From assembly GCA_903937385.1 (NCBI GenBank), contig CAIZZF010000020.1, positions 1 to 64,000 of the forward strand: DNA of 64,000 nt, given 5' to 3'. Made by a program: the position numbers and the translations under genes. Positions within the stretch are counted from its first letter, which is position 1; every line of letters begins with the position of its first letter. The notes beneath the pieces are model-generated. The model had not been told where the DNA came from. It did no database searches and was given only the letters and a program-made list of their open reading frames with translations. Positions 1-64,000 of this stretch are shown piece by piece. The stretch comes from an uncultured Holophagaceae bacterium. Lineage in GTDB: Bacteria; Acidobacteriota; Holophagae; Holophagales; Holophagaceae.

Positions 1-1
1 C

Positions 2-142
2 CAAGCCCCCACTCGGGCCATAGACTCCTTAGTCAGCAACGGCAGCCTCCTCTCCACTTGTTTCTTCGCAAATCCAAGTGAATCAGAGACTGCCGTTGCC
101 CTGTCTATCTACCCCTCAAATCCCGGAAGAACCAAAAATTAG
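2..142 (+). CDS. C-terminal tail of an unidentified upstream ORF (partial)
   Basis: The frame is open from the window edge to a TAG at 140-142, giving 46 residues that I do not recognise. It overlaps the 5' end of the kinase homology that follows. Moving back one base at the end of this frame leads straight into the kinase frame (the stretch starting KLDKYRL), so it is either the end of a separate upstream gene or the true N-terminal part of the kinase separated by a frame break. Short length makes chance openness possible. Confidence 0.3.
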   Translation, partial: QAPTRAIDSLVSNGSLLSTCFFANPSESETAVALSIYPSNPGRTKN

Positions 143-180
143 ATAAATACCGCCTCATTGCCCAGATCGGCGTTGGCGGC

Positions 181-1908
181 ATGGGTGAGGTTTGGAAGGC
201 TGTGGCCGATGGCATAACTGAACGCGAAGTGGCCATCAAGGTCGTCCGAACTGGTGCTGGCAAGGGCTATCTGGAAGCCTTGGCAACTGAAGCGAGGACT
301 CTGGCGAAAACACCGCACCACCACAATATGGTCATTCTCTACGATGTATTGGAATTGAGTGACCAACTTGCGTTGGTAATGGAATACATCCCTGGGGCTA
401 CCCTGTCGACTCTCATTGCGAATCACCCCAGTGGTTTGCCCTGGGACTTGGCTTGCCTGGTGTTCCAAGGCTTGTTCGATGGGGTTGGGCACGCCCACAA
501 AAACCGGGTTATCCATCGGGATTTGAAACCCGACAACGTGCGCATCGCAAATTTTGAACCCGAAAAACCCTTTGGCGCCCACGATATCAAGATTCTCGAT
601 TTTGGCCTTGCGCGAGCCGAAAAGCAGTATGGGACCCAGTTTACTCGTAGTGCTGCTGGGACACTCACCTACATGAGTCCTGAGCAACTTAAGGAAGAAC
701 CCCAGGGCACCTACACCGACGTTTATGCTCTGGGCATCATTCTCTATGAGGCATTAACTGGAAAACCACCCTTTGGCGGACCTGGGCAGGATAGCTTCAG
801 AGCACTCATCCAGGCCCACTGTGAACTCCCACCGCCCGCTCCTGGTCTAAGCCGCCAAGGTGTCAGCGGTTCGCTCGAACAGGCACTGCTTAGAGCGCTC
901 GCCAAGAACCCAGAGCAGCGTTTTCAAACGGCTGAGGAGATGGGGCGCGCCGTCCTGCCCCTCCTGCAGCGAAATGCGAATGACCCGACCATTGGTAAGG
1001 TCAACAAACACCAGGAGACTATCGACCTGAATGCTCTTCCGGGGGGCACGATCCTGGATCCGAAATTTTTCAGGAATGTAGGATCAGGCAGCCGGGCAAT
1101 TCCATCCAGCAGCAACGCCGTTCGGCCCACTGCCGGGCTACTCACAACACCACCGAGTCCGTTTCGCCGCTTCCTGAAATGGGGTTGTGGAGGCTGTTTG
1201 GGGCTGTTTCTGTTGAGCGGAGGATTTACCTATGTCATGAATTGGACTTCCCAGCGCTCCTCAAGAGAGGCTCAAGTCGCCAAGGCTAAGCTTCCAGAAC
1301 TTTGTGAAATTAAGGGCGGTGCTTTCAGCACGGTTAACTACCCAGCAGGCAAGGTCGATACCTTCCAATTGGCGAAAACGCCGGTGACGGTTGAGCAGTT
1401 CCGAGCCTTCGTAAAGGCCACAGCCTATAAGGCTGGCCAGGCCTGGGATCGGAAGGGCAATGACAATCACCCGGTCACTTCAGTGAGTTATGAAGACGCG
1501 GTTGCCTATGCAGCATGGCTATCAAGAATCACTGGAGATACTTGGTATATTCCATCAGAAGCAGATTATGAATTTGCAGCCTCTAATCGAGGGCAGAAAA
1601 TCGCCTATCCATGGGGCAACGACATGCCCTCGCCCCAAACCCCAATGGCCAACTCTGGTCGGATTGCCACAGTGCTGGATTCTGTGCCGACGACGGAAGT
1701 GGGAACTTTCCCAGCCAATGATCTCGGACTGAAAGACATGATTGGCAATGTTTGGACCTGGACTTCGACCAAAACGTCAGACGGACTCTATAAGGTCAAA
1801 GGTGGAAGTTGGGAGGACGCTCCTGGATTGATCAAAATTACCAATTTCGCCAAAAAGCCAGCAAACCTTCGGCATGAGAAATACGGATTCAGGGTGGCCA
1901 AACGATGA
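181..1908 (+). CDS. Membrane-anchored Ser/Thr protein kinase with extracytoplasmic SUMF1-type domain
   Basis: A Hanks-type kinase domain fills the first 270 or so residues: glycine loop ending GGMGEVWKA, AIKVV lysine, HRDLKPDN catalytic loop, DFGLA, and GTLTYMSPEQ before the APE-equivalent. One hydrophobic segment near residues 330-352 is followed by a SUMF1/FGE-sulfatase fold ending KYGFRVAKR. The C-terminal part should lie outside the cytoplasmic membrane and the kinase inside. The SUMF1 part has none of the paired cysteines of formylglycine-generating enzyme, so a binding role is more likely than catalysis. Kinase homology begins upstream of this ATG, near base 139 (KYRLIAQIGVGG), but no ATG, GTG or TTG lies in frame there, so the true start is unresolved. 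The stop overlaps the next gene's ATG. Base composition is more AT-rich than the rest of the window. Confidence 0.85.
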   Translation: MGEVWKAVADGITEREVAIKVVRTGAGKGYLEALATEARTLAKTPHHHNMVILYDVLELSDQLALVMEYIPGATLSTLIANHPSGLPWDLACLVFQGLFDGVGHAHKNRVIHRDLKPDNVRIANFEPEKPFGAHDIKILDFGLARAEKQYGTQFTRSAAGTLTYMSPEQLKEEPQGTYTDVYALGIILYEALTGKPPFGGPGQDSFRALIQAHCELPPPAPGLSRQGVSGSLEQALLRALAKNPEQRFQTAEEMGRAVLPLLQRNANDPTIGKVNKHQETIDLNALPGGTILDPKFFRNVGSGSRAIPSSSNAVRPTAGLLTTPPSPFRRFLKWGCGGCLGLFLLSGGFTYVMNWTSQRSSREAQVAKAKLPELCEIKGGAFSTVNYPAGKVDTFQLAKTPVTVEQFRAFVKATAYKAGQAWDRKGNDNHPVTSVSYEDAVAYAAWLSRITGDTWYIPSEADYEFAASNRGQKIAYPWGNDMPSPQTPMANSGRIATVLDSVPTTEVGTFPANDLGLKDMIGNVWTWTSTKTSDGLYKVKGGSWEDAPGLIKITNFAKKPANLRHEKYGFRVAKR

Positions 1909-3383
1909 ATATGCGAATCGCAGTCTCAATTGTTACCCTGCTCTTGCAAACGCTCCGTTTGAGTGGGCAAGAGGTGGAATCCATTGACAAGCCGAAGCCC
2001 AAACCAAAACCAGCGGTAGAACAGACGATCCAAGCGGGAGATACAACCCAAGCCAAGGTGAAACCAGGCCAGAAGGGAAAAGGGAAGGGCAAAGCCACCT
2101 CTCCCGCAGCCCCCCTCACAGCAGTCCCCGTCCAAGGTAATGGTCAAGCGCTGCCGACCAGCTTGCCACCAGGCATGACTTTGGAGGATCTCAAGAAACT
2201 GCAGGGGAAGCAATCCGGTGGTGAGGCGAAGAGGGGCGCTCCGGCAACACCGGCGGCTCCTGTGCTGCCTGCAATGAAATTGCCACCGCTCTATGATTTT
2301 GGGACCTTCTGTCTGGCTACTACGAAAATTCTCCAGGAAAATGGCCGGATAAACCCTTGGAAAGCGACCCTTTCGCCCCATACACCGTCGAGCATTGAGT
2401 TAAAGGGTTTGCAATCTATGGCCGGTGTTCAACCTGCCATTCTTCCATATTGCAGAATGTATAACATCATGGGTAGTAATTACTTGGGTCGAAATCGTAG
2501 TCAATCTTCGTTCGGCATCACCCTAATCAACGGCCCTGGCTTTGTTAAGGCCATGTTTAATCGAGAAATTCAAAATGGCGAAATCAAACAAGTTGATGGC
2601 GAAGAGTGTGTCGTTTTCTCCTTTGCCAATCACTTGGTCACCTTCTGGCCAGTCAGAAAGCCAGATGAATTTCCCGATACATTCATTGTCGGTTTTCAGA
2701 ACGGTAGCCTAGTAAATTACAATAGAGGATCTGGTAATACATTGGTTCCATTCAATACAAGTGGAATCCTTGCCATTACAATGTCTGAGCATGAGGCCTC
2801 TGGGTTATTCCGATTCCCCTTGTCTGACTTTACAGTGCCGGTTCGAGGAATCAGGAAAGGAAATGAAGTCTGGCTTGAGGCTGATCAGCAACGGCAACTT
2901 GCCTGGTTTTATTGGCGAGAAACTTATGTCCACAGTCCCGGAATTGGTAGTGTGGAATCGATGAAAACATTGCGCCTAAAGATAAAGTTGAAGGAACCTA
3001 GGCGGATTGATATTTGCTATGTCGCGCGGGGGTATGACGATCAACTATTTAAAATAGGTAATGATCTTCATGAAGAGTCAACTTTGTCTTTGTCCGTTTC
3101 TGGGGCAAAAATAGTTGATCTTGACGCCCTGAGAGAACCTTTTGTAAAGAACTTTAATACCAGCCCAAGCTGGAAAGTTGACGACGGTCAGGAAGGATTC
3201 ATGTTCCAGGCTGATTCTGCATTTGCGAAGGCTGGCCTTGTTGCTGACATCTGGGCAAACGTTGGGACTAGAGGCTCTATTGATCCATACAATAAGGATT
3301 GGGATTCAAACAGACGGTCGCAAATCAGAAAGGCAGAGAATCTCAATATGAATTTCAAACAGGCCAATCCACCGCCACAATAG
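1905..3383 (+). CDS. Exported protein of unknown function between kinase and FHA-ABC exporter
   Basis: 492 residues. The start overlaps the kinase stop (ATGA), so the two are translationally coupled. Residues 1-22 look like a signal peptide, with a hydrophobic core ending near SGQ. Residues 28-105 are Lys/Pro/Ala/Gly-rich low complexity. The remainder is a globular, beta-rich looking part that I cannot assign to a family. Placement between a kinase with an extracytoplasmic sensor half and an exporter suggests a periplasmic partner or a substrate, which is inference only. The AT-rich composition matches the kinase and differs from the window's other genes. Confidence 0.7.
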   Translation: MNMRIAVSIVTLLLQTLRLSGQEVESIDKPKPKPKPAVEQTIQAGDTTQAKVKPGQKGKGKGKATSPAAPLTAVPVQGNGQALPTSLPPGMTLEDLKKLQGKQSGGEAKRGAPATPAAPVLPAMKLPPLYDFGTFCLATTKILQENGRINPWKATLSPHTPSSIELKGLQSMAGVQPAILPYCRMYNIMGSNYLGRNRSQSSFGITLINGPGFVKAMFNREIQNGEIKQVDGEECVVFSFANHLVTFWPVRKPDEFPDTFIVGFQNGSLVNYNRGSGNTLVPFNTSGILAITMSEHEASGLFRFPLSDFTVPVRGIRKGNEVWLEADQQRQLAWFYWRETYVHSPGIGSVESMKTLRLKIKLKEPRRIDICYVARGYDDQLFKIGNDLHEESTLSLSVSGAKIVDLDALREPFVKNFNTSPSWKVDDGQEGFMFQADSAFAKAGLVADIWANVGTRGSIDPYNKDWDSNRRSQIRKAENLNMNFKQANPPPQ

Positions 3384-3391
3384 GAGTCCGG

Positions 3392-5509
3392 ATGGAAGCC
3401 TATCTTCTGAAGTTGAATACCCAACAGTTCTTGGTTGGGCGGGATGAAAACATCCCAGGCTATTCCCCACTGGCCACTCCTATTGTAATTAATGGCGAGC
3501 GTATCTCTCGGGCTCATCTGCAGTTGAACTGTGATTCTACTGGGCGCTGGGAAGCCATGGATCTCGGCTCTACCAATGGGACCTATCTCATTGGCCGGAC
3601 TGGGAAACTAACCCCTCACATTGCGGTCATGCTTGGCGAAGGAAATGATTTCCGCTTCTTCCTTGGAGGTCGGCTGCTCACTCTCAGCCCCAAGGGTGGT
3701 GAAGGGGGACGGCCAATTGTGCATGTGGTTGATCTAAAGGAAACGGCCCTTCTAGAAGTGAAGGGCGTCAGCGTTGATCGCCCGGCCGGTAAGGGAAAGT
3801 TCAAACGAATCATCCAGAACATTTCGTTCACGGCCTTCCCCCAACGGGTCATGGCGATCATGGGCGGTTCTGGTACAGGGAAGAGCACCCTGCTGAAAGC
3901 AATTAACGGCTACGAACCGCCATCGGTGGGTTCGATCCAGATCAACGAGACCAACCTTTATTCTTCCGTCGACATTCGACAGAGCATTGGTTACCTCCCC
4001 CAAGAGGACATCTTCCATGAAGGACTTTCCATCAGGGAAGTCCTAGAGATCACTTCGTGCCTCCGCAACCCTGCACTCAGCCAGGAGGAACAGCAGCAAC
4101 GAGTGAATCAGGCCATTCAGGATGTCGCCTTGGAATCGGCTGCGACTGATGGACGACTGTCGGCGGTGTTGTCAGGAGGGCAGAAAAAGAGGCTCGGAAT
4201 CGCGATGGAGTTGCTATCCAAGCCAAGAGTCTTGTTCCTGGATGAGCCCACGAGTGGCCTCTCTTCAGAGGACAGTTACGACCTGCTCTGTACCTTGAGG
4301 AAAATTGCCCGGGCCCATGGCACTTGCATCATCATGGTCATCCATCAGCCCAGCATTGATGTCTTCAAACAGATCGATGATCTGGTGGTGTTGAAGAAGG
4401 ATCCAGACACTCCGGCAGAAGTTGTGTACGCAGGGCCTGCATATCCGGATTCAATTCGGTACTTCCAGCGGGGTATTCAGCAGGCAACTTTGGAGGAACG
4501 CTATGGGGCGAACCTCAGCCCCGATGTGATTCTGCTGGCCACGGAAGGCAGTCGGGAGAAGGGCAGCCTCGGTTGGGATCTGCACCGTTGGCGTGCAGCC
4601 TGGGCGGAATCTGGATATGAAGCGCTACACCAACCGGTGCCAACCACCATTGAGAACAAGGAACTCCCCCCCCTCCGGCCGTTCGGGTTTGGGCAATTCG
4701 TCTTGTTGCTGGGACGGTCGTTGAAACTGAAGATGCGAGACCGGCGCACCATGTTGCTGGTCTTCCTGCAGCCCCTGATCATTGGCATTGCCCTGGCAGT
4801 GGCTTTGGGTTCATTTGATGCGAACTCCGATCGACAACTCTGGAATCACCATTTTTTCATGATGTTTAGCGCCCTCTGGTGTGGCGCTTCCAATCCACCC
4901 AATGAAATTGTTGGCGAGTGGAAAATCTTTTTCAGAGAACGGATGGTAAACCTTAAAGTGCCTTCGTATTACTTCTCAAAACTGTTCACCTTTGTCGGCC
5001 TGTCCTTCATTCAAGCGACCCTCTTGGGACTGACACTCGGCCTAGGGTGGGGACTGCAAATACCACTGCTCCACCTTGTTGGCGTACTCTGGTTGACTGC
5101 CGTCGCCGGGAATGTTCTGGGCTTGCTTATTTCCACCCTCGCTTCTACCTCTGAGTTCGCCGTCAGCCTTGTGCCAGTGCCTCTTGTCTTTATGTTGCTA
5201 TTTGCAGGCGGTCCACTCAAACGACTGCCCGATATGAAGCCTGGCGCACTATTCATCACCTATTTAATGCCGAGTCGGTGGAGTTTCGAAGCCTTAGTGC
5301 AAATGGAGGCGGAGGCGAATGGGGACGGCGGTCAAAAATGGCATCGAGACCACTTTGATATCAAATATTTGAATCGAAACGACCAAGTCAAAGAGGACAC
5401 TCAACGCGGCGTTGCCCTCATTGAGGCATTGAGAAACTTGGGTTTGTGGATATTGGCCGGAATCGCGCTCTCAGTTCTGGCCTTGAAACGAAGAGCGGAT
5501 AGGCTCTAG
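3392..5509 (+). CDS. FHA domain fused to ABCG-type ABC exporter (ATPase plus membrane domain)
   Basis: 705 residues from the ATG at 3392, chosen because AGGAGT precedes it by 5 bases; the frame is open further upstream but that part overlaps the previous gene. Order: FHA domain (about 10-100; GRDEN, SRAHLQ, LGSTNGT), ABC ATPase (about 120-400; Walker A GGSGTGKST at 158-166, LPQED Q-loop, LSGGQKKR signature, LFLDEPTSGL Walker B, VIHQP switch histidine), then an ABC-2 type membrane domain with about six helices (about 460-700). The order ATPase then membrane half is that of ABCG/White half-transporters, which dimerise. FHA domains bind phosphothreonine, so the kinase encoded two genes upstream is the obvious candidate regulator. 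Substrate unknown. Confidence 0.88.
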   Translation: MEAYLLKLNTQQFLVGRDENIPGYSPLATPIVINGERISRAHLQLNCDSTGRWEAMDLGSTNGTYLIGRTGKLTPHIAVMLGEGNDFRFFLGGRLLTLSPKGGEGGRPIVHVVDLKETALLEVKGVSVDRPAGKGKFKRIIQNISFTAFPQRVMAIMGGSGTGKSTLLKAINGYEPPSVGSIQINETNLYSSVDIRQSIGYLPQEDIFHEGLSIREVLEITSCLRNPALSQEEQQQRVNQAIQDVALESAATDGRLSAVLSGGQKKRLGIAMELLSKPRVLFLDEPTSGLSSEDSYDLLCTLRKIARAHGTCIIMVIHQPSIDVFKQIDDLVVLKKDPDTPAEVVYAGPAYPDSIRYFQRGIQQATLEERYGANLSPDVILLATEGSREKGSLGWDLHRWRAAWAESGYEALHQPVPTTIENKELPPLRPFGFGQFVLLLGRSLKLKMRDRRTMLLVFLQPLIIGIALAVALGSFDANSDRQLWNHHFFMMFSALWCGASNPPNEIVGEWKIFFRERMVNLKVPSYYFSKLFTFVGLSFIQATLLGLTLGLGWGLQIPLLHLVGVLWLTAVAGNVLGLLISTLASTSEFAVSLVPVPLVFMLLFAGGPLKRLPDMKPGALFITYLMPSRWSFEALVQMEAEANGDGGQKWHRDHFDIKYLNRNDQVKEDTQRGVALIEALRNLGLWILAGIALSVLALKRRADRL

Positions 5510-5600
5510 TCCAGAAGCTGGAAGTTGTTCACGGTAGGGGAGGGCGGTATCTCCGCGACCAGCATCAGAAAATAGTGCTGTGTGAGGCGTGAGGGATTGT

Positions 5601-5900
5601 TCAGGGCCGATCAAGTAGATTGCCGCGCAGTTCCTTGCCCAGCTTGAAGTAGGCCACACCCTTGACAGGCACTTGAATGCTCTCCCCACTGCGAGGATTG
5701 CGGCCTAGCCGGGCACGAGGGTCGCGGAGCCGGAAGCTGCCGAAACCTTGTAGTTCAGCGCCTTCCCCGGCCCTGCGGGAAGCAATGATGCTCTCCAGAA
5801 AGGTGTTCACCAGGAGATCGGCATCCGCTTTCCCGAACTCTAGGTGCTCCATAAGGTGGCGAGCGAGGTCGGCCTTCCTAAGGGTCTCACGCGCTTCCAT
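5601..5900 (-). CDS. HU/IHF-family DNA-binding protein
   Basis: 99 residues from the ATG at 5900, which has GGAG five bases upstream and gives the usual HU length; the open frame extends about 30 residues further but that extension has no family resemblance. The N-terminal helices (KADLARHLMEHL) and the beta-arm region (GFGSFRLRDPRARLGRNPRSGE) fit the bacterial histone-like fold, the arm being the part that bends DNA. The arm has PRARLGRNPRSGE instead of the classical R-x-G-R-NPQTGE, a close variant. It stands alone, convergent with the FHA-ABC gene. Confidence 0.85.
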   Translation of the reverse strand: MEARETLRKADLARHLMEHLEFGKADADLLVNTFLESIIASRRAGEGAELQGFGSFRLRDPRARLGRNPRSGESIQVPVKGVAYFKLGKELRGNLLDRP

Positions 5901-5970
5901 GGGGGCTCCATTGAGGTAGGGCATATAGCCTGATATGCCATTGGCTAGGTGGGGCACCACCAGCACTGAA

Positions 5971-5999
5971 CCCCGTGGAAGCTGAGCCACGGGGTTTTT
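5971..5999. terminator. Hairpin with T-tract (factor-independent terminator)
   Basis: An 8-bp stem (CCCCGTGG/CCACGGGG) with an 8-base loop is followed by five T on the + strand. The A residues on its left are too few for a strong minus-strand terminator. It lies upstream of the minus-strand HU gene and of the plus-strand HD gene, so it may insulate the HD gene from read-through out of the FHA-ABC gene. Confidence 0.55.
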
Positions 6000-6109
6000 C
6001 GCGTACGTTCAGCCGGGTTGTCGAAGAGCCACCCCTTCGCTAACACCACGAAACCCTTTCCCGCGTAGCCTTGCGGCCCTGCGACGAAGCAGGAGCGTAA
6101 CCTGTAACC

Positions 6110-6586
6110 ATGGAAGACCTCATCAGATTGATCCTCGACGGCTACGAGCTGCCTGTGGACGGGGTGCACGGTCCTGCGCACTGGGCGAGGGTGAGCAGGG
6201 TTGGGCTGAAGCTCGCCAAGATCACCCCTGGAGCCGACCAGGAGGTCGTCCATATGTTCGCTCTCTTCCATGACAGCAGGCGCGAGAACGAGAACCACGA
6301 CCCCGACCACGGGCTACGTGGGGCGGAGCTGGCGCGAAGCATGAAGGACACCCACCTCCTCCACCTGAACGATGCCCAGTTCGAGCTGCTTCGCTACGCT
6401 TGCACTAACCACACGAACGGAGAGACCACCACGGACCCCACCATCGGGTGCTGCTGGGATGCTGATCGTCTAGACCTAGACAGGGTGGGGGTGGAACTTG
6501 AGATCGATCCCGACTATCTGAGCACCGACGAGGGGCGGGTGTTGCTCACGTGGGCTAAAAGACGAGTCGTTCCCCCCGGTGTGTAG
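6110..6586 (+). CDS. HD-domain phosphohydrolase-like protein
   Basis: 158 residues, start ATG with GGAG about 14 bases upstream (weakly placed). The metal-binding pattern of the HD superfamily is visible: an early His (HGPAHW), the HD pair in ALFHDSRR, a following histidine (DPDHGLRGAEL) and a late Asp (CWDADRLDLDRVG). Members hydrolyse phosphate esters of nucleotides; the substrate here cannot be read from sequence. No operon partner. Confidence 0.75.
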   Translation: MEDLIRLILDGYELPVDGVHGPAHWARVSRVGLKLAKITPGADQEVVHMFALFHDSRRENENHDPDHGLRGAELARSMKDTHLLHLNDAQFELLRYACTNHTNGETTTDPTIGCCWDADRLDLDRVGVELEIDPDYLSTDEGRVLLTWAKRRVVPPGV

Positions 6587-6727
6587 GCAGAACAGGCAAG
6601 AGGTCGCTTGATTGTCGAAAACAAACAAGCGAGTTTGTGTAGCCGTGATCGAAAAAAAGATCGTTATCGGATTTATAGTTAGGGCGGCTTCTTTGCAATC
6701 GGTTAGATCCTCCACCGGAGTTTTCCC

Positions 6728-8464
6728 TTGTACACAATCCTGCGTTCCATCTGGGTGACCCTCATCCTGGTCATCTCGACCTCTCTCGGGGCTGCCAGCA
6801 AGCGCTCCGACTTCAACGGCAACGGGACCAGCGACCTGCTCTGGCGGAACAGCACCACGGGACAGGTCTATGTCATGCCCATGCTGGGCGGCGTGGTGCA
6901 GGCAGGAAGCGTGGTCTGGACCGAACCCAATCCTGCCTGGCAGATCGTGGGCACGGGCGATTTCGACAGCGATGGCAAGTCCGACATCCTGTGGTGGAAC
7001 AGCAGCACGGGGCGGGTGTTCCAGATGCTGATGAACGGGACGATGGTCAAGTCGTCCGGCCTGATCTACACCGAGGCCAATACCGCCTGGACCATCCAGG
7101 CTGTCGCGGACTTCGACGGGGATGGGAAAGCAGACATCCTCTGGCGAAACTCATCTACAGGCCAGGTCTACCTCATGCCCATGAACGGAGCGGCCGTTCA
7201 GCCAGGCGGCGTAATCTGGACAGAGCCCAGCCCTGCCTGGCATATCGTGGCGGCTGCTGATTTCACTGGGGACAGTAAGGCCGACATCCTCTGGTGGAAT
7301 AGCAGCACAGGACAGGTCTTTCTCATGCGGACAAACGGCCTGGGCGCAGCCACGGGGGCCATGATCTACACCGAGGCCAACACAGCCTGGAAAATCGCAG
7401 GTAGCGGCGACTTCAACGGGGACGGCTTCGCGGACATCCTGTGGCGGAATACGACCACCGGGCAAATCTACGAGATGCCCATGCTGAATGGGATACCCCA
7501 GACTGGGGGCATCGTTTGGACCGAACTGAGTCCTCTGTGGCAGATCGTAGCCATCGGCGATTTCAACGGAGATGGCAAGGAGGACATCGTCTGGCGGAAC
7601 AGCGCCACGGGTCAGATCTACCAGATGTTGATGGACGGGCTGGCGATCAAGGCTGGGGCCGGGATCTACTCCGAACCTGACCCGAGATGGGGCATGACGG
7701 AACAAACCAATCAGGTTCCGTCCCTTATGTTTGTCCTTTCTGGCAACGTTCCCCTGGAGGTCGTCAGCATCCCCGGAGGCACCTTCACCATGGGTTCACC
7801 GATTACAGAGTTGGCCCGACTCTCCGACGAAGGCCCGCAGCATCAAGTCACCCTCAGCCCCTTCTACATGGCGAAATTCTCGACGACCCAGGCCCAGTGG
7901 GTGGCGCTGCTGGGAAGCAATCCGAGCTACTTCACCGGGGACCTCAACCTCCCCGTGGAGCAGGTGAGTTGGAATGACATCACCCAGGTGAACGGTTTCC
8001 TGGACAAGCTGAACGCGGCCACGGCAGCCACGCGCCCGGCGGGCTTGGTGTTTCGTCTGCCCACGGAAGCCGAGCGGGAATATGCCGCCCGGGGTGGCAC
8101 CACCACTCGTTTCTACTGGGGGGACGATCCCACCTTCAGTGAGGTTGGGGCCTTCGCTTGGCATTCTGATGACTCCGGATCGACCACTCACCCCGTGGGG
8201 CAGAAATTTCCGAATGCCTATGGACTCTATGACATGAGCGGGAATGTCTGGGGGTGGTGCCAGGACTGGTTCGGAGGCTACGGTAGCGCAGCCCAGCTGG
8301 ATCCAGCAGGGCCTGCGACAGGCTTGCACCGGGTGCTGCGTGGTGGCGGTTACAGCAACGATGACCTCAGCCTCCGATCGGCGGATCGGACCAACACCAG
8401 CCCGACGGATCGCTATCCCGACCTCGGGTTCCGGGTGGTGTTGGGGGCCCCGAGGATCCCTTGA
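6728..8464 (+). CDS. Exported VCBS/FG-GAP repeat protein with C-terminal SUMF1-type domain
   Basis: 578 residues. The start is TTG, supported by GGAG seven bases upstream. Residues 1-24 form a signal peptide. Residues 28-327 are exactly six repeats of 50 residues, each opening with a DFDGDGKAD-type calcium-binding loop and containing ILW(R/W)N, STGQV and a TE..(P/T)AW motif, the pattern of integrin-like beta-propeller blades. Residues of about 345-575 form a SUMF1/FGE-sulfatase fold (FTMGSP, RLPTEAEREYAARGG, NVWGWCQDW, LGFRVV). The paired catalytic cysteines of formylglycine-generating enzyme are absent. Likely a cell-surface or secreted binding protein. Confidence 0.85.
   Translation: MYTILRSIWVTLILVISTSLGAASKRSDFNGNGTSDLLWRNSTTGQVYVMPMLGGVVQAGSVVWTEPNPAWQIVGTGDFDSDGKSDILWWNSSTGRVFQMLMNGTMVKSSGLIYTEANTAWTIQAVADFDGDGKADILWRNSSTGQVYLMPMNGAAVQPGGVIWTEPSPAWHIVAAADFTGDSKADILWWNSSTGQVFLMRTNGLGAATGAMIYTEANTAWKIAGSGDFNGDGFADILWRNTTTGQIYEMPMLNGIPQTGGIVWTELSPLWQIVAIGDFNGDGKEDIVWRNSATGQIYQMLMDGLAIKAGAGIYSEPDPRWGMTEQTNQVPSLMFVLSGNVPLEVVSIPGGTFTMGSPITELARLSDEGPQHQVTLSPFYMAKFSTTQAQWVALLGSNPSYFTGDLNLPVEQVSWNDITQVNGFLDKLNAATAATRPAGLVFRLPTEAEREYAARGGTTTRFYWGDDPTFSEVGAFAWHSDDSGSTTHPVGQKFPNAYGLYDMSGNVWGWCQDWFGGYGSAAQLDPAGPATGLHRVLRGGGYSNDDLSLRSADRTNTSPTDRYPDLGFRVVLGAPRIP
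6809..7708 (+). repeat. Six in-gene tandem repeats of 150 bp, arranged as alternating A/B pairs
   Basis: Six consecutive 50-codon units encode the propeller blades of the VCBS protein. Units 1, 3 and 5 carry WRN with (V/I)WTE.(N/S)P.W; units 2 and 4 carry WWN with IYTEANTAW; unit 6 is mixed (WRN with IYSEPDPRW). The true unit of expansion therefore looks like 300 bp. Confidence 0.85.
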
Positions 8465-8802
8465 TCTGTTCCTGGGTGGCGAGGCAAACCTGAACCGCAC
8501 GCTGATCGCCCAGGGCGGTGGTGGATAGCCGCATAGCTGTGTTGTAGAAATCGAACAAGGACCTCCCCCACAGAGCCGGGCAACGGTGCGCATCTGCGGC
8601 CCCAGCAAGGATCCTGGGCCTACTGGAGAGCGGACATGAGAGCCAAGGGTTTGTTCACGCGGTCACGGCCCTAGCCTTCCTGCTGACCTTCACACCCGCC
8701 TGGACTGCCACCCTGCTATCGCTGCGGCGAGCCAGTCGACCTGGGCTGCAGGGTCACTGGATGACATGGTGCGTGCCGCCATACTGATCCCGGAGAGCCT
8801 GC
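8465..8802. other. Intergenic gap of 338 bp with possible gene remnants
   Basis: No intact gene seen. On the plus strand an ATG at 8636 opens a short frame that stops at once, but a neighbouring frame over about 8655-8700 reads as a hydrophobic, signal-peptide-like stretch (VTALAFLLTFTPAWTA), as if an exported protein gene had been frameshifted. On the minus strand a short frame from 8558 begins plausibly (MFDFYNTAMRL) but runs into the end of the VCBS gene. No RNA gene or clear terminator. Confidence 0.3.
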
Positions 8803-9429
8803 ATGCCCAGCCTACGAGTCGCCTATGTGGACACGGAGACCACCGGTCTATCTGCCTACTCTGACCGGATCATCGAGCTCGCCATCGTGCTGGCAGAGGT
8901 GGACTGGGAGACAGGCCAGCTCCTCCAGCGGCTGGACCAGTACCAGGGCCTTCAGGACCCGGGCCGTCTGATCCCTGCTGACGCGATGGCCGTCCACGGA
9001 ATCACGGATGCAATGGTGCGGGGACATCGGATTGATGCTCACACTTGCAAGGGGCTCCTTGCCGCCGCTGACCTCTGTCTCGCCCACAACAGTGGGTTCG
9101 ACAAGGGCTTCGTGGCCCAGGTGGTTTCAGAGGCCCCCGGTTTAACCTGGGGCTGCACCTGTCGGGGGATCCCGTGGAAGAAGCTCTATCCTTCCATCCA
9201 GTCCACCGCGCTGCAGAGCCTCAGCCGGTACTTCGGCTCTGAGAAGGGGGTCGCCCACCGGGCCCTGGGCGATGTGGAGACCACGATGAACCTGGTCACT
9301 CTCCCAGGCATCCAGGGGGCCCGCGCCTTCCAGCACTACCTTCTGCACAAGAAGATCAGACGGGAAGGCCTGAAGGCTGAGGTTGTGGTCTTGCCGGACC
9401 CTGCCTTCCAGAGGCAGCTGCTCCGGTAG
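8803..9429 (+). CDS. DEDDh 3'-5' exonuclease (DnaQ/epsilon-like)
   Basis: 208 residues, start ATG with GGAG eight bases upstream. The three exonuclease motifs are in order: ExoI VDTETTG near residues 9-15, ExoII with AHNSGFDKGF, and ExoIII HRALGDVETT, the His giving the DEDDh class. These use two metal ions to remove nucleotides from 3' ends. The protein is short and has no polymerase-binding or UvrC-like fusion, so it is a free-standing member; a proofreading role cannot be assumed. No operon partner. Confidence 0.85.
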   Translation: MPSLRVAYVDTETTGLSAYSDRIIELAIVLAEVDWETGQLLQRLDQYQGLQDPGRLIPADAMAVHGITDAMVRGHRIDAHTCKGLLAAADLCLAHNSGFDKGFVAQVVSEAPGLTWGCTCRGIPWKKLYPSIQSTALQSLSRYFGSEKGVAHRALGDVETTMNLVTLPGIQGARAFQHYLLHKKIRREGLKAEVVVLPDPAFQRQLLR

Positions 9430-9599
9430 CTGGCAACCGCTGGGGCAGGTTGCGAGGCTACAGCAGCAGCGTTGACGCCCACGAACGGGAGCCGCTGGGT
9501 CTACTCCTGAGTAGAAATTACCCCGGTGATCTCGCGGCGGTGCGGGTTTCATGCAACCTGATCTGGTAGTCTTCAACCAATCCAACGGATCACACGCAT

Positions 9600-12212
9600 A
9601 TGACCATCGCTCCCGGCAGTCACTTAGGCCCCTATGAGATCACCTCCCAGGTAGGGGCTGGCGGAATGGGGGTGATCTATCGGGCCAGGGACACAAGGCT
9701 GGGCCGCGAGGTCGCCATCAAGGTTCTGCCACCTGCCTTTGCTGAAGACGCCGAGCGCCTCCGCCGCTTTGAACAGGAAGCCCGGACCACCAGCTCCCTC
9801 AGTCATCCCAACATCCTCTCGGTGTTCGATACGGGGGTTCATGAAGGCTCCCCTTACCTCGTCATGGAGCTCCTGGACGGCGCGAATCTGAGGGAGAGGA
9901 TGGACGGCCAGGCCCTCCCCCTGCGCAAGGCCGTGGAGATCGCCCGAAGCGTGGCTGAGGCCCTTGCGGCCGCGCACGGGAAAGGGATCATCCACCGGGA
10001 CATCAAACCCGAGAATATCTTCCTGACAAAAGACGGTCGGGTGAAGGTGCTCGACTTCGGTCTGGCCAAGTATCGAGAGCTGGTGCTCGGGAACAACCAG
10101 TCCAACCTGCCTACCAATGCTGTCGTCTCCGGAGAGACCGGAGCCGGAGCCCTGCTGGGCACCGTGGGCTACATGGCACCCGAGCAGGTGAATGGGGGGG
10201 CTGTTGATGCCCGTACGGATCTGTTCGCCCTGGGAATCACCCTCTACGAGATGGTGAGCGGAAGGAGGGCCTTCAAGGGCGACAGCACGATCGAGACCCT
10301 GCACGCCATCCTGAAAACAGAACCACCCGATTTCCCTCCCGAGCTGAAGGTTTCACCTGTTCTTGAGCGAGTCATCCGGCGTTGCCTCGAGAAGGAACCC
10401 GAGGCCCGGTTTCAATCCGCGAGAGACCTGGCTTTCGCGCTGGAACACCTGGGGAGTGGCAGCCAGACCTCAGGGACAGGCACCTCGCCAATGGTCCGGC
10501 CCCTGTCGAAGCGAGCTCGCTGGGTGCCACTGGCCGCAGTGGGTCTGGGGCTGGTTGTCCTCCTTGCCGTTGGCTTCCTGCTGGGTTCTCGGCGTTCTCA
10601 GGGATCGAACTTCAAGATGGAGTCGGTGCTCCCTTCCCCTATGGCTGTCACCAGTGCCCGGTTCATGCCCGACGGCAAACAGATAGTGTTCAGTGCCAAC
10701 ACCGTGGACGGAGAGGAAGAGCTGTATCTGCAGGCCCCAGGGGAGCCTGTCCCCCGGCTTCTTGGCGTGAAAAACGCAAGGATACTCGCGGTTTCTCCAC
10801 GGGGAGAGATGGCTCTGAATTGGAAAACGCAGGGGAAATATGTATTTGCTGTTCTGGGGGCTCCGGGTCTCGTTCCGAGAATCATCCATGATCAGGAAGT
10901 GAATGCCGCCTGCTGGGATGAAGAGGGGAAAGAGCTGATCATCAAGTTCGTTGAATACGAAGGCCAGCCCACCCAGGCCTTCGTCTACAAGGGGAAGTTG
11001 CTTTACCGCGTCCCCTATGGCTATGGAGTGGGCGGGTTCACGCTCCGTCCGGATGGGAAGGGCATTTGCTTCATCGAGTGGCTGCCGGGAAACCCCATGA
11101 TCACTTCGGTGGATTTCAATGGCCAGGTTGATTTCCAACGGTCCGTTGGAAACGGCGCACCCTCAGCGAACGTTTCAGTGATGCGCGCTGGGGGGAGAGT
11201 TATCGGTCTGGACGCAGCAAGAAATGAGCTGGTGGCCTTTGATGATCAGGGGCGGCGCACCAGTGATCTCATGGCACTTGCTGGAGAAGCAAGCATCCTT
11301 GATGGCCTACCTGATGGGAGCCTTCTGCTCTCACCCATTGCCCGAGAATGGCCAGCTTTTCGAATCTGGTGGAAGCAACCGACTCAGCCGCACCCGGAAT
11401 TGGTTTCAAGCTCAGGGTGGGGCATTCCTAAATTATCAAAGGGGGGGCTTATTCTAGGAACGACCCAGTTTGTCCCTGAAGGTGAGGAATCCTGGTTGTT
11501 CCATAAAGGTTCCAATGCCTTCACGCCAATTGGGATGGGGATGCTCCATGGCCTCGCCGAGGAAGGTGATCGCGCCCTCGTATCAAGGCCCTCACAGGAG
11601 GGGGGCTATGGGCTATGGGTCACTCCCACCGGCTCTGGGAAGGAAGTCAAAGTCCAGGGCAATTGGATAAGCATTTCTGGGCATTTCTTCCCTAATGGTG
11701 AGCAGGCGCTTATCTCCGGGCTTGCTGTAGGTGCACCCGATGTAAAGCAGCTTTCCTACATTCTGGACACCCAGTCTGGAGAGTTGAAACCTCTGCCCTT
11801 CAAGGCTGTGGGCCCTGTTTCGGAGGACGGGAAATGGGCCTTCTCACGACCGGAGGGAAAAAGTTCGACTCTCTACGGGCGCATCAATCTGGAGACCGGG
11901 CAGAGGATTCCCTTGCCTGATTCCTGTAGAGATCGGCGCCCAGTGGAATGGGTTAAATCGGGCCAAGAAATCTGGACCCTGCTCTACACGAACCCGGATC
12001 GAGGTGAAATGCTCTTTCCTGTGGAGCTGGCACGGGTTGATCTGAAGACAGGTCGGATCCTGTCAACTGAACTCATCAAGGGGCCAGGGGTAAAAGGGGC
12101 ATCCTTGCTGGTGCTCTCCATCACGCGTGACGGTCAATCCTTTGCCTACACGGAAGGAACTCCAAGCCAGGATCAGACCAGACTCTACCGATTGTCCCCA
12201 GGGAAGCCCTGA
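9600..12212 (+). CDS. Membrane Ser/Thr protein kinase with WD40/PD40-like C-terminal half
   Basis: 870 residues. Kinase domain 12-275: GAGGMGVIYRA loop, Lys41 in VAIKV, Asp134 in HRDIKPEN, DFG at 152-154, GYMAPEQ. A single transmembrane segment lies near residues 303-325, followed by more than 500 residues with recurring beta-strand units (for example ARFMPDGKQIVFSAN, ISGHFFPNGEQALISG, LSITRDGQSFAY) typical of TolB/PD40 propellers, predicted periplasmic. This architecture is common in Acidobacteriota. ATG at 9600 gives the normal seven residues before the domain; its Shine-Dalgarno site is weak. Topoisomerase III follows closely on the same strand. Confidence 0.9.
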   Translation: MTIAPGSHLGPYEITSQVGAGGMGVIYRARDTRLGREVAIKVLPPAFAEDAERLRRFEQEARTTSSLSHPNILSVFDTGVHEGSPYLVMELLDGANLRERMDGQALPLRKAVEIARSVAEALAAAHGKGIIHRDIKPENIFLTKDGRVKVLDFGLAKYRELVLGNNQSNLPTNAVVSGETGAGALLGTVGYMAPEQVNGGAVDARTDLFALGITLYEMVSGRRAFKGDSTIETLHAILKTEPPDFPPELKVSPVLERVIRRCLEKEPEARFQSARDLAFALEHLGSGSQTSGTGTSPMVRPLSKRARWVPLAAVGLGLVVLLAVGFLLGSRRSQGSNFKMESVLPSPMAVTSARFMPDGKQIVFSANTVDGEEELYLQAPGEPVPRLLGVKNARILAVSPRGEMALNWKTQGKYVFAVLGAPGLVPRIIHDQEVNAACWDEEGKELIIKFVEYEGQPTQAFVYKGKLLYRVPYGYGVGGFTLRPDGKGICFIEWLPGNPMITSVDFNGQVDFQRSVGNGAPSANVSVMRAGGRVIGLDAARNELVAFDDQGRRTSDLMALAGEASILDGLPDGSLLLSPIAREWPAFRIWWKQPTQPHPELVSSSGWGIPKLSKGGLILGTTQFVPEGEESWLFHKGSNAFTPIGMGMLHGLAEEGDRALVSRPSQEGGYGLWVTPTGSGKEVKVQGNWISISGHFFPNGEQALISGLAVGAPDVKQLSYILDTQSGELKPLPFKAVGPVSEDGKWAFSRPEGKSSTLYGRINLETGQRIPLPDSCRDRRPVEWVKSGQEIWTLLYTNPDRGEMLFPVELARVDLKTGRILSTELIKGPGVKGASLLVLSITRDGQSFAYTEGTPSQDQTRLYRLSPGKP

Positions 12213-12264
12213 GACCCGGTTTGTCCGCTTCACGCCCTACAATGAAGGGTTGCCCGGAGGCTGC

Positions 12265-14265
12265 CTGCGTCTGATCGTCGCTGAGAAACCCAGCATGGGG
12301 CGTGCCCTGGCGGAGGCTCTGGGTCTCACGGAGCGGGGGCGCAACCTCATCGAGGGCAAGGGGATCGTGGTGACCTGGTGCGTGGGGCACCTGGTGGAGG
12401 CGCTGAACCCCGAGGGCTACGACCCCGCCTGGAAGGCCTGGCGCTGGGACCGCCTGCCCATCTTTCCGGAGCCCTTCCGCTACGCCCCCATCGCGCAGAC
12501 GAAAGAGCAGTTCGAGGTGGTGGCGCGCCTGCTCAACCGGGCCGACATCACGGACGTGGTGAACGCCACGGACGCCGGCCGGGAAGGGGAGCTGATCTTC
12601 GACCTGGTCTATCGCCTGGCCGCGTGCGAGAAGCCCGTGCTGCGCTTCTGGACCTCCAGCCTGACCCCGGAGGCCATCCAGGCCGCCTACGGCTGCATGA
12701 AGCCCGGCGAGGCCTACACAGGCCTGCGGGAAGCCGCGCGCAGCCGCCAGGAGGCCGACTGGCTGGTGGGCATCAACGCCACCCGGGCCCAGACCTTGCG
12801 CATGCGGCGGAGCGGGGCCGAGGACGGCGTGTGGAGCGTGGGGCGCGTGCAGACGCCGACCCTGGCCCTGCTGGTGCGCCGGGAGCTGGAGATCCGGGAC
12901 TTCACGCCCCAGTCCTTCTGGACCCTGCGGGCCCGCTTCCTCCATCCCAACGGCAGCTATGAGGGGCGCTGGTTCAGGGAGCAGGGCGACCAGGCCGTGG
13001 AGCGGTTCACCACCGAGGCCGAGGCGCTGGCCCTGGCCGCCCGGCTGGAGGGCCAGCCCGGGAAGGTCCGCAGCGCCACCGGCCGCACCGAGAAGAAGAA
13101 GCCGGAGCTGCTCTACGACCTGACGGCTCTGCAGAAAGAGGCCAACAAGCGCTTCGGCTTTACCGCCGAGGGCACCCTGGGGCTGGCGCAGAGCCTCTAC
13201 GAGAAGCAGCTGATCTCGTACCCCCGCACCAACAGCCGCCACCTCACCGAGGCTGACGCGCTGAAGGCGCCCCACTGGATCAAGGCCCTGGCCCAGGGCC
13301 AGCTCACGGAGCTGCAGCCCTTCCTGGACGAGCTGCGCAAGCGCTGGCCCGTGAAGCTGGACAAGCGGTTCGTGAACGACAAGGAAGTGGAGGACCACGC
13401 GGCCCTGGTGCCCACGGAGAAGCCCGCCCGGGGTTTGGCCGGTGACGAACTGCGGATCTACGACCTCATCGCCCGGCGCTTCCTGGGCGCCTACTTCCCG
13501 GACCGGGTGGAGGCCAAGACCACGATCATCACCGAGGTGGACGGCGAGACCTTCAAGACCAACGGTACGGTCGTGAAGGAGGAGGGTTGGTCCGCGGTGG
13601 ATCCGCCGCATCGCCGCAAGAAGGTCGAGAAGGTGGCCGATCCCGCCGAAGCCGAAGAAGATGGCGAGGAGGAGGTCGAGGGTGGCCTGCCCGTTGTGAA
13701 GAAGGGCGAGGCCGTGGAGACTACCTCGCTGCACCCCAAGGAGGGCAAGACCACGCCGCCCAAGCGCATGAGCGAGGGCGATCTGCTGTCGGCCATGCAG
13801 GGCGCGGGCCGGGAGCTGGATGACGAGGCTCTCCGCGGGGCCATGCGGGACTGCGGGCTCGGTACGCCAGCCACCCGCGCCAACATGATCGAGACCCTCA
13901 TCAAGCGCACCTACATCGACCGCAAGCGCAACGTGCTGGTACCCACGGACAAGGGCATCCGCCTGATCCAGGGCCTGCCGGCCGAGGCCCTGCGGAGCGC
14001 CGAGCTGACCGGCAGCTGGGAGGCCCGCCTGGAGCGCATGCGCCGGGGCGAGGAGACCCGCACGGCCTTCATGGCGGACATCCGTGGTTTCGTCGCCACC
14101 GTGGTGGCCGAGCTCCAAGACGCCCCGGCCCCCCAGGCCCACGGGATTCCCTGCGCCACCTGCGGCAAGCCCATGCGCATCCTCCCCAGCACCCGGCGCG
14201 GCGACTTCTTCCACCGCTGCTCGGACTGCAACGTGACCCTCCCCATCGTGAAGACCGCGGGCTAG
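12265..14265 (+). CDS. topB: DNA topoisomerase III (type IA)
   Basis: 666 residues if the start is the CTG at 12265, which gives the family N-terminus (M)RLIVAEKPSMG and has GGAGG four bases upstream; no ATG fits, and a TTG at 12250 is the alternative. The Toprim domain holds EKPS and DAGREGE; the catalytic tyrosine is Tyr319 in ISYPRTNS. An acidic/lysine insert near residues 450-490 is less conserved. The C-terminus has one four-cysteine zinc motif (CATCGKPM...HRCSDC). The enzyme passes or unlinks single strands during replication and recombination. It starts 52 bases after the kinase stop and may share its transcript. Confidence 0.92.
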   Translation: MRLIVAEKPSMGRALAEALGLTERGRNLIEGKGIVVTWCVGHLVEALNPEGYDPAWKAWRWDRLPIFPEPFRYAPIAQTKEQFEVVARLLNRADITDVVNATDAGREGELIFDLVYRLAACEKPVLRFWTSSLTPEAIQAAYGCMKPGEAYTGLREAARSRQEADWLVGINATRAQTLRMRRSGAEDGVWSVGRVQTPTLALLVRRELEIRDFTPQSFWTLRARFLHPNGSYEGRWFREQGDQAVERFTTEAEALALAARLEGQPGKVRSATGRTEKKKPELLYDLTALQKEANKRFGFTAEGTLGLAQSLYEKQLISYPRTNSRHLTEADALKAPHWIKALAQGQLTELQPFLDELRKRWPVKLDKRFVNDKEVEDHAALVPTEKPARGLAGDELRIYDLIARRFLGAYFPDRVEAKTTIITEVDGETFKTNGTVVKEEGWSAVDPPHRRKKVEKVADPAEAEEDGEEEVEGGLPVVKKGEAVETTSLHPKEGKTTPPKRMSEGDLLSAMQGAGRELDDEALRGAMRDCGLGTPATRANMIETLIKRTYIDRKRNVLVPTDKGIRLIQGLPAEALRSAELTGSWEARLERMRRGEETRTAFMADIRGFVATVVAELQDAPAPQAHGIPCATCGKPMRILPSTRRGDFFHRCSDCNVTLPIVKTAG

Positions 14266-14355
14266 GCGGCGTCCGGGCTGGGTTCATTAAATAATTTATG
14301 GCGTCAATGCATTCCGGGGCCTATGTTGAGGGCTCTGGTCTCCCCAGGAGGTTCC

Positions 14356-14529
14356 ATGTCCAGCCTGACCGCCCCGCAGCTGCAGCTCTCCTTCGAGTTC
14401 GCCGAGACCCTGGTCCAGCACCTGCAGGAGGCCTCCCGGCAGGTCGATACGGCAGTCCTGTTGCGGGATGCCGAGGCGCTGCGGGCTCAGATCAACGCCC
14501 AGGCCCGTTCGGCGCAGCCCGAGCATTGA
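14356..14529 (+). CDS. Small hypothetical helical protein
   Basis: 57 residues, start ATG with AGGAGG five bases upstream, a strong site that argues for a real gene. The sequence is a heptad-like helix rich in Leu, Ala, Gln and Glu (LQLSFEFAETLVQHLQE, ALRAQINAQA), with no Cys, no signal peptide and no membrane segment. Not recognised. It follows topB after a 90-base AT-rich gap that may hold a promoter. Confidence 0.6.
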   Translation: MSSLTAPQLQLSFEFAETLVQHLQEASRQVDTAVLLRDAEALRAQINAQARSAQPEH

Positions 14530-15040
14530 TAATGATCTGGATGGGGAAAAAGTAGCTTGGAGGTTGGGACCTGGGAACCCCGTTCAGTTGCTCCTTCGCC
14601 CTGGTCTCACTACCAAGGGCCATGCTCCGAATCCAGGGCCAGAAAGGCAATAAAACCAAAGGAAATCGGTGAGGAACGGTGATAGCGGCTCCTGGCGCTG
14701 GACTGCCTCCAGGCTGCACCCGCTCAGGCGAGCCGCCCGAAGCAGGTCCAGGGCTCCAGGCCGGGCAGGGGGACGGCGCCCGCCAGGGCCACGGGGCGGA
14801 AGCCGGGGCGGCCTGGGGGCTGAGCTCGGTTTGTAGGGGGAGTCTGCAGGACCGGCGAGGGCACGGCTAGGGCGTCGGGGTGGCAGGGGTCGGTCGGGGC
14901 AGGGAGCATGCGACCAGTCTGGATCCGGGGATTGGACAGTGCATGACCAGTGGCCACCCGAGGGTGGACTCTTGCCTTGGGGCGCTGCCGGTTAGGATGG
15001 CAGGGGAAGCCACCGCACCGAACCCCCCGGGAGAACCCCC
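14530..15040. other. Intergenic gap of 511 bp, no assignable gene
   Basis: A dispersed repeat lies at 14650-14682. From about 14690 to 14960 the composition is like coding DNA, and the minus strand has an open frame of 77 codons (14957 to 14724) rich in Pro that I do not recognise; it lacks a ribosome-binding site and could be a remnant or chance. No tRNA, riboswitch or terminator pattern was found. Confidence 0.35.
14650..14682 (+). repeat. Dispersed intergenic repeat, copy 1 (single arm)
   Basis: ATAAAACCAAAGGAAA followed by TCGGTGAGGAACGGTGA. Nearly the same sequence is present in reverse at about 41999-42032, after ttcA. This copy has no obvious facing arm. Confidence 0.7.
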
Positions 15041-15334
15041 ATGAACCCAGCCGATGGAAGCCGCCCCGAGCGCGATGCTGAGCCGCAACCCGAGTGGCAG
15101 GTGGTGCTGCCCTCCTGGGAACCTGCAGATCCCGAACATCCTACGGCGGAAGAGCTGGAAGCCTACGGCGCCGCCCTGGAGCGGACGCGGCTGGACTCCA
15201 TCCGGACCATGGAGGCCCTCGCCGCCCTCACTGAGGCTAGGCTGCAGGACCCCGGCGTTCCCGACCCACAAAAGGAGGAGCTGCGCCAGGCCCTCCTCCA
15301 GGCCACCGAATACCTGAACGTGCTGCGCGGCTGA
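15041..15334 (+). CDS. Small hypothetical protein
   Basis: 97 residues, start ATG with GGGAG seven bases upstream. N-terminal third is acidic and Pro-rich (EPQPEWQVVLPSWEP), the rest helical (EELEAYGAALERTRLDSIRTMEALAALTE). No signal peptide or membrane segment. Not recognised. It converges with the small minus-strand gene that ends 28 bases downstream. Confidence 0.6.
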   Translation: MNPADGSRPERDAEPQPEWQVVLPSWEPADPEHPTAEELEAYGAALERTRLDSIRTMEALAALTEARLQDPGVPDPQKEELRQALLQATEYLNVLRG

Positions 15335-15361
15335 GCCGGTCAAGTCCAGCCGGGGCGTGGC

Positions 15362-15571
15362 TCAGCTGGCCTTGCGGCGGCGGCTTCTGCCGTTCGCGGC
15401 GGCGGCTTCCTCTTCCCCGAAGAAGCCATCGGCCCAGGGGTCGATCATGCCGGCCTTCCAGTCCTGGATGGCCCGGAGCACCTCGTCGGGGAGCTCGTCA
15501 TCGGAAGCCGGCCATGCGGACTCCTGGAGCTGCTGCCCGGATTCAAGCATCTGCATGGTCTGTTCGCGCAT
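15362..15571 (-). CDS. Small hypothetical acidic protein
   Basis: 69 residues, start ATG with GAGGAG six bases upstream. Sequence runs from a helical start (MREQTMQMLESGQQLQESAW) through an acidic middle (DDELPDEVLRAIQDW) to a basic tail (RSRRRKAS). No family recognised. An AT-rich region upstream (about 15610-15700) could hold its promoter. Confidence 0.6.
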   Translation of the reverse strand: MREQTMQMLESGQQLQESAWPASDDELPDEVLRAIQDWKAGMIDPWADGFFGEEEAAAANGRSRRRKAS

Positions 15572-15674
15572 GGGGCAACTCCTCGTCCCGTGGTCTGCCG
15601 AAGGGGCTCATAGAATCACGTCAAGCGCAATGGTGACCATGTTTATTCCATTTAAAAATAGGCAATTAAGCCCT

Positions 15675-15704
15675 AAAAAAACCTTGAAATGACTAGGTTT
15701 TTTT
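15675..15704. terminator. Two-way terminator-like hairpin in a divergent gap
   Basis: Ten-bp stem (A7CCT / AGGT7) with a 10-base loop. The A-run and T-run are part of the stem, so it would read as a terminator on either strand. It lies between two divergent genes, an odd place for a terminator; it may be a relic of a lost gene or insulate the two promoters. Confidence 0.5.
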
Positions 15705-15825
15705 GAAAACAACCCATTGCTATCGGGACAGGAATGGGACTCTGGGCCGAGGCTGGGGGCGCCCCGGACGTTCGCCGACTTCCGCGGGCTAGAATAGGTC
15801 TCAGCTGTCCCGGTCTGGAGTCACC

Positions 15826-16959
15826 ATGCGCCATCTTGTGAGCCTTGTGTCCGTCGTCTTCATGGCGGCGCTGCTCGCCTGCGGCGGGGGAGGCTCCAGC
15901 GCTCCCGCCCCCACGGGCCGCCTCACGGTGCGGCTGGGGTCGGACAGCTTTCCCGGCTACACCCAGGCCGTCGTGAGCCTCGAGAAGGTGGAAACCAGCG
16001 GGGACGGGGTCCACTGGGTCGCCCTTGGCAACGTCCGGGCCACCTATGATCTGCTGGCCCTGCAGAGCGGTCACAGTGCGCTGCTGGTCTCCGCGGCTCA
16101 GGTCACGGCCGGCACCTACACGCAGTTCCGCCTGACCTGGGCCACGGTGAACTATGCCGATGGCGCCATGCAGCCCGGCTATGTGGCCTTTCCCGCCGCG
16201 ACCCGCGCCGTCCTGACCCTGCCTGCCACGACCACCCTGACGGGCTCCATCAACGTGCCCGCGGATGGGACCGCCACAGCCCAGCTCATGCTCAGCGGCC
16301 ACCAGGCGGTGCAGCAGCGCGCCGCCACCGGCTACCTCTTCCAGGCCACGGGGACGGCCTTCGACCTGAGCACCGCTGCCCGCATCACGGGTCACCTCGC
16401 GGACGGAGTGACGCCCCTGGCGGGCGTCGAGGTCTTTGCGGAGACCGTGGACGGGGCCGAATTGGCCACGCTTCAGCGCCGGGCCTTCACGGATGGGAGC
16501 GGGAACTACGCCCTGGAAGGCCTGGCCACGGGCAGCGTCTACTTCGTGACTGCGCAGCCCGCGGGCACCACCAGGAGCTACGCCGCCGTGGCGGCCGCGC
16601 CGGTCAACGCCCTGACAGCCACCAATGACACGGCGGACCTGGGCTTCAGCAGCGCCCAGGCGCCCGGCACCCTGACCGTGACCATCACTCCCGCCTCCAG
16701 CCAGTCTCAGGGCACCTGGGCCGAGCTGAGGCAGACCGTGGCCACCGGCGCCTCGGGGGCCAAGGCGCTCATCGTGCGGTCCCAGACTGTGGTCACGGGA
16801 GTAGCCCAGGACCAGGCCGGGATCACGGGGCTGGCGCCGGGGAGCTATGGCGTCGCCGCCCAGCGCAGCAGCTCGGGCGGGACTCCGATAATGAAGACCG
16901 GCACCCAGGTGGTGGTGCTTTCTGGCGCCTTTTCGACCACCAGTCTCTCCTTCCCCTGA
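15826..16959 (+). CDS. DUF4382-type lipoprotein with carboxypeptidase-regulatory-like domain
   Basis: 377 residues. A lipoprotein signal peptide ends in the lipobox LLAC with Cys19. The first domain (about 30-190; GRLTVRLGSDSFPGYTQAVVSLEKVE) resembles DUF4382, common in Acidobacteriota and Bacteroidota surface proteins. It is followed by a carboxypeptidase-regulatory-like beta-sandwich (ITGHLADGVTPLAGVEVFAETVDG, then DGSGNYALEGL), probably an adhesive or carbohydrate-contacting module. Start ATG has GGAG six bases upstream. No operon partner. Confidence 0.78.
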   Translation: MRHLVSLVSVVFMAALLACGGGGSSAPAPTGRLTVRLGSDSFPGYTQAVVSLEKVETSGDGVHWVALGNVRATYDLLALQSGHSALLVSAAQVTAGTYTQFRLTWATVNYADGAMQPGYVAFPAATRAVLTLPATTTLTGSINVPADGTATAQLMLSGHQAVQQRAATGYLFQATGTAFDLSTAARITGHLADGVTPLAGVEVFAETVDGAELATLQRRAFTDGSGNYALEGLATGSVYFVTAQPAGTTRSYAAVAAAPVNALTATNDTADLGFSSAQAPGTLTVTITPASSQSQGTWAELRQTVATGASGAKALIVRSQTVVTGVAQDQAGITGLAPGSYGVAAQRSSSGGTPIMKTGTQVVVLSGAFSTTSLSFP

Positions 16960-17051
16960 TCCTCCGAGAGCGGCTGCCCCGCTATTATTAAGCGGTGCAG
17001 GCCCATCCCCACCCTCGGGTCTTGACAAGCGGAAGCGCCGGGAGGAATACC

Positions 17052-17948
17052 GTGGGTATCAAGGACAGCATCATCGATCTCATGCCTGGCCGCCTGGTCC
17101 GCGTGTTCGCCTCGCCCTACATCGCGGGCAAGGGCATCGCCAGCGGCGTGGCCAAGGCCGAGGAGCTGCACGGGAAGCAGGGGCTCTACTCCACCGTGGA
17201 CCTGCTGGGCGAGGAGGTCTTCCAGCGGGAGGATGTCGAGGCCATGGTCCAGCTCTACTTCCGCATGATCGAGGCCCTGAAGGGCCGCCCCTTCGCCAGC
17301 ATCAGCCTCAAGCCCACCCAGCTTGGCCTCAACGAGAGCGAGGCCTACTGCCAGGACAACCTGCGGCGCATCGTGGCCGCCGCCGCCGGGGCAGGTCTCC
17401 ACGTCACCCTGGACATGGAGGACCGCCACTTCACGGACGTCACGCTCCGGATGTTCCGGGTCATCCGCGACGAGTTCGACAACTTCGGCATCGTGCTCCA
17501 GAGCCGCCTCTTCCGCACGGACGAGGACATCCGGCAGCTCCACGCCAAGCCCTGCAAGGTGCGCATCTGCATCGGCATCTACACCGAGCCGCCGGAAGTC
17601 TCGCTCCAGGACAAGCCGGCCATGAAGGATAAGCTCTTCGAGCACGTGCAGCTGCTCCTGGACCACGGCCACTACCCCGAGATCGCCACCCACGACGAGC
17701 CCCTGCTCCGGCGCTGCCTGGCCTACCTCGACGCCAAGGGCGTGGCCCGGGATGCCTACGAGTTCCAGATGCTGCTGGGCGTGCCCCGCACGGAGCTCCA
17801 GCAGGAGATCGTCAAGCGGGGGCAGATCATGCGGCTCTACGTGCCCTTCGCCGAGGACTGGAAGTACGCGGTGCACTACCTCAAGCGCCGCCTCGCCCAC
17901 AACCCGGCCATGGCGGTCATGGTCATGGGGAACCTTTTCCGCAGCTGA
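17052..17948 (+). CDS. Proline dehydrogenase
   Basis: 298 residues from the GTG at 17052, preceded by GGAGGA five bases upstream. The FAD-dependent TIM-barrel family is recognised from SISLKPTQLGL, VTLDMEDRHFTD, IATHDEPLL, the EFQMLLGVPR strand and the RLYVPFAEDWKYAVHYLKRRL end that contacts proline and flavin. It oxidises proline to pyrroline-5-carboxylate and passes electrons to the quinone pool. It is the single-domain form; no P5C dehydrogenase gene is adjacent. Confidence 0.9.
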   Translation: MGIKDSIIDLMPGRLVRVFASPYIAGKGIASGVAKAEELHGKQGLYSTVDLLGEEVFQREDVEAMVQLYFRMIEALKGRPFASISLKPTQLGLNESEAYCQDNLRRIVAAAAGAGLHVTLDMEDRHFTDVTLRMFRVIRDEFDNFGIVLQSRLFRTDEDIRQLHAKPCKVRICIGIYTEPPEVSLQDKPAMKDKLFEHVQLLLDHGHYPEIATHDEPLLRRCLAYLDAKGVARDAYEFQMLLGVPRTELQQEIVKRGQIMRLYVPFAEDWKYAVHYLKRRLAHNPAMAVMVMGNLFRS

Positions 17949-18023
17949 TTCCCTGTTGGGAAATCCATTCTGCTCCGGTATGGTGTTCCGGTGGGACCGG
18001 TTCCCACCCCTCTGGAGACTCCG

Positions 18024-18239
18024 ATGAAAAAGATGCTGGCCCTCCTCCTGGTGAGTTCCTTCGCGCTGGTGGCCTTTGCGGCCGACGAGAAGAAGCCCGA
18101 GTCCAAGAAGTCGTCCTGCGGCATGGCCTGCTGCGAGAAGAACAAGGCCGCCTCCTGCAAGGAGTGCCCGGACTGCGGCGGCAAGAAGAAGGGTGGCGCC
18201 AAGAAGGAAGCCCCCAAGAAGGACGAGGCCCCCAAGTAG
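18024..18239 (+). CDS. Small exported Cys- and Lys-rich protein
   Basis: 71 residues, start ATG with GGAG six bases upstream. Residues 1-19 are a signal peptide (MKKMLALLLVSSFALVAFA). The mature part has six cysteines in three pairs (CGMACC, CKECPDC region) within a Lys/Glu background and ends in a Lys-rich tail. The pattern suggests periplasmic metal binding, but the family is not recognised. A strong terminator follows at once, so it is a single-gene unit. Confidence 0.72.
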   Translation: MKKMLALLLVSSFALVAFAADEKKPESKKSSCGMACCEKNKAASCKECPDCGGKKKGGAKKEAPKKDEAPK

Positions 18240-18264
18240 CCCTGATTCCCACGCGGTTGCCCGC

Positions 18265-18297
18265 GCAAAACCCCGGAGCCTGGCTCCGGGGTTTTGC
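18265..18297. terminator. Factor-independent terminator
   Basis: A 9-bp GC stem (CCCCGGAGC/GCTCCGGGG, loop 3) is extended by GCAAAA and TTTTGC on either side, giving a T-run on the plus strand just after the Cys/Lys-rich protein gene. Confidence 0.85.
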
Positions 18298-18329
18298 GTT
18301 TGACCCCTGATCATGATTGTCTGGACCTG

Positions 18330-20186
18330 ATGAAACAACGACCCTGGATCCCCGCAGCGGTGCTGCTCTCCCTGGCGGCCCTCGCGGCGGCCGGCTGGTT
18401 CTGGACCCGCGAGCCGCTGGCCCCGGCGACCCAGGAGACGACAGCTTCAAAGCCCGGTGGCCTGCGGCGCCAGGCGCCCCGGCGGGAGCGGCTGGTGGAC
18501 CAGACGCCCCTGCTCACGGCCCGGAGCCTCCTGCCCCTGGCCCTGACCGGCGAAGAACAGCAGCTGGCCCGCCAGGCCGAACGCCTGGCCAACCACGAGG
18601 TGGACCTCGCTTTCGCCGATGCCCTGCGGCGAGCCGCCCTGGCCCCAGCCCAGGCCTCGCCGGAGCTCAAGGCCCTGGCGGACACCAAGCTCAAGGCTGA
18701 GACCCAGGTCGAGGCCGACCGGCAGGTTCTCCAGCGGCTCACGCAGCAGCTCGCGGGCGCCGGCCTGGCCACCAGGGGTGCCCTGCAGGATCAGCTGGAA
18801 GTCGCCAAGGCCCAGCTGGAACTGGACGGGGATGAGCTCGACGCCGCCGCCGAGGACCTCGCCCGGGCTGGTGGGGACTCTCAGGCCCGGATCCGGCGCC
18901 TCAAGGAGGCTCACGAAGCCGCGGATCGGGAGTCCTCACGGCTGCTGGCGGCCACCCCCGCCACGCCCGCTTTCCAGGTCGGCAGCCTGGCCGGTCGGAT
19001 CGGCGAGGGGCTGGCCCTGCGCGCCAAGGGTGCCCGCCTGGAGACCGCCAGGCAGGAGGCCCTGGCCAAGGCGCAGCTGCTGACCCAGCGCCACGAGATC
19101 CTCTCCCAGGCCAGCAAGAAGGATCAGGAAGACCGCGAGGCCGCGAAGTACTGGGCCAAGAACCTGGTGCGGGAGAGCTCGCAGGGACCCGGCCGCGACC
19201 AGGCCCAGCAGGCGGTGTCCTACCTCAAGCAGTACTCCGAGGATCAGCGCCGACTCGCCGACATGGGCCGCCGCATCCAGGACCAGAAGGCCCTGGCCGA
19301 GGTCTACGGCACCTGGAAGTCCGTGGTCGACGGCTACGGCCTGACCAGCCTGCACCACGCCCTCGCGCGGCTCCTGTGGATTCTGGGGCTCGCCCTGGCG
19401 GCCTTCCTGATGGGCATGCTGGTGGACCACCTGTTCCACCGCGCCGCGGGCGAGAAGAAGAGCGCGGGCACCCTGCGGGTGGTGGTGAAGCTGGTGCTGC
19501 AGGTGCTCTGCGGCCTTGCCATCCTGTTCATCTTGTTCGGCCTGCCCGCCCAGACCACGACGGTCCTCGGCCTGGCGGGCGCGGGCCTGACCGTGGCCAT
19601 GAAGGACTTCATCGTGGCCTTCTTTGGCTGGTTCATCCTCATGGGCCGCAACGGCATCCGTGTGGGCGACTGGGTGGAGATCCGCGGGGTCGGTGGCGAG
19701 GTGGTCGAGATCGGCCTCCTGCGCACGGTCGTGATGGAGACCGGCAGCTGGGCCGACGCCGGGCATCCCACGGGCCGGCGCGTGGCCTTCGTGAACAACT
19801 TTGCCATCGAGGGGCACTTCTTCAACTTCTCCACCTCCGGTCAGTGGATGTGGGACGAGCTGATCCTCCTGATTCCCACGGGGCAGGACCCCTATCCCGT
19901 CATCGACGGCATCCAGAAGCTGGTGGAACGCGAGACCGAGGCCAACGCCCACCTCGCGGAGCAGGAGTGGCAGGGCGCCACGGCGCGCTATCATGTGAAG
20001 TCCTTCTCGGCGGCGCCCGGCCTGAACATCGTGCCCTCCAACAACGGCATCGAGATCCGGGTCCGCTACATCACCCGGGCCTTCGAGCGCCACGAGACCC
20101 GCCTGCGGCTGAATCAGGCGGTGGTTGAACTCATGCATGGTCCCCGCGGGGATGCCGGCAGCCCCGGCGGAAAAGGCGAGGCCTGA
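18330..20186 (+). CDS. Large MscS-family mechanosensitive channel
   Basis: 618 residues from the ATG at 18330. An N-terminal hydrophobic segment (7-27) is followed by about 300 residues of Ala/Gln/Glu/Arg-rich coiled coil, predicted periplasmic. Two or three membrane helices follow, then the pore-lining helix region (LAGAGLTVAMKDFIVAFFGW) and the MscS beta domain (IRVGDWVEIRGVGGEVVEIGLLRTV). It opens under membrane tension to release solutes. Far longer than E. coli MscS (286 residues), more like the MscK/YbdG class. Its TGA overlaps the start of the ABC-F gene (TGATG). Confidence 0.88.
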   Translation: MKQRPWIPAAVLLSLAALAAAGWFWTREPLAPATQETTASKPGGLRRQAPRRERLVDQTPLLTARSLLPLALTGEEQQLARQAERLANHEVDLAFADALRRAALAPAQASPELKALADTKLKAETQVEADRQVLQRLTQQLAGAGLATRGALQDQLEVAKAQLELDGDELDAAAEDLARAGGDSQARIRRLKEAHEAADRESSRLLAATPATPAFQVGSLAGRIGEGLALRAKGARLETARQEALAKAQLLTQRHEILSQASKKDQEDREAAKYWAKNLVRESSQGPGRDQAQQAVSYLKQYSEDQRRLADMGRRIQDQKALAEVYGTWKSVVDGYGLTSLHHALARLLWILGLALAAFLMGMLVDHLFHRAAGEKKSAGTLRVVVKLVLQVLCGLAILFILFGLPAQTTTVLGLAGAGLTVAMKDFIVAFFGWFILMGRNGIRVGDWVEIRGVGGEVVEIGLLRTVVMETGSWADAGHPTGRRVAFVNNFAIEGHFFNFSTSGQWMWDELILLIPTGQDPYPVIDGIQKLVERETEANAHLAEQEWQGATARYHVKSFSAAPGLNIVPSNNGIEIRVRYITRAFERHETRLRLNQAVVELMHGPRGDAGSPGGKGEA

Positions 20187-21817
20187 TGATTTCGTTCTCC
20201 AGTGTCAGCAAGCAGTACGGCCGGCAGGTGCTCTTCATCGAAGCGGACTTCCAGCTCAATCCGGGCGAGAAGGTCGGCCTCGTGGGGCCCAACGGCGCCG
20301 GCAAGTCCACGCTGTTCCGCATGATCATGGGCGAGGAGTCACCGGACGACGGCACCGTCAGCCTGCCCAAGAAGCTCACCCTCGGCTACTTCCGGCAGGA
20401 GGTGGATGAGATGTCCGGCCGCTCCGTGCTGGACGAGGCCATCGCCGGCAGCGGCCGTCTGGGCGACCTGCACCACGAACTCACGGACCTGGAGCACGCC
20501 CTCTCGGATCCGGAGCGGGCCGATGAGATGGAGGCCATCCTGGACCGCTTCGGCCACGTGCAGGAGGAATACCAGCACCGGGGCGGCTACGAGCTGGAAG
20601 CCCGGGCCCGCGCCTGCCTGCAGGGCCTCGGCTTCGAAGAGGACCAGATCGACGGCGACGTGGGCGCCCTCTCCGGCGGCTGGAAGATGCGCGTCTCCAT
20701 GGCCAAGGTGCTGCTCGGCAGCTTCGACGTGCTGCTCATGGACGAACCCACCAACCACCTGGATATCGAGTCGATCCTGTGGCTCGAGACCTTCCTGAAG
20801 TCCGTGTCCTCGACCCTGCTCATGACCTCCCATGACCGGGACTTCATGAACCGTGTGGTGACCAAGGTGTTGGAGATCGACGGCGGCGACATCGTCACCT
20901 ACTCCGGCAACTACGACTTCTACGTGCGGGAGCGGGAGACCCGGGAGGCCAACCAGGAGGCCGCCTACGCCCGCCAGCAGGCCAAGCTCGCCAAGGAGCA
21001 GCGCTTCATCGAGCGGTTCTCCGCCCATGCCGCCAAGGCCGCCCAGGTGCAGAGCCGCGTGAAGGCCCTGGACAAGATCGAGCGCATCGAGGCGCCCCGG
21101 CGGCGCCAAGTGGTGAAGTGGAACTTCCGCATTCCCGGCCGCTCCGGCGACGACGTAGCGATGCTGGAAGGCGTCGGCAAGGCCTACGGGCCCCGCCGCA
21201 TCTATGACGACTTCGCGCTGCACATCCGGCGCGGCGAGCGCTGGTGCGTCATGGGCCGCAACGGCGCCGGCAAGTCCACCCTGCTGAAGATGATCTCCGG
21301 GGCCGTGCAGCCGGACACGGGCACCGTGCGCCTGGGTGCCAGCCTCAAGCTGGGCTACTTCTCCCAGCAGGCCCTGGACCTGCTGAACCCGGACCTGACG
21401 GTGCTCGAACAGATGCAGCAGGACTTCCCCATGGAGGGGCTGGGCGTTGTCCGGAACCTGCTGGGCGCCTTCCAGTTCTCCGGGGATGACGTGGACAAGA
21501 AGGTGCGCGCCCTCTCCGGCGGCGAGAAGTCCCGCCTGGTGATGGCGCGGATGCTCTTCGATCCGCCCAACTTCCTGGTGCTGGACGAGCCCACCAACCA
21601 CCTGGATCTGGCCACCAAGGAGATGCTCATCGAGGCGCTCAAGGACTTCGAGGGCACCATGCTCTTCGTCTCCCACGACCGCGCCTTCCTGCGCGGCCTC
21701 GCCAACCGAGTGCTGGAGCTGGCCGGCGAAGAGCACGACCGGCCCCTGCTGTTCAGCGGCAGCTACGCCGAATACGTCGAGAGCACCGGCCGGGAAGCGC
21801 CAGGGGTGCACAACTAG
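20186..21817 (+). CDS. ABC-F family ATPase (ribosome-associated)
   Basis: 543 residues with two ABC domains and no membrane segment. Domain 1: GPNGAGKST, LSGGWKMR, DEPTNHLD; domain 2: GRNGAGKST, LSGGEKSRL, DEPTNHLD. A charged linker lies between (about 245-320; YARQQAKLAKEQRFIERF), the part that reaches the peptidyl-transferase centre in this family. ABC-F proteins act on stalled or starting ribosomes. Which subgroup (YbiT, Uup or other) cannot be decided by eye. Start overlaps the MscS stop. Confidence 0.9.
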   Translation: MISFSSVSKQYGRQVLFIEADFQLNPGEKVGLVGPNGAGKSTLFRMIMGEESPDDGTVSLPKKLTLGYFRQEVDEMSGRSVLDEAIAGSGRLGDLHHELTDLEHALSDPERADEMEAILDRFGHVQEEYQHRGGYELEARARACLQGLGFEEDQIDGDVGALSGGWKMRVSMAKVLLGSFDVLLMDEPTNHLDIESILWLETFLKSVSSTLLMTSHDRDFMNRVVTKVLEIDGGDIVTYSGNYDFYVRERETREANQEAAYARQQAKLAKEQRFIERFSAHAAKAAQVQSRVKALDKIERIEAPRRRQVVKWNFRIPGRSGDDVAMLEGVGKAYGPRRIYDDFALHIRRGERWCVMGRNGAGKSTLLKMISGAVQPDTGTVRLGASLKLGYFSQQALDLLNPDLTVLEQMQQDFPMEGLGVVRNLLGAFQFSGDDVDKKVRALSGGEKSRLVMARMLFDPPNFLVLDEPTNHLDLATKEMLIEALKDFEGTMLFVSHDRAFLRGLANRVLELAGEEHDRPLLFSGSYAEYVESTGREAPGVHN

Positions 21818-21826
21818 GGACACGCC

Positions 21827-21849
21827 CGGAATCGGCTGCGCCGATTCCG
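21827..21849. terminator. Hairpin between convergent genes
   Basis: Perfect 10-bp stem CGGAATCGGC/GCCGATTCCG with a TGC loop, between the ends of the ABC-F gene and the minus-strand RluA-like gene. No T-run on either side, so it may end transcription only with help or mark mRNA 3' ends. Confidence 0.5.
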
Positions 21850-21872
21850 AGCTAGGAAAAGATTCCTGGGGA

Positions 21873-22784
21873 TCAGCCGCTGACGCGCAGGGGCGGGGGC
21901 GGCTCACACTCGAGGACGAGCCAGGCGCCGGTGCGGGGGTGGGCGAGCTCGAGGCGGTGGGCGTGGAGGCGGTAGCCGGGGTCGCCGGGCAGGGCGGTGG
22001 TGCCGGGCAGGGGCAGGCCGCCGGGGCCGTAGAGGGGGTCGCCCACCAGCGGGTGGCCCGCCCAGGCCAGGTGGATGCGGATCTGGTGGGGGCGGCCGGT
22101 GCGGATCTCCACATCCAGCAAGGATGAATCCGAACGGCGCTCCAGCACGGTCACGCAGCTCTCGGAGGGGCGCCCGCCGGGCGCGGCCGCGTGGAGGAAG
22201 CCGAGGGGCGCGTAGGGCACCTCCCCGATGGGGGCCGTGACCGGGAAGGCGTCGAGGTCCGGCTGGCCGGTGCAGAGGGCGCGGTAGACCTTGCGGGTGC
22301 GCCCGTCGCTGAAGGCTGCCTGGAGCGGCTGGCGCGCCGCGACGGTGCGGGCGAAGAGCACGAGGCCCGAGGTGCCCCGGCCCAGGCGGTGCATGGGGCT
22401 GGCCTCGGGCACCCGCCGACGCACCAGGGCCAGCAGCGTGTGCTCCAGGAACTCACCCCCGGCGGGCAGGGTCGGCAGGCCGCTGGGCTTGGCCACGGCG
22501 AGCAGGTCGGCGTCTTCGTAGAGGATGGCCGTGGCGAGGGGGACCTCGGGCTCCACCCAGGGGGGCCGGACCCAGCTGAGCTGCTGGCCGGCCCGGAGCC
22601 GGTCCCCGGGCTGCGCGGTCTCGTCGCCGAGGAACACCTGGCCCCGGTCGATGCGGTCCTGCCATTCCTCGCGGGAGGCCAGCGGGAACCGCTGCGCCAG
22701 GTGGTCGAGCACCGTCCGCCCCGCCGCGGCGGAACTGACCTGCTCCCCGTGGCGGTATCCCTGGTTCGGCGTTGACATGAACAT
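21873..22784 (-). CDS. RluA-family pseudouridine synthase-like protein with altered catalytic motif
   Basis: 303 residues. An S4-like N-terminal part (residues 20-75; REEWQDRIDRGQVFLGDE) precedes an RluA-type domain (ILYEDADLLAVAKPSGLP, then IRTGRPHQIRIHLAWAGHPLVGDPLYG). The family's catalytic motif, normally HRLD-x-x-TSG, here reads HRLGRGTSG: the Asp position is Gly135. Without that Asp, isomerisation of uridine should fail unless another residue substitutes, so this may be a non-catalytic RNA-binding member or a distinct subgroup. Start: ATG 22784, or ATG 22778 two codons later. Confidence 0.8.
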   Translation of the reverse strand: MFMSTPNQGYRHGEQVSSAAAGRTVLDHLAQRFPLASREEWQDRIDRGQVFLGDETAQPGDRLRAGQQLSWVRPPWVEPEVPLATAILYEDADLLAVAKPSGLPTLPAGGEFLEHTLLALVRRRVPEASPMHRLGRGTSGLVLFARTVAARQPLQAAFSDGRTRKVYRALCTGQPDLDAFPVTAPIGEVPYAPLGFLHAAAPGGRPSESCVTVLERRSDSSLLDVEIRTGRPHQIRIHLAWAGHPLVGDPLYGPGGLPLPGTTALPGDPGYRLHAHRLELAHPRTGAWLVLECEPPPPLRVSG

Positions 22785-22820
22785 CCCGGTGCCACCGGGA
22801 GTGCCCCGGTTGGCTCCCGT

Positions 22821-24359
22821 CTAATATCGCAGCTTGAACCGCTGCACGGTCTCCTTGAGGTTCTCGGCCACCCGCGACAGGTCCTCGGAGGTCCGGGCCA
22901 CTTCCTGCACCGTGGCCGCCAGCTGGTGAGTGGCCGTGGCGTTCTGTTCCAGCCGGGTCGCGGTCTGGTTCATCATGCGGCTCACGTCCTGGCTGGTCTT
23001 CGCCTGGCCCTGGCTGAGGCCGCTGATGTCGTGGATGTTGCTCGAGACCTGGGAGATCCGGTCCCGGATCGCCTCCAGGTGGTGCAGGGTCACGTCCACG
23101 CTGGAGGCGCCTTCGGCCACGGCCTCCTGCATGGCGTGGATGGTCTCCTCGATCTCCTTGGCGCTCTGGCCGCTGCGCTCGGCGAGGATGCGGACCTCCT
23201 CGGCGACCACGGCGAAGCCCTTGCCCTGGGTGCCGGCCTTGGCCGCTTCGATGGCGGCATTCAGCGACAGCAGGTTGGTCTGCCGGGCGATGCCCTGGAT
23301 CACCTTTACGGCCTGGACGATGCGGGCGGTGGCCTGCTGGATGGCCTCCATGCCCTGGGCCGTGCCCCGGCCGGTCTCGGCGCCGCGATCGGTGTCCTGC
23401 ACGGCCTCCTCGGCCTTGGTGCCGGTCTGGTGCGTGTGGTTGGCCATGGACTCCACGTTGGCGTCCAGCTGCCGCAGGGCCCCCAGAACTTCCTGTCCCG
23501 CCTGACGCAGCGCCTCGCCCACGCGAGCCGTCTCCTGGACGGTGGCGTTCATCTGGTCCGCGCTGGCGGCCAGCTCGGTGCTGCCCGAGGCCACCTGCTC
23601 GGAGGCCTGGCCCATGCTGCCGAGGGCCTGGTTGAGGTCGGTCACCATGCGGTTGAAGGTCTCGGCCACCCGGCCGATCTCGTCCTGGCTCTCCACAGGG
23701 GCCTGCACGGTCATGTCGCCGCCCGCGACCTTGGCGATGGTCTCCGAGAGGTGCTGCAGCGGATTGAGGATCGCGGTCTTCACCCGGCGGGTGATGATGC
23801 CGCTGATCACGATGAGCAGGGCCGCCCCACCGAGGATGGAGATGAGCCGGATGTTCCGCTCGCTGCGGTAGAGCCCGGCCATGGACTTGGAGACCCCGAA
23901 GGCCGCCACCAGCACTCCGGATGGATTGCCCTTGAAGGTCTCGATGCCGAAGGCGGAGTGGCACTGAATGCAAGAGTCTTTGTTCCGTCCGGGGCTGAGC
24001 ACGTAGATGCGGGGCTCGCCCTTGGTATCGGTGTAGTGGAGCACGCGCTGCTCGGAGGCCGGGTTGCTGGCGAAGAAGGCGAGGCTGGTTCGCTCGAAGG
24101 CCTCGGCGGCCCGGTCGGCGGTGAACTGCCCTTCCCGGACCCGGTGGAAGTCCAGGCCGCGGCTGCGGCAGTAGTCCTCGGCGTCCGCATGGAACATGGA
24201 GCGCGAGGCCACCGCCAGGGAGGTCAGCTGCTCTTCAAAGGCCTGTTCCGCCTGGGTCGTCTGGTAGGCGCTGACGCCCCAGATGACGACCCCTAGGAGG
24301 GCGGCCAGCGAGAGGGCCACAGGCAGGAAGAACTTGAGCGCCAATCCCTTGCGGTTCAT
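22821..24359 (-). CDS. Methyl-accepting chemotaxis protein with c-haem sensor domain (copy 1)
   Basis: 512 residues. TM1 8-30; a Tll0287-like (DUF3365) periplasmic domain with a c-type haem motif CIQCH at 130-134; TM2 about 175-195; HAMP; then a methyl-accepting signalling domain with the conserved hairpin tip ([20 protein letters not shown]). One haem per monomer would let it sense redox state, oxygen or small ligands, as in related Geobacter receptors. The final residues (QRFKLRY) lack an NWETF-type CheR tether. It is the most 3' of three paralogues on this strand. Confidence 0.92.
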
Positions 24360-24455
24360 GAGTCCACCCCCTGGCCAGGCGGTCCGGAGACCAACCTAGG
24401 TAGGAATCGACTCAAATGACCAAGAGGTTGAGTTGTGGCCAAAAATAAATCAGCT

Positions 24456-24566
24456 ACCGATGAACACCGATGAACACCGATAAAGGCATGATAAAAACAG
24501 GTACTGAGGTGTTTCAGCTCTTTCTTTATCCGCTTTTAATCGGTGTTAATCGGTGTTCATCGGTGG
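24456..24566. repeat. Dispersed intergenic repeat, copy 2 (facing arms)
   Basis: Left arm (24456-24484) is a 10-bp unit ACCGATGAAC repeated nearly three times; right arm (24536-24566) is its complement. The 50-base centre contains GGTACTGAGGTGTTTCAGC. It lies 3' of chemoreceptor copy 2. Confidence 0.85.
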
Positions 24567-24614
24567 TTAAAAAGCATTTTTTTCTGTGCCAGACCCGATC
24601 TCGGTCCCGGGGCC

Positions 24615-26150
24615 TCAGCGCAGCCGGAACCGCTGGACGGTGGCCTTGAGGCTTTCGGCGACCTGGGCCAGGTCGTCCGAGGTCCGGGCGATCTCCTCCA
24701 CCGTGGCCGCCAGCTCATGGGTGCCGGTGGCGTTCTGGTCCAGCCGGGCCGAGGTCTGGTTCATCATCTCGCCCACTTTCTGGCTGGTGTCCGCCTGGCC
24801 CTTGCTGAGGGTCCCGATCTCGTGGATGTTGGTCGAGACCTGGGAGATGCGGTCCCGGATGGCCTCCAGGTGGTGGAGGGTGACGTCCACGCTGGTGGCG
24901 CCGCCGTTCACCGCGTCCAGCATGGCCTGGATGGTGTCTTCGATCTCCTTGGCGCTCTGCCGGCTGCGCTCGGCCAGCTTGCGCACTTCGTCTGCCACCA
25001 CGGCGAAGCCCTTGCCCTGGGCGCCCGCTTTGGCGGCCTCGATGGCCGCGTTGAGAGACAGCAGGTTGGTCTGCCGGGCGATGTCCTGGATCACCTTGAT
25101 GGTCTGGACGATGCGGGAGGTGGCCTGCTGGATGGCCTCCATGCCCTGGGCGGTGGCCCGCCCCGTCTCCGCGCCGCGGTCCGTGTCCTGGACCGCCTCG
25201 TCGGTGCGGAGGCTGGTCTGGCGGGAGTGCTCGGTCATGGCATCGACGTTGGTGTCGAGCCTGTGCAGGGCGTCCAGCACCTCGCGTCCGGCGTTCCGCA
25301 GCTCCTCGCCCACCTTGGCGGTCTCCTGCACCGTCTGGCTCATCTGCTCGGCGCTGGAGGCCAGCTGGGTGCTGCCGGAGGCCACCCGGTCCGAGGCCAG
25401 GCTCATGCTGCCCAGGGCCTGGTTCAGGTCCGAGACCATGCCGTTGAACGTTCCGGCCAGCTGGCCGATCTCGTCATCGCTCTCCACGGGCGCCTTGACC
25501 GTCATGTTGCCGCTGGCCACCTCGGTGATGGCGCTGGAGAGGTTGCCCAGGGGCTTGAGCATCGAGGCTCGCACCTGGTAGGCGACGATGCCGGCGATGG
25601 CCAGCAGCAGCGCCAGGCCGCCGATGATCGAGAGCACCTGCAGGTTCCGCTGGGAGCGGTAGAGCTCGGCCGTCGAGACGGAGACGCCGAAGGTGGCGAC
25701 CAGGGTCCCGGCCGGCCGGCCCGTGAAGGCCTCCATGCCGAAGGCGCCGTGGCAGTTGATGCAGACATCCTTGAGGCGGCCGGGGGTGAGCACGTAGAGG
25801 CGGGGGTCCCCCTTCTCGTCATTGAACCGGCGCACGAGCTTGAGCGCAGTGGGATCCGTCGCGAAGTGGGCGAAGGCTTCCCGCTCCATGCCCGCCGTGG
25901 CGGGGTCCGGGGAGGACTTCCCCTCCCGGACGCGATGGAAGGTCATGCCCCGGCTGGTGCAGTATTCCCGGGCCTCGGCGTGGATCATGAAGCGGGAGGC
26001 CAGGGCCAGGGAAGTCAGGTGCTCCTCGAAGGCCTGTTCCGCCTGGGTGGTCTGGTAGGAACTCACGCCCCAGATGACGGCGCCCAGCAGGGCGGCCAGG
26101 GCCAGGACCACGGGAAGGATGAACTTGAAGGCCAATCCCTTGCGTTTCAT
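24615..26150 (-). CDS. Methyl-accepting chemotaxis protein with c-haem sensor domain (copy 2)
   Basis: 511 residues from the ATG at 26150 (GAGGAG upstream); the open frame extends 40 residues further but aligns with neither paralogue. Same order as copy 1: TM1, Tll0287-like domain with haem motif CINCH, TM2, HAMP, signalling domain with [20 protein letters not shown]. The periplasmic half differs most between copies, the signalling half least, suggesting duplication followed by divergence of ligand sensing. Confidence 0.92.
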   Translation of the reverse strand: MKRKGLAFKFILPVVLALAALLGAVIWGVSSYQTTQAEQAFEEHLTSLALASRFMIHAEAREYCTSRGMTFHRVREGKSSPDPATAGMEREAFAHFATDPTALKLVRRFNDEKGDPRLYVLTPGRLKDVCINCHGAFGMEAFTGRPAGTLVATFGVSVSTAELYRSQRNLQVLSIIGGLALLLAIAGIVAYQVRASMLKPLGNLSSAITEVASGNMTVKAPVESDDEIGQLAGTFNGMVSDLNQALGSMSLASDRVASGSTQLASSAEQMSQTVQETAKVGEELRNAGREVLDALHRLDTNVDAMTEHSRQTSLRTDEAVQDTDRGAETGRATAQGMEAIQQATSRIVQTIKVIQDIARQTNLLSLNAAIEAAKAGAQGKGFAVVADEVRKLAERSRQSAKEIEDTIQAMLDAVNGGATSVDVTLHHLEAIRDRISQVSTNIHEIGTLSKGQADTSQKVGEMMNQTSARLDQNATGTHELAATVEEIARTSDDLAQVAESLKATVQRFRLR

Positions 26151-26254
26151 CGGGGGCCACTCCTCGTCAGGTTGGTGATGCCTATTTGTGGCGTCTTGCC
26201 GGGTGGGTGCCGGCGGTGGTACCGCGGCAGTTCTTGGAGTGGCAGAAAAAGGGG

Positions 26255-26286
26255 AATTTACAAACGACACCTTTTTGTCAAAAGGT
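26255..26286 (-). promoter_or_regulatory. Possible promoter and operator hairpin upstream of chemoreceptor copy 2
   Basis: On the minus strand a TTGACA (26281-26276) is followed 15 bases on by TAAATT, a short-spaced sigma-70-like pair. It lies in an inverted repeat (ACCTTTT/AAAAGGT, loop 4; 26269-26286) about 105 bases from the start codon. No sigma-28 type motif was seen. Confidence 0.3.
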
Positions 26287-26337
26287 AAATTTTGTAATGC
26301 AGTGATTTTGTCGGTGAGGCAAAGAAGGCTTCTCGGG

Positions 26338-27873
26338 TCACTGCAACTTGAACCGCTCGACGGTTTCCCGGAGGTTCTCGGCCACCTGGGACAGGTCTTC
26401 CGAGGTCCTGGCGATCTCCAGCACCGTGGCCGCCAGCTCGTGGGTGGCCGTGGCGTTCTGGTCCAGGCGGGAGGCGGTCTCGCCCATGCGTCGGCTCACC
26501 TCCTGGCTGGTCTTGGCCTGGCCCTGGCTGAGCAGGGCGATCTCCTGGATGCTGCCGGCCACCAGGGAGATGCGGTTCCGGATGGCCTCCAGGTGCTGGA
26601 GGGTGACATCCACACTCTGGGAGCCCTGGGCTACGGCGTTCTGCATGGCCTGGATGGTGGTCTCGATCTCCTCCGCGCTCTGCTCGCTGCGCTCGGCCAG
26701 CTTGCGGACCTCATCGGCCACCACCGCAAACCCCTTGCCGCTGGCCCCGGCCGTGGCGGCCTCGATGGCGGCGTTCAGGGACAGCAGGTTGGTCTGCCGG
26801 GCGATGTCCTGGATCACCTTGACGATCTCGACGATGCGGGAGGTGGACTCCTGGATCGCCTCCATGCCGCGGGCTGTGGCGCGGCCCGTCTCGGCGCCGC
26901 GGTCCGTGTCCTCCACGGCCTCCTTGGTGCGGAGACCGGTCGCTTGGCCGTGGCCCGCCGCAGACTCGATGCTGGCATCCAGCAGCCGGAGGGCCTCCAG
27001 GACGTCCCCGCCGGCCTGGCGTAGGTCCTCGCCCACCCGGGCGGTCTCCTGCACGGTCTGGCTCATCTCCTCGGCGCTGGAGGCCAGCTCGGTGCTGCCC
27101 GAAGCCACCCGGTCCGAGGCCAGGCGCATGCTGCCCAGGGCGTGGTTCAGGTCCGAGACCATGCCATTGATGCTCCCGGCCAGCTGCGCGATCTCGTCTT
27201 CGCTCTCCACGGGGGCCACGACCGTGAGGTTGCCGCCGGCCACCTGCTTGATGGCAGTGCCAAGGTGTCCCAGGGGCACCAGCAGAGAGAGGCGCACCTG
27301 CCGGCTGACGATCCAGCCGATCAGGCCCAGCAGGGCCAAGCCGGCGACGCCGGACAGGACCTGCAGGAGGCGCTGCTTCCGGTAGAGGTCGGCCGTGGAC
27401 ATGGAGACCCCGAAGGTGGCCAGGAGGTCCCCGTTCTTGCGACCCTTGATTGACTCCACCCCGTTGGCCGAGTGGCAGTTCACGCAGGCTTCCATCTGGC
27501 GGCCGGGGCTGAGCACGTAGAGGCGGGAGTCCCCCCGGGAGTCCTCGAAGCGGGCCGTCCGGGCCTCAGCCTCGGGATGCTCCTGGAAGTGCCGCAGGCT
27601 CGCCCGCTCGAAGGTCTCCGCAGCAGCCTCCCGGGAATAGCTGCCCTCGAGGTTCCGGTGGAAGGTCATGCCGCGCCGCTTGCAGTAGTCCTCGGCCTCG
27701 CTGTGGATCATGAAGCGGGAGGCCACGGCCAGGGAGGAGAGGAGATCCTCGAAGGCATGCTCGGACTGGGCGGTCTGGTAGGCGCTCACCCCCCAGATCA
27801 CCGCACCCAGCAGGGCGGCCAGGGCCATGGTTACGGGAAACATGAATTTGAAAGCCAGCCCCTTGCGGTTCAT
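26338..27873 (-). CDS. Methyl-accepting chemotaxis protein with c-haem sensor domain (copy 3)
   Basis: 511 residues, start ATG with AGGAG eight bases upstream. Same architecture as copies 1 and 2, haem motif CVNCH. The signalling tip has [27 protein letters not shown], a small departure (ATAG) from the AKAG of the other two. Copies are separated by about 185 and 255 bases, so each may have its own promoter. Confidence 0.92.
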
Positions 27874-28035
27874 GGATTGCCGCTCCTCTGGGGGAAGTGG
27901 ATCCCGCCCGAGGTGTGCTTCGGCCCCTCAGGCCGCAGGATTGAATCGCGGCGGCCCGAAACGGGGTTTGTCCAGACTTATGTAAATGCACCAAAGGGTG
28001 GATTAAGTGAATTCGGCTTCGGGTGCGGCCGCTCC

Positions 28036-29895
28036 TCAGGCTCCCAGCTTGCGGGCCTTCAGGATGCGATCCTGCAGCTTCTGGTCCACCAGGGCGGTGA
28101 TGATCGCCAGCTGCTCCGTGGCGCGGGCCAGCAGCCCGGCGGCCTGGGCCTGCATCTGGTCCACGTAGGTCGGGTCGGCGATGTCCTTGAGGTTGATAAC
28201 GACATTCCAGACCCCGCCGCGCACGCCGGCATAGGCCATCTGGGCCCCCACCGCGGCGTCGCTGATGCTGGCCACCTTGCCCAGCCGGGCCGCCTCGCCC
28301 GCCAGCTCCAGGGCCTCGAGGCTGGCCTGGGCCGTGTCCAGGGGCACCTCGATGGCGATCTTCAGCCCGGCCTGCAGGGCGGCCTGGCGCGCGGCCTTCT
28401 GCTCGGGCGTGGTGTCCGGCAGGCGGCGGGCGTCCATGTAGGCATTGAAGGCCTGGGTGTCTGCGTCCACGGCGACCATCAGCCGGTCCTTGAGCCCCTG
28501 GGCCCGCTCGGCGAGGGCGACGAGGCGCTCGTTCTTCGCTGCGTCCGGCCCGCCGTGGGCCAGGTTGGCGACCATGCTGGCCAGGGCCGCGCCCAGGCTG
28601 CCCGCCAGGGCCGCGATGGAGCCTCCGCCGGGGGCCGGGGTGTCCCGGCTGACCTCGTCCGTGAAGGCGTGGACGGGCAGGGCCACCAGGGCCTTGGGAT
28701 CGACCTTGGGCAGCCCGAGGACCTTCTGCTCGACATCAAAGGGCGCCACGTCACCGAGGCCCATGGAGAAGACGGCGGTCTGGAGGATGTCTTGCACCGG
28801 CACCCCGGTGGACTTGCCCATGGCCTTCAAGTAGTGCCGGCCGGAGGCCAGCAGGCAGGGGAAGGGCACCAGGCCCACGATCTCGCTGCCGGTGACCACC
28901 AGGCCCCGGTCTGCGGCCAGGCGGCGGGTCGCCTCCAGCACGGTGTGGGGAGCCGTCTGCTGATAGTCCGTGAGGTTGATGCTGATCTGGGCCCGGCGGT
29001 AGGTGTCGACGACCCACCCGATGGCCTTGCAGTGGCCGTAGAGGCCCCGGCGGCGGACCTTCTGCCCCACGGGCTTGGCAGGGTCCAGGTCATTGAGGCG
29101 CAGCAGCTCCAGCAGGTCGTAGCCGTGGGCCGAGGCGCAGTGGGCCGCGGTCTCGTCGAAGGTGGCGCCGGTGAAGTCGCAGTTGCCGCAGGGGAAGGAG
29201 CCCTCGGCGTAGAGCTGGATCTCACCCGTCTGGTAGAAGGGCTGGGTGCGGCCGCGGCGGGCCACGCGGCCCTTCTCCCGCAGCTCGAAGGCGATGTCCG
29301 TGGCGTGGGCCTTGTCGCCGGAGTTGAGCGTGACGTTGTAGGCCACCAGGAACTCCCGGGCGCCGATGATGGTGGCTCCGCTGCGGGCGTTGAAAGTGGC
29401 GGGGCCGAAGTCCGGCTGCCACTGGGCATCCCGCAGCTTGGCCGCCAGGCCTTCGTACTCGCCCCGTCGCACCTCGGCGAGGTTGCGGCGCTCGGGCCGC
29501 GAGGCGGCGGCTTCGTAGAGATACACCGGAATGCCCAGCTCGACGCCCACGCGCTGGCCCAGACGCCGGGCCAGCTCCGCGCAGTCCGCCATGCTGACGC
29601 CCGCCACGGGCACGAAGGGCACCACATCCGTGGCCCCCAGGCGGGGGTGCGCGCCGTGCTGCTGGGCCATGTCGATGACCCTGGCGGCCTCGGCGATGCA
29701 GCGGAAGGCGCCCTCCAGGACGGCCTCTGGCTCCCCGACAAAGGTGATCACCGTGCGGTTCGTGTCCGCGCCCGGATCCACGTCCAACACCTCGACTCCC
29801 GGCACCGCCGCGATGGCATCCGTCACCGCCTTGATCTTCGCAGCGTCCCGGCCCTCCGAGATGTTCGGCACACACTCCACCAGCCTGCGGGACAT
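28036..29895 (-). CDS. ftcD: Bifunctional glutamate formiminotransferase / formiminotetrahydrofolate cyclodeaminase
   Basis: 619 residues, start ATG with GGAGGA four bases upstream. The formiminotransferase part (1-330) begins LVECVPNISEGRD and has the catalytic histidine in GAHPRLGATD (His83). A cyclodeaminase domain occupies about 430-619 (DTPAPGGGSIAALAGSLGAAL). It moves the formimino group of formiminoglutamate from histidine breakdown to folate, then deaminates it. It is about 80 residues longer than vertebrate FTCD (541), partly from an insert at about 225-290 with a C2H2-like metal motif (Cys236, Cys239, His252, His257). No other hut gene is adjacent. Confidence 0.93.
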   Translation of the reverse strand: MSRRLVECVPNISEGRDAAKIKAVTDAIAAVPGVEVLDVDPGADTNRTVITFVGEPEAVLEGAFRCIAEAARVIDMAQQHGAHPRLGATDVVPFVPVAGVSMADCAELARRLGQRVGVELGIPVYLYEAAASRPERRNLAEVRRGEYEGLAAKLRDAQWQPDFGPATFNARSGATIIGAREFLVAYNVTLNSGDKAHATDIAFELREKGRVARRGRTQPFYQTGEIQLYAEGSFPCGNCDFTGATFDETAAHCASAHGYDLLELLRLNDLDPAKPVGQKVRRRGLYGHCKAIGWVVDTYRRAQISINLTDYQQTAPHTVLEATRRLAADRGLVVTGSEIVGLVPFPCLLASGRHYLKAMGKSTGVPVQDILQTAVFSMGLGDVAPFDVEQKVLGLPKVDPKALVALPVHAFTDEVSRDTPAPGGGSIAALAGSLGAALASMVANLAHGGPDAAKNERLVALAERAQGLKDRLMVAVDADTQAFNAYMDARRLPDTTPEQKAARQAALQAGLKIAIEVPLDTAQASLEALELAGEAARLGKVASISDAAVGAQMAYAGVRGGVWNVVINLKDIADPTYVDQMQAQAAGLLARATEQLAIITALVDQKLQDRILKARKLGA

Positions 29896-29939
29896 AAGTC
29901 CTCCGTTGGTTCAAGTCTAGCCTTTGGCGCCGCACCGCG

Positions 29940-29975
29940 CTCCAAAGCCGGACCGCGAGCGGCCCGGCTTTGGAG
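29940..29975. other. Perfect 12-bp inverted repeat
   Basis: CTCCAAAGCCGG pairs with CCGGCTTTGGAG across a 12-base centre. Lies between the ftcD start and the end of the 5'-nucleotidase gene; could be a terminator arm or operator. No T-run. Confidence 0.45.
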
Positions 29976-30013
29976 ATTAATTGACAATCCGTTAGGGGCG
30001 GAGCTTTTCCCAT

Positions 30014-30036
30014 CTCGGAACGCGCAGCGTTCCGAG
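30014..30036. terminator. Hairpin after the 5'-nucleotidase gene
   Basis: Perfect 10-bp stem CTCGGAACGC/GCGTTCCGAG with a GCA loop, two bases after the minus-strand stop codon. No long T-run follows on that strand, so termination strength is uncertain. Confidence 0.5.
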
Positions 30037-30038
30037 CC

Positions 30039-30965
30039 CTACCGATCCCCCTGGGCCAGCTGATCCACCTCGTTCTTGACGCCGCTGACGACGTGGCCGG
30101 TGGGGCTCACGCGGGAGGCGGTGTCGCAGGTGCCGGTCTGGTCGTCGAAGAAGAAGTCAGGCTCGAACTCGCGCAGGAAGTCGGCCTTCTCCAGGCCGCC
30201 CAGGAACATGGCCTCGTCCACCTGGATGTTCCAGGCCATGAGGGTGCGGATGGCGCGCTCGTGGGCCGGGGCGCTGCGGGCGGTGACCAGGGCGGTGCGG
30301 ATGTGCATGGGGGCGCCGGCGCCCTGGGCCTGCAGGGGCTGCAGCGCCTCCAGCAGGGGCTTGAAGGGGCCCGGGGGCAGGGGCACCCCAGCCCGCTCGA
30401 TCTCGTGGGCCTGGAAGGCGGCCAGGCCGCCCTTGTCGTAGACCCGCTCGGCCTCGTCGCTGAAGATCACGGCGTCCCCGTCGAAGGCGATGCGGATCTC
30501 CTCGGGGTGGCGGTCCGCGGCCACGGTGCTGTCCGGATAGACCCGGGCCGCGGCGAAGCCCGCCAGCAGGGCCGCGCGGACGTCATCCTCCTTGGCGGAC
30601 AGGAACAGGTTCGCGCCCAGGGACGTGAGGTAGGGATAGGGGTTGCGGCCCCGGGTGAAGACGCCGCGCTCCAGCTGGAGGTTGGCCTCCTGGGCGCTGC
30701 GGAAGACCCGCAGACCGCTCACGGGGTCGTTGCGGGAGAGGATCACCACCGCCACCCGGGAGGCCCCGTCGGCGTTGAAGGCCAGCAGCTTCTTCACCAG
30801 CGGGAAGGCCACGCCGGGCTGGGCGGGCTGGTCCAGGCGGGCGAGCTGCAGCTCCATGTAGGCGCGGTCGTCCGTCTCCTCGAAGACCCGGTTCTCTTCC
30901 TCGAAGTCGAAGAGGGCGCGGGACGAAATGGCGACGACGAGCTTGCCTGCCAGGGATCGGGTCAT
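30039..30965 (-). CDS. Cytosolic 5'-nucleotidase (NT5C1-like family)
   Basis: 308 residues. Recognised from AISSRALFDFEEENRVFEE at the start (the DFEEE acidic cluster holds the family's catalytic aspartate), PLVKKLLAFN, VVILSRNDPVSGLRVF, and a late FDGDAVIFSDEAERVY segment with paired acidic residues. Members dephosphorylate nucleoside monophosphates in a Mg-dependent, HAD-like way. No signal peptide, so cytoplasmic. Divergent from the cysteine desulfurase gene, only 21 bases between start codons. Confidence 0.82.
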   Translation of the reverse strand: MTRSLAGKLVVAISSRALFDFEEENRVFEETDDRAYMELQLARLDQPAQPGVAFPLVKKLLAFNADGASRVAVVILSRNDPVSGLRVFRSAQEANLQLERGVFTRGRNPYPYLTSLGANLFLSAKEDDVRAALLAGFAAARVYPDSTVAADRHPEEIRIAFDGDAVIFSDEAERVYDKGGLAAFQAHEIERAGVPLPPGPFKPLLEALQPLQAQGAGAPMHIRTALVTARSAPAHERAIRTLMAWNIQVDEAMFLGGLEKADFLREFEPDFFFDDQTGTCDTASRVSPTGHVVSGVKNEVDQLAQGDR

Positions 30966-30986
30966 GCCCTCAGGTTACATTGAGGG

Positions 30987-32021
30987 ATGGCCCGCCTCTA
31001 CTTCGATGCCAACGCCACGACCCCGCCCCATCCGGACGCGGTGGCGGCGGTATGCCGGACCCTGGCCGAGGACTGGGCCAACCCCACCAGCACGCACCGC
31101 GAGGGCCAGCGGGCGCGCCACCTGCTGGAGGAGGCCCGCCGGGAGCTGGCCGAGTCCCTGGGCGTGGCCCCGGGGGAGCTGGTCTTCTGCGCCAGCGCCA
31201 CCGAGGCCCTGCACCTGCTGCTGCGGGGGCTCCAGGCCGCGCTGGGGGATCGCCCCGCCGCCGTGTTCCCCGGCGAGCACAGCGCCTGCCTGAATCCCCT
31301 GCGGGACTGGAGCCGCGTGACCTGGCTGCCGGAGCTGCCGGAGGGCTGCGCCACGGTGGTCCAGATGGCCGCGAGCAATGAGACGGGCCTGCTCTATGCG
31401 CTGCCGACGGTGCTTGACGCTGTCCGCATTCAGGACTGCGCCCAGGCCTGGGGCAAGGTGCCCGTGGCCCTCGACCGCTGCGACGCCGCCGTGTTCAGCG
31501 GCCACAAGGTGGGCGGCCCCCGGGGCGCGGCCCTGCTGTGGCTGCGGCCGGGCCTGCCCTGGGAGCCGGTCATGGAGGGCCCCCAGGAGCGCCGCCGCCG
31601 GGGCGGCACCGAGGACCTGCCGGCCATCCTGGGGCTGGCTGCGGCCGTGCGGCACCTGCCCGAGCGCCTGGAGAAGAATGTCGCCCTGGCCCCCCAGCGT
31701 GACGCCTTCGAGGCGGAGCTGCTCTCCTGGCACCGGGACCTGGAAGTCATCGGCCACGGCCAGCCCCGGCTGCCCAACACCAGCTGCGTGCTGTTCCGGG
31801 GCCGCAGCGGCGAGGGCCTGCAGGTGGCGCTGGACTTGGCCGGCTTTGCGGTGAGCACCGGCAGCGCCTGCCACAGCGGGTCCGTGAAACCGAGCCATGC
31901 GATCACGACCTTGGGGTATACTATTGAAGACGGGCGCTCGGTGCTTCGCTTCTCGATGCTTCCCGACACGCAGCCCAGCGAGGTGGAGGCCCTGGTGGCA
32001 GCCATCAAGCGGTTGACATAA
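30987..32021 (+). CDS. Cysteine desulfurase-like class V aminotransferase
   Basis: 344 residues. The PLP fold is recognised from YFDANATTPPHPDAV, CASATEALHLLLRG, the PLP lysine in FSGHKVGGPRG, and the active-site loop cysteine in STGSACHSGSVKPSHA. It should take sulfur from cysteine as a persulfide for Fe-S clusters or thiolation. Shorter than IscS (404) and without an IscU or TusA gene beside it. The Fe-S enzyme TtcA and its Rrf2 regulator lie 11 kb away. Start ATG has no strong ribosome-binding site. Confidence 0.88.
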   Translation: MARLYFDANATTPPHPDAVAAVCRTLAEDWANPTSTHREGQRARHLLEEARRELAESLGVAPGELVFCASATEALHLLLRGLQAALGDRPAAVFPGEHSACLNPLRDWSRVTWLPELPEGCATVVQMAASNETGLLYALPTVLDAVRIQDCAQAWGKVPVALDRCDAAVFSGHKVGGPRGAALLWLRPGLPWEPVMEGPQERRRRGGTEDLPAILGLAAAVRHLPERLEKNVALAPQRDAFEAELLSWHRDLEVIGHGQPRLPNTSCVLFRGRSGEGLQVALDLAGFAVSTGSACHSGSVKPSHAITTLGYTIEDGRSVLRFSMLPDTQPSEVEALVAAIKRLT

Positions 32022-32054
32022 GTCCTGGAAGACCGGGCTGGGCATGGAGTGAGC

Positions 32055-33737
32055 ATGGTCGAACAGGTCCTCTTCTTCTTCGCGCACAACCCGCTCCTGT
32101 TGCTGTTCGCCGTAGTGGCCCTGGGCTATCCCATCAGCAAGGTCAAGGTGGCCGGTGCCTCCTTCGGCATCGCCAGCATCTTGTTCGCGGGCATCGCCCT
32201 GGGCGCCCTGGTCATGGCGCCGGGCCTGGATCCCGTTCTCAAGCAGGACATCTCCAAGGACATGAAGCTGGTCTACGAGCTGGGCCTCGCCGTGTTCGTC
32301 TACGCCATGGGCCTGTCCATCTCGCACAGCTTCTGGGCCGCCTTCAGCCGCGAGGGCATGAAGAAGAACGCCGTGGTGTTCCTGGTGATGCTGCTCTCCA
32401 CGGGCTTCGTGATGATCCTGGCCCGGGTCATGGGCTTCAACGCCCGCTACGCCGCGGGCCTGCTCACGGGTAGCTTCACCAACATGCCGGCCCTGGCGGG
32501 CGTCATCGAGCGGGTCAAGGCCTCCGGGGCCAGTCCCCTGGAGCTGGCCCAGCCCACGGTGGCCTCGGCCATCGCCTATCCCCTCGGCGTGCTGGTGCCC
32601 ATGCTGGTGATCCTCCTCAGCGCCAAGGTCTTCCGCGTGAACCTGGCAGAGGAGGCGGACGGCCTCAAGGACTACCAGACGGGCCACCAGAAGCTGGAGG
32701 CCTGGACGATCCGCGTGACCCGGCCCGAGGCCGAGGCCCTGACCAAGCACGATGTCTGCGCCGCGGGCCGCCTGCGGGTGGTGTTCGGCCGGGTGCTGCG
32801 CAAGGCCGAGCTGCTGCTGCCGGGGCCGGACCTGGGGCTGAAGCTCGACGACCTGGTGACGGTGGTGGGCTCGGCGGACGACCTGGCCCAGGTGGAGACC
32901 CTGATCGGCGAGCGCAGCCATGTGGAGCTGGACCGCGACCAGAGCGCCCTGGACGCCACGCGGGTGTTCGTCTCGCGCTGGGACGTGGTGGGCGTGCCCC
33001 TGGGCAAGCTGGACCTGGTGAACCGCTTCCAGGCCATCATCACCCGGGTCCGCCGGGGCGACCTCTGGTTCGTGCCGGACGGCGATACGGTGTTGGAGCT
33101 GGGCGACCGGGTGCGGGTCACCACGCGCCGCGACAACATCGAGGCCATCGAGGAGTTCTTCGGCGACAGCTACCGGGCCATCAGCGAGGTGAGCTTCCTG
33201 ACCTTTGCCATGGGCCTGGCCGCGGGCCTGGCTCTGGGCCAGCTGCCCATCCCCCTGGGCCATGGCATCATCTTCAAGCTGGGCTTCGCGGGCGGCCCCC
33301 TGGCCGTGGCGCTGATCCTGGGCCGCTTCCACCGCGTCGGGTCCCTGGTCTGGAACTTCCCCTACAGCGCCAACCACACGGTCCGCCAGTTCGGCCTGGT
33401 GCTCTTCGCGGCGGGCATCGGCATCCTCTCCGGCGAGGGCTTCCGCGCCATCCTGTCCCGGGACGCCTCGGTGCTGCCCCTGTTCCTGGGCGCCGCCTTC
33501 CTGGTCTGCTTCGTGGCGGACTCGCTGACCATGGTGCTGGGCCACAAGCTGTTCGGCATCCCCCTGAACGTGATGTTCGGCATCCTGGCGGGCACCCACA
33601 CCCAGCCCGTGGTGCTGGGCTACGCCAACCACCACACCGGCAATGACCTGCCCAACGTCGGCTTCGCCACCGTCTATCCCCTGGCCACCATCCTCAAGAT
33701 CGTCCTCGCCCAGGTGCTGCTGGGGCTGCTGCGGTAG
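32055..33737 (+). CDS. AspT/YidE-family transporter with two TrkA-C domains
   Basis: 560 residues from the ATG at 32055 (GGAG five bases before), preferred over GTG 32049. Two hydrophobic halves of four to six helices flank a soluble middle with two RCK_C-like units (LRVVFGRVLRKAELLLPGPDLG; VGVPLGKLDLVNRF...GDTVLELGDRVRVTT). The conserved GSFTNMPALAGV and GTHTQPVVLGYANHH helices are the duplicated signature of this family, which includes aspartate/alanine exchangers. Substrate not predictable. Confidence 0.87.
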   Translation: MVEQVLFFFAHNPLLLLFAVVALGYPISKVKVAGASFGIASILFAGIALGALVMAPGLDPVLKQDISKDMKLVYELGLAVFVYAMGLSISHSFWAAFSREGMKKNAVVFLVMLLSTGFVMILARVMGFNARYAAGLLTGSFTNMPALAGVIERVKASGASPLELAQPTVASAIAYPLGVLVPMLVILLSAKVFRVNLAEEADGLKDYQTGHQKLEAWTIRVTRPEAEALTKHDVCAAGRLRVVFGRVLRKAELLLPGPDLGLKLDDLVTVVGSADDLAQVETLIGERSHVELDRDQSALDATRVFVSRWDVVGVPLGKLDLVNRFQAIITRVRRGDLWFVPDGDTVLELGDRVRVTTRRDNIEAIEEFFGDSYRAISEVSFLTFAMGLAAGLALGQLPIPLGHGIIFKLGFAGGPLAVALILGRFHRVGSLVWNFPYSANHTVRQFGLVLFAAGIGILSGEGFRAILSRDASVLPLFLGAAFLVCFVADSLTMVLGHKLFGIPLNVMFGILAGTHTQPVVLGYANHHTGNDLPNVGFATVYPLATILKIVLAQVLLGLLR

Positions 33738-33739
33738 CC

Positions 33740-34873
33740 TCAGCGGATGGGCTGACCGTCGGGCGCCTGGGCCCAGTGGATGTCGAGCCAGGCGGCGGCG
33801 GTGGGGGCGAGGTCCCAGAGGGGCACGTGGCCCAGGGGGACCTTGCCGGCGCCCAGGACCACCAGCCAGGTGTGCATGCTGGGCGTCTCGCTGGTGTAGG
33901 CGTGGGCGCCGCTGCGGCCGTAGCGCTCGCCTTCCTCCTCGTGGCTGGAGCGGGCCTGGGAGAACCACTGGCCTTCGGGGGCCAGCAGCACCAGGTCGCC
34001 GACCCGGTCGCTGCCCGCCAGGTGGTAGCGGGGGGGCACCTGCGCCCTGGGCCAGACCTTGAGGCCGGGCTTGCGCAGGCGGGCCTGGGCCTTGGCCTCG
34101 TCCTGGGGGTGCTTCAGGTAGACGTAGGCGCTGCCGCCGTGGGTGACGAGGGTGCAGGGGATGCCGTCCAGCAGGGACGGGAGGTGGATGCGGCGGGTCA
34201 TGGGGGCCATGCCGTGGTCCGCCGCCAGGATCACGCGGAGCCCGGGATGGGTGGCCAGCATCCGCTGCAGCCAGGGGGCCATCTCGTCGTCGATGACCTG
34301 GAGCTTGGTGCGCAGCTCGGGGCTGCGGGGCCCTTTGACGTGGCCCTCCCCGTCGGTGCCCGAGAGGTAGGCCATGACGAGCTGGGCGCCGTCCTGGAGG
34401 GCGGCTTCCGAAAAGGCCAGCCCTTCTGTGTCCGGGTGGCCCGAGCGGAAGACCTGCATGCGCCAGGGGGTGACGCCCTCCCAGGGGCCCGTGGCGCCGA
34501 CCCAGTGGAACACCGCCGTGCGCACACCGCTGCGGGTGGCGGCCACCCAGAGGGGCTCGCGCAGGATGTCCTTGGCAGCGTGGGCCACGGGCACCAGGGC
34601 CTTGGTGGTGGGCTCTATGTAGCCGTTGGCCACGACGCCGTGGTGCTCGGGCCAGCAGCCGGTGGCCATGGTCACATGGCCGTTGAAGGTGGTGGCGGGG
34701 AAGGGGGGCAGGCCCTCGCCCCGGCGGCCCTGCTCGGCCAGCGCCCACAGCTTGGGCATGGTGGTGGCGTTGAATTGATCGGCACCCAGCCCGTCCGTGC
34801 TGATCAGCAGGACGGGCCCCGCCGCCTGCAGGAGGGCGGAAAAGAGCAGGGCGAAAAGGGCTGAGCGACGCAT
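33740..34873 (-). CDS. Exported type I phosphodiesterase / nucleotide pyrophosphatase-like protein
   Basis: 377 residues with a signal peptide (residues 1-18). The alkaline-phosphatase-fold metal sites are visible: LLISTDGLGAD with the first Asp, the nucleophile Thr in PATTFNGHVTMATG, and ILAADHGMAPM with the DHG pair. These cleave phosphodiester or pyrophosphate bonds outside the cytoplasm. It ends two bases from the transporter gene on the opposite strand. Confidence 0.85.
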   Translation of the reverse strand: MRRSALFALLFSALLQAAGPVLLISTDGLGADQFNATTMPKLWALAEQGRRGEGLPPFPATTFNGHVTMATGCWPEHHGVVANGYIEPTTKALVPVAHAAKDILREPLWVAATRSGVRTAVFHWVGATGPWEGVTPWRMQVFRSGHPDTEGLAFSEAALQDGAQLVMAYLSGTDGEGHVKGPRSPELRTKLQVIDDEMAPWLQRMLATHPGLRVILAADHGMAPMTRRIHLPSLLDGIPCTLVTHGGSAYVYLKHPQDEAKAQARLRKPGLKVWPRAQVPPRYHLAGSDRVGDLVLLAPEGQWFSQARSSHEEEGERYGRSGAHAYTSETPSMHTWLVVLGAGKVPLGHVPLWDLAPTAAAWLDIHWAQAPDGQPIR

Positions 34874-34903
34874 CTTTCCAGAGTATCAAGTTAACCTGGA
34901 CTC

Positions 34904-36094
34904 ATGAACACACCTCGCTGGCCCTATCCCCTGCTCCGTCTCAAGCCCGGCAAGGAGGCGATGCTCTCGCGGCACCATCCCTGGGTGTTCTCGGGCGCCC
35001 TGGCCAAGCCCACGGACTCGACCCTGGTGCGGCTGGCAGATGACAGCGGCCAGGTGCTGGGGGTCGGCACGGCCAGCCCCACGAACCCGCTGGCCGTGCG
35101 GCTCTTCCGCTTCGAGGACGCGCCTCTGGACGAGGCCTTCTTCCGGGCCCGCTTCGAGGCCGCCCTGGCCCTGCGCAAGCAGCTGGGCCTGTGGGAGCCC
35201 GAAGGCGGCTGCCGCTGGATCTTCAGCGAGGGCGATGGCCTGCCGGGCCTGGTGGTGGACCGCTACGGCAGCGCCCTGGTGCTGCAGGTGGGCACCGCGG
35301 GGCTGGAGACCCTGCGCGAGATCTGGTGGCCCATCCTCTTTGAGCTCGGCAAGCGCGAGGGCATCACGGCCTTCGTGGAGCGCAGCCAGTCCGGCCGCCG
35401 CGACGAGGGCCTGGAGCTCGTCAACCGGCTGCTGAAGGGCAGCCTCGCGGGGCCCGTGCAGCTGCGGGAGGGCGCGGCGCAGTTCACCGTGGACCTGCTG
35501 CGCGGCCAGAAGACGGGCTTCTTCCTGGACCAGCGGGAGCACCGGCTGCAGCTGGGCCGCGTGTCCCAGGGCAAGCGCGTGCTCAACGCCTTCGGCTACA
35601 CCGGCGGCTTCAGCATCCACGCGGGCCTGGGCGGCGCCACGCAGGTGGCCACCCTCGACATCAGCGTTCCGGCCCTGGATCACGCGGACCGCGACTGGGC
35701 CGCCAACGGCCTGGACCCGGCGGCGCACCTGCGCATGGAAGGGGATGCCTTCGAGCTGATGCGTACCCTGGACCCCCTGTCCTGGGACCGTGTCATCGTG
35801 GACCCCCCCGCCTTCGCCAAGCAGCGCAAGGACGTGGACAGGGCCTTCAAGGCCTACAAGGACCTCTTCCGCCTCGGCGCCCGCGCCACGGCCCCTGGCG
35901 GCATGCTGTGGCTCTTCTCCTGCAGCCAGCACCTGGACCGCACCCGCTTCCAGGAAGCCGTGTGGACCGCCCTGCTCGAAGCCGGCCGCGAAGCCAGAGT
36001 TCTGGCCCACCTCGGCCAGCCCGCCGACCACCCCTACAACCTGAACCACCCCGAAGGCTTCTACCTCAAAGGCCTGTGGCTGAGCCTGGACTGA
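34904..36094 (+). CDS. RlmI-like 23S rRNA (cytosine-C5) methyltransferase
   Basis: 396 residues. N-terminal PUA domain (LKPGKEAMLSRHHPWVFSGAL), central EEHEAD-like segment, then a Rossmann methyltransferase with SAM motif LNAFGYTGGFSIHAGLGG, acidic strand TLDISVPALDHA and catalytic motif VIVDPPAFAKQRKD, ending in FSCSQHLDRTRF. E. coli RlmI makes m5C1962 in 23S rRNA and has the same length. Exact target is inferred from family. Divergent from the phosphodiesterase gene. Confidence 0.88.
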   Translation: MNTPRWPYPLLRLKPGKEAMLSRHHPWVFSGALAKPTDSTLVRLADDSGQVLGVGTASPTNPLAVRLFRFEDAPLDEAFFRARFEAALALRKQLGLWEPEGGCRWIFSEGDGLPGLVVDRYGSALVLQVGTAGLETLREIWWPILFELGKREGITAFVERSQSGRRDEGLELVNRLLKGSLAGPVQLREGAAQFTVDLLRGQKTGFFLDQREHRLQLGRVSQGKRVLNAFGYTGGFSIHAGLGGATQVATLDISVPALDHADRDWAANGLDPAAHLRMEGDAFELMRTLDPLSWDRVIVDPPAFAKQRKDVDRAFKAYKDLFRLGARATAPGGMLWLFSCSQHLDRTRFQEAVWTALLEAGREARVLAHLGQPADHPYNLNHPEGFYLKGLWLSLD

Positions 36095-36136
36095 GGGGCT
36101 TGGTAGCTTTATCTGGAAAACAATAATGGCAAATAA

Positions 36137-36184
36137 GGAGAGAAGCGGAGGGAGGCCGGAGGCGCCGAGGAAAGCGGAGAAGGC
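36137..36184 (+). repeat. Dispersed intergenic repeat, copy 3 (GCGGAG type)
   Basis: Purine-rich direct units around GCGGAG and GCCGAGGAAAGCGGAG, starting 43 bases after the RlmI-like stop. No facing arm seen. The rest of 36185-36349 shows no supported gene. Confidence 0.6.
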
Positions 36185-36349
36185 TAGCCTTCAACTGCTA
36201 GAGCATCCACAAGACCAGCCTGAGGACGCCGATCCCGGGCAGGAGGGGCACGCAGCATCCGGTCAGCTTGCCAAGCTCCTGTTGTCGTTCGCTTGTCCGG
36301 GATGAGCGACGATCAGGTCAACGACCTGACTCGGGCAAACTCCCCGCGC

Positions 36350-36520
36350 TCACCTTGATTTCCCGGGCCTCTTTCGGGTCTTGGCCTTGGCCGCGGGCGC
36401 TTTCGGGGCGGCCTTGGGGGCCTCTTCCTTGTGGTCCCCGAGCACGGTCTTGAGGGGGCAGACCGGGAAGGCAAAGCACTTCTGGCAGCTGACCGCCAGG
36501 GCAATGGGGCAGAGGGTCAT
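36350..36520 (-). CDS. Small Cys-rich protein (CPIALAVSC...CPLK type)
   Basis: 56 residues, start ATG with AGGAGT four bases upstream. The first 24 residues hold four cysteines, C4, C12, C15 and C21, in MTLCPIALAVSCQKC and VCPLKTVLG; the tail is Lys/Ala/Pro-rich. Similar short proteins with CPIALA..C..C and CPLK occur, from memory, in Geobacter relatives, and the four Cys could bind zinc or an Fe-S cluster. Function unknown. Confidence 0.65.
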   Translation of the reverse strand: MTLCPIALAVSCQKCFAFPVCPLKTVLGDHKEEAPKAAPKAPAAKAKTRKRPGKSR

Positions 36521-36662
36521 GGGTACTCCTGGGGCTGATCATAGATCCCAAAGGGTTATCCTGGGGGTTTCGTTGGACCCTGATCTTCTTCCCCGACCTT
36601 CGGCTCCGCTCAGTGCCTCCTTGCAGGCGGGGCCTGCTCGCTTCTTCTCCCAGGCGCCGACC

Positions 36663-36923
36663 ATGACTCAGGGCCAGCTCAAATTCCTGTTTCTTGTTGT
36701 GGCGGGCATTCTCGGCATCTTTTTCAGGATTGGCCTGGTCGGGCTGGGGGGATTGTTCCTGGGCATCTTCATCGCCATCCTCGGTCCCATGGCGGTGGCC
36801 TTCTACGGCATCCGGGCCCGACGCAGACGGAACGAACAGGCGATGGCTGTGCTCGCTCTCACCCTGCTGAAACAGGCCGAAGGTCCCCAGTTGAAGGACA
36901 AGCCTGGCGCCCTTGGCGCCTAA
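36663..36923 (+). CDS. Small membrane protein
   Basis: 86 residues from the ATG at 36663. Two closely spaced hydrophobic stretches cover residues 6-50 (FLFLVVAGILGIFF, GLFLGIFIAILGPMAVAFYGI), followed by a basic RARRRRN turn and an amphipathic tail. No strong ribosome-binding site. Not recognised. First of a run of small plus-strand genes. Confidence 0.55.
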   Translation: MTQGQLKFLFLVVAGILGIFFRIGLVGLGGLFLGIFIAILGPMAVAFYGIRARRRRNEQAMAVLALTLLKQAEGPQLKDKPGALGA

Positions 36924-37049
36924 CCATCTGCTCAACCTGGATCCCGCCCGCCATGTCGCCAACTCTTTCCCTGCAGTCATCCTCCCAGGCACCGCTCGAC
37001 ACTTCGCTGTGCGAGGGTGTGACCTGCTTTCTTGTCAGGCGGCTTCACC

Positions 37050-37283
37050 ATGTCGATTGAAGCTGACCTCTACAGTGCGTTCTCCGAGGGCAGGCGCCAC
37101 CCCGAGCACCTTCCCTTTGTCTGAAAGGATGCGGTCGAGCTGGAAGACGGTCCTGAGGCGGGGCTGCGGGGCTCGGTCATTGCCGCCTTCTTGGAGGAGG
37201 GCGGGTTGTCCTATACCGTGGAGCTCTCGACGGGCAGGGATATCCGGGTCAGGCCCTCGGAGGTCCGACTGCTCGAGCCTTGA
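37050..37283 (+). pseudogene. Small gene interrupted by an in-frame TGA
   Basis: An ATG at 37050 opens a frame of 24 codons (MSIEADLYSAFSEG, HPEHLPFV), stops at TGA 37122-37124, then continues open for 52 codons with protein-like sequence (KDAVELEDGPEAGLRGSVIAAF, SYTVELSTGRDIRVRPSEVRLLEP) to TGA at 37281-37283. The second part resembles small KOW/SH3-like strands. A single C-to-T change (CGA to TGA) would explain it. The final stop lies in a triple CCTTGAA repeat. Confidence 0.6.
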
Positions 37284-37298
37284 ACCTTGAACCTTGAA
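37278..37298 (+). repeat. CCTTGAA tandem repeat, three units
   Basis: Three perfect 7-bp copies between the interrupted gene and the VOC gene. The first copy contains the pseudogene's stop codon. Probably slippage-generated. Confidence 0.8.
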
Positions 37299-37311
37299 CC
37301 CAGGAGTCTCC

Positions 37312-37689
37312 ATGAAGCGCGTCGTTGGCATTGGCGGGATCTTCTTCAAGGCCAAGGACCCCGAGGCGCTCCGGGCCTGGTATCAGCGGCACCTCGGCAT
37401 CGATGTCCAGGCCTGGGGCGGCACGGCCTTTCCGTGGGACCGGCCGGGCGGGGTCACGGTGTGGAGCATCTTCCCGGACACCTCGGAGCACTTCGCGCCG
37501 AGCCCCTCGCCTTTCATGGTGAACTACGTGGTGGAGGATCTGCACGCGGTCCTGGACGCCCTGCGCGCCGAGGGCTGTGCGGTGGACGCCAAGGTCGATG
37601 AGTCCGACTACGGGAAGTTCGGCTGGGTCATGGATCCCGAGGGCAACCGCGTGGAGCTGTGGCAGCCGCCCGAGGACCCCCTATCCTGA
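37312..37689 (+). CDS. VOC (glyoxalase/dioxygenase) family protein
   Basis: 125 residues from the ATG at 37312 (AGGAG six bases upstream). One vicinal-oxygen-chelate module: IGGIFFKAKDPEALRAWYQRHLGI at the start and WVMDPEGNRVELWQPPE at the end, where the Glu of VELW is the usual metal ligand. The first-strand metal ligand position is not His, so metal binding is uncertain. Substrate unknown; many such genes are resistance or detoxification enzymes. Confidence 0.82.
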   Translation: MKRVVGIGGIFFKAKDPEALRAWYQRHLGIDVQAWGGTAFPWDRPGGVTVWSIFPDTSEHFAPSPSPFMVNYVVEDLHAVLDALRAEGCAVDAKVDESDYGKFGWVMDPEGNRVELWQPPEDPLS

Positions 37690-37706
37690 TCGCAAAAGGA
37701 GTGGCG

Positions 37707-38039
37707 ATGAGCAACCCGGTCTATGCCTTGAACCTCTTCAACGTCTCGAACCGGGACGAGTACCTGGCCTACTCGCGCCGATCCTCCAAGGAAGTGCAGA
37801 CCCATGGCGGCCGCGTCGTGGCGCTCGGGAAATTTCGCGAGGCTGTGGTGGGCGAGATCAAGCCCCGGGCCGTGCTCATCCTGGTGGAGTGGGCATCCAG
37901 GGAGGCCTTTGCTTCCTATTGCGACGATCCCGCCCTGGCTGACCTGCACCCCCATCGCGTCAACGGCACCCAGGACTACATCTGGCACCTCTTCGACAAG
38001 CTGGAGGACCTCCGGCCAATCCTGAAAGAGCTAAAGTAG
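37707..38039 (+). CDS. DUF1330-like (dimeric alpha-beta barrel) protein
   Basis: 110 residues from the ATG at 37707, with AAAGGAG five bases upstream. Ferredoxin-like order beta-alpha-beta-beta-alpha-beta is suggested by YALNLFNVSNRDEYLAYSRR, GGRVVALGKFREAVV, AVLILVEWASREAFASYCDD and HRVNGTQDYIWHLFD. Resembles DUF1330/EthD-type small barrels. It follows the VOC gene by 17 bases, so co-transcription is likely. Function unknown. Confidence 0.65.
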   Translation: MSNPVYALNLFNVSNRDEYLAYSRRSSKEVQTHGGRVVALGKFREAVVGEIKPRAVLILVEWASREAFASYCDDPALADLHPHRVNGTQDYIWHLFDKLEDLRPILKELK

Positions 38040-38043
38040 GCCC

Positions 38044-38274
38044 ATGATCCCCACCCTGTTCCTGGCCCTAGGCGCCCTGTTCTTCTGGCTGGTCTTCAGG
38101 GCCTATGTCACCCAGGAGATCCAGGGCCGGGGCTGGGGGTTCGGCACCCGAACCTACCAGCGGGAAAGTGAACCCATCTGGTACTGGGTCACTTTTGCGT
38201 CCTACCTGGTCTGCGCGGTCTGGGCCACCGCGTTTGGGGTGCTGGCGGCTCTGAGAATGCTCAGCTCCAAGTAG
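38044..38274 (+). CDS. Small membrane protein
   Basis: 76 residues with two hydrophobic helices (4-20 and 46-68) joined by a polar loop (EIQGRGWGFGTRTYQRESEPIW). Four bases after the DUF1330-like gene, so same operon. Not recognised. Confidence 0.65.
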   Translation: MIPTLFLALGALFFWLVFRAYVTQEIQGRGWGFGTRTYQRESEPIWYWVTFASYLVCAVWATAFGVLAALRMLSSK

Positions 38275-38348
38275 CTCGAGGCCCAGCCCCTTTCACCGGT
38301 CGTAACCATCTCTCCGGCATGTCTATACTGTCCGGAGAGGAAGCCTCC

Positions 38349-38618
38349 ATGCGGTTGCTGCTCTTGCTCATCCTGCCCTGCCTCGCGAGTGCGGGAGCGC
38401 TGGAACACCTGGTGCCCCGACCCGCACCTCCGAAGGGTCTCCAGCTCCGGGTGCCCTCCTTCTCCCTGCAGACCCGCGCCGAAAAGGCCCGCGGGGGCTC
38501 ACCGGTCGCGCCCAACGTCGCTCCAGACCCGCTGGGCCGGCCGCGGCTGGACCTCCCCCTGATTCCCTACCCGAACCAGGTCCCAGCTCGGTACCGGGGC
38601 TTCCTCCACGGCTACTGA
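38349..38618 (+). CDS. Small exported Pro-rich protein
   Basis: 89 residues from the ATG at 38349 (GAGG upstream). Signal peptide 1-15 (MRLLLLLILPCLASA). The mature part is rich in Pro and Arg with no predicted fold (HLVPRPAPPKGLQLRVPSF, PNQVPARYRGFLHGY). Not recognised. Confidence 0.55.
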   Translation: MRLLLLLILPCLASAGALEHLVPRPAPPKGLQLRVPSFSLQTRAEKARGGSPVAPNVAPDPLGRPRLDLPLIPYPNQVPARYRGFLHGY

Positions 38619-38740
38619 TCCTGCTGGGCACACCTCAGGCCGAAGGGCCCTCTCGGCCCGCTGGGTGCCCCGCTCACGCTCGCCTTTCCCACGCCCAAGG
38701 TGCCGCCGTGGTAGCTTGGTTGCCTCCTGGTTGGCCCCTA

Positions 38741-39175
38741 ATGAAACCACTATTGTTCACCCTCACCTTGGTGCTTGCGGCTCCCTGTCTTCAGGGACAG
38801 GCCAGCGAAGTCGATGCCCTGATCCAGGAGGTAGTCGGGGCCGATCCGAAGGAGGCCAGGGCCTTCTTCCTGGGGATCAAGGCCGAGGCAGGAGCGCTGG
38901 ATCGGCCGGCGCTGGTGAGGAGAGTCGCCTTCCCCATCACGGTGAACCTGAAGGCCCGCCGGAATGTGAAACTCAGGACCCCTGCGCAGCTTCTCGAGCA
39001 CTTCGACGAGGTCTTCACGCCGAAGGTGCTCGGGGCGATCCACGGACAAGCCTATGAGGCGTTGTTCGTGAACTACCAGGGCATGATGATTGGGTCCGGG
39101 GAGGTCTGGTTCACCGGCTTGAAGGGACCCAGCGGCAAGTTCGACCAGCTCCGGATCATCACGATCAACAACTGA
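38741..39175 (+). CDS. Exported hypothetical protein
   Basis: 144 residues from the ATG at 38741. Signal peptide near residues 1-20. The mature part has a helix-rich start and later beta strands (FVNYQGMMIGSGEVWFTGL, RIITINN) that recall NTF2-like or DUF4440-like folds, not certain. No strong ribosome-binding site. Function unknown. Confidence 0.6.
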   Translation: MKPLLFTLTLVLAAPCLQGQASEVDALIQEVVGADPKEARAFFLGIKAEAGALDRPALVRRVAFPITVNLKARRNVKLRTPAQLLEHFDEVFTPKVLGAIHGQAYEALFVNYQGMMIGSGEVWFTGLKGPSGKFDQLRIITINN

Positions 39176-39220
39176 TCCATTTCCGCGCCACTCACGTGAC
39201 GCCACCCCTGACAGGTCTCC

Positions 39221-39580
39221 ATGCCCCCACCGAAACGAATCATCCACCTGGGCTCCTGGGTCCTGCTGCTCCTCCTCAACGTGGCGGGGGTTCTTACCTT
39301 CTTCCAGAAGCCAGACTACCTTCCCATCGACGCCGCCGATGTGATGCTGGTGCGGCCGGGCCCCAACCAGGATGCTTCGGCGGCCGCCGTCATTGCCAGC
39401 GGACAGGGAGCCCAGATCGCCACTCCGCAGCCCACCGACAAGGTCCTGGTGCTCATCCATTCAAGGTATCGGGGGCTGCGACTGCCCCTCATGTGCCTGG
39501 CCTCGGTGCTGCTGATTGCCTCGATCCTGGGCTCCCGGACCTGGCCCGCGAAGCAGCCGCCCACCCCCGAACCGACCTGA
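39221..39580 (+). CDS. Small membrane protein with two helices
   Basis: 119 residues. Helices near 9-28 (LGSWVLLLLLNVAGVLTFF) and 88-107 (PLMCLASVLLIASILGS) enclose about 60 residues likely outside the membrane. ATG has AGG seven bases upstream. Not recognised. Confidence 0.55.
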   Translation: MPPPKRIIHLGSWVLLLLLNVAGVLTFFQKPDYLPIDAADVMLVRPGPNQDASAAAVIASGQGAQIATPQPTDKVLVLIHSRYRGLRLPLMCLASVLLIASILGSRTWPAKQPPTPEPT

Positions 39581-39617
39581 GCCACCGCGCAACCTGTCCG
39601 CCACCCTGAGGTGTTCC

Positions 39618-39860
39618 ATGGAGCCCGAGAAGCTCATCGAGATGCGGGGCGAAGAGCCAGCCTTCCTGCCGGGGCATGTCGGTGAGTCCTGGCAGCGGGT
39701 GGACTTTGGCCTGGGTGCCTCCACGATCCAATCGTCCCCGGAGGTCCAGGATGCGCTTCCTCCTCAGGATCGGCACTGGGGTCGGATGGTTGTCTGCGCG
39801 GTGGCGGGGGGCCTCGTTACCCTCCTCCTCGGTATGCTCGCCCGCAAGCTCTTCCGCTGA
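39618..39860 (+). CDS. Small tail-anchored membrane protein
   Basis: 80 residues from the ATG at 39618 (GAGG upstream). A soluble acidic N-terminal part of about 55 residues is followed by a single helix (MVVCAVAGGLVTLLLGML) and a basic end (ARKLFR). Not recognised. Confidence 0.5.
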   Translation: MEPEKLIEMRGEEPAFLPGHVGESWQRVDFGLGASTIQSSPEVQDALPPQDRHWGRMVVCAVAGGLVTLLLGMLARKLFR

Positions 39861-39955
39861 CCCGCATCCACAGCCAGCCCTTCCGCACACCCTGTGCATG
39901 CTGTTCCCCGGCTCATACGCTTCTGATCGGCTTCCCTCGCTCGACGGCTCCCACC

Positions 39956-40351
39956 ATGGCGGAACTCCTTCTTCGTGTCTTCTGTCTGTGCCTCCTGCTC
40001 GCCGGGGCCGAGACCCTCCACGGCATCCTCAGGATGCGGTTCATCGTCCCGCGGATTGGCAAGCGCAAGGCCCAACGAATCAGCATCGTCACGGGTTCTC
40101 TGCTGGCTTTCGGCATCTGCTGGCTGGTCGTGCCCAGCCTTGGGATCCATTCCCGGGGGGCTCTGCTCGGCCTTGGGGCCTGTCTCTCCGGCTTCATGGC
40201 TGGCTTCGATCTCGCCATCGGTCGGGTTGTGGCTCGATTGCCATGGAAGGTCGTCCTCTCCGACTTCAACCCCGCCAAGGGCAATCTCATCCTGATCGGC
40301 CTCGTCCTGCTCCTTCTCTTCCCGCTTCTCATCATGTCGGCCAGAGAGTAG
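39956..40351 (+). CDS. Small integral membrane protein
   Basis: 131 residues with about four hydrophobic helices (LLRVFCLCLLLAGA, VTGSLLAFGICWLVV, ALLGLGACLSGFMAGFDLAIG, LILIGLVLLLLFPLLIM). Polar residues between helices 1 and 2 (RKAQR). Start ATG without a clear ribosome-binding site. Not recognised. Confidence 0.6.
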   Translation: MAELLLRVFCLCLLLAGAETLHGILRMRFIVPRIGKRKAQRISIVTGSLLAFGICWLVVPSLGIHSRGALLGLGACLSGFMAGFDLAIGRVVARLPWKVVLSDFNPAKGNLILIGLVLLLLFPLLIMSARE

Positions 40352-40373
40352 GGTGGTTTCACGGAGCCCTGCC

Positions 40374-40595
40374 ATGTCGAGCAAGCTGATCTCCTTCCTC
40401 GCCTTTCTGCTCACCTACGCCATCACGCGGCTCGGCCAGGCCGCGCTCCACTTCAAGCCGACCCGGGACCTGCCTTTCTGGCCCGGCCTGGCGGTGGAGT
40501 TTGTCATCTGGGCGGTCGTGTTCATCCTGGTCTTGCTGGGCCTGACGAAGCTGGTCACCCGGCTGGCGCCCACCAAGGGACCAGGGCCGGTGTGA
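40374..40595 (+). CDS. Small membrane protein
   Basis: 73 residues from the ATG at 40374. Two hydrophobic helices (LISFLAFLLTYAITRL and FVIWAVVFILVLLGLTKLV) separated by KPTRDLPFWPG. GGAG lies 8 bases upstream. Starts 22 bases after the preceding membrane protein. Not recognised. Confidence 0.55.
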   Translation: MSSKLISFLAFLLTYAITRLGQAALHFKPTRDLPFWPGLAVEFVIWAVVFILVLLGLTKLVTRLAPTKGPGPV

Positions 40596-40611
40596 ACTTG
40601 AGAGGATGTCC

Positions 40612-41157
40612 ATGAACGGTGCGGCCTATCTGGCAGATGCGATCAAGCGGTTCCAGGAAGCGCAGGCGCAGGCCGAGCGTGCCCTGGCCCAGGTGCCCTT
40701 TGAGTTTTGGGGTCACCGCCTCGATCCCGAGTCGAACAGCCTGACCACCTTGATGCTCCACCTCTCGGGCAACCTGCGCTCCCGCTGGACCGACTTCCTG
40801 CAGAGCGATGGGGAGAAGCCGGACCGGGACCGGGACTCCGAGTTCGAGGATCCCGCCACGCTCACCGAGCAGGCGCTGCGGGCGCAGTGGGCCGAGGGCT
40901 GGGCCTGCCTGTTCACCGCGCTGGGGAGCCTCGCGGAAGCCGATCTGGAACGCACCATCACCATCCGCGCCCAGCCGCACTCGGTGATGGAGGCCATCAA
41001 CCGCCAGTTGGCCCACTATCCCTACCACGTGGGGCAGCTGGTCTTCCTCGCCAAGCTCCTCTCCACGGGGCCCTGGCAGACCCTGAGCGTACCCCGGCAA
41101 GGCTCTGTGGCGTTCAATGAGGCCCTGCGCCAGCGGGCCGGAAGCTCACAGACCTAG
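40612..41157 (+). CDS. DinB/DUF1572-like protein
   Basis: 181 residues from the ATG at 40612, spaced six bases from GAGAGG; the ATG at 40606 is too close to that site. DUF1572/DinB-like four-helix bundle: FEFWGHRLDPESNSLTTLMLHLSGNL near the start and HYPYHVGQLVFLAKLL near the end, the His positions (HLSGN, HYPYHVGQ) being the presumed metal ligands. Function unknown; such proteins are thought to be thiol-dependent transferases. Confidence 0.75.
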   Translation: MNGAAYLADAIKRFQEAQAQAERALAQVPFEFWGHRLDPESNSLTTLMLHLSGNLRSRWTDFLQSDGEKPDRDRDSEFEDPATLTEQALRAQWAEGWACLFTALGSLAEADLERTITIRAQPHSVMEAINRQLAHYPYHVGQLVFLAKLLSTGPWQTLSVPRQGSVAFNEALRQRAGSSQT

Positions 41158-41163
41158 ACACGA

Positions 41164-41832
41164 TCAGTAGCGGCCGACGTCGATGGGCGTCTCGGTTTCG
41201 ATGTGCCGCAGGCGCTCGGCCCAGGCCTGGAGCCAGGCTTCCCGCTGGGCAGGCTCGACCCGCACGGGGCCGTAGTGGACCTGTGGCGCCAGCACCTCGA
41301 AGCCCGTGAACTCGAGCATGCCCCGGTGGAGGGGGCGGAGGATGGCCTGGAGATCCCCGTTGAAGCCCTCGGGCTGGTAGGCCCCCTCGGGGCCGCCGGT
41401 GGTGAGGGAGAGCAGGGCGCGCTTGCCCCGGAACATCCCGGTCTCATACACACGGCCGCCACCGTAGGCACGACCCATGGCGAAGACCCGGTCCACCCAG
41501 CCCTTGAGGATGGCGGGAACGCTGAACCACCAGAGAGGGAACTGCCAGATCATCAGATCCACGGCCTCCACCTTGGCGATCTCCGCCTCCAGCTCCGGCG
41601 CGAAGCCGTGGGTCTCGGTGGCGTGCAGCTCCTCGGTCTGCAGCTTCAGGTAGGCCGGGTCCTGCACCGTGGTGAAGTTGGATCGGTCCGAGACGGGGTT
41701 GAAGCCCAGGCGGTGCAGGTCGCTGGTGAGGACGGTGTGGCCCGCCGCCCGCAGCGTGGCGACGGCGGTCTCGAACAGCGCGCCGTTGAAGCTCTGGAGC
41801 TCCGGGTGGGCAAGGACGATCAGCACCTTCAT
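41164..41832 (-). CDS. NAD(P)H dehydrogenase (quinone), NQO1/MdaB-like flavoprotein
   Basis: 222 residues with a flavodoxin-like fold: VLIVLAHPELQSFNGAL at the start, MIWQFPLWWFSVPAILKGWVDRVFA in the middle, and LSLTTGGPEGAYQPEG after strand 4, the FAD-contact motifs of the NQO1 family. It reduces quinones by two electrons, protecting against redox cycling. Stands alone, 266 bases from ttcA, with a dispersed repeat in that gap. Confidence 0.85.
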   Translation of the reverse strand: MKVLIVLAHPELQSFNGALFETAVATLRAAGHTVLTSDLHRLGFNPVSDRSNFTTVQDPAYLKLQTEELHATETHGFAPELEAEIAKVEAVDLMIWQFPLWWFSVPAILKGWVDRVFAMGRAYGGGRVYETGMFRGKRALLSLTTGGPEGAYQPEGFNGDLQAILRPLHRGMLEFTGFEVLAPQVHYGPVRVEPAQREAWLQAWAERLRHIETETPIDVGRY

Positions 41833-41886
41833 GGCAGCTCCCGGGTTTGAGATCCCTTAGCTTAGAACAGAGCGAAAGACCTGAAT

Positions 41887-42032
41887 GAGCGGAGGAAAGA
41901 CGGAGAAGCGGAGGGGAGCGGAGAACTGACTGAAAATACCTGATGGACCGGTGAGGAACGGTGAGGGCCGGTGAGAAAGAACCCCAGCTCGTGGCAGTCT
42001 CACCGTTCCTCACCGGTTTCTTTTGGTTTTAT
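41887..42032. repeat. Dispersed intergenic repeat, copy 4 (two types, with facing arms)
   Basis: First 41887-41925: GCGGAG-type purine units. Then a left arm (from 41948) of CCGGTGAGGAACGGTGA units faces a right arm (about 41999-42017) that is its complement, continuing TTTCTTTTGGTTTTAT. That tail is the reverse of the copy at 14650. It lies 3' of ttcA. Confidence 0.85.
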
Positions 42033-42098
42033 CGTCTTTCTGGCCCTGGTATCTGGAGCAGGGGCCCCGGCAGTCATTCGCTTGTTGAATCGCCGGTC

Positions 42099-42950
42099 CT
42101 ACCCCAGCCGCTCAACGGCTTCGTCGGTGCCTTTGGCGTGCAGGGCGCCCAGCTTCAGGTCCAGCAGGTGGCTCAGCTTCACGTTGCCCATGGCGCCGAG
42201 CATGGAGGCCTTGAGCTGGGGGATGCTGCCTTCCATGGAGGCGATGAGCTCCTTCACCTGCTTGCGGCGGCTCTCCAGGCTGGAGCAGCCGCAGAGGGGG
42301 CAGCCGCAGGGCACGATGGGGAAGCCGCGCAGCCAGGCATAGCGCTGCAGGTCCTTCTCCTCGCAGGTGCCCAGGGGGCGGATGACGGTATTGGCGCCGT
42401 CGTCGCTCAGCAGGCGCGGGGGCATGGTGCTGAGGCGGCCCTCGAAGAACAGGTTGATGAGCAGGGTCTCGATGAGGTCGTCCAGGTGGTGGCCCAGGGC
42501 GATCTTGGTGAAGCCGCGCTGCTTGGCGAAGGAATACAGCACGCCGCGCCGCAGCCGCGAGCAGATGATGCAGGGCAGCTCCTCGGGCTTGGTGCGCACC
42601 ATCTTGTCGATGGGGGCGGAGATGACGTGGTGCGGGACGCCCAGGCGCTCGCAGACCTCCGCGATGGGGTCCGGATTGAACTGGGGGAAGCCGGGGTCCA
42701 CGGTGACAGCGTCCACCGAGAAGGTGACGGGCGCGCGTTTCCGCAGCCGCTCCAGCAGGTCCAGCAGGGCCCAGCTGTCCTTGCCGCCGCTGACGGCCAC
42801 CAGGATGCGGTCCCCGTCGGCGATCAGGTCATAGGCGCCATTGGTCGCGCCCAGGCGCCGGGCCAGCTTCCGCTCCAGGCGGGGCAGCTCCTTGAGATCG
42901 GCCTCCGTGGGGGGATAGGCCAGGCTGGGTAGGGCGCAGGGATTGCTCAC
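42099..42950 (-). CDS. ttcA: tRNA 2-thiocytidine(32) synthetase TtcA
   Basis: 283 residues. Start is the GTG at 42950, whose bases overlap the TGA of the Rrf2 gene (GTGA), so the two are coupled. PP-loop ATPase motif AVSGGKDSW near residues 52-60; CIICSRLRRG gives the CxxC pair and PCGCPLCGC a further cysteine for the [4Fe-4S] cluster used to thiolate cytidine 32. Family length about 270-310, so complete. Needs sulfur from a cysteine desulfurase. Confidence 0.9.
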   Translation of the reverse strand: MSNPCALPSLAYPPTEADLKELPRLERKLARRLGATNGAYDLIADGDRILVAVSGGKDSWALLDLLERLRKRAPVTFSVDAVTVDPGFPQFNPDPIAEVCERLGVPHHVISAPIDKMVRTKPEELPCIICSRLRRGVLYSFAKQRGFTKIALGHHLDDLIETLLINLFFEGRLSTMPPRLLSDDGANTVIRPLGTCEEKDLQRYAWLRGFPIVPCGCPLCGCSSLESRRKQVKELIASMEGSIPQLKASMLGAMGNVKLSHLLDLKLGALHAKGTDEAVERLG

Positions 42951-43453
42951 AGAACGCCGCAGGCCTTGCGTTCCCCTCGCACGAACTGGCCCTGGACGTC
43001 CTGCACGTATTCAGGGCAGGTGCAGTCAGGGCAGGTGTTGCTGGAGGTCTCAGAGCAAAGGTCCGCGAAGGTGACTTTCTCCATGAAGGCCGAGATGTGG
43101 TCCGAGAGCCGGTTCCAGAGCATCTGGCTCATGCGCTCGTCGGACTTCAGCACCTGGTTCGCAGCCTTGGGATCTTCCTTGGCGGCGGCGTAGAAGCTGC
43201 TGTCCGTCAAGCGCAGCACCTCGCCCACGCTCACCTGGTTGCAGGGCCGCGTGAGGATGTAGCCGCCCTTGGGACCGCGGACGCTGGCCACGACACCGGC
43301 CTTCTTGAGCTTGTTGAAGATCTGCTCCAGGAAGGGCAGGGAGAGCTTCTGGCGCTCGGCGATCACGTGCAGCGGCACCGGCTGGCCGTGGCTGTGGTGG
43401 GCCAGGTCAAAGAGGGCCTGCATGCTGTACCTGCCTCGAGCCGAGATCTTCAC
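42947..43453 (-). CDS. Rrf2/IscR-family transcriptional regulator with C-terminal cysteine cluster
   Basis: 168 residues from the GTG at 43453 (GGAG eight bases upstream), which gives the family start (M)KISARGRYSMQAL. The winged helix covers 1-75 (LPFLEQIFNKLKKAGVVASVRGPKGGYIL). IscR holds its [2Fe-2S] with three Cys near residues 92-104; here that loop has none, and instead Cys133, 141, 144, 146 and 165 form a cluster at the C-terminus. It may therefore bind a cluster in a different way. Probably autoregulatory and controls the overlapping ttcA. Confidence 0.88.
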   Translation of the reverse strand: MKISARGRYSMQALFDLAHHSHGQPVPLHVIAERQKLSLPFLEQIFNKLKKAGVVASVRGPKGGYILTRPCNQVSVGEVLRLTDSSFYAAAKEDPKAANQVLKSDERMSQMLWNRLSDHISAFMEKVTFADLCSETSSNTCPDCTCPEYVQDVQGQFVRGERKACGVL

Positions 43454-43480
43454 GACGTGTGCTCCAGGCTCAAGGCTAGT

Positions 43481-43505
43481 ATTCCTGAGCAAACGAGTCA
43501 AGTAT
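43481..43505 (-). promoter_or_regulatory. IscR type-1-like operator with embedded -35 element
   Basis: A 25-bp site read on the minus strand matches the E. coli IscR type-1 consensus (ATASYYGACT-RWWWY-AGTCRRSTAT) at 20 of 25 positions; the left half ATACTTGACT fits completely. It contains TTGACT as a possible -35 box and lies just upstream of the Rrf2 start, as expected for autorepression. It also faces the divergent thioredoxin-like gene 35 bases away. Confidence 0.6.
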
Positions 43506-43539
43506 TCGCTCGGGCTATCATCAGGATCCGGAGCTCCCC

Positions 43540-44106
43540 ATGAAAGCTGCCTTTCTGGCCCTTGTTGCCCTGGGACTCCAGGCCCAGACCGGTGCGGTGG
43601 CCGTGGTCCAGGTGCCCAGCCTGCCGCCGGGTCCTCTGGTGGATGTCAAGGACAGCCTGCCCCTGCTGCTGGGGCCCACCACGGGCAAGGCGATCCTGGC
43701 CCACCGGGCGGTGTTCCGGGACAACCTGGCCCAGGTAAGCCTCTCAGCCCAGCTCCGGGGGCGCTGGCAGGCCATCCACCAGCCCTTCACCCTGGTGGCG
43801 GTGTTCGGCTCCTGGTGCGCCGACAGCCACCTGCAGCTGCCGGACCTGCTGGCCCTGGAGGCGGTGCCCACCCCCTTCATCGAGATCCGCTACCTGGGCG
43901 TCAACCGGGACAAACAGCTTGAGCCTGCCGCCTGGCCCGTGGGCTGCGCCCCCCAGGTCGCGGCCCGGGTGCCCACGTTCTACCTCTTCGCCACCCAGCC
44001 GGGCGGAAAGCAGCAGCTGGTGGGCTCGGTGGTGGAGAATCCCACCCGGCCCGGCCAGACCATGGCCGAGGCCCTGGTGGAGCTGGTGGAGGCCGTCCGG
44101 CCCTGA
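43540..44106 (+). CDS. Exported thioredoxin-fold protein with a single active-site cysteine
   Basis: 188 residues. Signal peptide 1-18. The thioredoxin-like strand-motif FTLVAVFGSWCADSHLQLPDLL has WCADS in place of WCxxC, leaving one Cys; a second Cys lies in PVGCAPQVAARVPTFYLF, with the cis-Pro position RVPTF. GGAG precedes the ATG by eight bases. It may act as a monothiol or binding protein in the periplasm. Confidence 0.7.
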   Translation: MKAAFLALVALGLQAQTGAVAVVQVPSLPPGPLVDVKDSLPLLLGPTTGKAILAHRAVFRDNLAQVSLSAQLRGRWQAIHQPFTLVAVFGSWCADSHLQLPDLLALEAVPTPFIEIRYLGVNRDKQLEPAAWPVGCAPQVAARVPTFYLFATQPGGKQQLVGSVVENPTRPGQTMAEALVELVEAVRP

Positions 44107-44149
44107 CCGGTATTCAGGATCGGCCCCACGACACCGATGAGGAGGCACC

Positions 44150-45718
44150 ATGCGTTGGTGCTGCCTCTTATTCGCGCTCTTCCTCAGTTCCGGTCTCGGC
44201 GCTGGGGAGCCGATCCGCGTCGCGTTGGACAAGTCGCTCCTGAGCCTGAACCCACTGCTGCTGGCTCGGGAGGTGGAGTCCCAGGTGGTGGACCTGGTCT
44301 TCGATCGCCTGGTGGCCGTGGACGAGCGCGGGGCCTTCGTGCCCCAGCTGCTGGAGAGCTGGGAGATCTCGGCTTCGGGCCGGGACATCCTGCTGAAGCT
44401 GCGGCCGGGGCTGCGCTGGCAGGACGGCTCGCCCCTCGAAGCCGAGGACCTGGTGGCCACCTGGCGCATGCTCTCGCTGCCGCAGGTGCGGAAGGTCTAT
44501 GACCTGGTGGGAGTGCGCACTCTGGACAGCCTGGTGGCTGAGGGACCCCTGCGCCTCCGCATCCGCCTGAAGGAGCCGCGGGCCTCGCTGCTCTCGGACC
44601 TGCACGACTTCCAGCCCGTGCCGCGCCGGCTCTACGCGCTGGGGGTGAACCCGCTCCTGCACCCGCTCAACTTCGCGCCCATCGGCTCGGGACCCTACCG
44701 GGTGTTGCCAGGCGCCACGGGCCAGGAGGTGCGGCTCGAGCGCTGGACGGGCTATGCCGGGCCGCATCCGGGCCGGTGGGAGGGCTTCCAGTTCCAGCTC
44801 CAGGCCCCGGACCCCGGGGAGCATGCCCGCCAATTCCTGGCACACGCTTACCACGCCGGGGAGCTGGACTGGTTCCACCACTACCTGCTGCGCCGCGGCG
44901 CCTTCGGGGATGGGACCCTGGTGGCCCAGTCCGCGCCGCAGGGGGCCTATGACGTTTACTGGTTCAACTGCAATCCCCGCCTCAGCCTGCTGGGGGATTC
45001 GCGTCTGCGCCGGGCCCTGTCCGAGGCGCTGCCCTGGGAGTTCCTGATGACCCAGCGCCACCTCCGCATCGCCCGTCTGGCGAGCAGCCTCTGGCCGCCC
45101 GGGAGCTGGGCCTGGGAGGCCCAGGTGGAGGCGATCCCCAGCGCAGATCGGGCCCGGTTGCTGCTCGAAGAGGCGGGCTGGAACCCTGGGCCGGACGGTG
45201 TATGCCGGGACCGGCAGGGGCGTCCGCTGAAGCTGGTCATGTACTGCCGCCGCGAGTTCGGCCAGCGGGACGCCGCCCAGGCGTTCTGCGATGCGGCTAA
45301 GAAGTTCGGGATCCAGATCGAGCTCCGCCGCACGAGCTTCGATGAGATCCAGGTCCGATCCGCAAAGGGGGAGGGCGACATCTGGGACTTCGCCTGGAGC
45401 ACCAGCCTCGACCCCGACAGCGAGAGCCCCCTCTTCACCACCGAGGGGATCAAGGGCGGCACCAACGTCACCCGCTACCAGAATCCCGAGGTGGACGCGC
45501 TGTTCGAGCAGGGTAGGCACGAGCTGGACCCAAAACGCCGTCAGGCGCTCTACCGGCAGATCAACACCCTGATCCAGCGGGATCATCCCATCCTCCAGCT
45601 GACCTACGTGGTCAGCTACCTGGCCCTGGACCGCCGGCTGCGCGGCGTGGGCTTCAGCGCCCTCGGCCAGACCTACGGCTTCGTGCCCGGCCGCCGCGGC
45701 TGGTGGCTCGCGGAGTAG
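44150..45718 (+). CDS. Family 5 ABC transporter substrate-binding protein (peptide/nickel type)
   Basis: 522 residues with a signal peptide (1-18). SBP_bac_5 motifs: LNPLLLAREVESQVVDLVFDRLV, WEISASGRDILLKLRPGLRWQDGSPLEAEDLVATW, and a terminal MqxD-like segment (QALYRQINTLIQRDHPILQLTYVV). No permease or ATPase gene is adjacent, so it is an orphan or feeds a distant system. It is not a lipoprotein: no Cys at the cleavage site. AGGAGG precedes the start. Confidence 0.85.
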   Translation: MRWCCLLFALFLSSGLGAGEPIRVALDKSLLSLNPLLLAREVESQVVDLVFDRLVAVDERGAFVPQLLESWEISASGRDILLKLRPGLRWQDGSPLEAEDLVATWRMLSLPQVRKVYDLVGVRTLDSLVAEGPLRLRIRLKEPRASLLSDLHDFQPVPRRLYALGVNPLLHPLNFAPIGSGPYRVLPGATGQEVRLERWTGYAGPHPGRWEGFQFQLQAPDPGEHARQFLAHAYHAGELDWFHHYLLRRGAFGDGTLVAQSAPQGAYDVYWFNCNPRLSLLGDSRLRRALSEALPWEFLMTQRHLRIARLASSLWPPGSWAWEAQVEAIPSADRARLLLEEAGWNPGPDGVCRDRQGRPLKLVMYCRREFGQRDAAQAFCDAAKKFGIQIELRRTSFDEIQVRSAKGEGDIWDFAWSTSLDPDSESPLFTTEGIKGGTNVTRYQNPEVDALFEQGRHELDPKRRQALYRQINTLIQRDHPILQLTYVVSYLALDRRLRGVGFSALGQTYGFVPGRRGWWLAE

Positions 45719-45727
45719 GGGCTGGGC

Positions 45728-46864
45728 TCAGAGCCGGTCGAAGCGGATGACTTCCACCTTGCCGGGCTTGGCCTTGGGGGCTTCATCGCGGTCGCGGTCA
45801 TGCCGGGGCTCGCGCTCGGGCCGGGCTTCGCGCTCGGGGCGGGCTTCGCGCTCAGGGCGGGCCTCCCGCTCGGGACGGGCTTCGCGGTCGGGCCGGGGCT
45901 CGCGGTCGGGACGGCCTTCGCGGGGCGGGCGGCCCTCATGGCGCCGGGGCTCGGACGCGGCGCGGGGGGCGGGGGGGGCGGCAGCCAGACGCTCCCGACC
46001 CGCCCAGACGGCGCCCACCTGCTTGATGCGATCCGCCAGCCGTGCGGGCTCCAGGACCTGGATGCCGTCGCCGAATTGCATGGCCCAGCGGGCGATGGCG
46101 CGCAGGTCCGTGGCGGCGAAGGAGACCAGCGCCTGGCCGTCGGACTGGTCCTCGAGCTTGAAGCCCGGGAAGGCCGGAGGGGCCTGCTTCACGGCGAAGA
46201 CCCACTGCTTCATCAGCGTGGCCTTCACGGCGATGGGCTCGCCTCCGAGCCAGCCGCCGATCTGGTTGGCGGGCGTGCCGTCGGCATAGGGACCCTGGGC
46301 GGCGCGGCCAACGCCCTCGACTTCATTGGCCTCGGCCAGCAGCTCCACGCGGTGGTGGCGCTCGGCGTTGTACCGGCGGTCCCAGCCCCAGACGAACCAG
46401 GCCTGGCTGAGGGCGTCGAAGGAGAGGCTGCGGGGCTCGAAGGTGCGGGGCGCGTTCGCGTCGGCGTCGGCGAAGATGAACTCCAGGGCACGGCCTTCGC
46501 TGATGGCGGCGAGGATGGTGGCGACGATTGGGTCCAGCTGAACCGGCACGGGGGTCCGCACTGGGGCGACCCTGACGGGCGCAGGCGGGGCAGGGGCCGG
46601 GGCGGGCTCGGGCGTCACGACGGCGGAGGCTTCGACCACGGCGGGCTCGACGCTGGGTTCGACCTTCGGCGCCTTGGCCTTGGCGGGGGCCTTGGTCTTC
46701 TTGGCGGGCGCGGTCACCACCGCGGCCTCCGGCTTCGCTTCGGGCGCCACGACTGCGGCCTTCTTGGTCGCGGCCTTCTTGGCGGGCGCGGCCTTCACGG
46801 GGGCGACCTCTTCGGGAGAGGCAATCGAAGCGGGCTTCTTGCGGGGGGTCTTCGTCACGGCCAT
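45728..46864 (-). CDS. WYL-domain protein with basic N-terminal and RPERE-repeat C-terminal tails
   Basis: 378 residues from ATG 46864; an ATG at 46894 is also possible. Residues 1-107 are Lys/Ala/Pro-rich, like histone H1 tails. Residues 113-185 resemble a WYL domain (ALEFIFADADANAPRTFEP, AWFVWGWDRRYNAE), and 210-285 its WCX partner (FGDGIQVLEPARLADRIKQVG). Residues 295-378 are disordered, with an REARPE six-residue repeat. There is no helix-turn-helix, unlike most WYL regulators, so DNA contact, if any, must come from the tails. Function unknown. Confidence 0.75.
   Translation of the reverse strand: MAVTKTPRKKPASIASPEEVAPVKAAPAKKAATKKAAVVAPEAKPEAAVVTAPAKKTKAPAKAKAPKVEPSVEPAVVEASAVVTPEPAPAPAPPAPVRVAPVRTPVPVQLDPIVATILAAISEGRALEFIFADADANAPRTFEPRSLSFDALSQAWFVWGWDRRYNAERHHRVELLAEANEVEGVGRAAQGPYADGTPANQIGGWLGGEPIAVKATLMKQWVFAVKQAPPAFPGFKLEDQSDGQALVSFAATDLRAIARWAMQFGDGIQVLEPARLADRIKQVGAVWAGRERLAAAPPAPRAASEPRRHEGRPPREGRPDREPRPDREARPEREARPEREARPEREARPEREPRHDRDRDEAPKAKPGKVEVIRFDRL
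45809..45919 (-). repeat. 18-bp tandem repeat encoding REARPE units
   Basis: In-gene repeat of about five or six 18-bp units at the end of the WYL gene, with some units changed to RPDREP. Likely to vary in copy number between strains. Confidence 0.75.
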
Positions 46865-47295
46865 GAGTGGAGGCTCCTGGCTCATCATCACCCATTCCAG
46901 CACCAGCGGTCCACCGGGCAGTTGCGGAGGGCCTCGGCGGCCTGATGAAAAGAATCGGAACCAGGAAGACGGATGGACCACGAGGAAGGCCGGGTAGGGG
47001 GTGCCTTTGCCTTGTCTGTGGGGATGCCGGGAAGGGCTGGGCTGTCCCGGTCGAAAACAGAATCCGCCACCGATGAACACCGAGAAAAGCAAACCGAAGA
47101 AGGAACCACAAAGCCCCCATGCCGGGCGCCGGCGCTGCGCTCTTTGGGACGCGATCCCAGCGCCCCCGGAATCCAGCCCGTGCAGCGTGGTCGCTACCCC
47201 CTGTTGGTGCGGGCCTTGTGGCCCCCCCGAGGGGCCATGTTCTTCTTCGTGGTCTTGGTGGTTAGGTCTATGCGTCTTCGTAATGAGCCGGGGTC
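46865..47295. other. Intergenic gap of 431 bp with dispersed repeats (copy 5)
   Basis: A CACCGATGAACACCGAG unit (47068-47084) followed by AAACCGAAGAAGGAACCACAAAG, and a facing TTCTTCTTCGTGGTCTTGGTGG segment (47240-47262), form a loose inverted pair around a GC-rich middle. Another purine-rich stretch lies near 46945-46985. It is 3' of xerC/D. No gene or RNA recognised; open frames here are artefacts of the repeats. Confidence 0.55.
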
Positions 47296-48234
47296 CTAGG
47301 CCCCCCCGGAGCGGGGATGCATCTGGTCGTAGAGGGCGCGCAGGCGGGTCTGGTGGACGTGGGTGTAGATCTGGGTGGTGCTGATGTCGGCGTGGCCGAG
47401 CATGGCCTGGACGGCGCGGAGGTCGGCGCCGTGGTCCAGCAGGTGGGTGGCGAAGGCGTGGCGCAGCACGTGGGGGCTCACGGTTTCGGGCCGGAGCCCG
47501 GCCTTGCGGGCATAGACCTTCAGCAGGCGCCAGAGGTGCTGGCGGCTGAGGCTCTCGCCCCGCTGGCCCACGAAGAGCTCAGGGCACCGGGGCTTGAAGC
47601 CGGAGCGCAGGGCCAGCCAGGCGCGGATCCAGACCTCGGCGCCCTGGCCGAAGGGGATGAGCCGCTCCTTGCGCCCCTTGCCAGAGACCCTGAGGAAGCC
47701 CTCATCGAGGTAGACCGAGAGGGCCGGCAGGCCCGCCAGCTCAGACACGCGCAGGCCCGAGGCGTAGAGCAGCTCCAGCCAGGCGCGGTCGCGCACGCCC
47801 AGCGGGGTCGCCGTGTCCGGCGCGTTGAGCAGGGCCTCCACCTGACTCTCGCCTAGGGTGCGGGGCAGGATGCGAGGCGGCCTCGGCGGCTTCACCACGG
47901 CCTCGGGACCGGCCCCGCCCCCGCCTTCCAGGCGCAGGAAGGTCAGGAAGGCGCGCAGGCTGGAACTCATCCGCGCAAGGCTGCGCGGGGCCTTTCCCGC
48001 GGCCTGTTGGGTGACAAGGAAGCCCGTGAGCTGGTCCCGGTCGAGGCTGTCCGCGGGCAGGTCCTGCTCGCAGGCCCAGGCTGCCAGGTGGCCCAGGTCG
48101 GACAGGTAGCCCGAGGTCGTGTGCGCGGACAGGCCCCGCTCCACCGCCAGGTGGGTCCGGAACTCGCGCAGGCTCTCGGCCCACCCCAGGGGCCAGCCGT
48201 GCTCGGGTTCTTCCAGGGTTCGGGGACGGGGCAT
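47296..48234 (-). CDS. Site-specific tyrosine recombinase XerC/XerD
   Basis: 312 residues from ATG 48234 (GGAGG eight bases upstream). N-terminal SAM-like core-binding domain (SLREFRTHLAVERGLSAHTTSGYLSDLG), then the catalytic domain with Arg in ASGLRVSELAGL, Lys in SGKGRKERLIP, HxxR in HVLRHAFATHLL, His in LGHADISTTQIYTHV and the following nucleophilic Tyr. Length and motifs fit the chromosome-dimer recombinases rather than phage integrases. It converges on nothing mobile: no att site or cargo seen. Confidence 0.88.
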   Translation of the reverse strand: MPRPRTLEEPEHGWPLGWAESLREFRTHLAVERGLSAHTTSGYLSDLGHLAAWACEQDLPADSLDRDQLTGFLVTQQAAGKAPRSLARMSSSLRAFLTFLRLEGGGGAGPEAVVKPPRPPRILPRTLGESQVEALLNAPDTATPLGVRDRAWLELLYASGLRVSELAGLPALSVYLDEGFLRVSGKGRKERLIPFGQGAEVWIRAWLALRSGFKPRCPELFVGQRGESLSRQHLWRLLKVYARKAGLRPETVSPHVLRHAFATHLLDHGADLRAVQAMLGHADISTTQIYTHVHQTRLRALYDQMHPRSGGA

Positions 48235-48370
48235 GGGTCCATCCTCCACGGCTGGCTCGGCGACGCAAGCCCTTGTCTTGCCAGGGGTAGCAGTCGGACC
48301 TTTACCCAGGGTTTGGAAATTCGCCCCGGGATGTGTTACGGTTTCCAGGTTCGTTTGGAGGAGCCCCCCG

Positions 48371-48610
48371 ATGGCTGATGTGCGTAAGAAAGTCATAGCG
48401 ATCATTGCCGAGCAGCTGGCCAAGCCCGAAGATTCCATCTCCGAGTCCAGCCACTTTGTGGACGATCTTGGTGCCGATAGCCTCGACACCGTCGAGATCA
48501 TCATGGCCATCGAAGAGGCCTTCAGCCTTGAGATCCCCGAGAGCGAGCAGGAGAAGATCCGCACTGTGGGCGATGCCATCGCCTACATCGAGAAGCACTC
48601 GAAGGGCTGA
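48371..48610 (+). CDS. acpP: Acyl carrier protein
   Basis: 79 residues, start ATG with GGAGGA seven bases upstream. Four-helix ACP with the phosphopantetheine serine Ser37 in GADSLDTVEIIMAIEEAF. Acidic throughout, as usual. Carries growing chains in type II fatty acid synthesis. Followed by fabF 75 bases downstream, with a hairpin between. Confidence 0.97.
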   Translation: MADVRKKVIAIIAEQLAKPEDSISESSHFVDDLGADSLDTVEIIMAIEEAFSLEIPESEQEKIRTVGDAIAYIEKHSKG

Positions 48611-48627
48611 TCCACCGCGATCATGAT

Positions 48628-48668
48628 GTGCCGCAGTGCCCCCATGGCCCTGCGGCACGTTTGTTTTT
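48628..48668 (+). terminator. Hairpin with T-rich tail between acpP and fabF
   Basis: A 9-bp stem GTGCCGCAG/CTGCGGCAC with a 13-base loop is followed by GTTTGTTTTT. Placed inside the operon, it would let some transcripts stop after acpP, giving more ACP than FabF. Confidence 0.7.
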
Positions 48669-48685
48669 CAATATGAGGTGAACCC

Positions 48686-49942
48686 ATGGTCAGGACCGTT
48701 GAGCGCCGTCGTGTTGTCATCACCGGGATGGGCACCGTCAATCCCTGCGGGCTCACGGTGCCCGAGACCTGGGCCAACCTCCTGGCGGGGAAGAGCGGCA
48801 TTGGGCTCATCGACCGCTTTGACACCACCGACTTCACCTGCAAGATCGCCGGCCAGGTCAAGGGCTTCAACCCCGACCTGTGCATCGACAAAAAAGAGCA
48901 GAAGAAGATGGACATCTTCATCCACTACGCCCTGGGCGCGGCCCATGAAGCCTGGGTGGATGCGGGCTACGACCAGATCCAGCTCACCAAGGCCGAGCGC
49001 GAGGTCTTCGGCACCTACATCGGCAGCGGCATCGGCGGCCTCAGCACCATCTGGGAGGAGGCCCAGGGCTACCGCGGTCCCCGCCGCACCAGCCCCTTCT
49101 TCATCCCCAGCCTGATCGTGAACCTGGCCAGCGGCCAGGCCAGCATCAAATACGGCCTGCAGGGGCCCAACAGCGCCGTGGCCACCGCCTGCGCCACCGG
49201 CGCCCATGCCATCGGCGATGCGGCCCGCCTGATCGCCTTCGGCTACGCAGACCGGATGATGGCGGGCGGCAGCGACTCCGTCGTGAACCAGCTGGGCGTC
49301 GGCGGCTTCGCGGCCATGCGCGCCCTCAGCACCCGCAATGACGAGCCTGAGCGGGCCTCCCGCCCCTTTGACGTGGGCCGGGATGGCTTCGTCATGGGCG
49401 AGGGCGCCGGCATCGTCATCCTCGAGGAATATGAGCTGGCCAAGGCCCGCGGCGCGAAGATCTACGCCGAGGTGGCTGGCTACGGTATGAGCGGCGACGC
49501 CAACCACATCACCACCCCGGCCCCCGAGGGCGAGGGCGGCCAGCGCGTCATGCGGGCGGCCATCAAGGATGCCGACATCGCGCCCGACGAGGTCGGCTAC
49601 GTGAACATGCACGGCACCAGCACCCCCGTGGGCGACAAGCTGGAGTGCATGGCCATCCGCCGGGTCTTCGGCGAGCACGCCGAGAAGATCAAGGTCAGCA
49701 GCAGCAAGTCCATGCACGGACACTTGCTGGGCGCCGCGGGCGGCCTGGAGACCATCGTGACGGCCCTGGCGGTCAGCACCGGCAAGATCCCGCCCACCAT
49801 CAACGTGGACCAGCAGGACCCCGAGTGCAACCTGGACGTCACCGCCAACGTGGCCGGGACCTTCGACTCCGAATACGCCATGAACAACGGCTTCGGCTTC
49901 GGAGGCACCAACGGGTGCTTGATCCTCCGCAAGATCCAGTAA
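48686..49942 (+). CDS. fabF: 3-oxoacyl-ACP synthase II (KAS II)
   Basis: 418 residues. Thiolase fold with the catalytic Cys169 in ATACATGAHA, and the two histidines in NMHGTSTPVGD and SMHGHLLGAAGG, the Cys-His-His triad of elongating condensing enzymes. Ends GFGFGGTNGCLILRK. Length matches E. coli FabF (413). It extends acyl-ACP with malonyl-ACP. Follows acpP; a dispersed repeat follows it. Confidence 0.96.
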   Translation: MVRTVERRRVVITGMGTVNPCGLTVPETWANLLAGKSGIGLIDRFDTTDFTCKIAGQVKGFNPDLCIDKKEQKKMDIFIHYALGAAHEAWVDAGYDQIQLTKAEREVFGTYIGSGIGGLSTIWEEAQGYRGPRRTSPFFIPSLIVNLASGQASIKYGLQGPNSAVATACATGAHAIGDAARLIAFGYADRMMAGGSDSVVNQLGVGGFAAMRALSTRNDEPERASRPFDVGRDGFVMGEGAGIVILEEYELAKARGAKIYAEVAGYGMSGDANHITTPAPEGEGGQRVMRAAIKDADIAPDEVGYVNMHGTSTPVGDKLECMAIRRVFGEHAEKIKVSSSKSMHGHLLGAAGGLETIVTALAVSTGKIPPTINVDQQDPECNLDVTANVAGTFDSEYAMNNGFGFGGTNGCLILRKIQ

Positions 49943-49953
49943 AGATAAAAGAT

Positions 49954-50022
49954 CCACCACGAAGACACGAAGACACGAAGAAAAGAAAAAAGCAGTTCTT
50001 GGTGTCTTGGTGCCTTGGTGGT
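49954..50022. repeat. Dispersed intergenic repeat, copy 6 (facing arms)
   Basis: Left arm CCACCACGAAG(ACACGAAG)x2, right arm TTCTTGGTGTCTTGGTGCCTTGGTGG. The unit is 8 bp (CACGAAGA, CACCAAGA). The arms are only partly complementary. Ends 13 bases before the uvrB start. Confidence 0.85.
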
Positions 50023-50035
50023 GTTCTTTAATGCC

Positions 50036-52048
50036 ATGGCGAAGCCGATCCCTTTCAAGCTTGTGGCGCCCTACCAGCCGGCCGGGGACCAGCCGGAGGC
50101 CATTGCGCAGCTGGTGGCGGGCCTGCAGCGAGGGGACCGGGCCCAGACGCTGCTGGGGGTGACGGGCTCGGGCAAGACCTACACCATGGCCAGCACCATC
50201 GCCCGCCTGGGTCGCCCGGCTCTGATCTTCGTGCCCAACAAGACCCTGGCCGCGCAGCTCTTCAGCGAGTTCAAGCAGTTCTTCCCCGAGAACGCCGTCG
50301 AGTACTTCGTCAGCTACTACGACTACTACCAGCCCGAGGCCTACGTGCCGGAGCGGGACCTCTTCATCGACAAGGACGCGAAGATCAACGAGGAGCTGGA
50401 GAAGCTCCGGCTCAGCGCCACCCGCTGCCTGCTGGAGCGCCGGGACACCATCGTTATCGCTTCGGTCAGTTGCATCTACGGCCTGGGCGATCCCTCGTCC
50501 TACATGAACCTCTCGGTGAACCTGCAGAAGGGCCAGACCACCGACCGGGCCATGCTGCTGCGGGATCTGGTGGCCATCCAGTACCAGCGCAACCACCTGA
50601 GCTTTGAGCCGGGCATCTTCCGGGTCCGCGGCGACGTGGTGGAGGTCTACCCGGCCTACGAGGACGTGGCCTACCGCATCGAGCTCTGGGGCGACGAGGT
50701 GGAGCGCCTGTCCAAGATCGACCCCCTGCGCGGCGTGGTGATCGAGCCCCTGGACCAGCTCACCATCTGGCCCAAGACCCACTACGTGACCCCCGAGGAC
50801 AAGCTGAAGACGGCCATCCGCGACATCAAGGCCGAGCTGGAGTTGCGGGAGAACGAGTTCCGCGCCGAGGGCAAGATTGTCGAGCTGCAGCGCCTCCACC
50901 AGCGGGTCATCTACGATGTGGAGATGATGAAGGAGATGGGCCATTGCAGCGGCATCGAGAACTACAGCCGCTACCTGGACGGCCGTCAGCCGGGCCAGCC
51001 CCCGCACACGCTGCTGGACTACTTCCCGGAGGACTTCGTGGTCTTCATGGACGAGAGCCACGTGGCCACGGGGCAGCTGCACGGCATGTACAACGGCGAC
51101 CGGGCCCGCAAGACCACGCTGGTGGAATACGGCTTCCGCCTGCCTTCCGCCCTCGACAATCGCCCGCTCAAATTCGAAGAATTCGAGAGCCGGGTGAAAC
51201 AGGTCGTCTACGTCTCGGCCACTCCAGGCGACTACGAGCTGCAGCAGAGCGGCGGCGCCTTCGTGGAGCAGGTGGTGCGGCCCACGGGCCTGGTGGATCC
51301 CCTGGTGGAAGTGCGCCCGGTGGCCACCCAGGTGGACGACCTGCTGGAGGAGATCCGCAAGGTGACGGCCCGGGATGAGCGGGTCCTGGTGACCGTGCTC
51401 ACCAAGAAGCTGGCGGAGCAGCTCACGGCCTACTACCGGGAGCTGGGCGTGAAGGCCGAGTATCTCCACAGCGAGATCGACACCCTGGAGCGGGTGGAGC
51501 TGCTGAAGAACCTGCGGCGCGGCGTCTTCGACGTGCTCATCGGCATCAACCTGCTGCGGGAGGGCCTGGACCTGCCCGAGGTGACCCTGGTGGCGATCCT
51601 GGACGCGGACAAGGAGGGCTTCCTCCGCAATGCCCGCTCCCTGATCCAGACCATCGGCCGCGCGGCCCGCAACGTGAACGGCAAGGCCGTCCTCTACGCC
51701 GATGTCATGACCCGCTCCATGACGCAGGCCATCGGCGAGACCGAGCGCCGTCGCCAGAAGCAGCTGGACCACAATGCCGCCCACGGCATCACGCCCGAGA
51801 CCGTGAAGCGCAACCTGGACGACGTCATGGGCGAGGCCCTGGCCCGGGAGTTCATCAACGTCGCCAAGGAGGACCAGGCCGCCGAAGAGCCGCTGCTCTA
51901 CCTGGAAGAGAAGGCCTTCGAGCGCGAGCTCGCCAAGCTGGAGAAGCGCATGAAGGAGCTGGCCTCGCAGACGAAGTTTGAGGAAGCGGCGGAGCTGCGC
52001 GACAGGATCCTGCACGCCCGGCGGGACCGACTGATCAACGCGACCTGA
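50036..52048 (+). CDS. uvrB: Excinuclease ABC subunit B
   Basis: 670 residues from the ATG at 50036. UvrB order: Walker [13 protein letters not shown], the beta-hairpin region [15 protein letters not shown] that inserts between strands, FMDESHVA helicase motif, [11 protein letters not shown], and a C-terminal UVR domain ([26 protein letters not shown]) that contacts UvrC. Recognises DNA damage for nucleotide excision repair. No clear Shine-Dalgarno: the start sits next to a dispersed repeat. Length matches the family (673 in E. coli). Confidence 0.97.
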
Positions 52049-52054
52049 AAAACG

Positions 52055-52093
52055 CTCGCGGAGAAAAGACGAGAGGGCGGAGGGGCGCGGAGA
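52055..52093 (+). repeat. Dispersed intergenic repeat, copy 8 (GCGGAG type)
   Basis: Units GCGGAGAAAAGACGAGAGG and GCGGAGGGGCGCGGAG, six bases after the uvrB stop. Same type as at 36137 and 41887. Confidence 0.6.
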
Positions 52094-52251
52094 ATGGGCT
52101 GGTCAGCCGATGGATTGGGTCGGCTCAGGTGCCTCTGCAAAGGGCCTTTTGTCTCCGTCCAACTTTCTTTTTTCCACCCCCCCCGGCACCCCTTTCCGGT
52201 GGCCCCGGGAGGGCTGCGATGGGAAACTGGTGGCTTCCCCCCGGAGCCGCC

Positions 52252-52764
52252 ATGGCCAAGAACCCCTACCAGAACGACGTGGTCATCTCCTGGGCGGAGC
52301 TGCACCGGGATACGCGGTACCTGTCCCACGAGCTGCACCAGCTGGGCCAGTGGAAGGGCATCATCGCCATCACCCGCGGCGGCCTGATCCCGGCGGCGCT
52401 CATCGCCCGGGAGCTGAACATCCGCCTGATCGACACCATCTGCGTCACCAGCTACGGCGCCGAGGCCACGGGCGAGGCGGAGCAGCTGGCAGGCCAGGCC
52501 AAGGTGCTCAAGGGCGTGACCGGGGACGGCGACGGCTTCCTGCTCATCGATGACCTGGTGGACACCGGCGGCACGGCCCGGCTGGTGCGCAGCCTCGTGC
52601 CCAAGGCCCACTTCGCGACGCTCTACGCCAAGCCCGCCGGGCGGCCCATCGTCGACACCTTCGTCAAAGAGTTCGAGCAGGACAAGTGGATCTTCTTCCC
52701 CTGGGACATCGAGTACAAGTTCGCCACCCCCATCCGGGACCGCGTGCTGCCGGCCCAGGACTGA
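52252..52764 (+). CDS. gpt: Xanthine-guanine phosphoribosyltransferase
   Basis: 170 residues from the ATG at 52252, with CGGAG six bases upstream; another ATG at 52219 would add 11 residues. Strong likeness to E. coli Gpt: QWKGIIAITRGGLIPAALIARELNIR near the start, the PRPP loop LLIDDLVDTGGTARL, PKAHFATLYAKPAGRP, and a late WIFFPWDIEYKFATP. It salvages xanthine and guanine with PRPP. Single gene, ending in a dispersed repeat. Confidence 0.93.
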   Translation: MAKNPYQNDVVISWAELHRDTRYLSHELHQLGQWKGIIAITRGGLIPAALIARELNIRLIDTICVTSYGAEATGEAEQLAGQAKVLKGVTGDGDGFLLIDDLVDTGGTARLVRSLVPKAHFATLYAKPAGRPIVDTFVKEFEQDKWIFFPWDIEYKFATPIRDRVLPAQD

Positions 52765-52788
52765 GTCCGGTTCTTACAAAGAACAAGG

Positions 52789-52862
52789 TTCACCACCAAG
52801 ACACCAAGAACTGCAAAGTCAAACGGCAGTTGTCTTTCTTGGTGTCTTGGTGCCTTGGTGGT
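52789..52862. repeat. Dispersed intergenic repeat, copy 7 (perfect facing arms)
   Basis: Left arm CACCAAGACACCAAGAA (52794-52810) and right arm TTCTTGGTGTCTTGGTG (52837-52853) are exact 17-bp complements, with an inner CTGC/GCAG pair and an outer CCTTGGTGG extension. It lies between the convergent ends of gpt and the LOG gene. Confidence 0.9.
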
Positions 52863-52916
52863 ATGAACTTTTTTCTCTCGATTTTCGAGCAGAACCAGAC
52901 TCCTGATTTCGCCCGC

Positions 52917-53468
52917 CTACTGCGTCTCCCAGCGCTCGGCGAGGCGGTCCAGCATGGCCTCGGGGCTGGTGGCGCGCACCAGGAGCTGCTGGTCGCAGGC
53001 GCGGATGAAGCCCTCGCGCTCGGCGTGGTCCAGCAGGTCCAAGAGGGGATCGTAGTAGCCCTCGACATTGAGGATGCCGCAGGGCTTCGCGTGGATGCCC
53101 AGGCGGGCCCAGGTGAAGGCCTCGAAGAACTCCTCGAAGGTGCCGATGCCGCCGGGGAAGGCGATGAACGCATCCGCCAGCTCCGCCATACGGGCCTTGC
53201 GGGCATGCATGGTGGGGACCACCTCCAGGGTGGTGAGGCCCTGGTGCTGGATCTCCAGGGCCTGCAGACCGCCGACCGAGATGCCGTGGACCCGGCCCCC
53301 CGCGGCCAGGGCGCCGTCCGCCAGGCGCTTCATGAGCCCCGTATCGGACCCGCCGTAGACGCAGGTGAGGCCCCGCCGGGCCAGCTCGCGGCCCAGGGCC
53401 TCGGCGGCCTCACCAAAAGCGGGATTGTGGCCGGGGCTGGAGCCCAGGAAGACGCAGACGCTGGGCAC
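52917..53468 (-). CDS. LOG-family protein (nucleotide phosphoribohydrolase)
   Basis: 183 residues. Rossmann-like fold with [67 protein letters not shown]. The paired Arg and PGGxGTxxE motifs are those of cytokinin riboside-5'-phosphate hydrolases, here more likely acting on AMP or other nucleotides. Start ATG is eight bases after the M64 peptidase stop; same operon. Ends facing gpt. Confidence 0.85.
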
Positions 53469-53476
53469 GGAAGCTC

Positions 53477-54859
53477 CTACTTGGCGTACTGCCGGATGAC
53501 CTTCTCGAGGGCGGCGCGGCAGGCGGCGCAGAAGCCCACGTCGTCCCGGGTGAACATGAGGCAGTCCTCCTGGCTGCGGAAATAGCCTCTGGCTTCATAG
53601 TTCGCGCCCTCGAAGGCGCCTACCTTGCCGCTGTGGGCATCGGTGCCCAGCAGGTGCGTCTCGTAGACCTTCTCCCTGGCGAACAGTGCGTCCATCACGG
53701 ACTCGGGCTGGTTGGCGGCGCGGATGGCCCGGCGCTCCTTCTGATAGGCGTGGCTGTGGGCCTCGAACTCGGCCTTCTTCCAGGGCGTGGGCAGGGGCGT
53801 GCTGGGGCTCAGCAGGCCGCCCCACTTGGGCTGGGCGGGGTGGGCCGTGACGTTGGGCTCCCAGGGCTCGGGCCGGTCGGGGCTGTTGGTGACGGCCACG
53901 TCGGAGGTGTAGTACTCGTCCGCCAGACCGGCGAAGTGGTGGCCGAACTCGTGCACAAAGAGGTAGCCGATGGTGCTGTTGCCGGCGGAGGCGGTGCTGT
54001 AGAGGTTGTGGATGCCGCCGCCGCCGTAGGTCTCGGCGTTCACCAGGATCTCCACGAACTCGTAGGGGGCCTGGGCGGCGAGGTCGCGGAAGGCGCGGTT
54101 GTCGAAGGTGAGCACGTAGCGCTCGCTGCCGAAGGCGTCGTAGGTGGTGCCCAGGGGCGTGCGCCGGTGGACGCCCGTGGAGGGCCGGGAGATGCCGCTC
54201 TCACGGGAGGGGGGGCAGAGGGCCCAGACGTTGAAGTCCTTGCGGTGCTCCTTGAAGGGCGTCTGCTCGAAGAGGAGGTCCATGACCTTCCGGGCCTGGG
54301 CCTCGAACTTGCCGCGCTCCGCGGCGGTGTAGCCATCGCCGAGGATGAGGACGTCCACCTTGTCTGCGGAGTCGCCGGCCTTCTGCAGGGTGATCAGGGC
54401 GCCGGCCTCGGGGCCCGCAGCCTGTTCGATGAGGGGGTCCCTGGGATCCAGGTCGAAGCTCCAGAGGACCTGGAAGGCGTTCTTCGCATCCCGCTTCTTC
54501 ACGGTGATCCGCACGGGCGCCTCGGGCTGGGGGAACCGCAGGGACTCGGAGAAGGTGCGGCTCAGGGCCTTGGCCTCGTCCGTGGTCTCCCACTCCCCGT
54601 AGATGCTGGCGAAGCCCCGGGAGTAGAGCAGCCGGCCCGTGGCCTTGTCCGCCACCTCGAAGCAATACTTGCCCAGGTTGCTGGTGTCCACGGCGCGGGC
54701 CGGGTCGCCGGGCCAGGGCAGGGGCTCCCGCACCACCCGGTCCACGCCGAAGCGCTCGGAGGCGGCATCCCCTGTGTGGCCGTAGTCCACGCGCAGGGTC
54801 CGGGGCGGGGCGGCCAGGCAGGCCAGGGTGGCAAGGGAGAGCAGCAGGGCGCGGAGCAT
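53477..54859 (-). CDS. Exported metallopeptidase, M64 (IgA peptidase)-like
   Basis: 460 residues from the ATG at 54859, with GAGG five bases upstream; the frame extends further but has no signal peptide. Signal peptide 1-17. The zinc site is [14 protein letters not shown], His303 and His307 as ligands with Glu304 as base. A beta-rich N-terminal part (20-160) precedes the peptidase. A late Cys pair, CxxC at the end (FCAACRAAL), may be a disulfide. M64 enzymes were first named for IgA cleavage, but free-living relatives are common. Operon with the LOG gene. Confidence 0.85.
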
Positions 54860-54902
54860 GGAACACCTCGGCATCCAAGATAGACTGTTTACAGGAGTCC
54901 AG

Positions 54903-55202
54903 ATGCTCACCTCGAAACAGCGGCAGTTCCTCAAGGCCCAGGCCCACAAGCTGAAGCCCGTCATGCACGTGGGCAAGGGCGGCGTCACCCCGGCCCAGGC
55001 CGCGGAGCTGGACATCATGGTCGAGAGCCTCGAGCTCGTGAAGGTCAAGATCAACCCCAACAGCCTCGAGGACGAGGAGACCGCCGTCCTGGGCCTCTGC
55101 GCGGCGGTGCCGGGTCTTCAGCACGTCTGGACCATCGGGCACACCATGCTGTTCTTCCGGGCCAGCCGGAACCGCCCCACGCGGTTCACGCTTCCCGGGT
55201 AA
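54903..55202 (+). CDS. YhbY-type CRM-domain RNA-binding protein
   Basis: 99 residues from the ATG at 54903 (AGGAGT four bases upstream). CRM-domain signature: LTSKQRQFLKAQAHKLKPVM, then HVGKGGVTPAQAAEL with the GKGG loop, and VKVKINPNSLED. E. coli YhbY associates with pre-50S ribosomes. Starts 43 bases from the divergent M64 gene. Confidence 0.85.
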   Translation: MLTSKQRQFLKAQAHKLKPVMHVGKGGVTPAQAAELDIMVESLELVKVKINPNSLEDEETAVLGLCAAVPGLQHVWTIGHTMLFFRASRNRPTRFTLPG

Positions 55203-55262
55203 ATTCCGGCTTGAATTCAGGTTTGGCGCGGTTCCGCCCGAAGGATAGTGGGTGGAGGTCCG

Positions 55263-57362
55263 ATGCCATACCTGTCCTGGCGGGAAGGAAGTCAGCTCCT
55301 GCGGCACGCGGTCCAGGATGGCTGTCTCATCGGGCGCGACCCCATCGCCTGCGCGGTGGCCCAGCCTGGCATTCCTTCCCTCTCCCGGAGGCATGCCACC
55401 ATCGATCGCATCGGGGGCATCTGGTGGATCCGGGACCTGGGCTCAGCTGAGGGCACGACCCTGAACGGCCTGCCCCTTAACCATCCGCAAGGCAACTCCC
55501 TGCGGGATGGCGATGAGCTGGTGCTGGGCGGCTGGCCGCTCAGGTTCACCGAGGGTTTTCCGGGCCTGGACGGGGTCCAGTTCATCGAGCGCGTGGGCGA
55601 CCTCTTCCACGAGGTGCGGCCCGAGCCGGCCCAGGCGCTGGTGCTCATCCGGGGCATGGAGCTGCTGTTCCGGTCCACGGACAAGCTCCTGCGGCAGGTG
55701 GACTCCGACGCCATCGTGAAGGGTCTCCTGGATGAGTCCCTGCGCTTGCTGGGTGGGGATCGGGGCTTCCTGGTGATGCGCCAGGGTACGGGCTGGCGAA
55801 CCGCCCACCGTGTGGGGGATGTGCAGGAGGGCATCGGGCTGTCCCGCTCCGTGCTGGACTACGTTTCCCAGGAGCGCACGGCGGTGCTGTCCAACCGGCC
55901 CCTGGCGGACCCGCGCTTCGGCGGCATGAGCCTGGTGGAACTGCACCGCGGCTCCCTGATGTGTGCGCCCATGGAGGATGAGGGCACCCTGCAGGGCGTG
56001 CTCTACCTGGATCGGGAGTCCGAGGGCCGGCCCTTCAGCCGCTTCGACCTGGCCATCTTCAAGACCTTCGTCAAGCAGGGCTCCATGGCCTTGCGGCAGG
56101 CGGGGCTGAACCGGCAGGCCCTGGGCCAGGCAGAACAGCAGGGGGAGCTGCTGCGCCTGCGCAGCGGGAGCCTCCGGGAAATCGAACGCCATGGCCACCT
56201 CCTGGCCGCCATGGCCGGGCCGCTGCGGCGGGTCCAGAGCTGGGCGGCGGAGGTTCCGGATCCCCGGGGCGAGGCCATCCGGACCCAGATCGACCAGCTG
56301 GTCAGCCTGCTGGACCACGGCAGCCGGGAGGGGCTGATGGATGAGGCCCCCCATGCCGGTCACCCCCTCTCCGCCCAGAGCCTCCAGGAGGACCTCTCCC
56401 GGCGCTGGGAGTCCCTGGTCAGCCTGCGAAGGGCGACGCTGGCCATGGCGGAGGCCCCGACGGGCTCCATCTGGCTCACGGGAGGCCCGCTGCTGGCCGC
56501 CCTGGCGGGACTGGTGGAACCGGTGCTGATGCAGCTCAATCCCGGCGCGACGGTCTCCACCCGGTGGGACCAGGAGCGCGGCTTCCAGATCCTGCGGCTG
56601 AGCCTCCCCCCGGGCCTGCACAGCCCGACGCCGGATCCCTGGTCCCAGCGGGTGCTCCAGGAATCTGGCGTGCGCTGGCGCTGGGCCGACCAGTCCTTCG
56701 ACCTTCTCCTGCCCGAAGGTCCGGACGCCATGCCCGAGGAGCCGACCCGGCCCCTGCTCGGGCTGGTCAGCGACGACCTGAACCTGCTGGGACTGTTCCA
56801 GACCGTGGCGGAGGCCGGGGACCTCCTGCTGCATCCGCTGGAGTCGCATCCTCAGCCTCCGCCCCTGCCGAAGTTCCGCTTCCTGGTGGTGGATGCCAAG
56901 GGCACTCCGGACCTTGAAGCCTGCATCCGGGCCTACCGCAGCCACCCCTCCTTCGCCACCACGCCGATCCTGGTGGTGCGCTGCACCGAAGAGGCGACGG
57001 CCAGCCTCATCGAAGCCGGGGCTACCGACTGGCTGGCCGAGGGCTTCCGCTGGGAGGCGCTGCACCACCGGCTGCAGGTGCTGCGCGGACACACCGAGCT
57101 GCAGCAGCGGGCCCTGGCCGCCGAGCGCCTGGAGTCCTTCCGGCAGATGGCGGGCACGCTCAAGCATGAGATCAACAACCCGCTGGCCATCATCTCCATG
57201 CAGGTCGAGATGCTGCAGCGCAAATACCCCGAGGAGGTGAAGCTCGGGAAGATTGGTGAGATGGTGGAGCGCATCCGGGCCCTGGTGCAGGTGCTCCAGA
57301 AGATGCGCGAGACCCCCACCGAGGACTACGCGGATGGCTCCAGCATCCTGAAGTTGGTCTAG
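55263..57362 (+). CDS. FHA-GAF protein with degenerate kinase core, receiver-like domain and C-terminal DHp helices
   Basis: 699 residues from the ATG at 55263 (GGAGGT just upstream). FHA 12-98 (GRDP, LSRRHATID, LGSAEGTTLNG); GAF-like 140-285 (LDRESEGRPFSRFDLAIF); a stretch 305-485 like a histidine-kinase core whose ATP-binding N box is lost (GPLLAALAGLVEPVL); a receiver-like domain 495-605 with Asp544 in LVVDAKG, but EGF in place of the conserved KPF lysine; then helices 620-680 with a true H-box, His635 in LKHEINNPLA. No ATP-binding domain follows. No response-regulator gene is adjacent. Possibly a phosphotransfer hub needing an outside kinase. Confidence 0.8.
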   Translation: MPYLSWREGSQLLRHAVQDGCLIGRDPIACAVAQPGIPSLSRRHATIDRIGGIWWIRDLGSAEGTTLNGLPLNHPQGNSLRDGDELVLGGWPLRFTEGFPGLDGVQFIERVGDLFHEVRPEPAQALVLIRGMELLFRSTDKLLRQVDSDAIVKGLLDESLRLLGGDRGFLVMRQGTGWRTAHRVGDVQEGIGLSRSVLDYVSQERTAVLSNRPLADPRFGGMSLVELHRGSLMCAPMEDEGTLQGVLYLDRESEGRPFSRFDLAIFKTFVKQGSMALRQAGLNRQALGQAEQQGELLRLRSGSLREIERHGHLLAAMAGPLRRVQSWAAEVPDPRGEAIRTQIDQLVSLLDHGSREGLMDEAPHAGHPLSAQSLQEDLSRRWESLVSLRRATLAMAEAPTGSIWLTGGPLLAALAGLVEPVLMQLNPGATVSTRWDQERGFQILRLSLPPGLHSPTPDPWSQRVLQESGVRWRWADQSFDLLLPEGPDAMPEEPTRPLLGLVSDDLNLLGLFQTVAEAGDLLLHPLESHPQPPPLPKFRFLVVDAKGTPDLEACIRAYRSHPSFATTPILVVRCTEEATASLIEAGATDWLAEGFRWEALHHRLQVLRGHTELQQRALAAERLESFRQMAGTLKHEINNPLAIISMQVEMLQRKYPEEVKLGKIGEMVERIRALVQVLQKMRETPTEDYADGSSILKLV

Positions 57363-57409
57363 AAGCAGGCGGCTTGAGGACGTCGTATCCTCGCAGAGGG
57401 AGCCCCACC

Positions 57410-58576
57410 ATGACCATCCGTTCGATGCTGCTCGCCCTCGCCGCCACACTTGCTCTTGGTGCCCAGATACCCCTCACGTCCCTGGTGCAGTCCATTCCGG
57501 TGGAGACCGATCTGGCGGATCCCGCGCTGCCCTTGGCCAGGGACGTCTGGGTGGCCATGGTGCGCGGCGCCAAGGTGAGCTTCGACGCGGCCCAGTTCTA
57601 TATCACCAGCCGCCCCGGCAGCGCCCTGGAGCCGGTGCTGGCGGAGCTGGAGCAGGCGGGCGCCCGGGGCGTCAAGGTGCGGTTCCTCCTTTCCGCCAGG
57701 ATGCTGGACCAGGATCCGGCCTCCGTGGCCCGACTCCGCCGCATCCCCGGCGCCGAGGTGCGCAGCTACGACCTGGCGGGGGTCGCCAAGGGCATCCTCC
57801 ACGCCAAGTATTTCGTGGTGGATGGTCGCGAGGCCTTCCTGGGCAGCCAGAACTTCGACTGGCGCGCCCTGGAACAGATCCATGAGCTGGGCGTACGCAC
57901 CTCGGAGCCCCAGCTCCTCGCGGGACTGGCCGAGATCTTCTCCTTGGACTGGCGCTTCGCCCGGGACGGCAAGCTGCCGGTCTTGCCAGCGCAGGTATCC
58001 CCGGTGGCCCGGCCCGCCGTGGAGCTGGTGGCCAGCCCACCCTTCCTGACCCCGAAGACCCTGCGGCCCGCCAGCGAGGCCCTGGTGGAGCTGATTGGCC
58101 AGGCCAAGACCAGCGTCCGCGTGCAGCTGCTGACCTACTCGCCCCTGGCGGGCCAGGATCGCTACTGGCCGGTGCTGGACAACGCCCTGCGCGCCGCCGC
58201 GGTGCGGGGCGTGAAGGTGCGGCTGCTGGTCTCGGACTGGGTGCTGGGAGGCCGGGCGCTGCCCCACCTAAGGGCCCTGGCCCTGATCCCCAACCTGGAG
58301 GTGCGCGTGGCTTCCATCCCTGAGGCGAAGGAGGGCCACATCCCCTTCTCCCGGACCGTGCACAGCAAGTATCTGGTGGTGGATGAAGCCCAGCTGGCCC
58401 TGGGCACCAGCAACTGGGAGGAGAGCTACTTCACCGAGTCTCGCAACCTGGAGCTGATCTTTCGCGACACGCCCCTCGCCGCCCAGGCCGCCCGCATCCA
58501 CGACCGCCTGTGGAGCAGCCGCTACGCCTATCCCCTCGAGCCGCTCAAGACCTACGAGAGGCGCAAAGTCGACTGA
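57410..58576 (+). CDS. Exported phospholipase D-like protein
   Basis: 388 residues from the ATG at 57410 (AGGGAG upstream). Signal peptide 1-20. Two HKD catalytic motifs, HAKYFVVDGREAFLGSQNFDW and HSKYLVVDEAQLALGTSNWEE, form one active site as in phospholipase D and cardiolipin synthases. The chain is short for cardiolipin synthase and lacks its helices, so a soluble periplasmic phosphodiesterase or nuclease is likely. It follows the FHA-GAF gene by 47 bases, perhaps co-transcribed. Confidence 0.85.
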   Translation: MTIRSMLLALAATLALGAQIPLTSLVQSIPVETDLADPALPLARDVWVAMVRGAKVSFDAAQFYITSRPGSALEPVLAELEQAGARGVKVRFLLSARMLDQDPASVARLRRIPGAEVRSYDLAGVAKGILHAKYFVVDGREAFLGSQNFDWRALEQIHELGVRTSEPQLLAGLAEIFSLDWRFARDGKLPVLPAQVSPVARPAVELVASPPFLTPKTLRPASEALVELIGQAKTSVRVQLLTYSPLAGQDRYWPVLDNALRAAAVRGVKVRLLVSDWVLGGRALPHLRALALIPNLEVRVASIPEAKEGHIPFSRTVHSKYLVVDEAQLALGTSNWEESYFTESRNLELIFRDTPLAAQAARIHDRLWSSRYAYPLEPLKTYERRKVD

Positions 58577-58585
58577 GTCAGCGCG

Positions 58586-59713
58586 TCAGGCCGGTTCGTA
58601 GACGTTGTAGAGGTTGTCGCGCTCGAGGGCCTGGAAGCCGGCGTCTTCGATGAGGCGGATCAGCTCGGGCTGGAGCAGGCCCTGGGGGGTCTTGGCGCCG
58701 GCCAGGTGGGCGATCTCTTCGGCGATGATGGTGCCGTCCAGGTCATCCGCGCCGTAGCTCAGGCCAGCCTGGGCCAGGCCCGGGGAGATCATCACCCAGT
58801 AGGCCTTGATGTGCGGGATGTTGTCGAGCAGCAGGCGGGCCACGGCGATCTCGCGGAGGTCCTGGGTGCCCGTGGTCTCGTGGATCACGTGGGTGGCGCT
58901 GAGCTCGTTCTCCTCGTTCTGGTAGGCCAGGGGGATGTAGGCCAGGAAGCCCTGGTAGCCCGCGGCCTGGGACTGGTCCTGGAGGGCCCGCAGGCGCAGC
59001 AGGTGGTCCACCCGGTGGCGGGGCTCCTCGATGTGGCCGTAGAGCATGGTGCAGTTGGTGGGCAGCCCCTTGCGGTGGCAGAGGGCCGCGGTGTCCAGCC
59101 AGACCTGGGCGTCCTTCTTGCCGATGCAGATCTGCTCCCGCAGGGCCTCATCGAAAATCTCGGCGCCGCCGCCGGGGCAGCTCTCCAGGCCCGCGGCCAT
59201 GCAGCGGTCCAGAAAGGCCTCCGTGGACAGGCCCGAGATGCGGGCGTAGTAGTCCATCTCGATCATGGTGAAGACCTTGAGGTGGATCGCCGGGAACCGG
59301 GTCTTGAGCTTGGTGAAGAGGTCCTCGAAGTAGTCGATCTTGAGCTTGGGATTGTGCCCCGAGGTCATGTGCAGCTCGCGCACTCCGGTGTTGGCGGGCT
59401 TCTCCAGCTCCTGGATGATGTCCTCGGCGGACAGGGCGTAGGCGCGCGCATCGCCGGGCTTGGCCTGGAAGGCGCAGAACTGGCAGTGGGTGTAGCAGAC
59501 GTTGGTGTAGGACAGGCGGCGGCTCTTCACGTAGTAGGTGGCGCGGCCGTGTCGCTGCAGACGCACGTGGTGGGCCATGGCTCCGACGCCCGTGAGGTCC
59601 GTCGTCGCGTAGAGCAGCAGGCCGTCCTCGAAGGACAGCCGCTCCCCGCGCAGCACCTTCTCCGCCAGCGGCAGCAGACGCGGATCGCGGATACGGGCTT
59701 GAAGAGACAGCAT
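58586..59713 (-). CDS. mqnE: Aminofutalosine synthase MqnE (radical SAM)
   Basis: 375 residues from the ATG at 59713 (GAGG upstream). Radical-SAM cysteine motif CYTHCQFC in YTNVCYTHCQFCAF, followed by LHMTSGHNPKLKIDYFEDL and the C-terminal LSYGADDLDGTIIAEEIAHLAGA shared by MqnC/MqnE. The first step of futalosine menaquinone synthesis adds 3-enolpyruvyl-benzoate to SAM. MqnE rather than MqnC is favoured by the HNP motif and length; I am less sure of the distinction than of the family. The downstream genes on this strand are pyrD and others. Confidence 0.88.
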   Translation of the reverse strand: MLSLQARIRDPRLLPLAEKVLRGERLSFEDGLLLYATTDLTGVGAMAHHVRLQRHGRATYYVKSRRLSYTNVCYTHCQFCAFQAKPGDARAYALSAEDIIQELEKPANTGVRELHMTSGHNPKLKIDYFEDLFTKLKTRFPAIHLKVFTMIEMDYYARISGLSTEAFLDRCMAAGLESCPGGGAEIFDEALREQICIGKKDAQVWLDTAALCHRKGLPTNCTMLYGHIEEPRHRVDHLLRLRALQDQSQAAGYQGFLAYIPLAYQNEENELSATHVIHETTGTQDLREIAVARLLLDNIPHIKAYWVMISPGLAQAGLSYGADDLDGTIIAEEIAHLAGAKTPQGLLQPELIRLIEDAGFQALERDNLYNVYEPA

Positions 59714-59747
59714 GCTCACCTCAGCCGACCAGTGTAGCGTCCTGGGC

Positions 59748-60764
59748 TCAGGCGAGGCCTTGGTGGATGCGTCCCACCAGGGCCGGCCCCTGAAAGATGA
59801 GGGCGCTGTAGATCTGGGCGAGGGCGGCGCCGTCGTCCAGGGCGCCCTGCACGTCTTCGGGGCTTCCGAGGCCTCCGCAGGCCACCAGGGGCAGGCGGCC
59901 GGCCAGGGCGGTGAGGATGCGGCGGCGGACGTCCCGGGCCTTGGTCTTGAGGGGCTCCCCGCTGAGGCCGCCGGCGCCCTTGGCTTCCACGCGGGCGCGC
60001 AGGGGCTCCGCGACCACGCCGCGATCCAGGGTGGTGTTGGTGGCGATGAGTCCCGAGAGGCCCGAAGCCACGGCCACCTCGACGATGGCGTCCAGGTCTT
60101 CCGGCGCCAGATCCGGGGCCAGCTTCAGCAGCAGGGGCTGGCGCTCCAGGCCCAGCTCCTGGCGCAGCGCCAGCATGCCCGCCAGCAGCGGCTTCAGGGC
60201 CTCCGGGGCCTGCAGGTTGCGCAGGCCCGGGGTGTTGGGGCTGCTCACGTTCAGGGCGATGTAGTCCACCTCTGGCGCGATCAGGCGGTAGGCCGCGCGG
60301 TAGTCGTCCAGGGCCTGAGCCTCCGGCGTCTCCTTGTTCTTGCCGAGGTTGCCACCGACCAGCAGGCCCGAGGGACGGTGCTTCAGGCGCGCCGCTACCA
60401 CCTCGGCGCCCTCGCTGTTGAAGCCCATGCGGTTGAGGATCAGGCCCGCCTCGGGAAACCGGAACAGGCGCGGCTTGGGATTGCCGGGCTGGGGCCGGGG
60501 CGTGACGGTGCCGATCTCCACGTGACCGAAGCCCAGGGACTGCCAGAGGGGCAACAGCGTGGCGCCCTTGTCCAGGCCCGCGGCGAGGCCCAGGGGCGTG
60601 GGGAAGTCCAGGCCCAGGACTTGCCGACGCAGGGTGGCCGGGAGCTCGGGCGAGCTCAGCCGGGGCCAGGCGCAGGCGCGCTCGCCCAGCCAGAAGGCCA
60701 GGTTGTGGGCGGTCTCGGGATCCAGGCGGAAGATCAGCGGTCGCAGGGCACCGTAGAGGTCCAT
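59748..60764 (-). CDS. pyrD: Dihydroorotate dehydrogenase, quinone type
   Basis: 338 residues from the ATG at 60764, overlapping the lipoprotein stop (TGATG). Class 2 DHODH: N-terminal helix that docks on the membrane (LYGALRPLIFRLDPETAHNLAF), GFGHVEIGTVTPRPQPGNPKPRLFR, NRMGFNSEG, and the catalytic serine in LNVSSPNTPGLRNLQ. Late VACGGLGSPEDVQGAL binds FMN. It oxidises dihydroorotate and reduces menaquinone, linking pyrimidine synthesis to the quinone made through MqnE next door. Confidence 0.93.
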   Translation of the reverse strand: MDLYGALRPLIFRLDPETAHNLAFWLGERACAWPRLSSPELPATLRRQVLGLDFPTPLGLAAGLDKGATLLPLWQSLGFGHVEIGTVTPRPQPGNPKPRLFRFPEAGLILNRMGFNSEGAEVVAARLKHRPSGLLVGGNLGKNKETPEAQALDDYRAAYRLIAPEVDYIALNVSSPNTPGLRNLQAPEALKPLLAGMLALRQELGLERQPLLLKLAPDLAPEDLDAIVEVAVASGLSGLIATNTTLDRGVVAEPLRARVEAKGAGGLSGEPLKTKARDVRRRILTALAGRLPLVACGGLGSPEDVQGALDDGAALAQIYSALIFQGPALVGRIHQGLA

Positions 60765-61120
60765 CACTTGACCGTCACCGTGGCCGTGGCGGTGATCTCC
60801 GGGAAGTCCTCCCGGTTCACCCGGACGTGGTAGGTCCCCGCCGTCTTGGGGGCCGTGTAGAGCCCGGTGGGGTTGATGGTGCCGCCCTCCGCCTCGAGGA
60901 CCCCCCAGCCCACGGGCTGCCGCAGGTAGCGCGCCCCCTCGGGGTAGTTGATCTCGACCTGGAAGGTCTGGGTGGCCCCCTTGGCCAGGCTGACCGCCAC
61001 AGGCCGCAGGCTCAGGCGCGGGACGAAGGGCTCGGGCGGCGCGGCGGGAACGGTTTCCTGCGGAGCCTTGCAGGCGACGATCAGGAAGGCGGCAGTCACG
61101 GCCAGCAGACGGGTTTTCAT
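60764..61120 (-). CDS. Small lipoprotein with Ig-like fold
   Basis: 118 residues. Lipobox LIVAC with Cys17. The rest is a beta-sandwich of the Ig-like/BIG2 type (VSLAKGATQTFQVEINYPEG, LEAEGGTINPTGLYTAPKTAGTYHVRV), common in surface proteins. Overlaps the pyrD start, so co-translated though unrelated in function. Confidence 0.75.
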   Translation of the reverse strand: MKTRLLAVTAAFLIVACKAPQETVPAAPPEPFVPRLSLRPVAVSLAKGATQTFQVEINYPEGARYLRQPVGWGVLEAEGGTINPTGLYTAPKTAGTYHVRVNREDFPEITATATVTVK

Positions 61121-61187
61121 GGCTTCCTCACAGCGTTCAGCGTGGCTGGATGGAGAAGGGACCCCACTCCACCCGATCCTTGATTGT

Positions 61188-61214
61188 CTCGGTATCGGCT
61201 CAGCCGATACCGAG
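61188..61214. terminator. Perfect 13-bp palindromic hairpin
   Basis: CTCGGTATCGGCT and AGCCGATACCGAG flank one C. It sits 3' of the beta-barrel gene (minus strand) and upstream of the lipoprotein gene. Shares the ATCGGC/GCCGAT core with the hairpin at 21827. No T-run. Confidence 0.6.
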
Positions 61215-61243
61215 AGGATGCCACGCCAAGCCCCGCAAAATGG

Positions 61244-62542
61244 TCAGAACACCCGGAACGCCTGGAAGAGGCTGCAGCTCCAGCCCCAGCGCGGGGGGGC
61301 GCCCGGCGGCTCGTTGCGCCGGGAGGCCACCGACGCGCCCAGGCGGCCCGTGGGAGTACGCCACTGCGCGTCGCCCTGGAGGAACCAGCCACCAGGGCCG
61401 GAAGGGTCATCCCGCGGAGCGGTGGCCCGCACGACCTGGAGCCGGCCCCGGCCTTCCAGGAAGAGCGGGAGGCCGAGGGCCACCGTGCGGGTGCTGACCG
61501 AATCCCCGAAGGCGGCGCCCAGGGCGTCGCCCCGGGTGGAGAAGCCGGCCAGGTAGGTCGGCGGCGGCGCCGAGAAGGCAGTGCGCGGCGCCGCACTCGC
61601 GTATTCCAGGCCCAGGTCCCAGCGGTCCCAGACCAGCTGCAGGCCGCCTTGATCCCGGGCAGGCACCAGGCTGGGGGCGCCTCCGTCGCGGGACCCCACG
61701 CGGCTGGCGGTCACCGAGGCGCCCCGGGCTCCGGCGAGGCGGGCCAGGGCGGGCAGGCGCAGGCGGAATTCTGCCAGGGACTGGCTCAGGTTGCTCTGCC
61801 GCGGCGCAGTCTGCCCCGCCGCATCCTGGCCTCCGCTCAGTGTCAGGGCGCCGAGGCTGACCTCGAGATCCGTGCCGAAGGCGACCCGCATCAAGGCGCC
61901 GCCCACGGTGGGCCGCTGCAGGCCGAGTCCCGCGGCCTGGGCTGCGAGTCGCGCCGGACGGTTTGGGCTCCACTCAGGCACGGTTGGCGTGCGCTCCAGT
62001 CGGCCCTCGAAGGCCTCTAGACGCCACAGGGACTTGAAAATCTCCAGGGGCGCGAAGGCCAGGGTCACCCGCGGAAAGGGTCGGGCCGCATCGCCCAGCA
62101 GGGGGCCGCCATTGAGCCCGGAGCCCCAGGCGAGGGGGGACTGTTCCAGGAGGATCCGCCCGCCAGAGTTGAACTGGAAGCCCACGAGGGCGCGCTGCAG
62201 GATGCCCGCGGTGCGGCCCTGGTCCCGGAGGCCCAGCACCGTCGCGGCGAAGCCCCAGCCGCCGGAGGTGTAGCGCCCCTGCACGCCCAGGCCCCACCCG
62301 CGGGTGCCGTGGCCCAGGCCCTCGCCCCCGACCAGGGGCGTGTAGGCGCCACCGCTGTCCGCGCCGCCCCAGCCCACCTCGAAGGAGGGCAGCGACGAGG
62401 GCTCCTGCGGCGCCTGGCCCAGGGTCCAGTCCAGCCGGGCCTGCCGCAGCGCCGCGGCGCCATCCTGGAGCAGCGGCGCCTGGGCCTGGACGGAGAGGCC
62501 GAGCAGGCAGGGCAGGGCGGCCCGCAGGCAGGTCCGGCTCAT
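61244..62542 (-). CDS. Predicted outer-membrane beta-barrel protein (Wzi-like)
   Basis: 432 residues. Signal peptide 1-21. The mature part alternates polar and aromatic/hydrophobic residues in many short strands with Gly/Arg turns (GWGLGVQGRYTSGGWGFAATVL, GRILLEQSPLAWGSGLNGGPLL) and ends in Phe (FQAFRVF), a terminal aromatic as barrel-assembly signals have. General likeness to capsule-assembly Wzi-type barrels; family not certain. Start overlaps the cyclophilin stop (ATGA), so co-translated. Confidence 0.7.
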   Translation of the reverse strand: MSRTCLRAALPCLLGLSVQAQAPLLQDGAAALRQARLDWTLGQAPQEPSSLPSFEVGWGGADSGGAYTPLVGGEGLGHGTRGWGLGVQGRYTSGGWGFAATVLGLRDQGRTAGILQRALVGFQFNSGGRILLEQSPLAWGSGLNGGPLLGDAARPFPRVTLAFAPLEIFKSLWRLEAFEGRLERTPTVPEWSPNRPARLAAQAAGLGLQRPTVGGALMRVAFGTDLEVSLGALTLSGGQDAAGQTAPRQSNLSQSLAEFRLRLPALARLAGARGASVTASRVGSRDGGAPSLVPARDQGGLQLVWDRWDLGLEYASAAPRTAFSAPPPTYLAGFSTRGDALGAAFGDSVSTRTVALGLPLFLEGRGRLQVVRATAPRDDPSGPGGWFLQGDAQWRTPTGRLGASVASRRNEPPGAPPRWGWSCSLFQAFRVF

Positions 62543-64000
62543 GGCAGCACGCGGATGGTGCGGATCGGCGCACCCAGCTCCAGGGCATCAAGAACCTTCA
62601 GGGCGCGGTCCGGCTGCTCCAGCTCGCCCACCCGGGTGTATTTGCCCGTCAGGTGGGGCGTGGCGTTGGTGGTGATGAAGAGCTGGCTGCCGCCGGTGTC
62701 CTTGCCCGAGAGGGCCATGCCCACGCTCCCGGGGCCGTACCAGGTCAGGCTGTCCTCGCAGCGCACGGTGTAGCCGGGGCCGCCGTCCATGGTGTCCACG
62801 GGCGAGCCCAGCTGCACCACGAAGTCTGGCACCACCCGGGGCACCCGGCGGCCGTCGAAGTAGCCCTTCCGCGCCAGCAGCACCAGGTTGGCGACGTTCA
62901 GGGGCGCTACCGTGGGGTCGAGCTTCAGCGTCACCTGTCGAGGGCCGCTGAAGGTGATGCGGAGGCGCACGGGCATCCCTCGCTTCACCAGCCGCTCGGC
63001 CTCCGCCAAGATCGCCTGATCCACGGGGCTGGGCGCAGGGGCGCCGGGCCAGGGCGTGGCGGGGTCCAGCTTCGCCAGGGCGCGGTAGGCCTCCAGGCGG
63101 CAGGCCCAGTCCGGGTGCTGGAGCCAGGGCCGCAGCCGGGCCTGCTGGTCCGCGGGCGTCAGCTGCCAGCGGGCATAGCTCTGGATGAGGATCTGCTGGG
63201 AGTCCAGGGGCGCATCCGCCCAGGCACGCTGGGTGAGGGCCTCGAGGTCCCCGGGGACCGTGGGCAGGTCCTCGATGGCCGCGGCGCGGGCGATGGGGTC
63301 GGCGCCCGCGAGCAGGCGCGTCCGGAGGGCGTCGGCGGCCGCGGGAGCCTGCTTCCGGAGGGCGGGGAGCAGCGCCCCCTGCAGGTCAGGGCGGGTGACG
63401 CCAAAGGGCGGATCCAGGCGGACCGCGTCCCGCAGGGCCGGCAGGGGGACGGTGGCCTTGGCCAGCCCCTGGAAGCCGTACCAGAGGGCCAGGGGATCCT
63501 GGGCGCTGGGCCAGGGTGCACTGCCGGCTGGGAAGGCCTCGGCGGGCGCTGCCTTCGGGAGCCCCTCTGCCAGCCGGGAGAGGATGCCCACGCAGGCGGC
63601 GCTCAATGTTGCCTGACTGGGTGCCTGCAGGCCCAGGCGGGCCCAGAGGTCAGAGCTGGGCGTGAGGGCCAGGAAGTCGCGGGTGGCCACCTCGCGCCGC
63701 TGCTCCCAGGGTGCTTTGTTCCAGGCATCCAGCAGGGCCAGGAGGCTGCCGGGTGTCGCGGTCACCGGCGGCAGCAGCGCCGATTCCTTGCCCGCCATCA
63801 CCAGCCGCAGGCGGGCCGCCTGGGCGCGGACAGGATCGACCTTGCCGGCCTTCTGGAGGGCGGCGAGGAAGCCCCGCAGGGCCGGGGTGACCTCTGCCCC
63901 GTTGAGCCGCGCCGTGGCGAGGCCCGCCTCCAGGTGCAGGTGTTTCGGCCACGCGGCAGCCTGGGCGGCGGTGAGGCCCGCCAGGGCGGTGAGGGCCTGG
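62539..64000 (-). CDS. Cyclophilin-type peptidyl-prolyl isomerase with helical N-terminal region (partial)
   Basis: The frame is open to the window edge, so the 5' end is missing; an internal GTG/ATG at 63801-63798 is not the likely start. The visible 486 residues begin with Ala/Leu-rich HEAT-like helices, and a cyclophilin domain fills the last 150 (VAPLNVANLVLLARKGYFDG, FVVQLGSPVDTMDGG, GGSQLFITTNATPHLTGKYTRVGEL). The active-site Arg of the usual FHRVI is seen as VPRVVPDF. Probably exported folding catalyst serving the coupled outer-membrane barrel, an inference from context. Confidence 0.85.
   Translation of the reverse strand, partial: QALTALAGLTAAQAAAWPKHLHLEAGLATARLNGAEVTPALRGFLAALQKAGKVDPVRAQAARLRLVMAGKESALLPPVTATPGSLLALLDAWNKAPWEQRREVATRDFLALTPSSDLWARLGLQAPSQATLSAACVGILSRLAEGLPKAAPAEAFPAGSAPWPSAQDPLALWYGFQGLAKATVPLPALRDAVRLDPPFGVTRPDLQGALLPALRKQAPAAADALRTRLLAGADPIARAAAIEDLPTVPGDLEALTQRAWADAPLDSQQILIQSYARWQLTPADQQARLRPWLQHPDWACRLEAYRALAKLDPATPWPGAPAPSPVDQAILAEAERLVKRGMPVRLRITFSGPRQVTLKLDPTVAPLNVANLVLLARKGYFDGRRVPRVVPDFVVQLGSPVDTMDGGPGYTVRCEDSLTWYGPGSVGMALSGKDTGGSQLFITTNATPHLTGKYTRVGELEQPDRALKVLDALELGAPIRTIRVLP

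Follow-up and report, generated by a model that had tools for sequence, protein, structure and literature searches.

A differently built module of the PknF-Rv1747 kind in a Holophagaceae genome: a kinase with a SUMF1/FGE-type domain encoded with an FHA-ABCG transporter

To our knowledge, the main case in which a kinase is known to control an exporter by way of an FHA domain comes from a single pathogen system. In this system, the kinase PknF of Mycobacterium tuberculosis phosphorylates the transporter Rv1747, with which it shares an operon, and regulates it positively (PMC3908365). Rv1747 carries two FHA domains and undergoes phosphorylation-driven clustering (PMC3908365, PMC8573418).

The locus described here opens the window, i.e., the whole stretch of 64,000 nucleotides that was analysed (G000:C20:1-64000, from an uncultured Holophagaceae bacterium), whose base 1 is a contig end. 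Three consecutive genes on the + strand encode a kinase with a C-terminal SUMF1/FGE-type domain, an exported protein termed X, and an FHA-ABCG half-transporter (Table 1). As stated in a preliminary description of this DNA, the first two genes overlap (1905-1908, bases ATGA) and the third follows after eight bases; GGAG, located right behind the stop codon of X and upstream of the FHA-ABCG ATG, resembles a ribosome-binding site. The domains named in that description are confirmed by Pfam, with matches to Pkinase (E 5.6e-44) and FGE-sulfatase (Table 1) in the first chain, and to FHA (E 3.1e-9), ABC_tran (E 5.1e-30) and ABC2_membrane (E 2.6e-19) in the third. The AT-rich composition likewise holds, since GC is 0.536, 0.477 and 0.534 for the kinase, X and FHA-ABCG genes vs 0.686 for the window from 14 to 64 kb (GC3 0.56, 0.47 and 0.61, respectively); a mild drop in GC extends over roughly the first 12 kb of the window. 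Two qualifications apply: the kinase frame, close to the contig end, lacks a usual start codon ahead of its glycine loop, and the membrane segment of the kinase is weak when taken alone. Acquisition of the module, which the same description had proposed, is plausible rather than proven, given the low GC and the presence of a window-type FHA-ABCG in just 2 of the 77 genomes of the family (the window's own and G429, from another genus). None of the other genomes searched had the exact triple of kinase, X and FHA-ABCG.

Table 1. Features of the kinase/X/FHA-ABCG locus (window positions)
Feature	Position	Strand	Evidence
Kinase with C-terminal SUMF1/FGE-type domain	82..1908 (first usual start codon 181)	+	open frame, Pfam
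Candidate site for FHA docking, GGTILDP (pThr-x-x-Asp type)	about 1045-1065	+	hypothetical only
Juxtamembrane linker, cytoplasmic	1051..1155	+	alignment
Probable transmembrane segment KWGCGGCLGLFLLSGGFTYVM	1170..1240	+	alignment, hydropathy
SUMF1/FGE-type domain	1300..1905	+	PF03781 E 1.7e-35; solved FGE, pFGE, PvdO relatives
X, exported protein	1905..3383	+	N-terminal signal-like stretch; no Pfam/NCBIfam family
Gap between X and FHA-ABCG, 8 bases	3384..3391	+	X stop ends 3383, ATG 3392
FHA-ABCG half-transporter	3392..5509	+	Pfam domains, motifs
FHA domain	~3410-3670	+	Pfam
ABC ATPase	~3800-4400	+	GGSGTGKST, LSGGQ, LFLDEPTSG, IHQPS
ABC2_membrane domain	~4690-5310	+	Pfam

The C-terminal domain of the kinase has the FGE fold, as judged from the sequence match to PF03781 together with the matches to solved relatives. 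Formylglycine-generating enzyme requires two cysteines; the domain has a single Cys, near its start, and lacks the catalytic pair of the enzyme, and it is therefore read as a binding domain. It would lie on the outer side of the membrane. Hydropathy of the membrane segment is 1.41 in the window kinase, 1.65 in the homologue from G023 (a genome of the same genus) and 2.16 in that from G429, and the window segment is considered transmembrane on the basis of its alignment with the other two. The juxtamembrane linker of the window kinase contains a sole TxxD, within GGTILDP, the aligned place of which is occupied by NATVLDA in G429 and by no such motif in G023, which is without the exporter; among the FGE-kinases of the f22 clusters (see below), no single TxxD is common to all. 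The TILD sequence could be offered as a hypothetical docking site, a lead resting on two sequences. Padloc matches to defence kinases were set aside as generic matches to the kinase domain.

The transporter retains intact Walker A, LSGGQ, Walker B and H-loop motifs, and its best NCBIfam match is of ABCG type (pigment precursor permease). It carries one FHA domain only, with next to no linker between this domain and the ATPase. The FHA ligand residues GR / SRxH / TNG, the Arg and Ser of which the preliminary description had expected to be conserved, are kept in the window and in the 57%-identical orthologue of G429 (SRAH/SRHH). When compared with solved bacterial FHA domains, the window FHA had only one match at E <= 0.01, namely an FHA domain of Rv1747 (6ccd, E 1.4e-4). 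Predicted structures of the transporter and of X (mean pLDDT 41 each) were too poor for fold searching.

We favor, with a probability of roughly 0.55, the reading that the module is an ABCG-type membrane transporter gated by its kinase, in which an external signal acts via FHA docking. According to this reading, the non-catalytic SUMF1-type domain, aided by X, would sense a ligand or the state of the envelope outside the inner membrane, upon which the kinase would phosphorylate itself and/or a threonine. The N-terminal FHA domain of the half-transporter would then dock the phosphothreonine, for which the kinase's own juxtamembrane TILD site is a candidate, and this docking would join the kinase to the transporter and change the activity of the homodimer, for which the term exporter carries a presumed direction of transport. 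Because the FHA domain is single and has hardly any linker to the ATPase, trans docking to the kinase is more probable than the linker switch and clustering reported for Rv1747.

The kinase and the transporter are also encoded together in relatives. In G429, the FHA-ABCG gene lies beside that of an FGE-kinase sharing 49% identity with the window kinase over the kinase domain, and X is lacking. The order there is FHA-ABCG, HicB-like gene, FGE-kinase, the last being cut at the contig end; the sole gene in between encodes a HicB-like antitoxin (L161:1759-2148). Two distant relatives (G042 and G046) encode a zinc-ribbon-FHA-ABCG, an ankyrin protein and a kinase consecutively. As a separate observation, a locus of Holophagales UBA5704 contains four kinases, two further FHA proteins and an FHA-ABCG within 17 kb (L041:1144-18275).

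Wider sampling extends this pairing. In an all-bacteria sample of 80 ABCG loci, 60 with and 20 without FHA, a kinase was encoded within 3 kb of 17/60 FHA-bearing transporters vs 1/20 FHA-less ones (Fisher p 0.024, for related rows and uncorrected for kinship). A profile search within the phylum recovered FHA-ABCG in 36 of 396 genomes, representing 18 genera. Among 37 neighbourhoods outside the window, taken as +-6 kb where the contig permits, FHA was found on 36 transporters, a kinase was encoded in 14, and in 11 of these the kinase bore a C-terminal FGE domain; the other 26 of the 37 loci had no FGE-kinase within 6 kb, and G338 probably adds a twelfth FGE-kinase locus, which is cut by the stretch examined. 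FGE-kinase and FHA-ABCG are less than 100 bases apart in three loci (L209, L215 and L216). Since nine genomes with the pair, picked for having it, contain merely 2-13 FGE genes each, the chance expectation of an FGE gene in 14 kb is 0.006-0.027 per locus, with loci of the same genus being non-independent. These comparisons, which concern gene neighbourhoods, support the notion that kinase and FHA-ABCG belong together. Thus, for this pair, neither rare adjacency nor loss of the FHA ligand residues was found, and the kinase-exporter unit of the preliminary description stands through G429 and the phylum. The three genes as a fixed unit do not: X accompanies the kinase in only one other genome, G023, where the two are fused and the exporter is absent, and X is missing beside the G429 exporter.

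Conversely, the kinase and X might form a receptor that merely shares an operon with FHA-ABCG, with the kinase acting on other targets, whether FHA proteins or not, and the FHA domain reading a different kinase among the many of the genome. G023 speaks for this possibility, as it keeps kinase and X in a genome with no FHA-ABCG, indicating that the kinase has other outputs, and so do the 12 FHA matches above cut-off and the many kinases of the window genome. The recurrence of the FGE-kinase/FHA-ABCG pairing far above chance speaks against it, and we regard mere operon sharing as unlikely, although to be taken seriously. In G023, the gene for an FHA-GAF-SpoIIE phosphatase, itself preceded by that of a WD40 protein, lies 67 bases upstream of the kinase-X fusion (L033:6562-10678), so that the kinase is again found beside an FHA protein. 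The window genome itself has a gene of FHA-GAF-SpoIIE type that faces a long kinase gene head to head (L128:6634-11791, G000:C5).

The history of the pairing was examined in two trees. In the transporter tree, the label "FGE-kinase nearby" requires at least 4 changes across supported branches, the window and G429 form a branch of their own (100/100) apart from the other FGE-linked transporters, and the rows of f22 cluster with one named as Pyrinomonadaceae, from which the phylum name is inferred. In the kinase tree, the window, G023 and G429 sequences stand apart from other FGE-kinases. A single FGE-kinase clade was not rejected (AU p 0.10), and independent assembly is therefore not claimed; the pattern may reflect either an old partnership that was frequently lost or repeated assembly. 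As a tentative generalization, to which we give clearly less than even odds, kinases with a SUMF1 ectodomain and FHA-ABCG transporters could be a recurrent, repeatedly assembled system of this phylum, presumably the Acidobacteriota, in which an exported partner specific to each lineage (X or a TPR protein) would set the input and a juxtamembrane phosphothreonine would dock the FHA domain in trans.

Several further genes were noted around these loci. The window encodes an exported protein with FG-GAP/VCBS repeats that itself bears an FGE domain (6728-8464) and a second kinase with a propeller-like C-terminus, of a lineage different from that of the first (9600-12212). Of the four FGE genes in the window genome, two are located no more than a few kb from FHA-ABCG, and in G264, G184 and G390 both FGE genes of each genome lie within about 10 kb of FHA-ABCG.

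The 5' end of the kinase gene raises the question of whether the module is merely a remnant, in decay or mis-assembled, that has lost its signalling. The frame opens at 82, after a stop codon at 79-81, and no ATG, GTG or TTG occurs between that stop and 181, from which the open reading frame would begin within the glycine loop. As homologues begin just upstream of this loop (MQAGQKIDKYRLL in G023, MAQENQLIGRYRLL in G429) and the contig edge is near, one of three causes has to be assumed: an error of sequence or assembly, damage to the 5' end, or a rare start codon. The absence of a usual start codon at a contig edge, together with the patchy distribution and low GC of the module, would suit a remnant. 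On the other hand, the frames are otherwise intact (608, 492 and 705 codons for kinase, X and FHA-ABCG), the kinase, FHA and ATPase motifs are kept, and the defect lies at most 180 bases from the contig end, where assembly errors are likely. A remnant is thus improbable.

X consists of a signal-like N-terminus, a K/P-rich linker and a domain of about 370 residues, and matched no Pfam or NCBIfam family; its comparison with solved structures gave a chance match only, and a search of genome contigs with X as sole query gave no match. Among the 396 phylum genomes, a clear X was found in one besides the window's, that of G023, with weak matches in G004 and G160. In G023, kinase, membrane segment and X form one chain of 808 residues without FGE, X being the C-terminal part, placed beyond the membrane segment on what would be the outer side. 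The window kinase is 60% identical to the kinase part of this fusion over residues 18-414, and the two X sequences are 36-37% identical. The fusion suggests that X acts with the kinase on the outer side, and X is therefore most likely the kinase's outside partner, or sensor part, rather than cargo. By profile comparison (95%, E 1.8e-8, from shallow profiles), X is related to exported proteins that G004 and G160 encode as stand-alone chains with no kinase nearby; the genes of these proteins adjoin that of a small lipoprotein (L036 and L037). The idea that X, or a product bound to it, is the exported substrate, which the heading of the preliminary description suggests, draws on the place of X between kinase and exporter and on its signal-like N-terminus. 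However, a signal peptide implies export by Sec rather than ABCG, the fusion of X to the kinase occurs in a genome lacking FHA-ABCG (G023), the G429 exporter occurs without X, and ABCG transporters typically handle lipids and small molecules. X as cargo is thus very improbable, and the role of exported substrate gives way to that of a sensor part.

Lastly, the module shares its kinds of parts with the TagQRST-PpkA-PppA-Fha1 pathway (periplasmic TagR, the ABC-transporter-like TagTS, the membrane kinase PpkA and Fha1; PMC10482370), but a role in regulating a type VI secretion system is hardly credible, as the genome has no TssC/VipB sheath gene (no match to PF05943) and the FHA, ATPase and membrane domains are here joined in one ABCG chain.

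As a comparison, that pathway resembles the locus in its outside input, its membrane kinase, its output through FHA and the involvement of an ABC-type component in controlling secretion, and differs in using separate proteins that serve type VI secretion. The architecture of kinase and FGE domain recurs in chlamydial kinases with a C-terminal DUF323/FGE domain (PMC1262709), for which the accessible part of the source mentions no FHA transporter as a partner. Closer in gene content are the f22 clusters from other phylum genomes (L200, L201 and L204), which also encode an FGE-kinase, an exported protein and an FHA-ABCG together, in the order FGE-kinase, TPR protein, zinc-ribbon membrane protein, FHAx3-ABCG; unlike the window, they have an exported TPR protein instead of X and three FHA domains, and they occupy separate branches in the kinase and transporter trees.

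The described system that the locus matches best is PknF-Rv1747. In both, a kinase gene lies beside that of an FHA-ABC exporter in an operon, and the FHA domains are related. As in that system, FHA, ABCG ATPase and ABC2 membrane domains are combined in one chain, a Ser/Thr kinase is encoded on the same strand (here with X in between, and with adjacency kept in G429), and the phosphothreonine-binding residues of the FHA domain are conserved in the window and G429. In contrast to Rv1747, the window transporter has one FHA domain, abutting the ATPase, and its kinase bears an FGE-type domain, presumably on the outside, and comes with an exported partner. Moreover, actinobacterial FHA-ABCG transporters fall on a distant branch (Rv1747 itself is not a row of the tree), so that neither the two FHA domains nor the close actinobacterial branch of a strict Rv1747 orthologue is found. 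Phylum-wide, the pairing of FGE-kinase and FHA-ABCG offers many natural variants for asking which threonine the FHA domain reads. The module is thus of the PknF-Rv1747 kind, differently built and not an orthologue, and as a putative second kinase/FHA exporter, with a recognisable outside domain and a partner that a relative encodes in one chain with the kinase, it provides a handle on the input side.
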